Shown here piece by piece: positions 1-48,634 of a stretch of DNA of 48,634 nucleotides. Origin of the DNA: Gemmatimonadota bacterium. GTDB lineage: Bacteria; Gemmatimonadota; Gemmatimonadetes; Longimicrobiales; Gaopeijiaceae. The first letter of the stretch is position 1. Every line of letters starts with the position of its first letter. Location of the stretch: assembly GCA_009692205.1 (NCBI GenBank), contig SHZR01000004.1, positions 1-48,634 on the forward strand, given 5' to 3'. Made by a program: the position numbers and the translations under genes. Below the pieces are notes generated by a model, which saw only the letters and a program-made list of their open reading frames with translations, made no database searches and had not been told where the DNA came from.

Positions 1-84
1 CTGGACCATCGCCACGCCTCGTTCACGCACCAGTCGTACCGCTTCCTGCTTGAACTCACGATTGAACCGCCGTCTCGTTCCCAT
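1..84 (-). mobile_element. IS3-family transposase OrfA, N-terminal fragment (runs off left edge)
   Basis: Read leftward from the ATG at 84-82, the frame encodes MGTRRRFNREFKQEAVRLV followed by a short basic helix up to the window edge. The pattern RRF-x-REFK-x-EAV-x-LV is the start of the helix-turn-helix domain (HTH_Tnp_1) that opens OrfA of IS3-type elements. A purine-rich GGAGGTGGGAG lies just before the ATG. Only 28 codons are inside the window, so integrity and the OrfB partner cannot be judged. Just upstream (about 99-121) an imperfect inverted repeat of GGACAACTT against TGAAGTGTCC could be the element's end; this is inference. Confidence 0.7.
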
Positions 85-138
85 CTCCCACCTCCGGTTC
101 GCGTTGGACAACTTAGATGAAGTGTCCTTCGAACCGGG

Positions 139-234
139 TACAGCTCAGTCGGCGTGGTGTCGGTCGAGGATTACGCGCGGTTCACCGAGCTACACACGCG
201 CCACCACAACAAGCAGATCCCGATCGTGCTGTAG
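139..234 (+). pseudogene. 3' remnant of a DinB/DUF1569-like gene
   Basis: An open frame without a start codon reads GYSSVGVVSVEDYARFTELH followed by TRHHNKQIPIVL and a TAG at 232-234. The pattern of an aromatic and Glu-Leu-His followed by Arg-His-His and Lys-Gln resembles the last helix of DinB-superfamily proteins, where the histidines bind metal. The frame is closed by a TGA at about 118 and the coding pattern begins next to the putative insertion sequence end. The likely reading is the tail of a gene cut by the insertion. The family assignment is weak because only about 32 residues remain. Confidence 0.35.
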
Positions 235-304
235 TCGTTGTAGTCGCCGCAGTCGCTGTAGTCGCAGGCCGGCTTCGACGATCGCCGGTGGGCGGCGCGT
301 CGCT

Positions 305-1618
305 CTAGTCGCCCGCTCGGTCGCAGGCGCGCGCGAGCTTTTCGATCCCTTCGGCCATCTCATCCTCCGTGATGAGCAGCGAGGGTCCGATTCGGATCAC
401 GTTGCCGAAGAGCCCGCCCACGCCAACCAGCACGCGCTCCTCGCGTGTGGCCTCCATGAACCTCGCGGCCCGCTTGGCGTCCGGCTCCTTGGTCTTGGGA
501 TCACGCACGATCTCCATGCCTTGCATGAGCCCCATGCCGCGCACGTCCCCGATCCACGGATGCCGCGTCTGCATCGCGAGCAGTCCGGTACGGAGCTGCT
601 CACCGCGTACCTGAGCGTTCGCCGGAGCGTCCTCTTCACGCAGCACGTCCTGGGTGGCGCAGAGCGCGGCCATGGTCACGGGGTTGCCACCGAACGTCGA
701 GATCGTCTTGGCCTTCCAGGCGTGCGCGATCTCGTCGGTCGTGATGGTCGCGCCGACGGGGGCTCCGTTCGCGATGCCCTTCGCCATGACCATGATGTCG
801 GGCTCGACGCCGTAGTGCTCGATCCCGAACCAGTGCTTGCCGGTGCGGCCGAACCCCGTCTGCACCTCGTCGATGACGAGTAGGCCGCCGTACCGACGGA
901 TCACCTCGGCGGCCTTCTTGAAGTACGTCGGCGGAGGCACCACGTAACCGGCCACACCTTGAATGGTCTCGGCGATGAACGCCGCCGGCTTGCCGTTCGT
1001 CGTGGTGACAATGACCTCTTCGAGATCCGCGACGAACTTGTCGACGCACGACTCGTCGCACGGCTGCTTGTACGGACAGCGATAGGTGTTCGGCGCCTTC
1101 GCGTGCTTGATGCCCGCGACCGGCGTGGCGAGCGGCCGCCACCCCGAGTGCGCCGTCAGGCTCGACGCCATGAACGAGCGGCCGTGGTAGGCGACGCGCA
1201 GCGCGATGATCTCGCTCCGCCCTGTGGCTAGGCACGCCATCATCAGCGCGGTCTCGATCGCCTCGGTGCCGGAGTTGCTGAAGAACGTGCGCCTGAGTGC
1301 ACCGGGGGCGATGTCCGCGAGCTTACGCGCCGCCTCGACCTGGACCTCGGTCGCGTACAGCGTCGAGACGTGGCCGAGCCTGCTCATCTGCTCCGTGACC
1401 GCCGCGACCACGCGTGGGTTGCAGTGCCCCACGGACGTCGTGAGGATGCCCGCAAACAAGTCCAGGTACTCGTGCCCATCCGCATCCCACACGCGCACGC
1501 CCTTCCCCTCGGCGAGCGCGAGGGGCTCCTGGTAGAGGTGCACCATCGCCGGAAGCAGGAGATCCCGATGTCCCTGGATGATCCCGGCGCTCGTGCGGCC
1601 ATTGGCCAATGTCGTCAT
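305..1618 (-). CDS. Class III pyridoxal-phosphate aminotransferase
   Basis: A 437-residue fold-type I aminotransferase of class III, the family that includes 4-aminobutyrate, ornithine and alanine-glyoxylate type 2 aminotransferases. Visible signatures are the DEVQTGFGRTG stretch, where the Asp contacts the PLP ring nitrogen, and AKGIANGAPVGA, which contains the Schiff-base lysine; the downstream ISTFGGNP motif is also typical. The ATG at 1618 (MTTLANG) is chosen because the longer open frame upstream would overlap the peptidase gene and is non-homologous. It is the last gene of a leftward operon, 7 nt after the M28 peptidase stop. The amino donor cannot be read from sequence; adjacency to a peptidase would fit amino acid catabolism, but that is inference. 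Confidence 0.9.
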   Translation of the reverse strand: MTTLANGRTSAGIIQGHRDLLLPAMVHLYQEPLALAEGKGVRVWDADGHEYLDLFAGILTTSVGHCNPRVVAAVTEQMSRLGHVSTLYATEVQVEAARKLADIAPGALRRTFFSNSGTEAIETALMMACLATGRSEIIALRVAYHGRSFMASSLTAHSGWRPLATPVAGIKHAKAPNTYRCPYKQPCDESCVDKFVADLEEVIVTTTNGKPAAFIAETIQGVAGYVVPPPTYFKKAAEVIRRYGGLLVIDEVQTGFGRTGKHWFGIEHYGVEPDIMVMAKGIANGAPVGATITTDEIAHAWKAKTISTFGGNPVTMAALCATQDVLREEDAPANAQVRGEQLRTGLLAMQTRHPWIGDVRGMGLMQGMEIVRDPKTKEPDAKRAARFMEATREERVLVGVGGLFGNVIRIGPSLLITEDEMAEGIEKLARACDRAGD

Positions 1619-1625
1619 GGTGCGC

Positions 1626-3218
1626 TCAGGGCCGCCGGCTGTTGGGCGAGGAGCGGTCCGCGCGCGAACACGTCGGCCAGCGGCCGGGCGCGCCCCCGCG
1701 TCCCGCGATGACCGAGCGCTGACGCCGACTCGTGAACTCCGGATCCTCGGATGCCAAGTACGCGAGTGAGGCCGTGAGCACGACGTTGTTGCGTAGATCG
1801 TCGAAGACCAGCTTGTCGTACGTGTCGCGGTTGGAGTGCCACGTGAGCGTGCTGTAGTCCCAGGAGGTCGAAGCAAGCGTGCCCATGTTGAACCCGGGTG
1901 CGCCGTAGCACAGGAACGCAGAGTAGTCCGAGCCCCCGGCGCTCGGTGCCCCCGGCAGCTCCAGGGCGACGTACTGCGCGGCCTCCCTTGGAACCCGAGA
2001 GAGCCACCGTGCGATCGAGCCCCCGGCGTCCACGAGTCCCAGAGCGGAGATGTTCGAGACGCGTCCCGTGCCGTTGTCCTGGTTCCAGAGCGCCTGGAGG
2101 CCCTCGATGACCTCCGGGTGGTCCTCCGTGAACGCCCGCGAGCCGATGAGCCCCTGTTCCTCGCCGCTCCAGAGCCCGATCAGGATCGTGCGCTTCGGAT
2201 TCGGATAGACCGCGCGGAGCACGCGCATCACCTCGAGCATCACTACGGAGCCCGCGCCGTTGTCGGTGGCACCCGAAGAGGCTTCCCACGAGTCGTAGTG
2301 CGCCGAGAGCATGACGTACTGCTCGGGGAACTCGGAGCCGCGAACCTCACCGATCACGTTGAAGACCGGCACCTCGCCGAGGTTCTCGGCCTCCGCGGTG
2401 AGCCGAACCACCGGCTCCTGCACGTTCTGGGAGAGACGATAGACCAGGCTGTAGTCCTCGCAGGAGAGCTCGAACGTCGGCGTGGCACGGTTGCTCGCGT
2501 CGAAGACGCGCGTGATCCCCGGCGCGCCGGGCCAGTCGGACGTGACGATCCCCGCCGCGCCCGCGTCCTCCAGGACCGAGTGGAGCGCCTGGGTGCCCCC
2601 CACCAGCGCGCGCAGGACGGTGAGGCTCTGGTTCCAGCGCTGATTCGTTTGCTGGCGCGCCTCCGACATGCGTTGCCCCGACCCATCCATCTGGAACTCG
2701 ACCCACTGGGCATTCGTGCGGCACGTAGGCTGTGGGATCGACATCATGACCCACTTGCCCCTCACTGTGCCGAGGAAGGACTCCCAGTCTTCGCGGGAGT
2801 CGATCTCCGGTAGGTAGGTCACACCGGCCTCCACCGGACCGCCGCCCGTGCCGGGGCTCCACGCGAGAATCCGTCCCTCGAGCGACCGCACGCGGGGCTG
2901 CACCAAGTCCACGTGGCTCGGCCCGCGCTCCCATCCCTCCCAGGTCCCGTATCGCTCGAGGCGGGCGTCGACGCCCCAGCTCTGGAGCATGCGTATGGCC
3001 CAGTCCTGCGCTCGCTCCATCCCAGGAGACGCCGTCAACCGCGGACCGATCGAGTCGAGGAGAGCCTGCGCCAGCGGCTCCAGTTGGGAGTTGGTGGTCG
3101 CCTCCCCCCAGATGGCCCGCAGCACCGCATCGTCGGTGGCGAGGGTTTGCGCCCGTGCCGGGGCGGCGTGGAGAAGACCCAAGCAGGCGATCGACAGAAC
3201 GAACGTGACTCGTCGCAT
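1626..3218 (-). CDS. Secreted M28-family metallopeptidase
   Basis: 530 residues starting MRRVTFVLSIACLGLLHA, a clear signal peptide ending near AxA (ARAQ), so export to periplasm or surface is predicted. The catalytic part shows the M28 zinc-site pattern: SAHYDSWEASSGATDNGAG (His and Asp ligands), then GEEQGLIGS (catalytic and ligand Glu), and a late Asp/His region near SAGGSDYSAF. Between the N-terminus and the catalytic part lies an insert with an AAGIVTSDWPG-like stretch resembling a PA domain, as in carboxypeptidase Q-like members. The start ATG overlaps the stop of the EVE gene by one base (TGATG), implying translational coupling. It probably acts as an aminopeptidase or dipeptidase; the substrate is unknown. 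Confidence 0.9.
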   Translation of the reverse strand: MRRVTFVLSIACLGLLHAAPARAQTLATDDAVLRAIWGEATTNSQLEPLAQALLDSIGPRLTASPGMERAQDWAIRMLQSWGVDARLERYGTWEGWERGPSHVDLVQPRVRSLEGRILAWSPGTGGGPVEAGVTYLPEIDSREDWESFLGTVRGKWVMMSIPQPTCRTNAQWVEFQMDGSGQRMSEARQQTNQRWNQSLTVLRALVGGTQALHSVLEDAGAAGIVTSDWPGAPGITRVFDASNRATPTFELSCEDYSLVYRLSQNVQEPVVRLTAEAENLGEVPVFNVIGEVRGSEFPEQYVMLSAHYDSWEASSGATDNGAGSVVMLEVMRVLRAVYPNPKRTILIGLWSGEEQGLIGSRAFTEDHPEVIEGLQALWNQDNGTGRVSNISALGLVDAGGSIARWLSRVPREAAQYVALELPGAPSAGGSDYSAFLCYGAPGFNMGTLASTSWDYSTLTWHSNRDTYDKLVFDDLRNNVVLTASLAYLASEDPEFTSRRQRSVIAGRGGAPGRWPTCSRADRSSPNSRRP

Positions 3219-3676
3219 CACAGACCTGCCTTCTTCTTGATTCGCTCGAACTCCGGCTGCGTCACTGACTGCACGGAGAGCCTCCCGTACCGCACCAACT
3301 CCATGTCCGCGAACTGCGGGTCCGCCTTGATTGCCGGAAGCGCGACGAGCTCCTTCGCCTTCGCCACGAACGCCACGTCCACCAGGTCCCAACGGGGGTT
3401 CGCCTGGGTGGACTTCTCGTCGAAGTAGTCGCTCTTCTTGTCGAACTGGGAGGGGTCGGGGTACGCCACCCGGGACACGCGCGCGATGCCCGCCACGCCT
3501 GGGGGATTGGCGTTGGAGTGGTAGAAGAGCACCTCGTCGCCCATGGACATGGCGCGCATGTTGTTACTGGCCTTGAAGTTCCGCACGCCTTCCCAGGCCG
3601 TCGAGCCGTCGCGCGCCAGGTCGTCGATGGAGTAGACCTCGGGCTCCGACTTCATCAACCAGTAGCGCTTCGCCAT
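3218..3676 (-). CDS. EVE-domain protein
   Basis: 152 residues, essentially one EVE domain (PUA-like fold) of the thymocyte nuclear protein 1 type. Characteristic segments are the N-terminal YWLMKSEPEVYSIDDL, WEGVRNFKASNNMR, then GDEVLFYHSN and a C-terminal basic tail. Family members bind modified bases in DNA or RNA, but a reaction is not established for most bacterial copies. It sits between the MATE exporter (4 nt upstream) and the M28 peptidase (1 nt overlap). Such stand-alone EVE proteins are usually housekeeping rather than defence; nothing here, such as a linked restriction nuclease, suggests a modified-DNA restriction role. Confidence 0.9.
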   Translation of the reverse strand: MAKRYWLMKSEPEVYSIDDLARDGSTAWEGVRNFKASNNMRAMSMGDEVLFYHSNANPPGVAGIARVSRVAYPDPSQFDKKSDYFDEKSTQANPRWDLVDVAFVAKAKELVALPAIKADPQFADMELVRYGRLSVQSVTQPEFERIKKKAGL

Positions 3677-3680
3677 CGCC

Positions 3681-5096
3681 TCAGGCCTTCGCCGAGCCGA
3701 CCGCCACCCGGATCTCGCGCCAGCGCTCCCGCCGGAAGACGGTCACGCTCAGGACAGCGCGCGTAAAGTGACCGATCACGATCGCCAGCCAGATGTCGCT
3801 CGGATCCAGGGTCCAGAACGTCCGGATCACAAGGCACATGCCGAGCGGGATGAAGATCTGCGAGACGAACGAGATGTACATCGGGCTCTTGGTGTCGCCG
3901 GTCCCCTGGAGCCCGCCCGTGTAGGCGAGCGCCACCGTGATGAAGAGCCCCGAGATCGCGAGGTAACGCAAAAGCTGCACGCCCAGATCGAGCACGATCG
4001 GGTCCGTCATCCCGAAGATGCGGAAAAGCACCGTCGGGATCAGGAGGAACGCGGCTCCGATCGCAGCGGCGAGCGTGAGGCCGAACCCGGCCGCGGTGCG
4101 CACAGCCTGCGCGGTCCGGTCCGCCTTGCCGGCCCCGAGGTTCTGGCCCGCCACCGCCGCCGTCGCGCCCATGATGCCGACCGAGGTCCATGTGATGAAC
4201 GAGAAGAGCTGCGTGTAGCTGACGACGTACGCCGCCTGCGCCTGCGCGCTCATGGCCAGCGAGCCGATGAACGCGAGCAGCATCACGCCGCCGACGTTCA
4301 TCGCCACGCCCTGGATGCCCGTCGGCAGGCCGAACTTGAAGAGCTGCCCAATGATCGGCCAGTCGGGGCGCCAGTTCATGCCGCGATGGAACGCCACCAC
4401 CCATTTGCCGCTGAAGAGCTTCACGATGGCATAGATGGCGACGATGCCGGCGGCGAGCGTCGTGCCCATCGCAGAGCCCGCCGTGCCGAACGCGGGGATC
4501 GGGCCGAGTCCAGAGATCAGGATCACGTTGAACGCGATGTTCAGAACCGTCAGCGCGATGCCGAGTCGCAACGGCGTGCGCGCGTCGCCCGCCGAACGCA
4601 GCGCGCCGCCGAGCATGAAGAAGATCAGCATGCCGAACGAGAAGACGAACATGATCCTCAGGAACGGGAGTGCCTGCGCCTGCACGTCGGGCGCCGCGTT
4701 CACGAGTCCGAGCAGCATCGGCGAAGCCAGGTACCCGAACGGGGCCAGGACGAACAGCACGATCATGATCGCGGTGAGGAACGCCTGGTAGACGGTCTTG
4801 TTCACCATCTCGTGCTCATCCGCGCCCGTGAACCGTGCCACGAGCACGCCCATCCCCGTGAACATCGAGCTGATGAACACGATGACGACGAGGAAGATCT
4901 GCCACGCCGCGCCGATCGCTGCGTTCCCCGTGTAGCCGATGTAGTGGCCGACCATCACGTGGTCGATGAGTCCCTGCATGCCACCGATGATGTTCTGGAG
5001 CATCGTGGGCCAGGCGAGCTTCCACACCGCGTCCTTGATCGGCCCTTCCACGATCGATCGGTCGAACGCTCTGCCGCGCTTTGGAGGTGCGCTCAC
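3681..5096 (-). CDS. MATE-family multidrug/toxin efflux transporter
   Basis: 471 residues with about twelve hydrophobic segments in two similar halves, as expected for a multi-antimicrobial extrusion (MATE) exporter driven by Na+ or H+. The first helix begins near WKLAWPTMLQNIIGGMQG and the GALRSAGD and GLQGTGDTK loops are typical of the family. The start chosen is GTG at 5096-5094, which overlaps the kinase stop in a GTGA arrangement; the open frame continues far upstream but that part lies inside the kinase gene and has no family resemblance. The substrate is unknown. Co-transcription with a membrane-anchored kinase suggests regulated export, which is inference. Confidence 0.88.
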   Translation of the reverse strand: MSAPPKRGRAFDRSIVEGPIKDAVWKLAWPTMLQNIIGGMQGLIDHVMVGHYIGYTGNAAIGAAWQIFLVVIVFISSMFTGMGVLVARFTGADEHEMVNKTVYQAFLTAIMIVLFVLAPFGYLASPMLLGLVNAAPDVQAQALPFLRIMFVFSFGMLIFFMLGGALRSAGDARTPLRLGIALTVLNIAFNVILISGLGPIPAFGTAGSAMGTTLAAGIVAIYAIVKLFSGKWVVAFHRGMNWRPDWPIIGQLFKFGLPTGIQGVAMNVGGVMLLAFIGSLAMSAQAQAAYVVSYTQLFSFITWTSVGIMGATAAVAGQNLGAGKADRTAQAVRTAAGFGLTLAAAIGAAFLLIPTVLFRIFGMTDPIVLDLGVQLLRYLAISGLFITVALAYTGGLQGTGDTKSPMYISFVSQIFIPLGMCLVIRTFWTLDPSDIWLAIVIGHFTRAVLSVTVFRRERWREIRVAVGSAKA

Positions 5097-6298
5097 GCGA
5101 TCAGGATCCAGGCGGTCAGCGAGAGCCAGATCACTCCGACCAGACTCAGCAGGATCCACTCGAGCACGCTGGTCTTCTGCTTGCCACGCTCGCCGTGGAA
5201 CCACGCGATGATCGTCGTCGCGACGACGGCAGACCCGACGAAGGGCAGTGCGAGTCGGAAGGTCAGCGAGTCGTTGCCTATGAACTGTGAGATCCCCGTG
5301 AGCAAGGCGTACCCACCACCGACGGCCACGAGCACGATCTGCGGCACGCGCCGCTTGATGAGTTCCTGAATGTCCACGGGGCCCTCGCCACCCGGACCCG
5401 TCCCCGCCTCGCCTCGCAGCGTCGACGCCGCCTTGGCCGCGCTCGGACGATGCTTCGGCTCGCGGTTGAGGCACCGCTTCAGCAGGTCGGCCGTGGAGGC
5501 GTCGATGTCGGGACGCATCTGCTTGAGGTCCCTCGGCTCGGCGCTCAAGTGCGCGCTGATCCACTGCGTGTTCGTCTTTGCCTGATAGGGTCCCTCACCC
5601 GTGAAGAGCTCGTAGCCGAGAATCCCGAACGCGTACATGTCCGCGAGCTCGGTGAGGTCTTGGTCCAGGAGCTGCTCCGGGCTCATGTACTTCGGGTTCC
5701 CGATCATCTGGCCGGTCTTCGTGAGCTTGGTCACCTCCTCGCCGCCCGTCGCGAGCAGCGCGGCGATGCCGAAATCGGCGAGCAGTGCCTGCTGGGCTTC
5801 TTCGTCCCAGAGGACATTGGCCGGCCGCACGTCGCGGTGGACGATCCCCTGGGCGTGCGCGGCCTCGAGCGCGGAGGCGACGCCGAGGAGCACCGTACGC
5901 GCGAGAGCCGCGGGCAGCCTGCCTTCGGCGGCGAGCCTCTCCTCCAGCGTGCGTCCCTTCACGAAGCGCATCACCAGATAAGGAGTGCCATCCGGTAGGC
6001 GCCCGAAGCGGTACACCTGCACCACGTTCGGTTGCGATAGCGTGGCCGCCGCTTTGGCCTCACGCTCGAAGCGCTTTCGCGCGGTCTCATCACCGGCACG
6101 CCCGGCCAGCAAGACCTTCACCGCGACCAGCCGCCCCAGCGCTTTCTCGCGCGCGAGGTAGACCGTCGCCATCGAGCCGCGGCCCAGCTTCTGCTTGATC
6201 TCGAAGTCCGCGCCCAGAGCGGCGCGGAGGGCCTCGAGCGACTGTGCGTCGTCGCCAGCCGCGGCGGGGGGGGCCGGGACGCCTGCTTCCTGGTTCAT
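5093..6298 (-). CDS. Membrane-anchored eukaryotic-type Ser/Thr protein kinase
   Basis: 401 residues. Kinase domain spans about 32-290: glycine loop LGRGSMATVYLA (38-49), ATP lysine K61 in VAVKV, catalytic loop HRDVRPAN (154-161, with Arg where Lys is usual after HRD), and DFG at 175-177. The C-terminal region has three to four hydrophobic helices (IVLVAVGGGYALL, LALPFVGSAVVATTIIAW, WILLSLVGVIWLSL) and no extracellular sensor domain. The first gene of the leftward operon, it overlaps the MATE gene by 4 nt. Lys to Arg in the catalytic loop may lower activity, though the core Asp156, Asn161 and Asp175 are present. Targets are unknown. Confidence 0.93.
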   Translation of the reverse strand: MNQEAGVPAPPAAAGDDAQSLEALRAALGADFEIKQKLGRGSMATVYLAREKALGRLVAVKVLLAGRAGDETARKRFEREAKAAATLSQPNVVQVYRFGRLPDGTPYLVMRFVKGRTLEERLAAEGRLPAALARTVLLGVASALEAAHAQGIVHRDVRPANVLWDEEAQQALLADFGIAALLATGGEEVTKLTKTGQMIGNPKYMSPEQLLDQDLTELADMYAFGILGYELFTGEGPYQAKTNTQWISAHLSAEPRDLKQMRPDIDASTADLLKRCLNREPKHRPSAAKAASTLRGEAGTGPGGEGPVDIQELIKRRVPQIVLVAVGGGYALLTGISQFIGNDSLTFRLALPFVGSAVVATTIIAWFHGERGKQKTSVLEWILLSLVGVIWLSLTAWILIA

Positions 6299-6383
6299 TG
6301 AGCGCCCACGTTAGGGGCGGGCGCGAGGAGTGACAAGCGCGACGGGTCGACTTCGCTCTTCCCTTGGAGGGGCCGCCCGCGTG

Positions 6384-6691
6384 CTAGGTGGGGTCCTTCT
6401 CGGATTGGAGATCCTCCATGTCCCTCGGCATCCGCTCCCGGCCGGCGAGCCCTCCAAACTCTGCGGCCCACCTCTTGAGATAGGGCCAATCCAATGATGA
6501 GGTCTTCCGGGGTCGCGAACGCCACCATCCCATGACCGACGTCGACACGCCCCGAGCGTCACGTCGATGTCCTGGGTGAGGCGCGGTTCGCCATGAAGCA
6601 GTACCGCCTGACCGCCGATGATCATGTAGGGCACTTCTCGCTGCTCGAGCGCTCGCGCTACCCGAGCGAGAAGTTCCCGAAAGTCAGCCAT
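6384..6691 (-). pseudogene. Decayed nucleotidyltransferase (AbiEii/DUF6036-like, toxin-type)
   Basis: The N-terminus, from the ATG at 6691, reads MADFRELLARVARALEQREV and continues into GGQAVLLHG plus QDIDVTLG, the GG-x(n)-DxD metal motif of small nucleotidyltransferases. After DIDVTLG the frame is lost. FATPEDLII, a landmark near the end of this family, reappears in a second frame around 6497-6525, and the C-terminal RWAAEFGGLAG and RMPRDMEDLQSEKDPT pieces are each in another frame, ending at a TAG at 6386-6384. The roughly 80-100 residues normally between DxD and PEDLII are missing. At least one deletion and two frameshifts are therefore visible, so the product is presumably inactive. Confidence 0.75.
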
Positions 6692-6896
6692 CGGGCGGGA
6701 GGCCGTTCAGAGCTCTGGCCACCGCAAGATCCGGCGCTATGTCCCGTTCCCAGTCCCCCGGAAAATCGGGATTGAGGGCCCGTGCCTCGTCCCAGAGCGC
6801 CTCGAAGATTCGGGCCGCGGACAGGTACGTGGAGGTGCTGTCCCGCGACCGCGCGTACTCGCGCTCGAAGCGCGTCAGTTCTGGCGACGGTCGAAT
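6684..6896 (-). pseudogene. Remnant of the gene upstream of the nucleotidyltransferase
   Basis: An open frame of 70 codons lies directly upstream and overlaps the nucleotidyltransferase start by 8 nt (TGA at 6686-6684, ATG at 6691). It reads in part LTRFEREYARSRDS, FEALWDEARALNPDFPGDW and ends ARALNGLPPDG. A TGA at 6899-6897 closes the frame at the 5' side and no ATG, GTG or TTG is present, so the beginning is lost. Small acidic helical proteins commonly precede this nucleotidyltransferase family in two-gene toxin-antitoxin arrangements, so this may have been the partner. No family is recognised from the residues left. Confidence 0.5.
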
Positions 6897-7004
6897 TCAC
6901 GCGCTGGCCTTCGGAAGAGGAGGCACTGGGCCTTCGGAAGGTAACCGGGCGAGTCTCCCGCCAGCACCACTACTTGCGAGTACGCCCCGTGCGTTGCGAT
7001 GCTT

Positions 7005-7022
7005 GACCAAGTAGACCAACTA
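7005..7022 (+). promoter_or_regulatory. Tandem 9-bp repeat upstream of Phd antitoxin, possible operator
   Basis: GACCAAGTA is followed directly by GACCAACTA (8 of 9 identical), about 25 nt before the antitoxin GTG start. Phd-type antitoxins bind short repeats at their own promoter, so an operator is plausible, but no clear -10/-35 pair accompanies it. Confidence 0.3.
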
Positions 7023-7046
7023 CGTGACTTCGACGGGAGCGCGCCG

Positions 7047-7298
7047 GTGCCCAAATCCAAGACCGTCAACCTCTACGATGCGAAGACCCACCTCTCCAAC
7101 CTCGTGGACGAAGCCGCGGGTGGAGCGGAGATCATCATCGCCAAGGCTGGCACCCCCAAGGCACGGCTCATGCCGCTCGAGAAGCGAAAGCTGGATCGCA
7201 AGCCGGGCGGATGGGAGGGCCGAGTCTGGATCGCCGACGACTTCGACGACGAGCTTCCTCGTGAGATCCTCGCAGGTTTCCGTGGCGAGGGCGCGTAG
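7047..7298 (+). CDS. Type II antitoxin, Phd/YefM-like
   Basis: 83 residues from the GTG at 7047, which has GGGAG seven nt upstream; the open frame begins earlier at 6999 but that extension lacks family character. KTVNLYDAKTHLSNLVDEAA, then EIIIAKAGTPKARLMPL, is the Phd fold: an N-terminal DNA-binding dimer with an A-K-x-x-L-S-x-L core. The C-terminal part, with GRVWIADDFDD, is the disordered toxin-binding tail, rich in Asp and Trp as is usual when the partner is a PIN nuclease. The toxin begins 2 nt after its stop. Autorepression with the toxin as co-repressor is expected from the family. Confidence 0.88.
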   Translation: MPKSKTVNLYDAKTHLSNLVDEAAGGAEIIIAKAGTPKARLMPLEKRKLDRKPGGWEGRVWIADDFDDELPREILAGFRGEGA

Positions 7299-7300
7299 CG

Positions 7301-7675
7301 GTGCGCCTGCTACTCGATACCCACGTCTTCCTGTGGTGGCGGGAGTCGAGCGGCCGACTCAAGGGCGAAGCTGAGCGAGCGATCTCGGGCGCGGACATCG
7401 TGTTCGTCAGCGCAGCCTCCGCTTGGGAGATTGCCATAAAGCTTGCCCTGAAGAAGCTCCGCATCCCGGGGCCGCTCGACGCGGCGGTCGAAGACAGCCA
7501 CTTCGACCAGCTACCGATTTCGTTCGCGCACGCTTCGGCGGTCACGGGGCTCGCTCCCCATCACGGGGATCCATTCGATCGAATGCTGATCGCGCAGGCC
7601 TTGGTCGAAGAATTGACGGTCGTCACGCACGATCGGCGGTTCGAGGCCTACGGGGTTCCCGTGATCTGGGTTTGA
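7301..7675 (+). CDS. PIN-domain ribonuclease toxin (VapC family)
   Basis: 124 residues from GTG at 7301. PIN acidic residues are in place: Asp in LLLDTHVFLWW, Glu in SAWEIAIKLALKKL, Asp in DPFDRMLIAQA and Asp in THDRRF. This COG3744-type subgroup (LLDTHxxLW) usually pairs with Phd-like antitoxins, as here. The family cleaves specific RNAs, often tRNA or rRNA, when freed from antitoxin. The gene is intact and translationally linked to the antitoxin by a 2-nt gap. The following 217 nt up to the pckA stop contain no supported gene. Confidence 0.9.
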   Translation: MRLLLDTHVFLWWRESSGRLKGEAERAISGADIVFVSAASAWEIAIKLALKKLRIPGPLDAAVEDSHFDQLPISFAHASAVTGLAPHHGDPFDRMLIAQALVEELTVVTHDRRFEAYGVPVIWV

Positions 7676-7892
7676 GCAGGGCTCGCCCCAGCCCCAGCCG
7701 CGCTGGCGGCCCGAGGTAGTCCAGAGGCTTCTTCGGTGCATCGGTGGCGGAGAACGACGGCGACATCCGGACCTCGCCCTACCTCGAACTCACGACCGAC
7801 GGCGCGCTGTAGCCTCTCTCGGGATCGGTCCTCGTCCGACCCTTCGACCAATCGCGCCGAACTCAGTGGCGGCGGCTCGGATACGTTCCCCC

Positions 7893-9485
7893 CTACCTCG
7901 GCCCCGCCCCCCTCACCTCCGCCGACACCTGTTCGCTGAACTTCGCGAAGTTGTCCTTGAACATCTTCGCGAGCCTGGCCGCCGCCGCGTCGTAGGCGGC
8001 GCCGTCGGGCCATGTGCCCCGCGGCGTGAGTACCTCGCTCGGCACGCCCGGGACGGACGTCGGCACGTCGATCCCGAACACGGGATCGGGCGTGAACTGC
8101 CCTCCGCTGAGGCGCCCGTCGAGCGCCGCGTGCACCATCGCGCGCGTGTGCGCCAGCTTCAGGCGACTGCCCGTACCGTACGCGCCACCAGACCAGCCGG
8201 TGTTGATGAGCCAGACCTGAGCCTCGTGCTCGCGGAGTCTCCTGCCGAGCATCTCGGCGTAGACGCTGGGGTGGCGCGGCAGGAACGGCGCGCCGAAGCA
8301 CGCGCTGAAGGTGGCCGACGGCTCGGTCACGCCGCGCTCGGTCCCGGCGACTCTCGCAGTGTAGCCGGACAAGAAGTGGTACATCGCCTGCGCGGGCGTG
8401 AGGCGCGCCACCGGAGGCAGCACGCCGTACGCGTCCGCGGTCAGGAAGACGACGTGGCGCGGGTGTCCGCTCCGACCCGACAGCACCGCGTTGGCGATGT
8501 AGTGGATGGGGTAGGACGCCCGCGTGTTCTCGGTGATCGAGGCGTTGTCGAAGTCGATCTCGCGCGTGCGCTCGTCGAGCACGACGTTCTCGAGGATCGT
8601 CCCGAACATCTGCGTCGCCTGGTAGATGTCCGGCTCGCCCTCGCGCGAGAGCTTGATGGTCTTCGCGTAGCACCCGCCCTCGAAGTTGAAGACGCCCTCC
8701 GCGCCCCAGCCGTGCTCGTCGTCTCCGATGAGACCGCGAGCCGGATCGGCCGACAGCGTGGTCTTTCCCGTCCCCGAGAGGCCGAAGAACAGGGCCACGT
8801 CTCTGTCCGGGCCGACGTTCGCCGAGCAGTGCATCGGGAAGACGTCCCGATCCGGCAGCACCTGGTTGAGGACCGAGAAGATCGACTTCTTGATCTCGCC
8901 CGCATAATGCGTTCCGGTGATCAGCACCTCACGCTTGGTGAAGTTCACGACGATCCCGACGTCCGAGCGCGTTCCGTGGCGCGCCGGATCGGCTTTCAGC
9001 GACGGCGCGTGCAACACCGTGAAGTCGGGCGAGAAGCCCTTCAGCGCTTCGGCGCCCAGGCGGAGGAACATGTTGTGCCCGAAGAGCGCGTGCCACGGGC
9101 TCTCGGTCACCACGCGCACGCCGATGCCGTGCGTCTCGTCCGCTCCAGCGCGCGCATCCTGCACGAAGAGGTCGCGCCCCCCGAGGTGCGCCACGACATC
9201 GAGTCGCAGCGCGGCGAAGTGCTCGGGTGAGAGCGCGACGTTCACGGCACCCCAATCGACCGTGCTCTCGGTCAGTGCGTCGCGCACGATGAAGCGATCC
9301 TTGGGGGACCGGCCCGTGTGCGGCACGGTCATCGTGGAGAGCGCACCCATGTGCACCAGCGTTCCGAGCTTGCGCGCGAACGACTCCTCGTAGAGGAGGG
9401 CCGGGGACAGGTTCCAATGAACGTGTCCCTTGGGCACGATACCGTGTCGGTCAAGTCCGTGCGAAGTCACGGCGTCCTTAGTCAT
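7893..9485 (-). CDS. pckA: Phosphoenolpyruvate carboxykinase (ATP)
   Basis: 530 residues, the usual size for the ATP-dependent enzyme, which converts oxaloacetate plus ATP to phosphoenolpyruvate, CO2 and ADP in gluconeogenesis. Visible motifs are TGRSPKDRFIV (oxaloacetate site), GTHYAGEIKKSIF, the kinase-1a loop GLSGTGKTTLS and GDDEHGW (metal site), and ENTRASYPI. The start ATG overlaps the malic enzyme stop (ATGA at 9485-9482), so the two are translationally coupled. Together they form a C4-to-C3 node: malate to pyruvate and oxaloacetate to PEP. The gene ends in a GC-rich stretch with no clear terminator. Confidence 0.97.
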   Translation of the reverse strand: MTKDAVTSHGLDRHGIVPKGHVHWNLSPALLYEESFARKLGTLVHMGALSTMTVPHTGRSPKDRFIVRDALTESTVDWGAVNVALSPEHFAALRLDVVAHLGGRDLFVQDARAGADETHGIGVRVVTESPWHALFGHNMFLRLGAEALKGFSPDFTVLHAPSLKADPARHGTRSDVGIVVNFTKREVLITGTHYAGEIKKSIFSVLNQVLPDRDVFPMHCSANVGPDRDVALFFGLSGTGKTTLSADPARGLIGDDEHGWGAEGVFNFEGGCYAKTIKLSREGEPDIYQATQMFGTILENVVLDERTREIDFDNASITENTRASYPIHYIANAVLSGRSGHPRHVVFLTADAYGVLPPVARLTPAQAMYHFLSGYTARVAGTERGVTEPSATFSACFGAPFLPRHPSVYAEMLGRRLREHEAQVWLINTGWSGGAYGTGSRLKLAHTRAMVHAALDGRLSGGQFTPDPVFGIDVPTSVPGVPSEVLTPRGTWPDGAAYDAAAARLAKMFKDNFAKFSEQVSAEVRGAGPR

Positions 9486-11743
9486 GAGTCATGCCTAGTC
9501 TGCCAGTCCACAGAGGCCACAGTGGCCAGATTCATCACATCCTGCACCGAGCATCCACGTTGTAGAACATGCACCGGCTTGGCCATCCCGAGCAGGACCG
9601 GCCCGATGACGTCGGCGCCCCCGAGTTCATCGAGGAGTTTGTACGCGGCGTTCGCGGCCGAGAGCCGCGAGAAGACGAGAACGTTCGCGGGGGCGCGCAG
9701 TCGCGCGAACGGGTAGGCGTCCAGCAGCTTCGCGGCATTCACCGCCGTGTCGGCCTGCATCTCGCCGTCGATCTCGAGATCCGGGTCCATCTGGCGAGCG
9801 ATCTCCACCGCCGCAGCGACCCGGCTGGCCTCCTCGTGTCGCGAGGAACCGAAGTTGGAGAAGCTCACCATCGCGACCCTCGGCCTGATCCCGAGCTCCC
9901 GCACGAAGCCCGCCGTCTGCACCGCGATCTCGGCGAGCGCATGCGCGTCCGGCTCGATGTTCACGGTCGTGTCCGCGAAGAAGTGCAACTCGCCCTTCGG
10001 GAACGCAAGCATATAGAGGCCTGAGACGCGTCCGCCTCCATTGGCTCCAACGACCTCGAGGCATGGACGGAGGATCTCCGCATAGTTCGCCTCGACGCCC
10101 GCCACGAGCGCGTCGGCGTGATTCGCCTCGAGCAGGCCCGCCGCGAAGTAGATCGGCTTGAGCATGTTCCATTCCGCCTCGGCCAGCGTGAGGCCCTTCC
10201 GGCCGCGTTTGCCGAACAGCGTGGCGGCGAACGATCCGCGCAGATCGTCGGCCTCGGGCGCGAACACGACCTCGACGCCCTCGAGATCCACGCCGAACTC
10301 GGCGGCCAGCTCCGCGAGGCGCGACGGGCGAGCCACGAGAATCGGCTTGCATATCCGCTCTGCGACGAGCTGCGCGGCGGCGCGCATGATCGTCTCGTTG
10401 TGCCCCTCCGAGAAGACCACGCGTGCGAGCTTCCGCCGCGCGCGATTCGTCATCCAACGCATGACTTCGCGCCCGGGTCCGAGGCTCCCGCGCAGTCTGT
10501 CCTCGTACTCCTCCAGGTCCACGTGCATCCGGGCGACCCCAGTGTCCATGGCGGCCTTCGCCACCGCGGGCGCCACATGGAAGAGCACGCGATGATCGAA
10601 CGGCTCGGGGATCAAGTACTCGGGGCCGAAGCTGAACTCGGAGCCCTCGTACGCTCCGCGCACCGTGTCCGGCACTTCCTCACGCGCGAGATCCGCGAGG
10701 GCCTGAGTCGCGGCGAGCATCATCGCGTGGTTGATCTCGGTGGCGCGCACGTCGAGCGCGCCGCGGAAGATGAACGGGAAGCCGAGTACGTTGTTCACCT
10801 GGTTCGGATAGTCCGAGCGGCCGGTCGCCATGATCGCGTCGTCGCGCACGGCTGCCACTTCCTCGGGAGAGATCTCCGGGTAGGGATTCGCGAGCGCGAA
10901 GATGATCGGGCTCTTCGCCATCGACTTCACCATCTCCGGCGTCACGACCCCCTTCGCGGACAACCCGATGAACACGTCCGCGCCCTCCAGCGCCCCGGCG
11001 AGCGTGCGCCGCGTCGTCTCGACGGCGAACGGCTCCTTGTACTCGTTCATTCCTTCCTTCCGGCCACGATAGACGACGCCCTTCGAGTCCGTGATCAGGA
11101 TGTGCTTCCGCGGCACGCCGAGCCGGCCGATGTGCTCCGCGGTCGAGAGGGCCGACGCTCCAGCTCCGCTGAACACGACGCGCACCTTGGCGATGTCCTT
11201 GCCCGCCACCTGGAGGGCGTTGATGAGCGCCGCCCCGACGATGATCGCGGTGCCGTGCTGATCGTCGTGGAAGACGGGGATGTCGAGCGATTCCTTGAGC
11301 CGCCGCTCGATGACGAAGCACGCGGGCGCCGAAATGTCCTCGAGGTTGATGCCGCCCACCGTTGGCTCGATCAGCTCGCAGAAGCGGATCACCTCCTCCG
11401 GATCTTCCGATGCGATCTCGATGTCGAACACGTCGATGCCGGCGAACCGCTTGAAGAGGACGGCCTTCCCCTCCATGACCGGCTTGGCCGCGAGAGGGCC
11501 GATGTTGCCCAGACCGAGGACGGCGGTCCCGTTGGAGACGACCGCGACGAGGTTGCCGCGCGCCGTGTACTTGAAGACGTCCTCGGGGTTCGCGTGGATC
11601 TCGAGGCACGGATCCGCGACGCCGGGCGTGTACGCCAGCGAGAGGTCGCGCTGAGTCGCCAGGGACTTCGTCGCGCCCACCTCGATCTTGCCGGGACGTC
11701 CGTGGGCGTGGTAGTCGAGGGCTTCCTGGCGGCGATTGGCCAT
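9482..11743 (-). CDS. maeB: NADP-dependent malic enzyme with phosphotransacetylase-like domain
   Basis: 753 residues, the length of MaeB-type hybrid malic enzymes. The N-terminal malic domain (about 1-430) includes [26 protein letters not shown], the [10 protein letters not shown] metal and substrate region and a [11 protein letters not shown] Rossmann loop. The C-terminal part (about 440-753) resembles phosphate acetyltransferase, starting near [14 protein letters not shown] and ending with [12 protein letters not shown]; in MaeB this part is regulatory, sensing acetyl-CoA or acetyl phosphate, and not known to be catalytic. The reaction is malate plus NADP+ to pyruvate, CO2 and NADPH. It is the first gene of the pair with pckA and diverges from fabF. 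Confidence 0.96.
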
Positions 11744-11854
11744 GTGACCTTTGCTTCAAAATCGCGGGGCGGGGCGATCATCCTAGCGGTTCGCCGCAGG
11801 GGTCCGCCAAGGTCTCGCGAGCACGCGTCGAAGTCGGTGACAAGGACCGAGCCG

Positions 11855-13114
11855 TTGCCTACCAAGCGCCGTAGCGTCGTCATCACGGGGATCGGGCCCG
11901 TCACCGCCTGCGGCATCGGGGTGGATGCCCTCATGGCAGGCCTGCGCGCTCGTCGCAGTCCGGTTGCCGCCCCGGTTGCCGCTTTCGATTCGAGCCCCTT
12001 CCGCAGCCACATGGCGGCGGAGGTACGCACTTTCGACCCCATCGCGTATCTCGACGCCAAGCAGGCGCGTCGGCTCGACCGGTTCGTGCAGTTCTCGCTC
12101 GTCGCCAGCAAGCTGGCCATCGAAGACGCGCGCCTCGATACCGCGAGCCTCGACCCGGGCCGAGTCGCCATCCAGATGGGATCGGCCATGGGCGGGATCG
12201 CGTACGCCGAGATCCAACTCAGAAGCTTCATCGAAGGGAGGTCGGGCCACATCGATCCCAGGCTCGCGACGACGACCTTCGCGGGCGCGGCGAGCTGCCA
12301 CGTCGCGATCGAGTACGGCTTCACCGGACCGAACACCACGAACGCGATGAGCTGCGCCGCCGGCACGATCGCGGTGGGCGAGGCGGCCAGGCTCATCCGC
12401 GAGGGCACCGTAGACGTCGCGATCGCGGGAGGCGTGGACGCGCCGCTCGCCCCCGTCTGCTACGGCGCGTTCGCCACCATGCGCGCCATGAGCACACGCA
12501 ACGACGATCCGGAGAAGGCGTGCCGCCCCTTCGACGAGGACCGCGACGGGTTCGTCATGGGCGAGGGTGCGTGCGTGCTCGTCATGGAGGAGGCCTCCAG
12601 CGCCCGGGCGCGCGGCGCGAAGATCTACGCGGAGCTGCGCGGCTACGGCATCAACAACGACGCATACCACATGTCCGCGCCGCGCCCTGACGGCTCCCGC
12701 GCCGCCGAGTGCATTCGCGCCGCCATCGCGGCGGCCGGCCTGACTCCGACCGACGTGGATCACGTGAACGCCCACGGGTCCAGCACGCAGCTCAACGACG
12801 GCACCGAGAGCAAGGCCATCCGCATCGCGCTCGGAGCCCACGCCGACCACGTGCCCGTCACGGGGACCAAGCCCTATCACGGCCACGCGTTGGGAGCGTC
12901 GGGAGCCATCGAAATCGGGATCTCGGCCCTCTCGCTGAAGCACGCCTGGATCCCGCCGACGCTGAACCTCGAGACGCCCGGCCAAGACTGCGACCTCGAC
13001 TACGTCACCGGGGCGGGTCGCGACGGGGCGCTCAAGGCCGTGATCTCGAACTCGTTCGGGTTCGGGGGGATCAACGCGGTCGTGCTCGCGACCGCCGCCT
13101 CCGAGCTCGGCTAG
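11855..13114 (+). CDS. fabF: 3-oxoacyl-[acyl-carrier-protein] synthase II
   Basis: 419 residues, a thiolase-fold condensing enzyme of fatty acid synthesis. The nucleophile is C167 in NAMSCAAGT; the two histidines are in DHVNAHGSST and KPYHGHALGASGA, and GFGGINAV near the end is typical. KPYHGHALG differs from the usual KSMTGH sequence, a mild divergence. The TTG at 11855 (reading MPTKRRSVVITG) has AAGGA eight nt upstream; an in-frame GTG at 11837 is the alternative. The open frame extends back to 10118, but that part is antisense to maeB and is not coding. Followed 5 nt later by the DUF4126-like gene. Confidence 0.93.
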   Translation: MPTKRRSVVITGIGPVTACGIGVDALMAGLRARRSPVAAPVAAFDSSPFRSHMAAEVRTFDPIAYLDAKQARRLDRFVQFSLVASKLAIEDARLDTASLDPGRVAIQMGSAMGGIAYAEIQLRSFIEGRSGHIDPRLATTTFAGAASCHVAIEYGFTGPNTTNAMSCAAGTIAVGEAARLIREGTVDVAIAGGVDAPLAPVCYGAFATMRAMSTRNDDPEKACRPFDEDRDGFVMGEGACVLVMEEASSARARGAKIYAELRGYGINNDAYHMSAPRPDGSRAAECIRAAIAAAGLTPTDVDHVNAHGSSTQLNDGTESKAIRIALGAHADHVPVTGTKPYHGHALGASGAIEIGISALSLKHAWIPPTLNLETPGQDCDLDYVTGAGRDGALKAVISNSFGFGGINAVVLATAASELG

Positions 13115-13119
13115 GTCGA

Positions 13120-14094
13120 ATGGACGGGCTCCCCCCGGAGCTGCTCGTCCTGCTTCCGTTGGCGGTAGCGGCCGGCATCGATCTCTACCTCACCCTGCTC
13201 TTCCTCGGCGCCGCGCCCACCAGCCCGTGGTGGACCCTGCCGCTCCCCGGCGCGCTCGGCGACCTCGACTCGCCCGGCGTGCTCATCATGGTGGGCGCTT
13301 TCTACCTGCTCGAGTTCTCCGCGGAGCGTTTCGCACCGGCGGCGCTCGTCTGGAACGCCTTCCACGCGGTCATCCGCCCGCTCGCGGGAGCGCTGCTGGC
13401 GCTCCTGCTCCTCGACGGCGAGCCGCTGGTGCTCGCCCTGTCGGGCGCCGTGGTAGCCGGAGCCGTCGCGTCGTTCGCGCACGCGGTCCGTTCCGGCGGG
13501 GCGATCGTGCGCTGGCTCGGCTCCGCCGCCTCGCCCCACGTGCTGCTCGTGTCTCTGGTCGAGGATGCGATGGTGCTCGGCCTGGTCGCGCTGGCGCTCG
13601 ACGCTCCGCTCGAGGCGCTGGCCGCCTCGGTCTCGCTCCTCGCTCTCGCGGCGATCGCGGGACCCTCGCACGCCCGCACGTTCGGCTTCGCCGTGCGCCT
13701 GGCCATAGCGCGCGTGTCGCAAACCCTCACCCAGCGCCGCTGGCTCGGCCCCGAGGAGCTCCCCGCCTGGGTGCGGCGCGCACTCGAGGGCGATGTGCTC
13801 GCCCCCGGCGGCGCCCTTCGCGGGAGCCCGGCGGGCGTGCACCGGCTCCCGGGCGCTCCGCGCTTCGCGACGGGGTGGGTCGTCGTTCGCGGGGGCTCGC
13901 CCCTATTCGTCTATCGCCGCGGCAGGACTCCCACGTCGGTCGACCTCGGACCCCTCGTGGCCGAGGGCGTGCTCGAGTCCGCCTTCTTCCGTCGCGTGGA
14001 CCTCAGGACCCGCGCCGGGGCGCCTGCATGCGTGTTCTTCGGCGTGAACGGACCGAGCGAGGCGAGCCTCAAGGCCGAGTTCCTGTTCGCCTGA
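13120..14094 (+). CDS. DUF4126-like integral membrane protein
   Basis: 324 residues beginning MDGLPPELLVLLPLAVAAG. Residues 1 to about 190 hold five to six hydrophobic helices with AGIDLYLTLLFLG, ALVWNAFHAVIRPLAGALLA and SHARTFGFAVRLA; the order of small-residue helices and an N-W/H-A-x-H-x-x-I-R-P pattern fits DUF4126. The C-terminal 120 residues are soluble, rich in Gly, Pro and Arg (GWVVVRGGSPLFVYRRGR and a final FFGVNGPSEA), and extend past the size of a bare DUF4126 domain. Function is unknown. Starts 5 nt after fabF, so probably co-transcribed. Confidence 0.7.
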   Translation: MDGLPPELLVLLPLAVAAGIDLYLTLLFLGAAPTSPWWTLPLPGALGDLDSPGVLIMVGAFYLLEFSAERFAPAALVWNAFHAVIRPLAGALLALLLLDGEPLVLALSGAVVAGAVASFAHAVRSGGAIVRWLGSAASPHVLLVSLVEDAMVLGLVALALDAPLEALAASVSLLALAAIAGPSHARTFGFAVRLAIARVSQTLTQRRWLGPEELPAWVRRALEGDVLAPGGALRGSPAGVHRLPGAPRFATGWVVVRGGSPLFVYRRGRTPTSVDLGPLVAEGVLESAFFRRVDLRTRAGAPACVFFGVNGPSEASLKAEFLFA

Positions 14095-14131
14095 CTCCTG
14101 CGTCTGATTCCCGGGGGCGCAAAAAAAACCT

Positions 14132-14158
14132 TTGACCCCGGAAACATGCCTTTATAGC
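14132..14158 (+). promoter_or_regulatory. Candidate promoter of the sigma factor gene
   Basis: TTGACC at 14132-14137 and TATAGC at 14153-14158, separated by 15 nt, in an AT-richer island (preceded by a run of eight A) about 140 nt before the sigma gene. The spacer is short for a sigma-70 promoter, so support is modest. The rest of the roughly 200-nt leader holds nothing recognisable. Confidence 0.35.
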
Positions 14159-14293
14159 TTGACCTTCACCCTTCATGCTTTCGGACTGGCTCTTCCGTCG
14201 TCTCGTTAAACCCAAGCTCTGAAAGGGTTTCCGAGGGGACGGTCTCACCGGGCCAGGCCTCGTCGACCCCCAGATGAGGACCAGAAATAGCGA

Positions 14294-15154
14294 ATGTTTG
14301 CTTCCTCGCGCGGCCTGGATTCGTTCGACCAGTATCTGCAGGACGTAGAGAAATACCCGCTCATACAGGATCCCCACGAGGAGCGCGAGCTCGCCCGACG
14401 AGCGCGCGTGGGCGACAAGGAGGCGGCCGAGCGACTGGTCACGGCCAACCTCCGATTCGTCATCTCCTACGTGAAGAAGTATCAGGGCCGCGGCCTGGGG
14501 CTCGCCGAGTTGGTCTGCATCGGCAACGAAGGCCTGCTCAAAGCGGTGAAGAAGTTCGATCCGGACAAGGGGGTGAAGTTCATCTCCTACGCCGTGTGGT
14601 GGATCCGGCAGACGGTGCTCCAGGCGCTCGCCGAGCAGACCCGCTCCGTACGCATCCCGCTCAACCAGAACTCCAACCTCGCCCGCCTCTCCCGCACCGA
14701 CACCCAGCTCACGCAGTCGCTCGGGCGCTCTCCGACGGACCAGGAGATCGCCACCGAGATGCAGGAGCCGGTGGATACGGTCCGGGCGCTTCGTCGAGTG
14801 GCCGCCTCCGAGTTGAGCCTCGACGCGCCGATCGACCGGGGAGACCGGGACAGCGCAAGCTTTGGCGAGCGATTTGCAGGAGCTGAGCCGGGAAATATCG
14901 AGGAGGACGTCGAGTCGGTGGCCCGGCGCGACTTCCTCGAGACCATGTTCGCGTCGTACCTGACCGAACGCGAGCGGAAGATCCTCTATCTGTACTATGG
15001 ACTCGACGACGGCGAGGAGCGCACCCTCGAAGAGATCGGCTCGCTTCTCGGCGTCACGCGGGAGCGGATCCGGCAGATCCGCAACCGCGCCTTCGAGAAG
15101 CTACGGGAGAGTCCTCACGGCGAGTCCCTCTCGGGGTTCTGGAGCGCTCACTAG
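14294..15154 (+). CDS. RNA polymerase sigma-70 factor, RpoD-like group 1/2, compact
   Basis: 286 residues. Region 1.2 (DSFDQYLQDVEKYPLI), region 2 (ANLRFVISYVKKY, then FISYAVWWIRQ for -10 recognition), region 3 (NLARLSRTDTQL through ELSLDAPI) and region 4 (LTERERKILYLYYG, then GVTRERIRQIRNRA helix-turn-helix) are all present in order. It lacks the long acidic region 1.1 of full RpoD, so its size matches the compact primary or group 2 factors typical of several phyla. Whether it is the main sigma factor or an alternative RpoS-like one cannot be told from this window. A GAGGA lies about 15 nt before the ATG, a loose ribosome binding site. Confidence 0.93.
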   Translation: MFASSRGLDSFDQYLQDVEKYPLIQDPHEERELARRARVGDKEAAERLVTANLRFVISYVKKYQGRGLGLAELVCIGNEGLLKAVKKFDPDKGVKFISYAVWWIRQTVLQALAEQTRSVRIPLNQNSNLARLSRTDTQLTQSLGRSPTDQEIATEMQEPVDTVRALRRVAASELSLDAPIDRGDRDSASFGERFAGAEPGNIEEDVESVARRDFLETMFASYLTERERKILYLYYGLDDGEERTLEEIGSLLGVTRERIRQIRNRAFEKLRESPHGESLSGFWSAH

Positions 15155-15161
15155 TGGGCTT

Positions 15162-15179
15162 GGCCGCCTGAGGGCGGCC
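15162..15179 (+). other. Perfect hairpin at the sigma / barrel-protein junction
   Basis: GGCCGCC, loop TGAG, GGCGGCC: seven perfect GC pairs starting 8 nt after the sigma factor stop, with no T-run following. It could attenuate transcription, or control translation of the next gene, because the most plausible start codon (CTG at 15168) lies at the stem-loop boundary. Confidence 0.6.
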
Positions 15180-17198
15180 TCCATCGCGACGGCCGCATCG
15201 CTCGCGGCGTCGCTGGGCCTGGCGCTTGCCGCCTCGGCTTCCGCGCAGGCCCCCTCCTGGAACGACCCGAGGGTGCTCGATCTCGTCGGGCGTGCCCGCG
15301 CGGTGCGAAGCTCCGCTGCGGTAGACTCCGCCTTCCGCTCGTACAAGGCCCAAGCTCGAGGCTACGTCTACTTCTTCTTCGATCGACCGGACACGGGCAA
15401 CCGCACGCTCGTGAAGGCCGACCAGGTCGCCCTCGACGTCTACTGGCAGGCCCCGAACTCGACCAAGCAAGTGATCGTCGGTCAGCGTGATCAGCAGATG
15501 CTGCCGACCGACATCCGCTACCACCTCGACCATCTGACTGTCGTGCAGGACGACTTCGGCGACTCCATCAGCATGGGTGACGGCGACGAGGTCGAAGCGG
15601 TCCCCCATCCCGTGGGACCGGGCTCCGACGGCGTGTACGACTTCCTCCTCGCCGACTCGCTCAGCATCAGCTACGCGGGCGGCGCGGAGGAGATCAGGGT
15701 GTACCAGGTGCGCGTGCGGCCTCGCGACTTCGAGCGACCGGGCTTCGTCGGCACTGTGTTTCTCGACAGGGCGACCGCCGCCATCGTGCGCATGAGCTTC
15801 TCGTTCACGCCGGCGTCGTACGTCGATCCCTACGTCGACTACATCCGCATCTCGCTCGACAACTCGCTCTGGATGGGGCGCCACTGGCTTCCCTATCGAC
15901 AGGAGGTGGAGATCCGCCGCGAGATCCCTCTGCTGGACGTCATGGCCGGGAGCGTAATCAGGGGACGATTCGAGATCCGTGGATACGACTTCGATGTCGC
16001 CCTGCCGCTCTCGCTGTTCGCGGGAGGGCGCGTGAGCACGGCGTCTCCGGCCGCGCGCGCGGCGTTCCCGTTCGAGCGCGGCCTACTCGACGACATCGAG
16101 GAGGAGGGGCTCGACCTCTCGCCTTCGCTGGAGGAGGTGCGCACCGAGGTCGCGCAGGTGGTGCAGGATCAGGTCGTGAGCGGCCTCGACCCGTTCCGTC
16201 TCTATTTCGCGGCCGTGTCCGAGGCGGCGCGGTACAACCGTGCCGAGGGGCTGCGCCTCGGCGGCGGATTTACGCTTCGGCCCGCGGAGTCTCTCATGAT
16301 GCGCGTCTCCGGCGGATACGCGTTCGGCCGAGAGCGGGCCTCCGGGGCGGTCTCCACGACGCTCAGTCCCGGACGCGTGGTGCCGACGCTCGACCTCTAC
16401 TGGGACGCCCTCGGCGACGTGGGCGGCTATCTCGGCGCGTCGACGCTCGAGAACACCATCTCCGCCGTCTCGGGCAAGAAGGACTACACCGACCCCTTCT
16501 TCAAGCGAGGCGCGGCGCTCACGCTCGGCGGGGCGGACCCGGCTGGGCCCGCGGTGACGTTCCGCTGGGAGGAACATCGGAGCGCGCGGGACGTCGTGTC
16601 GGACGACCTCGCCGACACGGACTTCCGCCCCGTCCGCACCATCGACGAAGGCGCGCTCGGTGCCGTGTCGGTGCATGCCCCTGTGACGCTGCCCGGAGGG
16701 GGAGCCGCGAGCCTCACGGGGGACGTGGGGCGCCTCGAGACCCGCACGTTCGGCTCGCTCTCCGGAGAGGCCCTCTGGGAGATTCGGGCCCTCGACCACC
16801 CCTGGAGGGCCGAGCTGTCCCTCGGTGCCGGTGCGATCACCGACGACGCCCCCGCACAGAACCTCTTCCTCCTGGGAGGTCGTTGGACGCTGCCGGGCCA
16901 CGACTACCGCTCCTTCGCGGGCGACCGCTATTGGCTGCTCAAAGGGGAGGCCACCTGGTCGGTCTATGCGCCCTACGTCGGCGTGCGTGCGATCGGCGCG
17001 GTCGGCGCCACCTATCTTGGCTCCCGCAGCCTTCCCGCGGACTGGATGGTCCAAAACTCGGACGGGCTGCGCGGGTCCATCGGCGCAGGGCTGTCGCTCG
17101 GCTGGGATGCCATGCGCGTCGACATCGCCCACGGTGTCCGAGGTGGTGGCTGGGAGGCGCTCTTCTCGGTCGCGAGGCAGTTCAGGGACTGGCTGTAA
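15168..17198 (+). CDS. Exported outer-membrane beta-barrel protein, unknown function
   Basis: About 676 residues. A signal peptide (AASIATAASLAASLGLALAA then SASAQAP) is followed by a soluble N-terminal domain (to about 310) and a C-terminal half of alternating amphipathic strands rich in Gly, Tyr and Arg, ending in ARQFRDWL, consistent with an outer-membrane barrel with a short non-standard terminus. The layout recalls large surface proteins with an N-terminal regular domain (DUF5686-like), but I cannot assign a family firmly. No ATG, GTG or TTG is available in frame between the sigma stop and the signal peptide; CTG at 15168 is the only usual near-cognate codon, so the exact start is uncertain. 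It probably depends on read-through from the sigma gene. Confidence 0.75.
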   Translation: MRAASIATAASLAASLGLALAASASAQAPSWNDPRVLDLVGRARAVRSSAAVDSAFRSYKAQARGYVYFFFDRPDTGNRTLVKADQVALDVYWQAPNSTKQVIVGQRDQQMLPTDIRYHLDHLTVVQDDFGDSISMGDGDEVEAVPHPVGPGSDGVYDFLLADSLSISYAGGAEEIRVYQVRVRPRDFERPGFVGTVFLDRATAAIVRMSFSFTPASYVDPYVDYIRISLDNSLWMGRHWLPYRQEVEIRREIPLLDVMAGSVIRGRFEIRGYDFDVALPLSLFAGGRVSTASPAARAAFPFERGLLDDIEEEGLDLSPSLEEVRTEVAQVVQDQVVSGLDPFRLYFAAVSEAARYNRAEGLRLGGGFTLRPAESLMMRVSGGYAFGRERASGAVSTTLSPGRVVPTLDLYWDALGDVGGYLGASTLENTISAVSGKKDYTDPFFKRGAALTLGGADPAGPAVTFRWEEHRSARDVVSDDLADTDFRPVRTIDEGALGAVSVHAPVTLPGGGAASLTGDVGRLETRTFGSLSGEALWEIRALDHPWRAELSLGAGAITDDAPAQNLFLLGGRWTLPGHDYRSFAGDRYWLLKGEATWSVYAPYVGVRAIGAVGATYLGSRSLPADWMVQNSDGLRGSIGAGLSLGWDAMRVDIAHGVRGGGWEALFSVARQFRDWL

Positions 17199-17203
17199 GC
17201 AAA

Positions 17204-17232
17204 GAGGCTCGGGGGCGGAGCCCCCGAGCCTC
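17204..17232 (+). terminator. Strong stem-loop after the barrel-protein gene
   Basis: GAGGCTCGGGGGC, loop GGA, GCCCCCGAGCCTC: a perfect 13-bp stem beginning 5 nt after the stop codon. There is no T-run, as is common for hairpins in GC-rich genomes, so it may terminate or stabilise the mRNA end. Confidence 0.7.
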
Positions 17233-17237
17233 TGCGT

Positions 17238-17267
17238 CGTGGTGGAAACACCACGCCCGGCCGTCAA
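17238..17267 (+). repeat. Inverted partial copy of the neighbouring tRNA-like gene
   Basis: CGTGGTGGAA and CACGCCCGGCCGTCAA, read on the plus strand, match the 5' half of the tRNA-like gene on the minus strand (its D arm and the 5' side of the anticodon arm), with four differing bases between the two blocks. The copy itself folds as GTGGTG-GAAA-CACCAC, a 6-bp stem with a GAAA tetraloop. The two copies are about 110 nt apart in opposite orientation. Confidence 0.6.
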
Positions 17268-17323
17268 CATCCCAGGTCTGCTGACCCGGTGTGGCTGAGT
17301 TAACCTCTTCAAGACACGTGGTG

Positions 17324-17406
17324 TACCCCCGGAGGAAGTCGAACCCTCACGAGCCGCAGTTCACCCGATTGACGGCCGGGCGTGTCTACCATTCCACCAC
17401 GGGGGC
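17324..17406 (-). tRNA. Class II tRNA-like gene, leucine-type body with GTC anticodon
   Basis: The minus strand folds as a cloverleaf: acceptor GCCCCCG/CGGGGGT, D arm GTGGAATGGTAGACAC, anticodon stem CCCGG/TCGGG, a 15-nt variable region, T arm GAGGG-TTCGACT-TCCTC, and A73. The body closely follows bacterial tRNA-Leu (long variable region, G1:U72 and TGGTGGAAT as in leucine GAG tRNAs). The loop CCGTCAA puts GTC at 17373-17371, an Asp anticodon, and has C at position 33, where U is nearly invariant. CCA is not encoded (ACAC follows). It is therefore either a tRNA pseudogene, a tRNA with an altered anticodon loop, or an unusual functional tRNA; isotype cannot be assigned safely. Confidence 0.6.
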
Positions 17407-17490
17407 ACCTCACACTGCGAGATGGCGGATATGGTCCTGATACCCGACTGCCAGTGACGGCCGCGCAGACCACGCTGACCGGGCGTTCCC

Positions 17491-17856
17491 CTACGCGGCC
17501 TCTTCCATCGCCTCCGACGCCGCTTGCCCCTTCGAGGTGAGCAGCACGACCTCGTTGACGTGGATCTCCGCGGTCGGGATCACCACGCCGTCACGCTCGT
17601 AGGAGTCGTACTCGAGGCGCCCCTCGATGTAGATGCGATCGCCGGTGCGGATGTAGTCCTCCGCGAACTGCGCCTGCTTGCTCCACACCGTGAGACGGTG
17701 CCAGTCGGTCCGCTCCTGCTCGTCCGACCCGGCTGGCGCGCGACGGTTCGTCGCGATGGAGAAGTGGGCGGCCTTGGTTCCGCTCTTGGTCTGCTGGATG
17801 TCCGGATCGCGCCCGACGTTTCCAATCAGGGTAATCTTGTTCACGGACCGGCTCAT
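17491..17856 (-). CDS. ssb: Single-stranded DNA-binding protein, short form
   Basis: 121 residues, one OB fold: SVNKITLIGNVGRDPDIQQT, then TDWHRLTVWSKQAQFAEDYI and GDRIYIEGRLEYDSYERDG are canonical. It binds single-stranded DNA as a tetramer in replication and repair. Residues after about 110 are QAASEAMEEAA; the Gly/Pro-rich linker and the acidic DDDIPF-type tip that recruits partner proteins are absent. It is therefore shorter than the usual 150-180 residues and may be a paralogue rather than the main SSB. It lies downstream of polA on the same strand, across a 133-nt gap. Confidence 0.93.
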   Translation of the reverse strand: MSRSVNKITLIGNVGRDPDIQQTKSGTKAAHFSIATNRRAPAGSDEQERTDWHRLTVWSKQAQFAEDYIRTGDRIYIEGRLEYDSYERDGVVIPTAEIHVNEVVLLTSKGQAASEAMEEAA

Positions 17857-17989
17857 GGGACTCCCTCCGCTGGATGGTTGCGACTCGCCCGGCTCGAGCG
17901 CCGAGCGTTCGTGTCACGGAAGGATGGAACGCGCCGTGGGGCGCCCCGATGGCGAGAACGGCCTATCGCAGCGCCCGCAGGTGCGACCC

Positions 17990-20872
17990 TTAGCCGCCGC
18001 TCTTACACTCGTACCAGCTCGCGCCCGTCCCGGAGTCCGCGACGAGCGGCACCTTCAACTCCACAGCCCTCTCCATCTTGTCCACCACGAGCGCGCGAAT
18101 AGCGTCCAGCTCGCCCGTCGGAACTTCGAGCAGCAGTTCGTCGTGGACCTGGAGCAGGATCGCGGCACCCGCGCCGATGGCGTCCAGCGCGGCCTGGACG
18201 TCGATCATCGCCTTCTTCATGAGGTCGGCGGCGGTGCCCTGGATGGGCGTGTTCTGCGCCACACGCTCCCCGAATTGGCGCAGGCTCCAGTTCTTCGACT
18301 CGAGCTCCGGCACGAACCGGCGCCTGCCCATCAGAGTCTCGACGTAGCCTACGCGCTTCGCCATCTCCACCTGAGAGTCCAAGAAGTCGCGCACGCCCTT
18401 GAAGCGCTCGAAGTACGTGTCGATGAACGCCTTGGCCTCGTCGCGCGAGATGCCGAGCTGCCGCGCGAGGCTGAACGGACCCTGCCCGTAGAGCGTCGCG
18501 AAGTTCACGGTCTTCGCGCGCCCCCGCATGTCCGCGGTCACCTGCTCGATGGGCACCCCGAAGATGACCGCCGCGGTCTGCTTGTGGACATCGATGCCCT
18601 GCGTGAACGCGGTCACGAACGCCGGATCGCCCGAGAAGTGCGCGAGCACGCGCAGCTCGATCTGCGAGTAGTCGACCGAGATGAAGACCGTGCCCGGCGC
18701 GGCGACGAACCCCTTCCGGATCTCCCGCCCGATGTCCGTCCGGATGGGAATATTCTGGAGGTTCGGATCGCTCGAGGAGAGCCGTCCGGTCGCGGCCACG
18801 GTCTGGTTGAAGCTCGTGTGGATACGGCCCGTGCGCACGTTCACCAGCTGCGGCAAAGCATCCACGTACGTCGACCTGAGCTTCTCGAGCTCGCGGTACT
18901 CGATCATGAGGCGCGGCACTTCATGCCCCATCTCGGCCAGCTCCTCGAGCACCGCGGCGTCCGTGGACGCACCGGTCTTGGTCTTCCTCAGAACGGGGAG
19001 CCCCAACTTTTCGAAGAGGATCTGCCGGAGCTGCTGCGTGGAGTTCAGGTTGAAGTCGCCGCCCGCGACCTTGAAGATCTCCTCCTGGATCAGGTCGAGC
19101 TCGCGCTTGAGCCGCGTCCGCATCCCGCGGAAGAAGTCCTCGTCGATGGTGATGCCGGCGAGCTCCATGCGCGTCAGCACGGGAATGAGCGGCATCTCGA
19201 GGCCGCCGAGCAGCCCGCCGAGCGATGCCGCCGCGATCTCTCCTCCGAGGCGTTCGGCCAGTCGGAGCGAGAGATCTGCCGCTTCGCATACGTAATCGCG
19301 CGCGCGCTCCACGGGCACCTCGGCAAACGAGACTGCGCTCTGCCCGGTCCCGACGACCTCGGAGTACGTGCGCGGCTTGTGCGAGAACGACTCCATCGCG
19401 AGCGACGTCAGGTCGTGCGCGCGTCGGCCGGGGTCGAGCACGTAGCTCGCGACCATGGTGTCGAACGCGTGCCCGCCCAGGGTCACCCCGGCACGCGCGA
19501 GGGCCAGCGCCGAGCGCTTCAGGTCGTGGCCCACCTTAGCGATCCCTGGGTCCCCGAGCAGCGCTCGCAGTCCCGCGGACTTCCCATGCGTCAGGGCGGG
19601 TAGGTTGCGCACCACGCCCGCCTCCTCGCCCTCGAAGGAGAGCTCGAACGGCTGCGCGTGTCCGAAGGGCAGATACCAGACGTCTCCGCCCGGAATCGCC
19701 AGACCTAGCCCGACGAGCTCCCCGCGCAGGGGATCCCGCGTCGATGTCTCGGCCCAGAGCGCCACCCGCCCGGCGGCACGCACGCGTTCCACGACCGCGC
19801 CGAGCGCGTCCGCATGGTCGACGAGCCGGTAGCGCGCCGCGTCGACAGCGATGACCGATGGCGGGGCCCGGTTCCCGGCGTCGGCCGCGATCGCGGGCGT
19901 CATCGCGGTCGTCGGGGCGGGACTCGCGGCATCCGGGGCACGCTTCGCGGTCGTCGTCGCGGATCCCGCGGCCTGCGCCGCCGCCGCGTACCGCTCGGCG
20001 AGCCCGCGGAACTCGAGCTCGATGAAGAGGTCCCGGAGCGCGGCGTGGTTCGGCTCGCCGACCTTCAGGGCATCGAGATCGAGATCGATGTCGAGATCCG
20101 TCATGATCGTCACGAGGCGCTTTGAGAGCCGAACGAGATCGGCGTTCTCCTGCAGTGACTTCGACGCGCGGGCAGGTTGGACCTCCGCCGCATGCGCCAG
20201 CAGTTCCTCCACAGACGGATACTGCACGAGCAGCTGCAGCGCGGTTTTCGGCCCGACGCCCTTCGCGCCGGGAATGTTGTCCGACGAGTCGCCGACGAGC
20301 GCCAGGTAGTCGGCCACCTGCGAGGGCGGGATGCCGAACTTCTCGGATGCGTTCTCCTCAGCGACCCACTCGGCGGCCACGCCGGTAGCGCCCCCACGGC
20401 CCGGGTTCATCAGATGGATGCCGGGGCCGACGAGCTGGTAGAAGTCCTTGTCGCCCGAGACGATGACCGCCTCCAGGCCGGCGTTGCGGGCCTTCACCGC
20501 CAGCGTGCCGATGACGTCGTCGGCCTCGTAGCCGTCGAGCTCCACCACCGGATCGTGGAATGCCTCGACGATGGCGCGGATCCTCCCGAGGCTCGCGCGC
20601 AGATCGTCGGGCATCTTCTCGCGCGTCGCCTTGTACTCGGGGTAGATCACGTCACGGAACGAGTCGCCTGCATCGAAGACCACGGCGAGGTAGTCCGGCT
20701 CGAACTTCTCCCGGATGTCGAGGAGGAAGCGCGTGAACCCGAAGGGCGCCGACGTGTTCTCGCCGGCGCTGTTGGTGAGTGGCTTACTTATGAACGCGAA
20801 GTACGATCGATAGATCAGAGCGTACGCGTCGACCAGAAAGATCCTGGGCACGCTCTTGGGAGGTATCTCCAA
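17990..20872 (-). CDS. polA: DNA polymerase I
   Basis: 960 residues in the order 5' nuclease (1 to about 300: VDAYALIYRSYFAF, GYEADDVIGTLA, SGDKDFYQL, GDSSDNIPGAKGVGPKTA), an Ala/Thr/Pro-rich linker, a 3'-5' exonuclease-fold domain, then polymerase (motif A DYSQIELRVLAH, motif B with Lys and NFATLYGQG, motif C QVHDELLLEV). The polymerase and 5' nuclease sites look intact. In the proofreading domain the first metal Asp is Ala (W373-A374-E375), and the Asp of the NLKYD-like motif is Ser (GHDLKRS, S454), so proofreading is probably lost, as known in several PolA lineages. It begins 15 nt after the transglycosylase stop. Confidence 0.97.
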   Translation of the reverse strand: MEIPPKSVPRIFLVDAYALIYRSYFAFISKPLTNSAGENTSAPFGFTRFLLDIREKFEPDYLAVVFDAGDSFRDVIYPEYKATREKMPDDLRASLGRIRAIVEAFHDPVVELDGYEADDVIGTLAVKARNAGLEAVIVSGDKDFYQLVGPGIHLMNPGRGGATGVAAEWVAEENASEKFGIPPSQVADYLALVGDSSDNIPGAKGVGPKTALQLLVQYPSVEELLAHAAEVQPARASKSLQENADLVRLSKRLVTIMTDLDIDLDLDALKVGEPNHAALRDLFIELEFRGLAERYAAAAQAAGSATTTAKRAPDAASPAPTTAMTPAIAADAGNRAPPSVIAVDAARYRLVDHADALGAVVERVRAAGRVALWAETSTRDPLRGELVGLGLAIPGGDVWYLPFGHAQPFELSFEGEEAGVVRNLPALTHGKSAGLRALLGDPGIAKVGHDLKRSALALARAGVTLGGHAFDTMVASYVLDPGRRAHDLTSLAMESFSHKPRTYSEVVGTGQSAVSFAEVPVERARDYVCEAADLSLRLAERLGGEIAAASLGGLLGGLEMPLIPVLTRMELAGITIDEDFFRGMRTRLKRELDLIQEEIFKVAGGDFNLNSTQQLRQILFEKLGLPVLRKTKTGASTDAAVLEELAEMGHEVPRLMIEYRELEKLRSTYVDALPQLVNVRTGRIHTSFNQTVAATGRLSSSDPNLQNIPIRTDIGREIRKGFVAAPGTVFISVDYSQIELRVLAHFSGDPAFVTAFTQGIDVHKQTAAVIFGVPIEQVTADMRGRAKTVNFATLYGQGPFSLARQLGISRDEAKAFIDTYFERFKGVRDFLDSQVEMAKRVGYVETLMGRRRFVPELESKNWSLRQFGERVAQNTPIQGTAADLMKKAMIDVQAALDAIGAGAAILLQVHDELLLEVPTGELDAIRALVVDKMERAVELKVPLVADSGTGASWYECKSGG

Positions 20873-20887
20873 GCGCCGTCGGCTCGC

Positions 20888-23203
20888 CTACTCCGCGCCG
20901 TACAGCGCGCGGTAGAGGCCCAGGTTACGCCGCACGCTCTTCACGTAGCCGCGGGTCTCCTCGATGGGAATCCGCTCGGTGAATCGGTGAGGATCCGAGG
21001 CCTCCGGATAGCTCCGCCACCGCGTCGCCCGCGTGGGCCCCGCGTTGTAGGCCGAGAGCACCAGCCCGAGGTCCCCGTCGTAGCGCCTGGCCATGTCCCT
21101 GAAGAACGCGGCGCCCAAGTGCAGGTTCACTTCCGGCCGAGAGAGCGACTCGTCCGTGAACGGGCGAGGGCCGTGCGCCCGGGCCAGCTGCGCCCCCGTG
21201 GGCGGCATGACCTGCATGAGGCCGATCGCACCGGCACGGCTCACGATGTCCGCCTTGAACGCCGACTCCTGGCGGATGATCGCGGCCATCAGCATCGGAT
21301 CCATGCCCCACTCGGCCGCCTCGCGCCGCACCAGTTCGCGGTACGGGAACGGATACGTCACCCGCAGAATCTGCCGGTCCCAACCCCCCGCCTGCTCGAG
21401 CAGCGCCCAACCCAGGTTGATGCCGTCGATCGTGCGCCCGCGCTCGATGAGCGCCTCTGCGAGCCGCAGCGTGGCGGGGCGAGACCCCCCGGCCCGCGTC
21501 CGGAGGCGCGCGATCTCGCTCTCCACTCCCCGCTCGAGCCCGGCTTCATGGAGGAGGTCCAGCCGTGCGAGGCCCTCGGTGAGCCAGAGCGGCTCGCTCG
21601 ACCCTTCGCCTTCCGGGAAGTCGATCACATAAGGAACGTCGAGCAGCTCGGCGGATAGGTGCGCGTAGTACTCCACCGGCTGCTCGGTCATCGCCCGTAC
21701 GAGGTGCTCGCGCGCCCGCGCCGAGTCTCCGAGCTGGAGGCTCACTCGGCCCGCCCAGTACGCGGCTTCCTGCCACCTGCGCCCCTCGGGGAACTCGGCC
21801 AAGTACGCCTCGAAGACGTCCGCTGCTTGCTGCTCGTTGCCCCGTCGCACGTGGATGTGGCCCGCCCGCATGCGAGCTTCGCCGCCGCGCGCGGTGGAAC
21901 CGCCGTTCTCGATGACGAACGCGTAGCGCGCCAACGCGACGTCGAGTCGGCCGTTCACGTCGGCGTTGGCCCCCTCGCTCCACACGAGCTCGATCGCCTC
22001 CGGGCTCGTCGGGTGCTCCTCGAGAAGCCACCCGCGCAGCGTGGCGACCTGAGAGTCCAATCCCTGCCGGGAGCGCACGCCCCGCCAGACCTCGAGCGTC
22101 CGCGCCGCGATGCGGTCGTCCGTGGTCGAGTCCCGCAGCGCCCGGAACTCCTCGAGCGCCTGCTCCTGACGCGGCGTCACCGTCGCCATCAGCCGGGCTC
22201 GGTCGAGGCGGGCGGACTCGGGCAACGCGAGGCCGCCTGCTCGAGCCAGCGCCGCCGCGCGGTCGTACGCGCGCAGGGCGCGAGCCCCGTCGCCCGCGCG
22301 GTCCACCGCGCGCGCCAACTCGATCGTCACGCTCTGCTCGAAGCCCCCGAGGTCGATCAGGCCCGCCGCGGCCCGCGCCCGCACGGACTCGCCGCCTCCG
22401 CGGAATCCCTCCAGTAGGAGCGGCCTCGCCCCCGCGCTGTCGTAGTCGGCCAGCAGCAGACGTCCGAGCTCCATGGCCGCCTCGGCGCGGCGGCCGCCTT
22501 CACTCGTGACGAGCAACGCACGGAACGACATGGCGGCCCCCGCAGAGTCGCCCGCGGCGAGACGCGCATCGGCCTCCACCCGCCAGACCGCCGACCGAGC
22601 GCCCGGCTCGATCGTGTGGATGAGGAGCGCTCGCACTCCGGCGGTGTCCCCCTCCTCCGCTGCCGACACCAACAGTTCAGCGGCGACCCAGCTCCTGAGT
22701 GCGGGCGAGCCCAACAACCACCCGAGCGTGACGGTGGCCGTCTCGCGCTCTCCGCCTTGCCACAGCGCACGCGCCCGCCGAGCGAGCGCCGCCTCCGACG
22801 CGAGCGTTCCCGAGCCGACCCCGCTCGCGTAGCGGTCGTAGGCGGCTGCCGCGTGGCTCCACCGCTCCGCGTGCTCGAGGGCGCGCCCGAGGAGGTACAA
22901 TGCCGAGTCCGCGCCGTTCGCGTCGAGCCAAGGGGCGTCCTCGAGCAACTCCAGAACCGCGGGCCAGTTCTCCCATCCCGCTTCCGCGCTCGCGAGGAGC
23001 AAGACCTCCTCGGGCGTCCCGTCCGCTGCACCCTCAGCCCTCAGAACACCCGCGGCGTGCCAGTACCGCCCAGCGGCGAGCTCGGCTCGCGCGGAGTCTG
23101 AGACCGCAGCCTCGGACGACCCCTGCCGTGCGGGCTCCACCGCGGCTGTCGTGCCGCCGAGCGCGAGCAGCGCGGCCAGAGCGAAGCGGAAACGGGGGTT
23201 CAT
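20888..23203 (-). CDS. Soluble lytic murein transglycosylase with helical repeat domain
   Basis: 771 residues with an N-terminal signal peptide (MNPRFRFALAALLALGGTTA). Residues about 40-590 form Ala/Leu/Arg-rich helical repeats of TPR or Slt70-superhelix type. The C-terminal SLT domain carries IIRQESAFKADIVSRAGAIG (catalytic Glu in QES), GLMQVMPPTGAQLA, NLHLGAAFF and LSAYNAGPTRATRW, the family signature set. It cleaves the MurNAc-GlcNAc bond with formation of 1,6-anhydroMurNAc, in cell-wall remodelling at the periplasm. It lies between the ExbB-like gene and polA on the same strand with small gaps. Confidence 0.93.
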   Translation of the reverse strand: MNPRFRFALAALLALGGTTAAVEPARQGSSEAAVSDSARAELAAGRYWHAAGVLRAEGAADGTPEEVLLLASAEAGWENWPAVLELLEDAPWLDANGADSALYLLGRALEHAERWSHAAAAYDRYASGVGSGTLASEAALARRARALWQGGERETATVTLGWLLGSPALRSWVAAELLVSAAEEGDTAGVRALLIHTIEPGARSAVWRVEADARLAAGDSAGAAMSFRALLVTSEGGRRAEAAMELGRLLLADYDSAGARPLLLEGFRGGGESVRARAAAGLIDLGGFEQSVTIELARAVDRAGDGARALRAYDRAAALARAGGLALPESARLDRARLMATVTPRQEQALEEFRALRDSTTDDRIAARTLEVWRGVRSRQGLDSQVATLRGWLLEEHPTSPEAIELVWSEGANADVNGRLDVALARYAFVIENGGSTARGGEARMRAGHIHVRRGNEQQAADVFEAYLAEFPEGRRWQEAAYWAGRVSLQLGDSARAREHLVRAMTEQPVEYYAHLSAELLDVPYVIDFPEGEGSSEPLWLTEGLARLDLLHEAGLERGVESEIARLRTRAGGSRPATLRLAEALIERGRTIDGINLGWALLEQAGGWDRQILRVTYPFPYRELVRREAAEWGMDPMLMAAIIRQESAFKADIVSRAGAIGLMQVMPPTGAQLARAHGPRPFTDESLSRPEVNLHLGAAFFRDMARRYDGDLGLVLSAYNAGPTRATRWRSYPEASDPHRFTERIPIEETRGYVKSVRRNLGLYRALYGAE

Positions 23204-23244
23204 GACTGCACTATACCCACCGGCCCCGCCAAAGGGCTACAGCG

Positions 23245-23937
23245 TCAGCCGCGGCCCATCTCGATCGAGTGGAGCGTGTCGACCATCTTCTGCGCCGACT
23301 CCTCCATCTCGATCACGAACGTGTCGATCTTCGAGATGAAGTAGTTGTGCATGACCGACACGGGAATCGCGATGAGCAGGCCGAACGCGGTCGTGAGCAG
23401 CGCGACCTTGATGCCGCCCGCAACGAGCGCGGCCTCCACCTCGCCCGCGGCCTCGATGGCCTGGAACGCCAGGATCATGCCGAACACCGTGCCGAGGAAG
23501 CCGAGTAGCGGAGCGACGTTGATCACCGTCGCGAGCACGATCAGGCCGCGCTCGAGCTTGCTCATCTCGATGAGGCCCTGGTTCTCGATCGCCTTCGCGA
23601 CCCGCTCGGTACCTTCGTCGTGGCGCTCCAGGCCGGCGAAGAGGATGCGCGCGGCCGGCGCGTCGCTCTCGCGGGTCAGGTCGAGCGCCTCTTTGACGCG
23701 ACGCTGCGCCAGGAACTCGTCGACCGTCTTCAAGATTTTCCTCGTCTTGGTCGCCTTCGAGTTCAACGAGTAGAACTTGGCGACGCAAACGACCAGACCG
23801 ATGAGCCCGCAGAGTGCGAGCGGCCACCGCATCCACCCCGTGTCGATCCAGTTCCGCGAGATCTGCTCTCCGAACGAGAGCTCGGGAGCTTCCAACCCCG
23901 GGATCTGAAGTAGCAGCGCGTAGAGTTGCACCCCCAC
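23245..23937 (-). CDS. MotA/TolQ/ExbB-family proton channel subunit
   Basis: 230 residues. Three hydrophobic segments are visible: near WPLALCGLIGLVVCVAKF, VLATVINVAPLLGFLGTVFG and ALLTTAFGLLIAIPVSVMHN. The second and third carry the family pattern of Leu-Gly-x-x-GTV-x-GM and the Gly-Leu-x-x-Ala-IP segment. The GTG at 23937 has GGAGG five nt upstream; a second GTG at 23931 is close. Such subunits pair with an ExbD/TolR protein to harness proton motive force, but no such partner is encoded next to it here. It is followed 41 nt later by the transglycosylase, so a link to envelope maintenance (Tol-like) is possible but not shown. Confidence 0.88.
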   Translation of the reverse strand: MGVQLYALLLQIPGLEAPELSFGEQISRNWIDTGWMRWPLALCGLIGLVVCVAKFYSLNSKATKTRKILKTVDEFLAQRRVKEALDLTRESDAPAARILFAGLERHDEGTERVAKAIENQGLIEMSKLERGLIVLATVINVAPLLGFLGTVFGMILAFQAIEAAGEVEAALVAGGIKVALLTTAFGLLIAIPVSVMHNYFISKIDTFVIEMEESAQKMVDTLHSIEMGRG

Positions 23938-24027
23938 GGGTACCTCCGGCGAGACGCGTCCGGCGACGCGGTGAGCGAACTCGGGATCGGGCCGTTCTAC
24001 GAAGCCCGACAAGGACGAGCGGGTCGC

Positions 24028-24056
24028 AGTATGCCCACCCCCCAAGGGGGTGTCAA
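24028..24056 (-). promoter_or_regulatory. Promoter of the ExbB-like gene, with palindromic spacer
   Basis: On the minus strand, TTGACA (24056-24051) and CATACT (24033-24028) are spaced by exactly 17 nt. The -35 is perfect and the -10 matches four of six positions. The spacer contains CCCCC-TT-GGGGG, so a hairpin or operator lies between the two elements. The -35 overlaps the last codons of the upstream ABC transporter gene. Confidence 0.6.
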
Positions 24057-25110
24057 GCCTGGGTTCCGGCGCTCTGTAGCGGATGGTGACAGGCCACGAG
24101 GGGGCCCGCGCGCGGGCCGTCGAGGGAGGGTCCCACGCCGCGACACGAGGCGTCCTTGGCGGGATGCGGACAGCGCGGGTGGAAGGGACAGCCCGACGGA
24201 GGATCGATCGGACTCGGTACGTCGCCCTCGAGCACGATGCGCTGGCGGGACTCCCGCCCGACGGGGTCGGGACGAGGCACCGCGGAGAGAAGCGCGCGCG
24301 TGTAGGGGTGTCGCGGCGCGTGGTAGATCTCGCGCGCGTCGGCCAGTTCGACGATGCGGCCGAGGTACATCACCGCAACGCGATCGCTCACGTGCTCCAC
24401 CACCGCTAGGTCGTGCGCGATGAACAGGTAGGTGAGCCCGAGCTGCGCCTGGAGGTCCTGGAGGAGGTTGATCACCTGCGCCTGCACGGATACGTCGAGC
24501 GCGCTCACCGGCTCGTCGAGCACCAAGAAGTCGGGCTCCACGGAGAGCGCCCGGGCGATGCCGAGGCGCTGGCGCTGTCCGCCGCTGAACTCGTGCGGAT
24601 AGCGGTCGATGTGGTCCGCCGAGAGGCCCACGCGCTCGAGCAGCTCGACCGCGCGATCCCGTCGGTTCGGGAGCCCGAGGCCGTGGACCGTGAGCGCCTC
24701 CTCGAGCATCGCGCCGACCGAGAGGCGCGGGTTCAGCGAACCCACCGGGTCCTGGAAGACGATCTGCGCGCGACGCCTGAGCGCCCGCAGTCCCATGCGA
24801 TCGAGCGCGCGCACGTCCTGGCCGCCGTACCGTATCTCGCCGGCCGTCGGCTCGATGAGGCGGAGCAGCGTCCGGCCGGTCGTGGACTTTCCGCACCCTG
24901 ACTCACCCACCAGTCCGAGCGTCTCGCCGCGCCACAGGTCGAAACTGACGCCGTCCACGGCGCGTACCTGCGCGCGGGCGCGCCCGAACGGGCCGCCCCG
25001 CACGGGGAAGTGCTTCACGAGGTTCCGCACCTCGAGGAGCGGCGGGCCGCTGCGGTCGATCCCCGCGCTACCCTCGGTCGCCGCCCGCGCGGGCTTAGTC
25101 ATGGGCTCCG

Positions 25111-25114
<4 letters not shown>
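24053..25114 (-). CDS. Oligo/dipeptide ABC transporter ATP-binding protein (OppF/DppF type)
   Basis: 353 residues. Walker [13 protein letters not shown]-loop [12 protein letters not shown], signature [14 protein letters not shown] and Walker [13 protein letters not shown] are intact. The C-terminal oligopeptide-transporter extension, containing [16 protein letters not shown] (four Cys, Fe-S type cluster motif of the Opp/Dpp ATPases), is present. The ATG overlaps the stop of the upstream ATPase (ATGA). The last gene of the peptide importer operon, with the exbB-like promoter embedded in its 3' end. Confidence 0.95.
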
Positions 25115-26081
<967 letters not shown>

Positions 26082-26085
<4 letters not shown>

Positions 26086-27200
26086 GTGCGCAGGCGCGGA
26101 TCAAGCGCGTCGCGTAGGCCGTCGCCCACGAGGTTGAACGAGAGCACGGTGAACACGATCGCGAGGCCCGGGAACGTGGAGAGCCACCACGCGTTCAGCA
26201 GCACGTTCCGCCCGTCGGCGACCATCGTGCCCCACGACGGCGTGGGCGGCTGCACGCCGAGCCCGAGGAAGGAGAGCCCCGCCTCGAGCACGATCGTCTG
26301 GCCGATGCCGAGCGTCGCCGCGACGATGACCGGCGCGAGCGCATTCGGGATCAGGTGCCGCAGGATGATGCGGCGCTTCGAGTAGCCGAGTGCGATGGCG
26401 GCCTGCACGAACTCGCGCTCGCGGAGGGAGAGCACCTCGCCGCGTACGACTCGCGCGGTGTTCGGCCAGAGCGTGAGGCCCAGCACCGCAACAATGAGGA
26501 AGATCGACGGCTCGAAGAACGCGATGATCGTGATGAGCAGGACGAGCTGCGGGAAGGAGATCACGATGTCGACCACGCGCATGAGGACGCCGTCCACCCA
26601 GCCGCCCAGGAAGCCCGCGATGGCGCCGACGAGCGTGCCGATCGTCACGCTGATGCCGACCGACACGAACCCGATGAGCAGCGAGATACGCGCCCCATAG
26701 AGCAGCCGCGAGAGCACGTCGCGAGCGAACTGGTCCGTCCCGAGCGGGTGCGCCCCCGACAGGCCCACATAGCGCTCCGTGAGCAGCGCCCCCTGGAAGT
26801 TGGGATCGAGCGGCGCGAGGAGCGGCGTCAGCAGCGCGACCATATAGAGCGCGACGATCACCATCAGCCCGGCGACCGCGGTGCGGTTCCTCGAAAACGC
26901 GCGCAGGGCGAGGTCCCACTGACTCACGCCCACCTGTTTCGGCAGCGCACCTGGCGACGCGTCCCGCCAGGACCACGCCCACGCGACCGTGAGCCCGGTT
27001 AGGAGCGTGCCGACCGCCACCCGCTCGTCCCAAGCGCCGGCGAAGGCCGCGGTCACTCGGCCGAAGCGCGTGACGAGGATCCACAGGCAGCCGACCCATA
27101 CCAGCAGCGCCGTGCCGCCCGAGCCCCAGCGCCCCGCCAGGAGCTGGGGCAGCCCCGGCAGCAGCCCGCCCAGGGCTCGCGGCCTAGGTGCCTCACTCAT
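26082..27200 (-). CDS. Oligo/dipeptide ABC transporter permease (OppC/DppC type)
   Basis: 372 residues, longer than a usual OppC because of an N-terminal region with two extra hydrophobic segments (GGTALLVWVGCLWILVTRF and VGTLLTGLTVAWAWSW) before the conserved start of the OppC domain at WDLALRAFSRNRTAVAGL. The EAA loop region EREFVQAAIALGYSKRRII and HPLGTDQFARDVLSRLLYGA are characteristic. Its ATG lies inside the end of the OppB gene (8-nt overlap). The extra N-terminus is unusual, but its role is unknown. Confidence 0.93.
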
Positions 27201-28179
27201 AGCGGATCCGGGGATCCACCCACGCGTAGAGCACGTCGGCGAGCAGGTTGGCGACCACGACCATCGTGGCGAAGAAGAAGCTTCCCGCCATCACCACCGG
27301 ATAGTCGCGCGTAAGGATCGCTTCGTAGATCGTCCGCCCCATCCCCGGCCACGCGAAGATAGTCTCGATGAAGATCGTGCCGCTGAACAGCACGGGGATG
27401 AAGAGCCCGAGCAGCGTGATGATCGGGAGCAGCGCGTTGCGGAGCGCGTGCTTGAAGACGACCACGCGCTCCGAGAGCCCTTTCGCGCGCGCGGTGCGCA
27501 CGTAGTCTTGCCGGATCACCTCCAGCATGCTGCCACGCATGTAACGCGCGATGCCCGCGGTAAGCACGCACGCGAGAGACGTCGTCGGGAGCACCAGATG
27601 CGCCAGCCGGTCACGCACCTTGGCTCCGAAGGAGAGGAACTCGTAGTCCGTGCTCATCATCCCTGACGCGGGGAACCAGATCGGCCACTCCCACACGTTC
27701 CGCGCGAACAGGCTGAACGTGAGGATCAGCATCAGCGCGAGCCAGAACGACGGCATCGAGTAGAAGAAGAGCAGCACGACGCTCAGCGCGGAGTCACGAA
27801 AGGAGTACTGCCGGATCGCCTGCAGCGTGCCGAGGACGATCCCGAATAGGAACGCCACCGTGAGCGCACACGCCGACAAGATCAGCGTGTTCGGCAGGAA
27901 ATCCGCGAGCACGTCGAGCACGGGTCGCGAGTGCGAGAACGAGTACCCGAAATCGCCCGTGAGCATCGCGCCGAGCCACTTCACGTAGCGGATGTGCACG
28001 GGCTCGTCGAGCCCGAAGTTCACCCGCATCTGCTCGACGACTTCCTGGGTCATCCCCGGCGAGATGTAGTAGAGCGTCGGGTCACCCGGAGCGAGGTTGA
28101 CCGCGAAGAAGACGATCGTCGCGATCCCGAGGATCAGCGGAATCGCCCCGAGCAGGCGACGGACGAGGTACTTGGTCAC
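27193..28179 (-). CDS. Oligo/dipeptide ABC transporter permease (OppB/DppB type)
   Basis: 328 residues from a GTG start (reading MTKYLVRRLLGAIPLILG). Six hydrophobic helices, LAPGDPTLYY in the first loop and the EAA-loop YVRTARAKGLSERVVVFKHALRN are typical of OppB/DppB. The gene begins 18 nt after the substrate-binding protein stop. Together with OppC and the two ATPases it forms a complete importer. Substrate class (dipeptide, oligopeptide or other) cannot be read from the permease. Confidence 0.94.
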   Translation of the reverse strand: MTKYLVRRLLGAIPLILGIATIVFFAVNLAPGDPTLYYISPGMTQEVVEQMRVNFGLDEPVHIRYVKWLGAMLTGDFGYSFSHSRPVLDVLADFLPNTLILSACALTVAFLFGIVLGTLQAIRQYSFRDSALSVVLLFFYSMPSFWLALMLILTFSLFARNVWEWPIWFPASGMMSTDYEFLSFGAKVRDRLAHLVLPTTSLACVLTAGIARYMRGSMLEVIRQDYVRTARAKGLSERVVVFKHALRNALLPIITLLGLFIPVLFSGTIFIETIFAWPGMGRTIYEAILTRDYPVVMAGSFFFATMVVVANLLADVLYAWVDPRIRYE

Positions 28180-28197
28180 GACCGCCTCAGCCGTCCG

Positions 28198-29916
28198 TTA
28201 TCGCGACGCGGGATCCAGGTGCCAGTCCTTGATGTTCACCCACTCGCCGCGGGCGTCCATGACGACGCCTTGCACGCGTCGGTTGACGCCATCCAGCCGG
28301 TCGGGGAAGTAGAAGAACGTGTAGGGCTGCTCCTCGACGAGCACCGCCTGGTACTCCTGCCAGAGCGTCTTGGCCTCTTCGCGGTCGACCGTGAGGCTGA
28401 GCACCTCGAGCAACCTGTCGAGCTCGGGATTCTGGGTGCCCGACCACGCATACGGCTGATCGATACGCGCGGAGTGGAAGAGGTCCATGTCGGTGAGCTT
28501 GAACTCCGTCACCCACCCCATCACCACGCCGTCGAAGTCACGCAGCTCAGGCGTGTTGATCTGCTGGAGGAGCGTCGCCCACTCGACGACCTGCGGGCGC
28601 GCCTCCACACCCACCTGCGCCAGCTGGGACTGCATGATCTCCGCGACGTCCTGCCGCTGCTGATTTCCCGTGTTGTACTTGATGGAGAACGACAGGCGCG
28701 TGCCATCCGCCGACTCGCGCACGCCGTCGCCGTCGCGATCTCGCCATCCCGCCTCGTCGAGCAACGCGCGCGCGGCGTCCGGATCGTACTCGAGCACGGG
28801 CACGGACTCCTGTTCGTACGCCCAGTGGAAGGGCGGGACACTCGACTGCGCGACCCTACCGTAGCCCAGGAGCGTGGCCTGCACGATCTCCTCTCGGTTG
28901 GTCGCCATCGTGATCGCGCGCCGTACCCGCGGGTCCGCCAGCTGCGGGCGGCGCGAGTTCCACCCCACGAAGATGTAGTTGCGGAAGGTGTAGGCCAGCA
29001 GCTGCAGGTTCGGCTCGTCGAGGATGTCCTGAGCCTGGTCCGGCCTCGGCGCGAGGTACACGTCGACGTTCTCGGTGAGCAGCTCGGTCAGCAGCGTGGT
29101 CTGCTCAGGGATGATGCGATAGACGTAGCGGTCCACGAAGGGACGCCCGCCGAGGGCCGCCGGAAACGCCGGATTGGCCTCGAAGACCCAGCGGTCCTGC
29201 GCGCGGTGCTCCACGAACACGAAGGGTCCGTTCCCGACCGGGCACTGCTCGCCGAAGGGGTGCTGCGCGAGCTCCTGGTGGTGCACGTCGCCGAGGAGAT
29301 GCTCCGGCAGGATGCCGACCGTGCGGAACGGGTCGAGGAACTCCGCATGGGGCTCGAGCTGGATCCGGATCGTGAAGTCGTCGATGATCTCGACTCCCTC
29401 GGGGCCTTTCACGTAGTGATCCCAGAACGCGGCGTTCGGAAACGCGGTGAGCGGATCCGTCACCACCTCGTACGTGAACGCGACGTCGTGAGCGTCCGTG
29501 CGCTCGCCGTCGTGCCAATAGATGTCCTGTCGGATGTGGAACGTGATCGAGCGGCCGTCGGGCGAGAGCTCCCACGACTCGGCCAGGTAGGGCCGAGCGT
29601 TCACCTGATCGTCGTAGTTGATCAGCGACATCAGGTTGACGAACTGCTGGTGCTGCGTCGACGAGTAGTCCGTGGACACGGCGGAGTTCATGCCGTCCGC
29701 GATCTCGCCGATCGACCCCACGACGACCGTGCCGCCGTAGCGCGGATCGGACGGAGTCGGATTCTCGGCGCGGGCGCGCTCCATGAAGGCGGCGACGCGG
29801 GGCTGGACCTGCTGGCAGAACGGATCATTCGAGGCCGAAGGGCCCCCGTCGCCTCCGCAGGCGGCCGTGACCGCCACGATGCCCAGAGCGAGTGACTTCT
29901 TCATATGCCGTTTCAT
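28198..29916 (-). CDS. ABC transporter substrate-binding lipoprotein (OppA/DppA, SBP family 5)
   Basis: 572 residues from the ATG at 29916, with AGGAGG seven nt upstream; a second in-frame ATG at 29904 is close. The N-terminus MKRHMKKSLALGIVAVTAAC is a lipoprotein signal; the -3 residue is Thr, a slight deviation from the lipobox, with Cys in ACGGDGG. The rest follows the SBP_bac_5 fold, with LAESWELSPDGRSITFHIR, WHDGERTDAHDVAFTYE and NREEIVQATLLGYG. It captures peptides or similar ligands in the periplasm and hands them to OppB/OppC. It lies 11 nt after the lipoate-ligase chimera, so both may share a promoter. Confidence 0.94.
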   Translation of the reverse strand: MKRHMKKSLALGIVAVTAACGGDGGPSASNDPFCQQVQPRVAAFMERARAENPTPSDPRYGGTVVVGSIGEIADGMNSAVSTDYSSTQHQQFVNLMSLINYDDQVNARPYLAESWELSPDGRSITFHIRQDIYWHDGERTDAHDVAFTYEVVTDPLTAFPNAAFWDHYVKGPEGVEIIDDFTIRIQLEPHAEFLDPFRTVGILPEHLLGDVHHQELAQHPFGEQCPVGNGPFVFVEHRAQDRWVFEANPAFPAALGGRPFVDRYVYRIIPEQTTLLTELLTENVDVYLAPRPDQAQDILDEPNLQLLAYTFRNYIFVGWNSRRPQLADPRVRRAITMATNREEIVQATLLGYGRVAQSSVPPFHWAYEQESVPVLEYDPDAARALLDEAGWRDRDGDGVRESADGTRLSFSIKYNTGNQQRQDVAEIMQSQLAQVGVEARPQVVEWATLLQQINTPELRDFDGVVMGWVTEFKLTDMDLFHSARIDQPYAWSGTQNPELDRLLEVLSLTVDREEAKTLWQEYQAVLVEEQPYTFFYFPDRLDGVNRRVQGVVMDARGEWVNIKDWHLDPASR

Positions 29917-29927
29917 ATGCCTTCCTC

Positions 29928-30881
29928 CTACCGTCGCCAAGTCCATGTGTCCCGCGCGTACGTCTCCGCTTCCAGCCGATCGGCGGCCTCGCGCTCCACG
30001 GCGTCGAGCTCGCCGCTGCCCCATCTCCCGCCCAGCTCGGTCCGGAGACTCTCTGCCACCGCCCCCGCCACTTCGTCAATGCTCACGTCGCCTACCAACT
30101 CCCGCAGCCCGATCGGTCCGTGCGACGGGACGCGGCTCTGGTCGACCCCGCCGAGCGGTCCCTGGTCCCCCTCGAGCAGGATCGAGCCGTGCTGGAGCAG
30201 CGCGCTTCCGATGCGGGCCTGCGCGCTCCCGACGAGCTTCCTACCTGCCGCTACGATCTCACCTGCGGCCGGCGCCTGGAAGCACGGCCCCGCGTCCGGC
30301 GCGAGCGAGCGAGTGCCGCTCGCCACATCGACCGGTGCGCCGAGCGAGCGAAGCGCCTGGGCCAGGGCGTGATTGATACGGAGATAGGCCGCGCGCACGC
30401 CGCCCCACCCGTCGATCGGCGCCACCACCGCGTAGGTCAGCTCGCGGTCGTGGAGCACCGCGCGGCCACCTGTGGGGCGCCGCACGACGTCGAAGCCCGA
30501 GCCGCGCATCGATTCGATCGCGTACGCGGCCGCCGGCTCATTCCTACCGAGCGAAAGCGTCGGCCGCTCCCATCCGTAGAGTCGCACCACACCCTCGTTG
30601 CCGTGGCCCGCGCCGATCGCGTCCGCCAGCGCATGGTCGAGCGCCATGTTGCGCGCGCCGGAGTGGACCTGGTACGAGAGGTGTCGCCAAACCAGCGGCG
30701 GAGCGGGCTTATGCGACGGTTCCGCGGGAAATGAATTTTCAGCTGAAAATTCCGCCGCCGCCGTCACCCTCTCGCGAAACGCCGGCGGGTTCTCGCCGAA
30801 GAACGGGTCGATCACGAGGTGCGTGCCATCGTCGGTCTCGATCGAGCACGTCGCGTGGCCGTGGAAGGTCACTTTCGCCAT
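29928..30881 (-). CDS. Chimera: truncated UPF0173 hydrolase N-terminus fused to lipoate-protein ligase A domain
   Basis: 317 residues in a single frame. Residues 1-34 (KVTFHGHATCSIETDDGT, then LVIDPFFGENP) match the beginning of UPF0173-type metallo-beta-lactamase-fold hydrolases, but the zinc motif HxHxDH that should follow about 20 residues later is absent. From about residue 63 (PPLVWRHLSYQVHSGARNMA) the sequence is an LplA/LipB-type ligase: RPTGGRAVLHDRELTYAV, the Lys in AGRKLVGSAQARI, and QHGSILLEGD. The seam is a low-complexity stretch containing a perfect palindrome. The ligase part looks complete, so lipoate or octanoate attachment activity is plausible; GcvH (35064-35450) is a possible acceptor. 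No separate ATG, GTG or TTG start for a free ligase is visible with a good binding site. Confidence 0.85.
   Translation of the reverse strand: MAKVTFHGHATCSIETDDGTHLVIDPFFGENPPAFRERVTAAAEFSAENSFPAEPSHKPAPPLVWRHLSYQVHSGARNMALDHALADAIGAGHGNEGVVRLYGWERPTLSLGRNEPAAAYAIESMRGSGFDVVRRPTGGRAVLHDRELTYAVVAPIDGWGGVRAAYLRINHALAQALRSLGAPVDVASGTRSLAPDAGPCFQAPAAGEIVAAGRKLVGSAQARIGSALLQHGSILLEGDQGPLGGVDQSRVPSHGPIGLRELVGDVSIDEVAGAVAESLRTELGGRWGSGELDAVEREAADRLEAETYARDTWTWRR
30733..30752. repeat. Perfect 20-bp palindrome at the fusion seam
   Basis: GAATTTTCAG joined to CTGAAAATTC is self-complementary over 20 bp and AT-rich inside GC-rich DNA. It is in frame within the chimera, encoding EFSAEN, exactly between the hydrolase fragment and the ligase domain. 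It could be a recombination scar, a transcription factor site or a palindromic insertion element. Confidence 0.85.
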
Positions 30882-31011
30882 GGCCCCAACGTAGCATCGC
30901 CCCCCTTATGCCGCCCTTACGTCGGCGGAGGTTGCCGGGAGCGCGCAACGATCCGACCATGCACCGTAGGGCGCGTCGTTCAGGACCATCCACGGGGATT
31001 GGCGCGGACGC

Positions 31012-31533
31012 ATGACCGAGCCCGGCACCGACCAGTTCAGGCTGCACGTGTTGGGGACGCCGGACCTTCGGTCGCCCGACGGCCGGAGGCTCTCGTCGGT
31101 CCTCTCCCAACCCAAGCGCCTCGGTCTACTCACCTACCTCGCGCTCTCGCCCGCCCCCGTGTCGCGCGCGTCGGTCTTGGCCCTGTTCTGGCCCGACAGC
31201 GACGAGGGGCGGGCCCGGAACGCCCTCAGCCAGGCCGTCTTCCACCTGCGGCGCTCCATCGCCGAGGATGTCGTGCAAGGGGCGGAGGGGGCTCGCCTTT
31301 GGGCACCGCCCGAGCACCTCTGGTGCGACGCACGGGAGCTGCTGACGCCCGACGAGCCCGCGGCCGAGCTGATCGAGGCAGCCGCACGCGGCTTCCTGGA
31401 GGGATGGAACGCCGATGAGTCCCGGCCGCTCCAAGAATGGCTCGACACACAGCGCCGGTTCGGGTCCTGGCAGAGACGGGGGGCCGCTAGGTCGGGGCCT
31501 CGGGGCCCCCTGACTCAGTCCTTCGCCCTGTAG
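31012..31533 (+). pseudogene. Truncated BTAD-type transcriptional activator
   Basis: 173 residues. The N-terminal winged helix of AfsR/DnrI-type regulators is clear (FRLHVLGTPDLRSPDGRRL, then LTYLALSPAPVSRASVLALF and ARNALSQAVFHLRRSI). The BTAD repeat domain begins with FLEGWNADESRPLQEWLD and then stops being family-like after about residue 148. The usual TPR-rich remainder is missing; the frame ends at 31533, overlapping the convergent VapC gene by 19 nt. Either the gene was cut when the toxin-antitoxin pair arrived or it is a DNA-binding-only fragment. The divergent position suggests it once controlled the lplA/opp operon, which is inference. Confidence 0.7.
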
Positions 31534-31889
31534 CGGACGCCGTCCATTCCCTCGAAGTCGGCGTCCTGTGTCCAAAGCTCCGCCCCGTGCGCTCGGGCAG
31601 TCGCCAACAGGATGCTATCCGCCATGGCGAGCTGCGTCGCCACGCTCAGCTCGGCCGCCTCCAGCGCGAGCCCATCGTCGAGGGCCACGACGACGCCGGC
31701 GCGCATCGCGGCTACCACGCTCAGGGCATCCTCCCTTCCAATGTGTCTGAGCATGTGACGATACACTTCGAAGAGGCTGAGCGAGGGCACGAGCGGCGCC
31801 TCAGGGCTCTCGATGGGTTCGCGGAAGAAGTCGGCGTTGTCCCCTCCCGACAAGTACTCGATCCAGCCACTCGAGTCGACGACGTTCAC
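31515..31889 (-). CDS. PIN-domain ribonuclease toxin (VapC family)
   Basis: 124 residues starting MNVVDSSGWIEYLSGG. PIN residues are Asp in VVDSSGW, Glu in SLSLFEVYRHM, Asp in MADSILLATARAHGAELWTQDADFE. This VVDSSxWIE subgroup pairs with AbrB/MazE-fold antitoxins, as seen here. The ATG overlaps the antitoxin stop by 4 nt. The 3' end is convergent with and overlaps the truncated BTAD frame. Predicted to cleave RNA when free of antitoxin. Confidence 0.9.
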   Translation of the reverse strand: MNVVDSSGWIEYLSGGDNADFFREPIESPEAPLVPSLSLFEVYRHMLRHIGREDALSVVAAMRAGVVVALDDGLALEAAELSVATQLAMADSILLATARAHGAELWTQDADFEGMDGVRYRAKD

Positions 31890-32089
31890 AGCCGATCAGC
31901 CTCGCGCTCGAGGGGCGGGAGCGAGGGGTAGCGCCCTTTGAAGGTCTCGATCGGCTCGACCGGAACCAACTCCACGCGCGTCCCGATCGCGAATGCCTGG
32001 ACCTTCTGCCCCGCTCGAATCCCCAGCTTGTCTCGGACATCCTTGGGAATGACAACCTGGAACTTGGGCGACACCGTCACCACGGTCAC
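31886..32089 (-). CDS. AbrB/MazE-fold antitoxin (VapB)
   Basis: 67 residues from GTG at 32089, with GGAGG six nt upstream. VSPKFQVVIPKDVRDKLGIR followed by GQKVQAFAIGTRVELVPV is the swapped-hairpin AbrB fold that binds DNA as a dimer. The tail (EPIETFKGRYPSLPPLERE) is the toxin-binding strand. It neutralises the overlapping PIN toxin and is expected to repress its own promoter; a 7-bp inverted repeat lies just upstream. Confidence 0.92.
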   Translation of the reverse strand: MTVVTVSPKFQVVIPKDVRDKLGIRAGQKVQAFAIGTRVELVPVEPIETFKGRYPSLPPLEREADRL

Positions 32090-32107
32090 ACTCCACCTCC
32101 TCGATCG

Positions 32108-32128
32108 ATCGTATTGGCGTCATACGAT
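32108..32128 (-). promoter_or_regulatory. Inverted repeat upstream of VapB, probable operator
   Basis: ATCGTAT, seven nt, ATACGAT: perfect 7-bp arms placed 19 nt upstream of the antitoxin start, in the 69-nt space after the gcvP stop. This is where an AbrB-fold antitoxin would be expected to autoregulate. Confidence 0.5.
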
Positions 32129-32158
32129 GGGCGAGTGCGCGGGCCTTGGTCAAGAGTG

Positions 32159-35026
32159 CTACGCCTCGTACGCCTCCACCGGCGGGCACGCGCACACCAG
32201 GTTCCGGTCGCCGTACGCGTTGTCGATACGCCGCACCGCCGGCCAGAACTTGGACTCGCGCGTCCACGGCGCGGGATAGGCCGCCTTGACTCGCGAATAG
32301 GGATGCGTCCACTCGTCCGCCGTCACCATGGCGGCGGTGTGCGGCGCGTTCTTGAGCGGGTTGTCGGCGCGGTCGAGGATGCCGACCGCGACCTCGTCGA
32401 TCTCGGCCCGGATCGAAGCGAGCGCGTCGCAGAAGCGGTCGAGCTCCGCCTTCGACTCCGACTCCGTGGGCTCGATCATGAGCGTGCCGGCCACTGGGAA
32501 TGAGACCGTGGGTGCGTGGAAACCGTAGTCGATGAGTCGCTTGGCGACGTCTTCCTCGGTGATCCCCGTATCCTTCTTGAGCGCGCGCAGGTCGACGATG
32601 AACTCGTGCGCCACGAGCCCGTGCGGCCCGCGGTACAGGATCTCGTAGTGACGCTCGAGCCGCTTCGCCATGTAGTTGGCGTTGAGGATCGCGATCTCCG
32701 AGGCCCTCCGCACGCCGTGACTTCCCAGCATCGCGATGTACGCCCACGGTACCGCGAGGATGCTCGCGCTCCCCCACGCCGCTGCCGAAACCGGTCCGAT
32801 CCCCTTCGCTCCACCGACCTTCTGCTGGGGGTGTCGCGGCAGGAACGGCGCGAGCTTCGCGTTGGCGCAGATGGGCCCCATGCCTGGCCCCCCGCCCCCG
32901 TGCGGGATCGCGAATGTCTTGTGCAGGTTGATGTGGCACACGTCCGCACCGTAGTCGCCGGGGCGTGCGAGGCCGACCTGCGCGTTGAGATTCGCGCCGT
33001 CGAGGTAGACGAGCCCGCCCCGCGCATGCACGAGGCGGCACGCCGCGGTGATGCCCTCCTCGAAGACGCCGTGCGTGGAGGGATACGTCACCATGAACGC
33101 CGCGAGCGCCCGCGAGTGCTCCTCCGCCTTGGAGGCGAGGTCACCGAGGTCGATCGTGCCGTCCGCGGTGCTCCTCACCACCACGACCTGCATGCCCGCC
33201 ATCACCGCGCTCGCCGGGTTGGTGCCGTGCGCGGACGCCGGGATCAGGCAGACGTTGCGATGTCCCTGGTCGCGGCTCTGGTGGTACGCGCGGATGACGA
33301 GCAGGCCGGCGTACTCGCCCTGGGCGCCCGAGTTCGGCTGGAGCGACGTCGCGGCGAAGCCGGTGATCTCGGCCAGCCACTCCTCCAGGTCCTTGAAAAT
33401 GACCCGGTAGCCCGCCGCCTGGTCGATCGGCGCGAACGGGTGCAGCCGGCCCATCTCGGGCCACGTCACCGCGGCCATCTCGCTCGTCGCGTTCAGCTTC
33501 ATCGTGCACGAGCCGAGCGCGATCATGCTCGTGTTGAGGGACAGGTCCTTCGCCTCGAGGCGGTGCAGGTACCGGAGCATCTCCGTCTCGGAGTGATACC
33601 GGTGGAAGACCGGGTGCTCCAGGTACGGCGTGCGACGCCCCGCCCAGTCCGGCAGCATCGGCGCGCCCCCGCGCTCGCTGAACGAGCGGGCGCTGAAGTC
33701 CGGCGCCACCCCCTCGTTGAACACGGCGAAGAGGTCGTCCACGTCCTCGGGCTTAGTCACCTCGTCGAGCGCGATGCCCACGGTCCCGTCTCCGAAGTCG
33801 CGGACGTTGATCCCGAGCGCCAGCGCCCGTGCCAGGACCTCTCCCGTGTCGTCGTCGGGCCGCACGCGCAGGGTGTCGAAGAACACGGCGGTCAGCAGCT
33901 CATGCCCGAGCAGGCCGAGACCGGCGGCGAGCGTGCCCGTGAGCTCGCGCACCCGCTCGGCGATCCTGCGGAGCCCCTCCGGACCGTGATAGACCGCGTA
34001 CACGCCCGCCATGATCGCGAGCAGCACCTGCGCCGTGCAGATGTTCGACGTGGCCTTTTCGCGGCGGATGTGCTGCTCCCGCGTCTGGAGCGCCATGCGG
34101 AGAGCGGGGTTGCCGTCGGCGTCCACCGACACACCGATGATCCTACCTGGAAGCTTGCGCTTGAACGCCTCGGAGGTGGCCATGAACGCGGCATGCGGGC
34201 CGCCGAAGCCCATCGGCACACCGAAGCGCTGCGAGTTGCCGATCGCGACGTCGGCGCCCCAGACGCCGGGCGGCGCGAGGAGCGTAAGTGCGAGCAGATC
34301 CGTGGCGGCGATGACCGTGGCGCCGAAGACCTTGGCCCGCTGAGCGAAGTCCCGGTAGTTGAGCACGCGACCGTCGGTGGCCGGATACTGCACGAGCACG
34401 CCGAACACAGCGAAGGTCAGGTCGAAGGTCTCGTGGTCGCCGACCACGACCTCGACGCCGAGCGGCTCGGCGCGCGTGCGTACGACCTCGATCGTCTGCG
34501 GGTGGCACAGCTCCGAGACGAAGAATGTCGTCGCGCCTTCCCTCGCCTCGCCCAGCGCCAGGTGCATCGCCTCGGCCGCCGCGGTCCCCTCGTCGAGCAG
34601 TGAGGCGTTGGCGATCGCGAGGCCCGTCAGGTCGATCACCATCGTCTGGTAGTTGAGCAGCGCCTCCAGGCGGCCCTGCGCGATCTCGGCCTGGTAGGGC
34701 GTATACTGCGTGTACCAGCCCGGGTTCTCCATGATGTTCCGGAGGATCACCCCGGGAACGTGCGTGTCCGCGTAGCCCATGCCGAGGAACGAGCGGAAGA
34801 CCCGGTTCTTTGCCGCCAGCGCGCGCAGCCGCGCGAGCAGCGCCGCCTCGGTGAGCGGGTCGGGCAGATCCAGGTCGCCTCGGAACCGGATCGACTTCGG
34901 CACCAGCTCGTCGACGAGCGCGTCCAGCGAGGGATAGCCGACTGTGGCGAGCATCGCCGCGACATCGGCCTCGTCGGGGCCGATGTGGCGTGCTGCGAAG
35001 TCCGGGTGGGCGTCGATGCGGCTCAC
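32159..35026 (-). CDS. gcvP: Glycine dehydrogenase (decarboxylating), P-protein, single chain
   Basis: About 955 residues, the full-length single-chain form of the glycine cleavage P-protein. It decarboxylates glycine with PLP and transfers the aminomethyl group to lipoyl-GcvH. Family landmarks: [18 protein letters not shown] near the N-terminus, [11 protein letters not shown], the C-terminal [20 protein letters not shown] with the PLP lysine, and [16 protein letters not shown] near the end. GTG at 35026 is chosen; an in-frame TTG at 35041 is the alternative and neither has a clear ribosome binding site, so coupling to gcvH (stop at 35064) may matter. GcvT is not in the window. Confidence 0.97.
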
Positions 35027-35063
35027 AGGTGCACCGCGCAACGCTGGGTACAGGAGGGCTCGG

Positions 35064-35450
35064 TCAGCCGATATGCTCCGCGTAGCCCTCGGAGCCCAAC
35101 AGGCTCTTCAGCTCCGACGGGTTGGTGATCTTCAGGCGTATCATCCAGCCCGCACCGTACGGGTCCGAGTTCACCAGCGAAGGATCGTCGTCCAGGTCGA
35201 CGTTGACATCCACGACGACGCCCTGCGCCGGACAGTAGAGATCGCTCACCGCCTTCACGGCCTCGATCGTACCGAAGACCTGCAACTTGTCCAGAGACAC
35301 GCCCGTGTCCGGAAGCTCGACGAAGACCACGTCGCCCAGCTCGCCCTGGGCGTAGTCCGTGATCCCGACCACGTACACGCCCTCCTCCTCGGTGGGCCTC
35401 AGGTACTCGTGCTCCTCGGTGTAGTAGAGCTCTTTCGGAATCTTGGACAT
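35064..35450 (-). CDS. gcvH: Glycine cleavage system H protein
   Basis: 128 residues from ATG at 35450 with GGAGA five nt upstream. The lipoyl-bearing Lys is K66 in [14 protein letters not shown], and [19 protein letters not shown] and [15 protein letters not shown] are conserved. It shuttles the aminomethyl group between P, T and L proteins. It is the first gene of the gcvH-gcvP pair. The longer open frame upstream (to 35498) is not family-like. No glycine riboswitch is recognisable in the 93-nt space upstream. Confidence 0.97.
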
Positions 35451-35500
35451 CCCGTTCTCCAACAGAGCGAATCGGCGCCTTCGGGGGGTCGCGGGCACTC

Positions 35501-35529
35501 AGCATGATGGGGAGGCGAGCCGGGGTCAA
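35501..35529 (-). promoter_or_regulatory. Candidate promoter of gcvH-gcvP
   Basis: On the minus strand TTGACC (35529-35524), a 17-nt spacer and CATGCT (35506-35501) lie about 51 nt before the gcvH start. The -35 sits within the loop and right arm of the terminator hairpin of the neighbouring toxin operon. Confidence 0.4.
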
Positions 35530-35536
35530 CCCGGCT
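35518..35536 (-). terminator. Hairpin after the PIN toxin gene
   Basis: AGCCGGG, loop GTCAA (plus strand), CCCGGCT: seven perfect pairs located 7 nt beyond the toxin stop in its direction of transcription. No T-run follows. It overlaps the proposed gcvH -35 element. Confidence 0.45.
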
Positions 35537-35543
35537 GCGGATG

Positions 35544-35939
35544 CTACAGCGTGTCGACGATGCCCGCGTCGATGATTCGGCGGTCCTGCGTGAGCAGCGT
35601 CGCTCCGATTACCCTCGCGGACGCAACGATGATCCGGTCGGCGGGGTCGCGATGAAAGGACGCCGGCAGGGCTGCCACCTCGGCGGCAACAGCCGGGGAA
35701 ATGGACGCGCGACGCACCAGAGGCGGTGCGACCGCCGCCTCCAGCCAGTCGCGCAGCGGTAGGCGCAGGCGTAGGCGTCCGAGGCTCACCAGAGCCGCGA
35801 TCTCCCAGAGGCTGACCTCGGAGACCCAGAGGGGCTCGGCTTCGCTCGCGGCCATGACGACCTGCCGCTGCGCGTCCGTCAGGGCGTCACAGCCCCCGAG
35901 CCAATGCACGAGCACGTGCGTGTCGAGGAAGGCCTTCAC
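35544..35939 (-). CDS. PIN-domain ribonuclease toxin (VapC family)
   Basis: 131 residues from GTG at 35939, which overlaps the antitoxin stop as GTGA. PIN residues: Asp in KAFLDTHVLVHWL, Glu in SLWEIAALVSLGRLRL, Asp in RDPADRIIVASARV and Asp in LLTQDRRIID. It belongs to the same LDTHxLVW subgroup as the toxin at 7301-7675 and likewise pairs with a Phd-type antitoxin, but the two proteins are not close copies. Confidence 0.9.
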   Translation of the reverse strand: MKAFLDTHVLVHWLGGCDALTDAQRQVVMAASEAEPLWVSEVSLWEIAALVSLGRLRLRLPLRDWLEAAVAPPLVRRASISPAVAAEVAALPASFHRDPADRIIVASARVIGATLLTQDRRIIDAGIVDTL

Positions 35940-36181
35940 GGCTCGTCCGCCATCGCCTCCCACGCGTTCGCCGGTAGCACCGGCTCGATGATGTCGCCGA
36001 GAACCTCGACGGTGCCCCGAAGGGACTGCTGCAGATAGCGCGAGTCGCTTGGCGGCGGGGGGACCAGCTGAGCCACCGGCTTCCCGTGCTTCAGGATCGT
36101 CACAACCTCTCCGGTCTCCTTCACGTCATCGAGGATCGCCAGGCACTTGGCCTTGAACTCCGACGCATTGATCGTCTTCAT
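35936..36181 (-). CDS. Type II antitoxin, Phd/YefM family
   Basis: 81 residues from ATG at 36181. MKTINASEFKAKCLAILDDV and VVTILKHGKPVAQLVP are canonical Phd features; the rest is a Pro- and Trp-containing tail that should occupy the toxin. There is no ribosome binding site because the promoter -10 ends only 8 nt before the ATG, so the mRNA is probably leaderless. Operator repeats overlap this promoter, consistent with autorepression. Confidence 0.9.
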   Translation of the reverse strand: MKTINASEFKAKCLAILDDVKETGEVVTILKHGKPVAQLVPPPPSDSRYLQQSLRGTVEVLGDIIEPVLPANAWEAMADEP

Positions 36182-36217
36182 ATGACCAGTCTATATGACC
36201 AGTCATATATGTGTCAA
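36182..36217 (-). promoter_or_regulatory. Promoter/operator of the Phd-PIN pair, probably leaderless
   Basis: On the minus strand TTGACA (36217-36212) and TATAGA (36195-36190) are 16 nt apart. The spacer and -10 are covered by two copies of ATATGACCAGTC (plus strand), and ATATGAC-CA-GTCATAT is a near-perfect palindrome. This is a typical arrangement for antitoxin binding that blocks RNA polymerase. Predicted transcription start is within about 2 nt of the ATG. Confidence 0.75.
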
Positions 36218-36321
36218 TACATTCGCTAACCCAACAATGTCGCCCTGGCCGGGGTCTCGCCATGCGTCGATCGGCCTACTTCGCCTCCCTCCCGCTCACC
36301 CCTCCGCGGTAGCTTCCTCCC

Positions 36322-37486
36322 ATGTCGATCCTCACCGCGGCCCCCGCCGCACTCACGAGCCTCAGCGAACAGGAAGTCCTCTTCCAGGAGACCGTGCGCG
36401 AGTTCGCGACCAGCGAGGTCGCTCCCAAGGTCATGGCGATGGACCGGGCGCAGGCGATGGACCCCGCCATCGTCCGCCGGCTCTTCGAGCTCGGGCTCAT
36501 GGGCATCGAGGTGCCCGATGCGCTTGGAGGTACGGGCGCGGACTTCTTCACCTCGGTGCTCGTGGTCGAAGAGCTCTCGCGGATCGACCCATCGGTAGGC
36601 GTGCTGGTGGACGTGCAGAACACGCTCGTCATCAACGCGCTCCTGCGGTGGGGCACCGACGCGCAGCGTGCGCGCCATCTATCCCGACTCGCGACCGACA
36701 CCGTCGGCGCCTATGCGCTCTCGGAGGTCGGCAGCGGCTCGGACGCCTTCGCGCTCCAGTGCAGGGCCCGGAGGGACGACGACGGCTGGGTGCTCGAGGG
36801 TCGCAAGATGTGGATCACCAACGGCGCCGAGGCCGGGCTGTTCATCGTGTTCGCGACCGTGGATGCGGACGCGGGATACAAGGGGATCACCGCGTTCTTG
36901 GTCGACCGCGACTCGGACGGCTTCACCGTCGGCAAGAAGGAGGACAAGCTCGGCATCCGCGCCTCCTCGACCTGCGAGCTCGTGTTCGACGGCGTGAGGG
37001 CTGGCACGGAAGACGTGCTCGGCGAGGTGGGCCAGGGCCTACAAGGTCGCCATCGAGACGCTCAACGAGGGGCGCATTGGCATCGGCGCGCAGATGCTCG
37101 GGCTCGCGCAGGGCGCGCTCGACCACACCCTGCGCTACGTGCAGCAGCGCGAGCAGTTCGGCCGCACCATCAGTTCATTCCAGGGCGTGCAGTTCCAGAT
37201 CGCCGAAATGGCCACGGAAATCGAGGCCGCCCGCCTGCTCGTCTACAACGCGGCGCGGCTCAAAGTTGCCGGCGAACCCTTCGTCGTAAAAGCGGCCATG
37301 GCCAAGCTCTTCGCCTCGGAAATGGCCCAAAGGGTGGCGTCCGCGTGTATAGATCTGCATGGTGGATACGGATTCACCACGGAATACCCGATCGAGAAGC
37401 TGTATCGGGACGCCAAGATCGGCACGATCTACGAGGGTACGTCCAACATGCAGAAGCAAACCATCGCCAAGGTGCTGATGAGATGA
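36322..37486 (+). pseudogene. Acyl-CoA dehydrogenase, frameshifted at about 37039
   Basis: From ATG 36322 the frame matches short-chain acyl-CoA dehydrogenases: LSEQEVLFQETVREFA, GIEVPDALGGTGADF, AYALSEVGSGSDAFA and KMWITNGAEAG (FAD and substrate regions). At GEVGQG an extra C (37038/37039) shifts the frame. From 37040 a second frame resumes with [20 protein letters not shown], then [20 protein letters not shown] and [13 protein letters not shown], which holds the catalytic Glu. Together they form a complete enzyme of about 388 residues. It is one indel from intact, so sequencing error is possible. The second-frame stop overlaps the TatA ATG (ATGA). The enzyme would oxidise acyl-CoA to enoyl-CoA with electron transfer flavoprotein. 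Confidence 0.88.
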
Positions 37487-37677
37487 GTGCCATGACCCCT
37501 TCGCTCGCGCTGATCGCGTTCGGCATCTGGGAGATGCTGCTCCTGTTCGGCGTCATCATGCTCCTCTTCGGCGCGAAGAAGATCCCAGAGCTCGCGCGCG
37601 GGCTCGGAGCGGGCGTCCGGAACTTCAAGGGTGAGCTGAACCCACCCCGCGATTCCGAGACCGACGAGAAGAAGTGA
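37483..37677 (+). CDS. tatA: Sec-independent translocase subunit TatA/E
   Basis: 64 residues: a short N-terminus, one hydrophobic helix ([20 protein letters not shown]) and then [17 protein letters not shown], the amphipathic helix with the FG-x-KK-x-P hinge that defines TatA. The tail is charged (SETDEKK). TatA forms the pore of the twin-arginine translocase together with TatC, which is not in the window. The ATG overlaps the acyl-CoA dehydrogenase stop. The frame used by the dehydrogenase N-terminus continues without a stop through its frameshifted part into this gene. Confidence 0.93.
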
Positions 37678-38516
37678 CCGGCCCGGAGGCTGCGTCGCCC
37701 TCGGAGGGTGACGTCGCAGAGGTGCCGCCGCCGGCGGGCGGTGACGTCGCCGACGCACCGGCGGCGCTGCCCGAGTCCCTGGGGCGCATCGTCGTCGTGC
37801 TCGACCATCCGAAGGACCTCGTCAACATCGCCGGCGTGGTTCGCGTGATGATGAACTTCGGCCTCTCCAGGCTCCGCCTCGTCCGGCCCGACGAGTTCGA
37901 CATCTGGCGCATCGGGGGGATCGCGCACCGCAGTCAGGAGATCACCGGCGCGGCCACGCTGCACGATACACTCGACGAGGCCGTCGCGGACGCGAGCTTC
38001 ATCGTGGGCACCAGCGCGCGAGCCCGTACCGCCGGCCGCCCGTACGCGCGCCCTCGCGACGTCGCGGCGCACATCGCGCGGCGCGCCGAAGCCGAAGAGG
38101 AGATCGTCGCGATCATACTCGGGCGCGAGGACCGCGGTCTCACCAACGAGGCGCTCGACCGCTGCCACGCGGTCACCATCATCCCCACGGACGCCGTGTA
38201 CAAGAGCCTCAACCTGGCCCAGGCATGTCTCGTGCTGGCCTACGAGGTCTTCCTGGCGGTCGGGGCGGGCGACCGGCCCCTACCCAAGGGGCGCCGCGCC
38301 ACGCGCGCACCCACCCAGGAGGAGCTCGAGGAGGTGTTCGCGGCGCTCGAGTCCGGGCTCACCAAGATCGACTTCTTCAAGGCGCGCCATCCCGACTCCG
38401 TCATGCGCACGCTGCGGACGATCCTAGCGCGGGCGGAGCCCGATCTGCGCGAGGCGAAGTTGATCGGCGCTATCGGGCACGAGATCCGGAATCGGATCGA
38501 GCGGCTCGAGGGCTAG
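37674..38516 (+). CDS. SpoU/TrmJ-type RNA 2'-O-methyltransferase
   Basis: 280 residues from GTG at 37674, overlapping the tatA stop as GTGA. After a Pro/Ala-rich N-terminal 35 residues comes the SPOUT fold: VVLDHPKDLVNIAGVVRVMMN, then ILGREDRGLTNEALDRC and SLNLAQACLVLAYEVFLA, the knot motifs that bind S-adenosylmethionine. The C-terminal helical extension with KIDFFKARHPDSVMRTLR is typical of TrmJ, which methylates position 32 of tRNAs. Substrate assignment rests on this resemblance. It converges with the Uma2 gene, sharing 4 nt. Confidence 0.85.
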   Translation: MTGPEAASPSEGDVAEVPPPAGGDVADAPAALPESLGRIVVVLDHPKDLVNIAGVVRVMMNFGLSRLRLVRPDEFDIWRIGGIAHRSQEITGAATLHDTLDEAVADASFIVGTSARARTAGRPYARPRDVAAHIARRAEAEEEIVAIILGREDRGLTNEALDRCHAVTIIPTDAVYKSLNLAQACLVLAYEVFLAVGAGDRPLPKGRRATRAPTQEELEEVFAALESGLTKIDFFKARHPDSVMRTLRTILARAEPDLREAKLIGAIGHEIRNRIERLEG

Positions 38517-39031
38517 CTCTGGAATACGTCCTCGAGGACGACCTCGAACGTCCGTTCGCCGGCGCCCCACGTGACGGCGCCCCGCGGACGCTCGGGTTCC
38601 ACGAGGCCCGGCCTCCACACATCGATGGCGTTCTCGTCGGCATCCACGATCCACAACTCGGGTACGCCGCCAGAGAGGTACCGCTTCCGTTTGAGTGACC
38701 GGTCGTAGTCGCGATTCGACGGGGACAAAATCTCCACGACTAAGTCGGGGGGACCCAAGACGCCGCGTCGCGGATCGACGATTCCGAGTCGGTCTGCGCG
38801 CACGAAGATGATGTCGGGCTCCATAGCGGTGTCGTCGTGCAGGCGGACCGTGATCGGCCCGGTATAGATTGTACCGAGCCCATGCTGCACAGCCAGCGTC
38901 GACAGGATGCGGGTGAGGTTCACCACGACCTCCTGGTGCCGCGGCCGCGGCGTCGGGCTCACGAACAACTCCCCGTCGACGATCCAGCTTGGCCTGCCGG
39001 GGCGCTGGAATGTCGGAGCGGGACGCCCCAT
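38513..39031 (-). CDS. Uma2-family (DUF820) putative nuclease, N-terminally short
   Basis: 172 residues. The PD-(D/E)XK-like Uma2 core is clear: WIVDGELFVSPTPRPRHQEV, then MEPDIIFV and DLVVEILSPSNRDYDRSLKRKRY with the catalytic Asp and Glu-x-Leu set, and GVPELWIVDADE. The usual 20-30 residues before the VDGELF segment are missing, because the only start is ATG 39031, 12 nt from the divergent GGDEF gene. Function of the family is unresolved (common in cyanobacteria and many soil phyla). Whether this copy is functional is uncertain. Confidence 0.8.
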   Translation of the reverse strand: MGRPAPTFQRPGRPSWIVDGELFVSPTPRPRHQEVVVNLTRILSTLAVQHGLGTIYTGPITVRLHDDTAMEPDIIFVRADRLGIVDPRRGVLGPPDLVVEILSPSNRDYDRSLKRKRYLSGGVPELWIVDADENAIDVWRPGLVEPERPRGAVTWGAGERTFEVVLEDVFQS

Positions 39032-39043
39032 GTTGAGGCCCTC

Positions 39044-40564
39044 ATGACTCCAGCCGACACCGACCAGGCTCGCCCCGGGGACGCGGAGCGGTACCGCATG
39101 CTCCTGCACATCGGGCACAAGCTCGCGGCCACGCTCAGCGAGGATGACCTCTACGAGGAGATCTATCGCGAGACGGCTCGGGCGCTCGAGGCATCGGGGT
39201 TCTACATCGCGCTGCACGACCAGAGCCGGGACCTCGCGCGTGTGGTGTTCTACGCAGACCGCGGTGAGGTGAACAGAGTCGACGTGGCGTACCGAGGGTC
39301 CGACTCACGCGTGATCCGGAGCCGGAAGGCGTACCTCGACAACGACGACCTACGGGACGGCTCGCTGATGGTGCTCGGCGACGACGCCGACGTCGCCGTG
39401 GCGGCGATCACCGCGCCTATGATCCACCATGGGCGCGTGCTCGGCGCGATCAGCGCGCAGAGCTACGAGCCCGGCGTCTACACCGAGGACGACCTCGACC
39501 TCCTGCAGGGGATCGCGGACATCGCCGCCGTGGCGGTGGCGAACGCGCTCCAGTTCACCGAGCTCGAGCGGCGGCGGCGCGAAGCCGAGAAGATGGAGGA
39601 GATCGGTCGCGCGCTGACGAGCGAGCTCGATCCGGAGATGGTGCTCGGCAAGGTCGTGGAGGCAGCGCTCGAGCTGCTCGATGTCGACGGCGCCTCCGTG
39701 TGGCTCACCGTCGGCAAGGACGGGTTCGTCTGCCGCGTGGCCGAGTCCGGCGGAGACATCCGCCTGCCCAAGGGGCTCGAGTGGGACATCAAGGGTGACA
39801 TCGCGCGCACCCTCCTGGACGAGAGGCACCCCGTGGTGCTCGACAACGTCGCCTCGAGCGACGTCGTGCCCGACCACATACGGGAGCACTTGGCGACCGG
39901 ATCTGCCGTGGGCGTCCCGATCGAGGCCGATGGGCGCGTGACGGGCATGCTCACTGCCGGCAGCAGGCAGCCGCGCCGCTTCGACGCCCTCGATACCGCG
40001 GTCCTCCAGCGCCTGGCTCGGCAGGGGTCCGTCGCGCTCCAGAACGCGCGGCTGCACGCCAGCCTGCACTCGCTCTCCATCACCGACCCGCTCACGCGCC
40101 TACCCAACCGGCGGCGTCTCCAGATCCACCTGGATCACGAGGTCGCCGCCGCGCGTCGCGGCCGAGCGCTGGCGATCGCGGTGTTCGACATCGATAACTT
40201 CAAGCACTACAACGACACGTTCGGCCACGTCCAAGGCGACGACATCCTAAAGGCGTTCGCAGACGTTCTCTGTCATGAGAACCGCGCGATGAACCTCGTG
40301 GCCCGCTTCGGCGGTGACGAGTTCGTCTCCGTGCTCACCGACACGAACGCCGAAGGAGTGCGCGCGTACGTGGAGCGCGTGCGAGCCCGAGCCGTCGCCA
40401 ACGATGTCCTGGTGAAGTTCGGGATCCACGTGAGCGCCGGAATCGCCGAGTTCGACCCCGACAAGAGGGCCACCGTGAACGACCTGCTCCGCGCCGCGGA
40501 CGGCGACATGTACCGAGACAAGGCCGAACGCCCCGCCGTCGGCCGGAGGGCGAAGAGCCATTAG
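39044..40564 (+). CDS. GAF-domain diguanylate cyclase (GGDEF)
   Basis: 506 residues: two GAF-like sensor domains (about 15-180 and 185-345), a short coiled linker, then GGDEF (about 345-495). The active site is ARFGGDEF with ITDPLTRLPNRR and FDIDNFKHYNDTFGH, so c-di-GMP synthesis from two GTP is expected. The product-inhibition site five residues before, normally RxxD, reads RAMN, with Asn for Asp, so feedback inhibition may be weak. No EAL partner is in the window. GAF ligands are unknown. ATG 39044 has GAGG a few nt upstream; the longer frame from 38837 lies antisense to the Uma2 gene. Confidence 0.92.
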   Translation: MTPADTDQARPGDAERYRMLLHIGHKLAATLSEDDLYEEIYRETARALEASGFYIALHDQSRDLARVVFYADRGEVNRVDVAYRGSDSRVIRSRKAYLDNDDLRDGSLMVLGDDADVAVAAITAPMIHHGRVLGAISAQSYEPGVYTEDDLDLLQGIADIAAVAVANALQFTELERRRREAEKMEEIGRALTSELDPEMVLGKVVEAALELLDVDGASVWLTVGKDGFVCRVAESGGDIRLPKGLEWDIKGDIARTLLDERHPVVLDNVASSDVVPDHIREHLATGSAVGVPIEADGRVTGMLTAGSRQPRRFDALDTAVLQRLARQGSVALQNARLHASLHSLSITDPLTRLPNRRRLQIHLDHEVAAARRGRALAIAVFDIDNFKHYNDTFGHVQGDDILKAFADVLCHENRAMNLVARFGGDEFVSVLTDTNAEGVRAYVERVRARAVANDVLVKFGIHVSAGIAEFDPDKRATVNDLLRAADGDMYRDKAERPAVGRRAKSH

Positions 40565-40598
40565 CACCAGGAAGAAGTCGACCGCGAAGACTAAGGCT

Positions 40599-41453
40599 GT
40601 GAAGAAGAAGACGGCCAAGAAGAAAGCCGTACCGCGGAAGCAAACGCCGCGCAGCGAGACGAGCGAGCTGCTTGCGTTCGCCATCGATCTCGCCTACGAG
40701 GCGGGCGCGCTCACCCTGCGCTACTACGGCGGCCTCGTCGACGCGGACGACAAGAGCGACGGGAGCCCGGTGACCATAGCGGACCGCAAGGCAGAGCAGC
40801 TGATCCGCAAGCGCGTCGGCAAGCGGTACCCCGAGCACGCCGTGTTGGGTGAGGAGTACGGCGAGTCGAACGCGGGCGCGCGCGTGCGCTGGATCCTCGA
40901 CCCCATCGACGGAACGCGCTCGTTCATGCACGGGGTGCCGCTCTACGGTGTGCTCATCGGCATCGAGGCGGAAGGCGAGCCGATCGTCGGCGTGACGTAC
41001 TTCCCGCCGCTCGATGAGATGGTGGCAGCCGGAAGGGGCCTCGGCTGCAAGTGGAACGGGAAGCCATGCCGCGTGTCGAGCGTGTCGCGGATGCAGGACG
41101 CCGTCGTGTGTACGACCGACGTCGAGCGGCTCCTCAAGCGACCCGAAGGGCTGGGCTGGAGGCGCCTACAGCAGCGCTCGGCGTTCTCGCGGACGTGGGG
41201 CGACTGCTACGGACATGCGCTGGTGGCGACCGGACGCATCGAGGTCCAGGTCGACCCCGTCATGAAGCCGTGGGATGCGGGTCCCTTCCTCACCATCACC
41301 ACCGAGGCGGGCGGCAAGTTCACCACGCTGGACGGCAAGGCGACGATCCACGGCGGCTCGGGCATCAGCACGAATGGGCTGCTGCACGGCGAGGTGCTGC
41401 GGGAGCTGGCTTCGGGGGGCCGAGGGGGGAGTCCTCAGGCGTCGCCAGGTTGA
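40599..41453 (+). CDS. Inositol monophosphatase-family phosphatase, histidinol-phosphatase-like, with basic tail
   Basis: 284 residues from the GTG at 40599. Metal ligands of the family are Glu in VLGEEYGES, the two Asp of ILDPIDGTRSF and Asp in KPWDAGPFLTI. RTWGDCYGHALVATG and AGGKFTTLDG resemble HisN-type histidinol phosphatases, so histidine synthesis is a possible role. The N-terminus is very basic (AKKK-type repeats, MKKKTAKKKAVPRKQTPR), which is atypical. The frame is open further upstream, and ATT at 40560 has GGAGGG nine nt before it and overlaps the GGDEF stop; initiation there would add 13 more basic residues. See the related observation. Confidence 0.88.
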   Translation: MKKKTAKKKAVPRKQTPRSETSELLAFAIDLAYEAGALTLRYYGGLVDADDKSDGSPVTIADRKAEQLIRKRVGKRYPEHAVLGEEYGESNAGARVRWILDPIDGTRSFMHGVPLYGVLIGIEAEGEPIVGVTYFPPLDEMVAAGRGLGCKWNGKPCRVSSVSRMQDAVVCTTDVERLLKRPEGLGWRRLQQRSAFSRTWGDCYGHALVATGRIEVQVDPVMKPWDAGPFLTITTEAGGKFTTLDGKATIHGGSGISTNGLLHGEVLRELASGGRGGSPQASPG

Positions 41454-41479
41454 GGTTGGCGCGGCGCTGAGGCTCTTGC

Positions 41480-42451
41480 TCAGACGCCAGCGCGACCCCT
41501 CTCGTACGCGATCACGTCGTCTATGATCTTCGTGAGCGGTGTGTCCGGAGCGTAACCGATGAGCGCTCGCAGCTTCGACACGTCGGGCACTCGCCGTGCC
41601 ATGTCCTGGAAGCCGACGGCGTACGCCTCGTCGTAGGGGACGAGGCGGATCGGCGAATCGCTGCCGGCTGCGGCCTTCACCCGCTCCGCGAGCGCCATCA
41701 TCGTCACCTCTTCGGGGTTGCCGACGTTGAACACCTCGCCGACGGCGGCGGGGGCGTCCAACAGTGCGATCACGGAGCGCACCACGTCGCGCACGTGGGC
41801 AAAGCAGCGCGATTGGCGCCCGTCTCCGTGCACGGTCAGCGGGTCGCCTGCGAGTGCCTGTCGCACGAACGTCGGCACGACCATGCCGTATCTTCCGGTC
41901 TGACGCGGCCCCACGGTGTTGAAGAACCGAGCGATGACGACCGGGAGCCCCTTCTCGCTGCCGTACGCGAACGCGAGCCACTCGTCCAAGGCCTTCGAGC
42001 AGGCGTACGCCCAGCGCGATCGGTTGGTCGGACCCAGGCTGACATCGTCGTCCTCCGCGAACGGCACCTTGGCGCTCTTGCCGTAGACCTCCGACGTCGA
42101 GGCGAGTAGCACCTTCTTGCGCTTGCGCGCCGCGGCGGAGAGTACGATCTCCGTGGCCCCGATGTTCGTCTCGATCGTGTGAACCGGGCGCTCGACGATG
42201 AGGCGCACGCCCACCGCAGCGGCCAGGTGCACGGTGACATCGGTCTGATCCACCAACCCGCCCACCACGGACGCGTCCAGGCAGTTCCCGATCCGGAGCG
42301 TGAAGCGGGGTCGGCCAAGCAGATGCTGCACGTTCTCGATCACGCCGGTGGACAGATCGTCGAGTACCACGACGTCGTCCCCACGCTCGAGCAGCGCCTC
42401 GGCCAGGTGGGACCCGATGAAGCCCGCCCCACCGGTGATCAGGATCTTCAG
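41480..42451 (-). CDS. NAD-dependent epimerase/dehydratase (extended SDR), nucleotide-sugar type
   Basis: 323 residues when started at CTG 42451. This gives (M)KILITGGAGFIGSHLAE, the Rossmann nucleotide loop, complete; the first ATG or GTG would delete it. GGAAGG lies seven nt upstream of the CTG, and CTGA overlaps the frame end of the kinase gene. Downstream are HLAAAVGVRLIVERP, STSEVYGKS, YACSKALDEWLAF with the catalytic Tyr-x3-Lys, and RFFNTVGPRQ. This most resembles UDP-glucose epimerase or UDP-glucuronate decarboxylase-type enzymes; substrate is not certain. No other sugar genes are adjacent. Confidence 0.9.
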   Translation of the reverse strand: MKILITGGAGFIGSHLAEALLERGDDVVVLDDLSTGVIENVQHLLGRPRFTLRIGNCLDASVVGGLVDQTDVTVHLAAAVGVRLIVERPVHTIETNIGATEIVLSAAARKRKKVLLASTSEVYGKSAKVPFAEDDDVSLGPTNRSRWAYACSKALDEWLAFAYGSEKGLPVVIARFFNTVGPRQTGRYGMVVPTFVRQALAGDPLTVHGDGRQSRCFAHVRDVVRSVIALLDAPAAVGEVFNVGNPEEVTMMALAERVKAAAGSDSPIRLVPYDEAYAVGFQDMARRVPDVSKLRALIGYAPDTPLTKIIDDVIAYERGRAGV

Positions 42452-43629
42452 CGCGTTGCCTTCCGGCCTGGCATGGATCGGGACGTCAGTTCGTCAACTG
42501 GAAGATCAGGAAGCTGAGCGAGCCCACGATGCCGGTAACTAGCCCGATCATCGCCAAGGCCCCTCCCGTCCGGCGACAGGTCGTATCCGTTGGGCCCGAC
42601 GAAGACCGGCTCCTGTCCCTCGAGGAACGGCACGGCGAAGCGCTCGACGCGGCGCAAAGGCTCCGGGGAGCCGAGCGTGGAGCCGACCACGAGAGCTGCC
42701 ATCGACGCCGCGGCCGCGGCCCACCCCGCGACGGCCACCCGGCGCATGCGGACGGACGCGCTCCCGACCCCGCCCGCGTCGGCTCCGTGACGGTAGTTCG
42801 GATCCGCGAGCGCTTTGGCGAACGCTTGCGCACCCGTGAACCGGTCCGCCGGGATCTTCTCGAGCGCCTTCCGGATCGCCGCATCCACGTTCGACGGGAT
42901 CGACTTCCGCACTGCCGTCGCCGACACGGGCACGCCCTGGATGATCCTCCCCAGCACCGCCTGCGCCGTGCTGCCCGGATACGGCGGCTCGCCGGTCAGC
43001 ATCTCGTAGAGCACGCACGCGAGCGCGTAGGTGTCGCTCGCCGGGCCCACGACCTGGTCGCCCGTCGCCTGCTCCGGACTCATGTAGTATGGGGTGCCGA
43101 CGCTGAGGCCGGTCGCCGTCAGCCGAGCGCTCCCCGCGCCACCGACCGCGAGGGCGATGCCGAAGTCGCCGACCACCGGCTGCCCGTCCTGGAGCAGGAT
43201 ATTGCCGGGCTTGATGTCCCGGTGGATGACTCCTCGTTCATGCGCGTGCTGGAGCGCGCTCGCCACCGACGTCGCGATGCCCAGGGCCTCGTCCACCGGG
43301 AGCTGCTTCTCGCGCTTGATCCGATCCGCGAGCGTCTCACCCTGGACGTAGGGCATCACGTAGAAGAGGAAGCGGTCCGCCTCGCCCGAGTCGAAGAGCG
43401 GCAGGATGTGCGGGTGCTGGAGGTTCGCCGTCGTCTTGATTTCGGCCAGGAAGCGCTCCGCGCCGACGACGGCCGCGAGCTCCGGCTTGAGCACCTTGAG
43501 CGCGACCTTGCGCTCGTGCTTCAAGTCGTCGGCAAGGTACACCGTGGCCATGCCGCCCTGGCCGAGCTCGCGCTCGATCGTGTAGCGGCCCTCGAGGGCG
43601 GCGTTCAGGCGGCTGATCGGGTCGGACAT
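42448..43629 (-). CDS. Eukaryotic-type Ser/Thr kinase, C-terminal propeller truncated
   Basis: 393 residues as read. Kinase domain (16 to about 275): LGQGGMATVYLADD, K45 in VALKVLK, HRDIKPGN (136-143) and DFG (155-157), SVGTPYYMSPEQATG. A basic juxtamembrane stretch precedes a helix (RVAVAGWAAAAASMAALVVG), after which RFAVPFLEGQEPVFVGPNGY and DLSPDG begin a TolB/WD40-like propeller. At DLSPDGR the family sequence ends: the frame then gives GLGDDRASYRHRGLAQ and stops. A hundred or more residues of propeller are missing compared with typical proteins of this architecture. Kinase residues are intact, so activity is possible, but a sensor part is lost. Confidence 0.85.
   Translation of the reverse strand: MSDPISRLNAALEGRYTIERELGQGGMATVYLADDLKHERKVALKVLKPELAAVVGAERFLAEIKTTANLQHPHILPLFDSGEADRFLFYVMPYVQGETLADRIKREKQLPVDEALGIATSVASALQHAHERGVIHRDIKPGNILLQDGQPVVGDFGIALAVGGAGSARLTATGLSVGTPYYMSPEQATGDQVVGPASDTYALACVLYEMLTGEPPYPGSTAQAVLGRIIQGVPVSATAVRKSIPSNVDAAIRKALEKIPADRFTGAQAFAKALADPNYRHGADAGGVGSASVRMRRVAVAGWAAAAASMAALVVGSTLGSPEPLRRVERFAVPFLEGQEPVFVGPNGYDLSPDGRGLGDDRASYRHRGLAQLPDLPVDELTSRSMPGRKATR
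42486..42566 (-). pseudogene. C-terminal remnant of a membrane protein at the kinase breakpoint
   Basis: In another frame, right after the kinase breakpoint, 26 codons read GGALAMIGLVTGIVGSL then SFLIFQLTN and a stop. This is a well-formed transmembrane helix with a polar end, typical of the last residues of small membrane proteins (DUF4190-like). It suggests a deletion that joined the kinase to the tail of a different gene. Confidence 0.45.
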
Positions 43630-43726
43630 GGCGGCCAAGATAGCGCGGCCCAAGGAATCGCAGCGAGGGTCGTGTCTGGGCGGCCCCGGCGATTGCCGCC
43701 GATCCCGGGCCGAGTGACGTTTGCCC

Positions 43727-44932
43727 ATGGACTACGAGGCCTTCTTTGCCTCGGCGATCGAGCGGCTCAGGTCGGAGGGCAACTACCGGACCTTCGCGGA
43801 CCTCGATCGCCGCGTGGGCGACTTCCCGCGCGCGACCCACAAGACCGCGACCGGCACGGCCGACGTCACCATCTGGTGCTCGAACGACTACCTCGGCATG
43901 GGCCAGCACGAGGTCGTTCGCGCCGCCATGAAGGAGGCCATCGATGCCTCCGGATCCGGCACGGGTGGCACGCGGAGCATCTCGGGCACGAGCCCTCATC
44001 ACGTCGTGCTCGAGCGCGAGCTGGCGGCTCTGCACGGGACGGAGTCGGCGCTGCTCTTCACGTCGGGCTACGTCGCCAACGAGGCGGTGCTCTCGACACT
44101 CGGAAGATTGCTGCCCGGCTGCGTCTTCGTGTCCGACGCACTCAATCATGCCTCGATGATCGCGGGCATGCGGAACAGCCGCGCCGAGAAGCACATCTTC
44201 GCGCACAACGACCCCGAGGACCTCGACCGCGTACTCGGCCAGCTCGAGCCTGGCCGTCCCAAGGTCGTCGTCTTCGAGTCAGTGTATTCGATGGAGGGCG
44301 ACATCGCTCCCGTGGCCGAGATCGCGGAAGTGGCCGAGCGACACGGCACCATGACCTACCTGGACGAGGTTCACGCGGTAGGCATGTACGGTGCGCGCGG
44401 GGCTGGCATCGCGGAGCGGGACGGCGTGCAGGATCGCATCGCCTTCATCCAAGGCACGCTCGCCAAAGCGTTCGGAGTGTTCGGCGGATATGTCGCCGGC
44501 TGGGCACGCGCGATGGACTTCATCCGAAGCTTCGCGCCCGGGTTCATCTTCACGACGGCGCTTCCTCCGGCGATCGCGGTGGGCGCGCTCGCAAGCATGA
44601 GGCTGCTCGCCGCGGACCCGTCGATCCGCGAGCGGCTCCACGAGCGCGTGGCGGCCCTCAAGCGCGCCCTCGAAGGGACAGGGCTACCCGTGATGCCGAC
44701 CGCGTCGCACATCGTGCCGCTGCATGTGGGCCATCCTGTGCGTTGCCGGGCGATCTCAGAGGAGCTACTGAGTCGGCACCGCATCTACGTCCAGCCGATC
44801 GTCCATCCCACGGTGCCGAAGGGCACCGAGCGGTTGCGCCTCACGCCGACGCCTCTCCATACCGACGAGGACATTCGCAGGCTGGTCGACGCGCTGCGCG
44901 ACGTGTGGGCGCGGGTGGGCACCAAGTCCTAG
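43727..44932 (+). CDS. hemA: 5-aminolevulinate synthase
   Basis: 401 residues, an alpha-oxoamine synthase that joins glycine and succinyl-CoA, the C4 route to tetrapyrroles. ALAS-specific features are the start [46 protein letters not shown] plus [51 protein letters not shown] and the PLP lysine in [18 protein letters not shown], then [23 protein letters not shown]. These separate it from 2-amino-3-ketobutyrate CoA ligase and BioF. ATG 43727 is taken; TTG at 43721 is two codons earlier. It diverges from the truncated kinase gene. No other heme genes are adjacent. Confidence 0.9.
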
Positions 44933-45043
44933 GGCTCGCCGGGAAGGTGCGGGTACCGAGTACGTCGTGATACGTATATGGGCTTCGAGTGACGATGCCT
45001 GTAGCCTCTGCAACGCGGACTTCCTGCAACCGGAGAGAGAGAC

Positions 45044-45490
45044 ATGGCGCCCACCTGAATCGCGGCCTGTGGCCTGGCGGCACTGCTCGTAGCATGCGGC
45101 GACAGTCCCACGGAGGCCGCGGCGCCGTGCGCAGACACCACGACCTCGGTGGTCGTCAGCGTCAGTGCCGGACTTCAACCGACGTTCACCTGGGAGCCGG
45201 CCTGCAAGATGGCCCTGTTGCTCGTCGAAGAGGGCTCGGGCGACCAATGGGGCGTGACCACTGACGATGCGACCTGGGGCAACCCCGTGCAGGCGAATCT
45301 TATTGCTTCGCCTGTCTCCTACGGGGTGGTCCCCGCCTCGACGTCGCAGCTTCAGGCTCCCGTGACCCTGGCTTCCGGGACGACCTACGAGCTCATCCTG
45401 TGGAGGATTCTTCCGACGGGGAACGCCGCCCCGTGCCTTGGCCGCTTTGGGGACGTTTGCGTCATGGCGAGCCACGAGTTCATCCGGTAG
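45044..45490 (+). pseudogene. Small lipoprotein gene with in-frame TGA at codon 5
   Basis: ATG at 45044, with GGAGAG five nt upstream, reads M-A-P-T-stop, then in the same frame IAACGLAALLVACGDSPTEA, a lipoprotein signal with a good lipobox (LLVAC), and about 120 residues of an exported beta-rich domain (PTFTWEPACKMALLLVEEGS, TTYELILWRI) with several Cys. A single change of TGA to CGA would restore MAPTRIAACGLAALLVAC. The only other start is an internal GTG at 45149, which would lack the signal. The gene is probably a recent pseudogene, a polymorphism or a base-call error. The domain is not recognised. Confidence 0.65.
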
Positions 45491-45588
45491 CGCCTAGCTA
45501 CGGCGCGTAACGCAGGATCCGCGGGCAGGGTCGCGCAGGCGGCTCTGCCCTCCTATCATGACGATGGCAACTCGGAAGGGAGGTCGCC

Positions 45589-46650
45589 ATGAGCCGTCGC
45601 GCCGCCGTCACTCGTCCACTCCTCGCCGCCGCCGCCGTCCTGGCCGTGGCGAGCGCCCCGCCGGCGGTGTCGACCTTGGCCGCGCAGGCCCCCTCCTCAG
45701 CGCGAGCCTGGCAGGTGCCGCGAACGCCCGACGGACATCCCGATCTTCAGGGAAATTGGACCAACGCGACGCTCACGCCGCTCCAGCGCGCCGAGGGCCG
45801 CGGGCCCGTGTTCACTCCGGAGGAACTGGCCGAACTCGAGCGCATCGACGAGGAGTGCCCACCGAACCCCGGGACGGTGACGTGCGGGAGAGCTCAGCCG
45901 GCCGGCCCGACGAATGAGGCCCGCCTCACTGGAAACGAGTACAACGAGATCTACTGGGACCGAGGCTCGCGCGTGGCGGTCGTGAACGGGGAGGCGCGCA
46001 CTTCGCTGATCACGCGCCCGGCGAACGGCCGAATTCCGGCGCTGACCGCGTCGGCGCAGCAGCGCGCAGCGGAGGCGCAGGCGCTTCGCGGGAGGTTCGG
46101 ACAGTACGACCACCCCGAGCTGCGGCCCCTCGCCGAGCGCTGCTTCGTGTTCGGCAGGGGTGTCGCCCCGCCCATGACACCCAACGGCGCCTACAACAAC
46201 AACTACACCATCGTGCAGACTGGCGATTACGTGCTCGTGATGTCGGAGATGGTGCACGACGTCCGGATCATTCGTCTCGGCGAGCCGGAACCCCTGCCCG
46301 ATCACATGCGGCCGTGGTTCGGCGACTCGTGGGGGCGCTGGGAGAGAGACGTGCTCGTGGTCGAGACGACCAACTTGAATCCGTTGCACGCGCTCCAGGG
46401 GGGCGTCGCGCCGACGGACAACACCAAGGTCACCGAGCGCTTCCGGCGCGTGGACGAGGACACCATCGTCTACGAGTTCACGGTCGAGGATCCCACGAGT
46501 TACGCCGAGCCGTGGGGCGGCGAGGTCCCGTTCGAGAAGTTCGACCAGCTCCTGTACGAGTACGCGTGCCACGAGGGCAACTACTCGCTGTCGGCGGTCC
46601 TGAGCGGCGCGCGTTACGAGGAGAGCCAGGCGGCTGTCGGGCGGGAGTAG
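45589..46650 (+). CDS. Secreted protein of the TPDGHPDLQG family, unknown function
   Basis: 353 residues with a clear signal peptide ending near TLAAQAP, then WQVPRTPDGHPDLQGNWTNA, the hallmark opening of a family abundant in Acidobacteriota and related phyla. Further landmarks are PLAERCFVFGRGVAPPM, NNNYTIVQTGDYVLVMSEM, RPWFGDSWGRWERDVLVVET and EYACHEGNYSLSAVLSGAR near the C-terminus. GGGAGG lies five nt before the ATG. The family has no established activity. Confidence 0.8.
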   Translation: MSRRAAVTRPLLAAAAVLAVASAPPAVSTLAAQAPSSARAWQVPRTPDGHPDLQGNWTNATLTPLQRAEGRGPVFTPEELAELERIDEECPPNPGTVTCGRAQPAGPTNEARLTGNEYNEIYWDRGSRVAVVNGEARTSLITRPANGRIPALTASAQQRAAEAQALRGRFGQYDHPELRPLAERCFVFGRGVAPPMTPNGAYNNNYTIVQTGDYVLVMSEMVHDVRIIRLGEPEPLPDHMRPWFGDSWGRWERDVLVVETTNLNPLHALQGGVAPTDNTKVTERFRRVDEDTIVYEFTVEDPTSYAEPWGGEVPFEKFDQLLYEYACHEGNYSLSAVLSGARYEESQAAVGRE

Positions 46651-46683
46651 ACGCGGTCGCGAGTCCACGATGGTGACGGCCTG

Positions 46684-46785
46684 ATGGAACGACGCCAGCG
46701 GGCGCTCTTGATCGCCTGGGCCGTGATCCTGCTCGTGTTGCTGCCGTTGGTGTCGTACCTGCTTGCGGTGATGCTACGGCCCTAG
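46684..46785 (+). CDS. 33-residue single-pass membrane peptide
   Basis: MERRQRALLIAWAVILLVLL followed by PLVSYLLAVMLRP: a basic N-terminus, one hydrophobic helix of about 20 residues and a basic end. It is too short to recognise and has only a weak ribosome binding site (GACGG). Its stop overlaps the tusA stop region by 4 nt (convergent). Coding is plausible because of the well-formed amphipathic ends, but there is no direct support. Confidence 0.45.
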   Translation: MERRQRALLIAWAVILLVLLPLVSYLLAVMLRP

Positions 46786-47006
46786 ACGCGCGTCAGCAGG
46801 ATCCGCCACTCCGACCCGCCCACTTCCTCGACCTCAGTCGTGAACCCGAGTCGCGCGGCCTGAGTCGGGATCGTGTCGAGGGCGGGTGCGTGGTCCGTGA
46901 CCACCTCGAGCACCTTCTCGCCTTCCGGGAGCTTCTTCAGCGCGCTTACCGTCCGCATCATCGGATACGGACAGATCTCGCCTCTGACGTCGAGCGTCTG
47001 TGCCAT
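46782..47006 (-). CDS. TusA-family sulfurtransferase
   Basis: 74 residues with the TusA CPxP motif: LDVRGEICPYPMMRTVSALK, C12 being the persulfide carrier. EVVTDHAPALDTIPTQAARL is typical. It relays sulfane sulfur between proteins, for example to tRNA thiolation or thiosulfate assimilation. It lies 24 nt downstream of the YeeE/TsuA-type transporter, the classic partner order. Confidence 0.94.
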   Translation of the reverse strand: MAQTLDVRGEICPYPMMRTVSALKKLPEGEKVLEVVTDHAPALDTIPTQAARLGFTTEVEEVGGSEWRILLTRV

Positions 47007-47030
47007 CGTCGATCTGTCCTGTTGAAGTGT

Positions 47031-48227
47031 CTATGCGATCCTGCTGATCGCCTGGGTGCCGATCCAGGCACCCAGCGCCAGGAAGATCGCGAAGACCCAG
47101 CCATTCACGGCCAGGGAGGGGATGCTCGAGAAGAACGCCCCGATCGTACACCCCATGGCGATGCCCGCTCCGTAACCCATCAGGACCCCGCCGCCGAAAG
47201 ACTGCGCGTACCGCACGGGTTGCTTGGGGACGCGGAGCTTGAACTCCCCGGCGCCGAGCGCCCCCGCGAAGGAGCCGAGCCACATGGCGATGACCAGGAA
47301 CGTCATGTGGTTGAAGATGGTGCCGTCCGAGGGGACGAACACGCAGCCGGGCAGCTGATCCGCTCCAGTGAGCGGACCGGGCGCGGCACCGAACACTCCG
47401 GCCAGTCCGATCGACCAACGGGACACCTCGCCCGTGAAGCCCCACGGCTCCTGCGCGGTGAACAGCATCACGTTGAGCCCGCCCAGCACCGCCCCCGCGG
47501 TGAGCACCGGCCAACCGCGGACGAACACGGTCCGTCCCAGTGCCCTGAGGTCGTCGGCCACGCCCGTGGAGGTGGCGCTCTTCACCGGAGGCGTCGGCAG
47601 CACCATACCCGCGCGATGCTCGACTCTGAGCACCCAGATGTACGCAGCTGCGAGGGCGAGCAGCGTGACGACCAGCGCCCCCGGGTGCCCGAGGGTGTGC
47701 GGTAGCCAGAGGCGCGGCCCGGTCGAGATCGACGTCTCCCACCACCAGTTCCACGTGTACGCGGCGACCAGGAGCCCGCCCATGAGGCCGGCGAAGGCGA
47801 CCCACGAGGCGACGTATCCCTCGCTCATGCGGTAGAGGCTCCCTGACGCACAGCCGCCGGCGAGCACCATGCCGACACCGAAGAGGACACCGCCGAGAGC
47901 GGTGTGCACGCCCAGCGGCACCACGTTCCCCGCGGGTGGATAGATGCCCTCGATGATCATTCCCACCTGGCGACTCATGACGAGTCCGAAGCCGACGGAC
48001 GCGACCGCCATGCCGAGCAGCACACCCTTCATGTTGCGGCCATGGCCCAGAAGGAAGAGGTCGCGGAACGCCGACGCGAAGCAGAAGCGCCCGCGCTGGA
48101 GCGTGAACCCGAACGCCAGCCCGAACGCCCAGTACATCGAGAACTGGGTGTCGTGGTTGTGGGCCCACACGAACACGACCGCTGCCAGCGCCCACGCCGC
48201 GAGCGCGCGCATCGCGTTAGTGGCCAT
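47031..48227 (-). CDS. YeeE/YedE-family thiosulfate transporter (TsuA-like)
   Basis: 398 residues, about ten membrane helices. The three conserved Cys motifs of TsuA are present: QRGRFCFASAFRD, AGGCASGSLYR and GCTIGAFFSS, which in the structural work on this family pass thiosulfate by transient hydrogen bonding to the cysteines. The ATG overlaps the rhodanese stop by 11 nt and tusA follows 24 nt later, so the three form one sulfur uptake and relay unit. Confidence 0.93.
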   Translation of the reverse strand: MATNAMRALAAWALAAVVFVWAHNHDTQFSMYWAFGLAFGFTLQRGRFCFASAFRDLFLLGHGRNMKGVLLGMAVASVGFGLVMSRQVGMIIEGIYPPAGNVVPLGVHTALGGVLFGVGMVLAGGCASGSLYRMSEGYVASWVAFAGLMGGLLVAAYTWNWWWETSISTGPRLWLPHTLGHPGALVVTLLALAAAYIWVLRVEHRAGMVLPTPPVKSATSTGVADDLRALGRTVFVRGWPVLTAGAVLGGLNVMLFTAQEPWGFTGEVSRWSIGLAGVFGAAPGPLTGADQLPGCVFVPSDGTIFNHMTFLVIAMWLGSFAGALGAGEFKLRVPKQPVRYAQSFGGGVLMGYGAGIAMGCTIGAFFSSIPSLAVNGWVFAIFLALGAWIGTQAISRIA

Positions 48228-48634
48228 TCCCGCCCTCCATCTTGATCGCCCACTCCTGCCAGGAGCCGTCGTACAGGCGTACCCTCGCGAAGCCGGCGTT
48301 TCTCAACACCATATAGGTGTGGGCCGCCCGCATGCCGGACCTGCAGTAGACCGCTACCTCGTCTGAGGGGTTGAGCCCGAGCGACGCCCACTCCGCGCGC
48401 AACTCGGCAGGGGCGCGCGAGGCATCCCACGCGTCGGGGGGGACGGCGTTGAACCAGTCCCAAGCGATCGCACCCGGCACGTGGCCTCGGTCGAACTCAC
48501 CTGGGGTGCGGGTGTCGAGGAGCACGGCGTCGGCGGCGCGGACGCGGTCCGTCATCCAGCCGAAGTCGGCGTACACGCCGCCGTTCGGCGACGCCTCGAA
48601 CCGGCCCGGGGTCGCGGGCTCGATGCCCTCGACG
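48217..48634 (-). CDS. Rhodanese-domain sulfurtransferase, 5' part outside the window
   Basis: About 139 residues are visible, ending MEGGNGH. The second rhodanese domain is nearly complete: LLDTRTPGEFDRGHVPGAI, WDWFNAV, then VAVYCRSGMRAAHTYMVLRN with the active-site Cys in CRSGMR, and RLYDGSWQEWAI. The final WQEW motif and six-residue loop match thiosulfate/3-mercaptopyruvate sulfurtransferases of the SseA type, which have two tandem domains. The window edge cuts the first. It is the first visible gene of the sulfur unit. Confidence 0.92.
   Translation of the reverse strand, partial: VEGIEPATPGRFEASPNGGVYADFGWMTDRVRAADAVLLDTRTPGEFDRGHVPGAIAWDWFNAVPPDAWDASRAPAELRAEWASLGLNPSDEVAVYCRSGMRAAHTYMVLRNAGFARVRLYDGSWQEWAIKMEGGNGH

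Follow-up and report, generated by a model that had tools for sequence, protein, structure and literature searches.

Introduction

In type I toxin-antitoxin pairs such as hok/sok, a stable toxin RNA and a labile antisense RNA are encoded by adjacent genes that overlap on opposite strands. SdsR/RyeA is an RNA-RNA toxin-antitoxin system, in which the toxin and the antitoxin are both RNAs. Unusual tRNAs have been described separately. The tRNA-ProX/ProRSx systems of Streptomyces and Kitasatospora comprise tRNAs with a proline body and A34 anticodons for alanine, asparagine and threonine, adjoined by a dedicated synthetase (PMC11415595; PMC10365949). The allo-tRNAs of Acidobacteria, Proteobacteria and Clostridia are charged by seryl-tRNA synthetase (SerRS) and have an 8/4 or 9/3 acceptor branch (PMC7609411).

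The window, i.e., the whole stretch of 48,634 nucleotides analysed here (contig SHZR01000004.1 of a Gemmatimonadota bacterium), carries a leucine-type tRNA gene with an aspartate anticodon, followed on the same strand by an inverted copy of part of that gene (Table 1). Related pairs form a family in Gemmatimonadota and were found in about 40 genomes, a total tallied by hand. On balance, we favour the interpretation that the two genes form a two-RNA module, in which a leucine-inserting, misreading tRNA would act as the toxin and an antisense RNA masking its anticodon as the antitoxin.

Table 1. Features of the locus and their positions in the window.
Feature	Position	Strand	Remarks	Evidence
Convergent membrane-protein-like (OMP-like) ORF	14997..17198	+	Conserved flank; reveals empty sites in relatives	
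Proposed antisense small RNA	17201..17267	-	5' anti-anticodon segment, hairpin, terminator-like hairpin	
14-bp hairpin	17203..17233	.	Both the convergent OMP-like gene and the proposed small RNA end here; the minus strand has a short run of T	
10-nt perfect complement	17238..17247	-	To the tRNA acceptor/D-arm 5' strand	
16-nt perfect complement	17252..17267	-	To the tRNA D-stem 3' strand, anticodon stem 5' strand and anticodon loop	
Weak promoter-like site preceding the copy	17275..17303	-	TTAACT-17-CAGACC, 6/12; most relatives strong there (TTGACT-17-TAnnnT)	
Leu-bodied class II tRNA (proposed toxin)	17324..17406	-	Anticodon GTC (Asp), C33, A73, no encoded CCA	ARAGORN, RF00005, isotype profile
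Anticodon GTC	17371..17373	-		ARAGORN position 34 and sequence
tRNA leader CATCTCGCAGTGTGAGGT	17407..17424	-	Upstream of the tRNA; identical in relative G003, similar in the G103 elements	
SSB (single-strand binding protein) neighbour	17491..17856	-	Upstream of the module	

The tRNA Gene of the Window

An earlier note on this DNA had described a class II tRNA body with the anticodon loop CCGTCAA, which gives the anticodon GTC and has C in place of U at position 33. All of these features were confirmed: RF00005 matches the gene at 17406-17324(-) with 44.9 bits (gathering threshold, 29), and the discriminator base is A73. ARAGORN names the gene tRNA-Asp (GTC), a label that rests on the anticodon. 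In an isotype comparison of the kind proposed in the note, with the anticodon arm masked and with profiles trained on 45 Leu, 4 Ser and 1 Tyr sequences, the body of the tRNA proved to be of the leucine type, scoring 39.5 bits with the Leu profile versus 7.5 bits with the Ser profile; with profiles of equal size, the Leu score was 25-39 versus 7.5 for Ser in ten of the 20 draws. The long V arm and the best match to the Leu profile thus set this gene apart from an ordinary tRNA-Asp, which has a class I body.

The cloverleaf had been described as good in every arm. It is not perfect throughout, however: one of the five V-arm pairs is broken (A-C), and G-U pairs occur elsewhere. Among the 29 tRNA matches of the host genome assembly (2.7 Mb, 61 contigs), the window tRNA has the lowest score, 44.9 versus 55.3 bits for the next-lowest. 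The window's member may be a weakened copy of its family, possibly one on its way out. No standard promoter box was recognised for the tRNA itself, though its leader is conserved. A group I or II intron and a tRNA-targeting integration were considered and rejected, the Rfam scan of the window giving tRNA only.

An ordinary tRNA-Asp is absent among the 29 tRNA matches of the window's genome (G000). Since several other isotypes are absent too, this is probably due to incompleteness of the assembly.

The Inverted Copy and Its Flanks

The inverted copy reported in the earlier note is indeed present next to the tRNA. It consists of perfect 16-nt arms (17252-17267 and 17369-17384), separated by 101 nt, and of perfect 10-nt arms (17238-17247 and 17392-17401). 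The GAAA-capped hairpin of the copy was found as well, on the plus strand; the strand of the tRNA reads UUUC at this place. The joint fold of the region has a predicted energy of -121.2 kcal/mol (z = -6.85), and none of 200 shuffled sequences was as stable. In the fold model of the window small RNA, UUGACGGCC is unpaired. The duplex energy of this RNA with its own tRNA is -55.0 kcal/mol, compared with -19.0 to -36.5 kcal/mol for 25 ordinary tRNAs of the same genome, all of these energies being crude estimates. A strict consensus scan of 17150-17520 revealed neither a promoter nor a terminator.

In the convergent OMP-like ORF, the first 50-60 residues (14997-15160) have matches at separate sites across many genomes of the family, often interrupted by stops. 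Based on these separate matches with internal stops, the true start of the ORF is probably later, and 14997-15160 is probably some other conserved feature.

In a relative of the same genus (G003), a tRNA gene occupies the equivalent site, next to the same convergent ORF. Its loop, TTGCGAG, gives the anticodon GCG, and the copy downstream of it is altered in step with the anticodon; between the window and G003, six pairs of the long-range helix are changed on both sides. Three further elements, with the loops CTGGAAC, GCGTCAC and CTCTCAC and a matching copy each, were found at unrelated places of another genome (G103). The strict 5' pattern matches in only 2 of 121 family genomes, and of 30 loci fetched for the neighbouring ORF, only 2 contain the tRNA. 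In two genomes (G001 and G132), the ends of the ORF and of the SSB gene lie close together with no tRNA between them, which indicates that the module comes and goes.

Distribution of the Family

Covariance models built from 2, 5 and 38 elements (R1-R3) were run over 154, 394 and 395 genomes, respectively, with at most 17 candidates per genome scored in the first run and at most 6 in the other two. Because so few candidates per genome were scored in the large scans, the prevalence of the family is a lower bound. In the last run, 57 matches scored 95 bits or more; they are spread over 36 of the 395 genomes (counted by eye). Most of the weak matches that were opened, with scores not above about 80 bits, proved to be ordinary tRNA-Leu genes.

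After exclusion of two spurious pattern matches (L048 and L121 minus), 99 credible Leu-pattern tRNAs were recognised in the fetched loci by a parser that worked without ARAGORN. Of these, 65 have a non-Leu anticodon and 34 a Leu anticodon. Downstream sequence complementary to the anticodon region (10 or more of 11 positions pairing, at least 9 of them Watson-Crick) accompanies 62 of the 65 tRNAs with non-Leu anticodons versus none of the 34 ordinary tRNA-Leu genes, a contrast that is biased upward because the loci were found by models favouring pairing. The three tRNAs below the threshold are L116 (13/14 by another measure) and two genes of L175, one of which is visibly decayed. A genome free of this bias, G188 (one contig), contains 42 distinct tRNAs by RF00005 and ARAGORN, 37 of them with at least 120 nt downstream. 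There, a complement occurs only at three Leu-bodied tRNAs with the anticodons GCG, GCC and GCC (Arg/Gly), where 10-11 of 11 positions form Watson-Crick pairs; the next best tRNA reaches 8 of 11. The unbiased check thus agrees with the association of tRNA and antisense gene. G188 also has an ordinary Gly-GCC tRNA.

The decayed gene of L175 (G332:C96, from about position 52) is a Leu-bodied tRNA with the anticodon CAC that has lost its T arm; it lies upstream of an intact element and has no antisense copy.

Four elements carry inserts in the T loop, each immediately 5' of the T-loop CGA, and retain the antisense match. Two of the inserts, both in G103, are 145 and 146 nt long and homologous to each other (L090, about 1590-1740; L091, about 1400-1550). 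The other two, on the minus strands of L139 (G341) and L180 (G382), are about 45-50 nt long and have a common 3' end, GTGCTTCGCAA. Folded alone, the inserts are no more stable than shuffled sequences (z of about -0.7). They may represent introns, inactivating insertions or a new domain. Directly downstream of the C137 element, positions 1791-2054 of L090 give a weak match to the bacterial large SRP RNA (37.9 bits; cut-off, 60).

Identity and Anticodons of the tRNAs

With the anticodon arm masked and the unequal training sets given above, the Leu profile was the best for 62 of 62 elements; with equal training (4 Leu and 4 Ser sequences), it was the best for 40 to 62 of the 62 over 20 draws. The discriminator is A73 in all 59 elements with a clean acceptor end, and A37 is found in 62 of 65. 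C33 occurs in 18 of 65 elements versus 0 of 34 ordinary tRNA-Leu genes. As parsed, the 65 tRNAs display 14 anticodons, the most frequent being CGC (17), CAC (10), GCG (9), GTC (7), GCC (5) and GAC (4), followed by CTC (3), GGC (3), GGT (2) and one each of GGA, CGG, TTC, GAT and TCG, the last of which, read in L181, is probably a shifted CGC. With TCG and one CAC omitted, 63 anticodons remain, and 54 of them match a codon among the nine most frequent non-Leu ones, a ranking taken from the 23 ORFs of the window only. These genes therefore have the character of dual-identity tRNAs, i.e., the body of one isotype (Leu) with the anticodon of another. The suggestion of the earlier note that a leucine-charged tRNA would misread other codons fits all of these findings.

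Selection on Both Folds

In an alignment of 38 elements, the antisense helix, which in the model also comprises the V and T stems, is formed in 94.8% of 1335 cells versus 74.6% in shuffled controls. Changes on both sides were observed at 26 of its 36 pairs, and its covariation amounts to 0.589, as opposed to 0.206 for shuffled partners and no more than 0.107 for slid ones. The alignment (A6) was fitted to the hairpin model, which favours the results for this helix and not those for the acceptor and anticodon stems of the cloverleaf. Despite the differing anticodons, each of the three anticodon columns pairs with the copy belonging to the same element without exception (38 of 38). In the same elements, the cloverleaf is formed in 96.0% of 920 cells, with a covariation of 0.614 versus 0.180 and with double changes at 18 of 25 pairs. 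Compensatory changes thus preserve both the cloverleaf and the antisense pairing. Departures in the long helix comprise 79 G-U versus 23 A-C pairs, and this excess points to pairing by an RNA of the tRNA's own strand, although its P value is unreliable, related sequences being counted separately.

These data bear on the origin of the locus. The window member alone, low-scoring and mismatched, would suit a decayed tRNA-Leu accompanied by a half copy that arose by chance or recombination, but for the family this explanation is refuted by the recurrence of the pair with varied anticodons and by the compensatory changes, and we regard it as extremely unlikely. The earlier note had supposed that nearby recombination or gene conversion altered the anticodon arm; this finds no support, as the pair recurs across genomes, the copy tracks the anticodon in every aligned element and a promoter-like site of its own precedes it. 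A low-scoring pseudogene, which the note had named as the outcome that would overturn its proposal, does not describe the family either, given its preserved and strongly covarying cloverleaf. Pseudogene and assembly error are both rejected for the family by the covariation in the two folds.

The Putative Antisense RNA

The promoter and duplex statistics cover 62 elements, L107, L181 and one of the two L175 genes being excluded. In the 48 nt before the copy, the sigma70-like site scores on average 8.16 out of 12, as compared with 6.29 ± 0.10 in shuffled sequences (best of 200, 6.56). A typical site is TTGACT-17-TAnnnT and ends about 8 nt short of the copy. A terminator-like hairpin with T's follows the copy in 53 of 62 elements. 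It is thus most likely that the copy is a separate small RNA, preceded by a sigma70-like promoter and usually followed by a terminator. The predicted RNA begins with nine nucleotides that are more open than those of shuffled RNA (0.60 vs 0.44), resembling a toehold. By the same crude duplex energies as above, in 15 genomes with multiple elements, its own small RNA is the best binder, compared with those of the sibling elements, for 37 of 39 tRNAs; when the small RNAs of all genomes are compared, the cognate one outdoes every foreign one for 27 of the 62 tRNAs.

Antisense cassettes were also observed outside the usual pairs. The minus strand of L107 (G334:C110) has one Leu-bodied GCC tRNA followed by three tandem antisense cassettes of differing specificity, one cognate and two orphan; all three have a promoter-like site as well as a terminator-like hairpin. 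In L165 (G197:C3), positions 748-860 form an orphan cassette with the promoter-like site TTGACTCGGC and a terminator-like hairpin, without an adjoining tRNA. Both the tandem and the orphan cassettes suggest a separate small RNA.

It is conceivable, but highly unlikely, that the two halves form a single-transcript long hairpin (an attenuator or RNase III site) or a DNA palindrome belonging to a mobile element, and that the copy does not give rise to a small RNA of its own. Both halves do lie on one strand and fold jointly with the low z-score reported above, and comparison with G001 and G132 shows the element to be an insertion. Arguments against such a structure are the promoter-like site at a fixed distance before the copy, the separate terminator-like ends, the tandem and orphan copies with promoter sites of their own, and the one-strand G-U bias.

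Genomic Neighbourhood

A partner protein for the module was sought and rejected, the neighbours of several elements being unrelated to each other. Among the 20 neighbour proteins checked, no synthetase was detected, and no nuclease was a constant neighbour; UPF0102, a protein with a weak nuclease-related match, was a neighbour in one case. A phage or plasmid origin of the window element was likewise rejected: blastn gave only partial tRNA-like or short matches to phages and plasmids, and two partial matches that were opened both lay on ordinary tRNA-Leu genes. For element L112, blastn against phages and plasmids gave no match. Two viral pattern scans were negative as well.

The neighbourhood also bears on whether the tRNA could be a decoy or sensor, i.e., bait for phage- or rival-derived anticodon nucleases, which bait the antisense RNA would keep folded away or release on cleavage. 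The part that varies is the anticodon loop, where such nucleases act, and the antisense covers exactly that loop. Nevertheless, bait should resemble the true tRNA of its anticodon, whereas the body is always of the leucine type, and no nuclease that would explain it is a constant neighbour. A role as bait is therefore judged distinctly unlikely.

Proposed Mechanism and Function

The pairing, covariation and promoter-like site correspond to an RNA-RNA (type VIII-like) toxin-antitoxin arrangement, that is, two noncoding RNA genes with one complementary to the other. From this arrangement we infer leucine charging, expression of both RNAs, masking, toxicity and a trigger, as follows. Leucyl-tRNA synthetase, as established for E. 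coli, ignores the anticodon and reads A73 and the body. The product of the first gene, a Leu-bodied tRNA bearing the anticodon of another amino acid, should therefore be charged with leucine and would put it at common Ala, Val, Asp, Gly, Arg or Glu codons. The second gene, on the same strand, would start some 8 nt downstream of a -10 box of its own, yielding a small RNA of about 70 nt, the 5' end of which would exactly complement the anticodon arm of the tRNA, with the pairing extending into the D arm. This pairing would hide the anticodon, open the D arm and disrupt the tRNA fold, so the tRNA would be silent while the small RNA is produced. If transcription halted upon phage infection, stress or loss of the locus, the short-lived antisense RNA would be gone before the stable tRNA, and mistranslation would follow. 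The outcome would be an RNA-only toxin-antitoxin or abortive-infection module.

The multiple copies with different anticodons, the orphan cassettes and the dead tRNA without antisense fit the toxin-antitoxin reading better than a housekeeping role. Several points count against it. The window member is weak, having the lowest score, C33, the V-arm break, a weak promoter site and no promoter or terminator by the strict scan; the search models and the alignment favour the pairing; C33 elsewhere in the family could mean poor decoding; the searches with the window element and L112 gave no sign of plasmid or phage carriage; and the four T-loop inserts should spoil the tRNA, yet the antisense still matches.

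Regulated, useful mistranslation, with the tRNA as a stress tool and the antisense RNA as a rheostat rather than an antidote, is unlikely, but deserves consideration. Useful mistranslation has been argued for the proline tRNAs of Streptomyces, and dual-identity tRNAs with both toxic and beneficial effects are known (PMC10365949; PMC11415595). C33 would weaken decoding, paralleling the A33 or G33 of known mistranslating tRNAs (PMC11415595). Such a role does not sit well with several modules of different anticodons in one genome, the patchy presence among species of one genus, the fast change of anticodon at one locus and the orphan antisense cassettes. These modules, their patchiness and their turnover look selfish or defensive, and no special synthetase is found nearby.

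Returning to the toxin-antitoxin reading, a more specific version can be put forward tentatively, with slightly less than even confidence. The family may serve as an RNA-only addiction or phage-defence system of Gemmatimonadota, in which the toxin tRNA would recode the most-used codons to leucine, the antidote would match it letter by letter, the anticodon would diversify rapidly, and orphan antidote arrays, such as that of L107, would confer immunity. If the toxin-antitoxin reading holds, the genetic code itself would serve bacteria as a poison, a codon-breaking tRNA being kept safe by a small RNA, and a toxin-antitoxin mechanism would exist that involves no protein. It would also provide a function for the wrong-anticodon tRNAs that annotation pipelines mislabel by anticodon (as Asp, Ala, Val, etc.) and would offer anticodon-specific mistranslation switches.

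Comparison with Known Systems

Similar to tRNA-ProX, which is toxic in E. coli, the family combines the body of one isotype with the anticodon of another and has an unusual base 33 (PMC11415595; PMC10365949). It differs from tRNA-ProX in its Leu body, mostly G34 or C34, no synthetase among the 20 neighbours and a matched antisense gene; neither a Pro body, nor A34, nor a neighbouring ProRSx was found, the anticodons being GTC, CGC, CAC and others. With allo-tRNAs it shares very diverse anticodons and a synthetase that ignores the anticodon, SerRS in their case (PMC7609411). Unlike allo-tRNAs, it has a 7/5 branch and Leu identity (7-bp acceptor, 5-bp T stem, A73). The word 'antisense' is absent from the reviews PMC11415595 on tRNA-ProX and PMC7609411 on allo-tRNAs. 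A full-text literature search, which reached only a minority of subscription papers and no bioRxiv preprints, found no description of a mistranslating tRNA with an antisense RNA or antitoxin.

CreTA likewise pairs an RNA toxin that strikes translation with an RNA antitoxin. In that system, the toxin CreT acts by sequestering a tRNA, and the antitoxin CreA, which derives from a CRISPR repeat, works by guiding Cascade, whereas here the toxin would be the tRNA itself and the antitoxin would pair with its anticodon arm. As in hok/sok, the two genes are adjacent, and a stable toxin RNA and a labile antisense RNA are proposed; unlike in hok/sok, no toxin protein is encoded, and the genes stand in succession on one strand instead of overlapping. 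Each half of the module thus has precedents, while the pair with an antisense gene tracking the anticodon has none in the literature that the search reached. If the toxin-antitoxin reading holds, it becomes a testable question whether other odd tRNAs with diverse non-cognate anticodons, for example, the allo-tRNAs, have hidden antisense partners as well.

Follow-up and report, generated by a model that had tools for sequence, protein, structure and literature searches.

In a genome of the phylum Gemmatimonadota, the start of a UPF0173 metal-dependent hydrolase gene is joined in frame to a lipoate ligase domain, which would attach a vitamin-like cofactor, and the join carries a copy of a short palindrome that is dispersed through related genomes. 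The fusion probably arose by an in-frame deletion in the common ancestor of this genome (G000) and its closest relative (G003), at one site of a dispersed palindrome system linked to HNH nuclease genes. A broader proposal, which we hold tentatively and at a little under even confidence, is that the DUF222/13E12 HNH nucleases of Gemmatimonadota may co-evolve with short perfect palindromes specific to each clade, as a genetic system of two parts. The nuclease would recognise the palindrome, copies of the palindrome would be seeded within the nuclease gene, next to it and across the genome, and the action of the nuclease would remodel host genes, this fusion being one case. The features considered here lie in a window of 48,634 nucleotides, the whole stretch of DNA that was analysed:

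29928..30881, minus strand: chimeric ORF of 317 aa with an ATG start, made of a UPF0173 stump, a linker and a lipoate ligase family domain
30780..30881, minus strand: codons 1-34 of a UPF0173 metal-dependent hydrolase gene, left as a remnant that provides the ATG (85% identity and NF001911)
29928..30689, minus strand: lipoate-protein ligase family domain (LplA-B_cat), residues about 65-317, without a start codon of its own
30733..30752, no strand: perfect palindrome of 20 bp, GAATTTTCAGCTGAAAATTC, read in frame as EFSAEN and belonging to the dispersed family
30718..30732, no strand: second, degenerate palindrome (minus strand ATTTCCCGCGGAACC) adjoining the first; its CCGCGG core contains the point where homology with the sister genome begins
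31012..31533, plus strand: ORF pointing away from the chimera; part of it (31007-31330) has a conserved counterpart at the corresponding position of the sister genome (72% DNA identity with L003 4057-4380)
32159..35041, minus strand: long ORF reading, from its sequence only, as glycine dehydrogenase GcvP, the upstream neighbour

The initial annotation had described the ORF as a UPF0173 start of 34 residues followed by a lipoate ligase, and both parts were confirmed. Residues 1-33 are 85% identical to the intact UPF0173 protein of a genome of the same genus (G001), and NCBIfam NF001911 covers residues 3-34 only. The HxHxDH metal site lies downstream in the UPF0173 proteins of relatives and is missing from ORF 29928-30881, as had been noticed; judged by the metal-binding HxHxDH and a full-length MBL fold, the chimera falls outside UPF0173. 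LplA-B_cat matches residues 76-274 (E 6e-26), and scores of 92.1 bits against PF21948 (cut-off 27) and 46.9 bits against PF03099 (cut-off 21) place the catalytic domain within the ligase family. The ligase domain also matches a PDB ligase (E 2.6e-07) and retains RRPTGG..LHD and RKLVGSAQ, and it appears intact. As to whether it is a true LplA ligase or a LipM-type octanoyltransferase, the chimera did not reach the NCBIfam equivalog cut-offs; a GPCF cysteine could, we presume, suggest the LipM type. The last in-frame start codons upstream of the ligase core are ATG1, GTG4, GTG23 and GTG39 in this genome and codons 1 and 31 in the G003 fusion. Because none stands just before the core, translation of the ligase has to begin in the stump or linker, which bears out the earlier suggestion that it borrows the start of another gene.

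The arrangement from which the fusion could have come is preserved in relatives. From the same genus outward, the ligase gene is immediately preceded by a co-oriented UPF0173 gene, often across a spacer of <100 bp. Most family-level relatives with a ligase match have a UPF0173 start of like orientation just upstream, and at 15 loci the copies were confirmed to be intact and full-length. The two genes are thus neighbours in relatives, the point on which the initial annotation had proposed to check its reading. The remainder of the hydrolase is absent from both G000 and G003, and a search of G000 found only distant MBL-fold paralogues. G003 carries the same locus on VGVR01000005.1, a Gemmatimonadetes metagenome assembly separate from that of the window. 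Its fusion is a 412-aa ORF that starts with MTIAFHGYAG, has GAGGAG just upstream of the ATG, and continues through a linker into the ligase. It is equivalent to the fusion of the window and in frame, but its linker differs: it contains four palindromes, all in one reading frame, and a 42-bp (14-codon) tandem repeat (L003 4849-5016) that is present as a single unit in the window. The hydrolase remnant in G003 amounts to only about 9 codons and is weak taken alone. DNA homology between the two genomes covers 2.7 kb at 77%, ends at window position 30727, within CCGCGG, the core of the second palindrome, and picks up again upstream, beyond the fusion start, at 31007-31330. No Pfam hit was obtained for the ORF at 31012..31533 (plus strand). 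A pair of genes for a PIN-domain toxin and a MazE-type antitoxin occupies 31515-32089 (minus strand), between the GcvP ORF and the fusion. In another relative, G012 (L024), the hydrolase gene is also missing and an unfused ligase gene directly follows a GcvP-like gene. No viral relatives of the fusion were found.

The initial annotation had also reported a perfect 20-bp palindrome in frame at the seam. The palindrome is present, with GAATTTTCAGCTGAAAATTC at 30733-30752 read as EFSAEN; the degenerate palindrome beside it went unmentioned in that annotation, as did the limits on its length as evidence and its recurrence elsewhere. Of 60 order-1 Markov shuffles of the window, 13 contained a palindrome of 20 bp or more, so a length of 20 bp is unremarkable by itself. 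The seam palindrome is one copy of a dispersed family linked to DUF222-HNH genes. Five places in this genome, including the seam, match it within 3 mismatches, against 0 for a control pattern. Chance was rejected as the whole explanation, since it accounts for the length but not for the recurrence across genomes.

Palindromes of the form GTTTC[AC]GC[GT]GAAAC, numbering up to 40 copies per genome, are scattered across the taxonomic family and parts of the phylum, and a control of equal composition is near zero. Matches to TTTCMGCKGAAA were found in 24 of 39 relatives, with up to 41 per genome, while the reversed control gave one hit in one genome; GTTTCMGCKGAAAC is present in 75 of the 394 genomes of the phylum. 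The 158 collected sites have the core CAGCTG (84), CCGCGG (69) or a mixture (5), and the scarcity of mixed cores indicates that the two arms of the palindrome change together. Copies were found in intergenic DNA, in tRNA-gene arrays and inside genes. The cysS genes of G000 and G003 (L081, L090) have a palindrome at the same place, read as VSAET, which replaced linker sequence without a change of length relative to relatives; simple insertion is therefore not supported in cysS. In most copies there was no repeated flanking element beyond the palindrome. The tRNA-gene arrays of three genomes have palindromes in different spacers (L064 1490-1522, L072 1261-1309, L089 1501-2060), and one such spacer measures 33 nt with a palindrome in G011 and 5 nt without one in G003. 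A search of the open-access literature, with subscription papers outside its scope, found no published description of these palindromes or of DUF222 with palindromes.

The occurrence of the palindrome follows that of genes with the DUF222 domain (PF02720), which is found in 79 of the 394 genomes. Gene and palindrome occur together in 62 genomes, the palindrome only in 13, DUF222 only in 17 and neither in 302 (Fisher p 3e-43); the corresponding counts within family f1 are 51, 5, 6 and 38, and a within-genus CMH test with both palindrome searches combined gave p 0.005, all of these being co-occurrence tests that do not model the tree fully. In genus g6, the single DUF222 genome has 6 palindromes and the ten others have <2 each. 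As 125 of the 158 sampled sites lie outside HNH ORFs and 33 inside, the link is not merely one of copies within those genes. Twenty HNH genes were picked by DUF222 score rather than by palindrome; 11 of them contain the motif, and some also have copies just outside. The HNH copy on contig C9 of G000 has both domains (DUF222, 93.7 bits with a cut-off of 24.4; HNH, 27.6 bits with a cut-off of 21.4), and no transposase domain was found by Pfam in the palindrome-linked DUF222-HNH gene. Several palindrome-rich genomes of genus g80 (G086, G088, G092), and likewise G387 and G388, have no DUF222 hit; either these are drafts from which repeats drop out or the gene has been lost. Conversely, some DUF222 genomes (G218, G164, G005, G144) lack scattered palindromes of both searched versions. 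As it appears from sequence, the link between HNH genes and palindromes is a correlation. One DUF222-HNH gene of G000 (L049/L054, C56:91846-91876) contains a 19-bp tandem palindrome duplication that shifts the reading frame. Plasmid relatives of the HNH gene amount to three records, all actinobacterial and too few to judge; on the Rhodococcus plasmid NZ_CP050126.1 (L272:3805), CGTCCCCGCGGGGACG lies 109 bp upstream of a DUF222-type HNH gene, possibly the same system in Actinomycetota.

We then inspected clades in which DUF222 genomes lack the main palindrome. In genus g80, the same motif position of the HNH genes holds GTTCCCGCGGGAAC (ACGTTCCCGCGGGAACGT) and is translated as VPAGT rather than VSAET; further copies lie just outside the coding region. 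The version in the HNH genes of genus g5 is GTTACCGCGGTAAC (CGTTACCGCGGTAACG). It was set beforehand that these versions should be scattered in their own clades and near absent from T-type genomes. A scan with the non-T pattern found 29-70 copies in about ten g80 genomes (high counts 60, 59, 45, 29, 34, 70, 33, 32, 30, 57 and 36), where the identity of the scattered version comes from four g80 HNH loci read directly. In g5 there were 16 and 11 copies in two DUF222 genomes, the matches listed being of A type, and 0 in two genomes without DUF222. T-type genomes had mostly 0-1 non-T copies, and controls were near zero in the scanned genomes. Constraint on the protein motif VSAET was rejected as an explanation for the palindrome within HNH genes, since palindrome-free HNH genes encode the same residues with GC-rich codons and g80 keeps its palindrome though the protein reads VPAGT.

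Homology also breaks at palindromes elsewhere. Loci L106 and L108 are homologous over 700 bp (85%) up to the palindrome and have no homology beyond it; the homology of L101 and L141 (693 bp at 90%) is one-sided in the same manner, as is that of L102. In L135, the 3' half of an HNH gene has unrelated DNA next to it, and the junction lies exactly at the palindrome of that gene. These are examples from palindrome-selected loci with no matched control and do not give a rate. At L102 (G010 C65) there are three palindromes, and for two of them the adjoining sequence is shared over about 150 bp to one side but not to the other; it contains a hairpin GGTTC...GAACC, which suggests that a longer repeat ends at the palindrome.

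In the sequence of events that we propose, an in-frame deletion between the UPF0173 and ligase genes in the common ancestor of this genome and G003 would have taken out most of the UPF0173 gene with its stop codon, along with the spacer between the genes and the beginning of the ligase gene, and the ligase would thereafter have been translated from the start of the hydrolase. The likeliest and most economical mechanism would be that the palindrome is the site at which a DUF222/13E12 HNH nuclease binds and cuts; repair of the break would lead to short-range loss, duplication or joining and leave palindromes at DNA junctions, and the fusion deletion may be one such outcome. The initial annotation had offered either an in-frame deletion or palindrome-mediated recombination. 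Gene adjacency, loss of the hydrolase remainder and the homology breaks at palindromes agree with it, while the causal role of the palindrome is something we infer.

We weighed several other explanations. A metagenome-assembly error at the seam is very improbable: the window does come from a 61-contig draft genome, and repeats cause misjoins, but the frame is kept, the genome has no other copy of the hydrolase remainder and the separate assembly VGVR01000005.1 has an equivalent fusion. The loss of a segment by the assembler, the one finding that would have spoken against the initial annotation, is unlikely for the same reason, that the closest relative was assembled separately and has the fusion without the hydrolase; an assembly artefact was thus rejected. 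Taken by itself, the fusion is an ordinary kind of event. It shares with in-frame deletion fusions of adjacent operon genes the co-directional neighbours, the loss of stop codon and spacer and the kept frame; it differs from them in that the start alone of the first gene survives, the join carries a dispersed palindrome and two species keep the fusion with different linkers. An ordinary deletion with a coincidental palindrome at the join would fit the commonness of bacterial gene fusions by deletion and the chance palindromes of at least 20 bp in the shuffled windows. We nevertheless regard it as unlikely, because the genome has further copies of the exact palindrome core, where the control has none, and G003 has four copies in the same linker.

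About equally unlikely is that a transcription factor or nucleoid protein binds the palindromes and has HNH genes merely among its targets. Perfect dyads of 16-20 bp with paired changes on both arms resemble protein-binding dyads, and intergenic copies, such as those in tRNA arrays, are numerous, but many others lie deep inside coding genes, and the copies track the presence and version of the HNH gene and both flank and lie within HNH genes. A somewhat stronger competitor, though still improbable, is a selfish element similar to REP/RAYT, in which the palindrome is itself mobile and, carried by a transposase or the HNH protein, entered the hydrolase gene before the deletion. Copies flanking HNH genes as REPs flank RAYT genes, the dispersed and clade-specific versions and the tandem 19-bp duplication in the HNH gene of this genome would agree with such an element. 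The palindromes are, however, perfect and almost loop-free, unlike most REPs; replacement in cysS left the length unchanged, and most copies have no repeated flanking element.

The nuclease-linked deletion that we favour can be set beside known systems. Rickettsia palindromic elements are in-frame palindromic repeats within protein-coding genes, inserted as segments of 100-150 bp. The palindromes described here share the in-frame position in coding genes but are 14-20 bp long, and the cysS copies of G000 and G003 brought no lengthening insertion. REP sequences with their REP-associated tyrosine transposases (RAYT/TnpA-REP) are dispersed short palindromes as well (PMC2817692, PMC3116915, PMC8266576). 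Both systems have short, dispersed, clade-specific palindromes that flank a linked gene for a DNA-processing enzyme, and here too the version of the palindrome follows the clade of the linked gene. In contrast to REP/RAYT, the linked gene encodes a DUF222-HNH nuclease and not an HUH tyrosine transposase (HUH Y1), the palindrome is a perfect dyad of 14-20 bp found also inside coding genes and the nuclease gene itself, and the copy number is lower (1-70). The dispersed palindrome family tied to DUF222-HNH genes is thus REP/RAYT-like in layout without being an HUH transposase system. The linked genes belong to the same protein family as 13E12/REP13E12 (DUF222-HNH), a repeat family of mycobacteria cited in PMC10589994, and are likewise multi-copy and repetitive. 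No palindrome partner for mycobacterial 13E12/REP13E12 is described in the open-access literature that was searched.

To our knowledge, the Pfam domain of the DUF222/13E12 HNH proteins, a repetitive family, is still without a function. A palindrome sequence that changes in step with the HNH clade provides a concrete candidate recognition site for these proteins. If our interpretation is correct, Gemmatimonadota would have a REP-like system of dispersed palindromes built on an HNH nuclease, which would give rise to gene fusions and rearrangements in its host genomes, and the lipoate-ligase fusion would be a fixed example common to two species.
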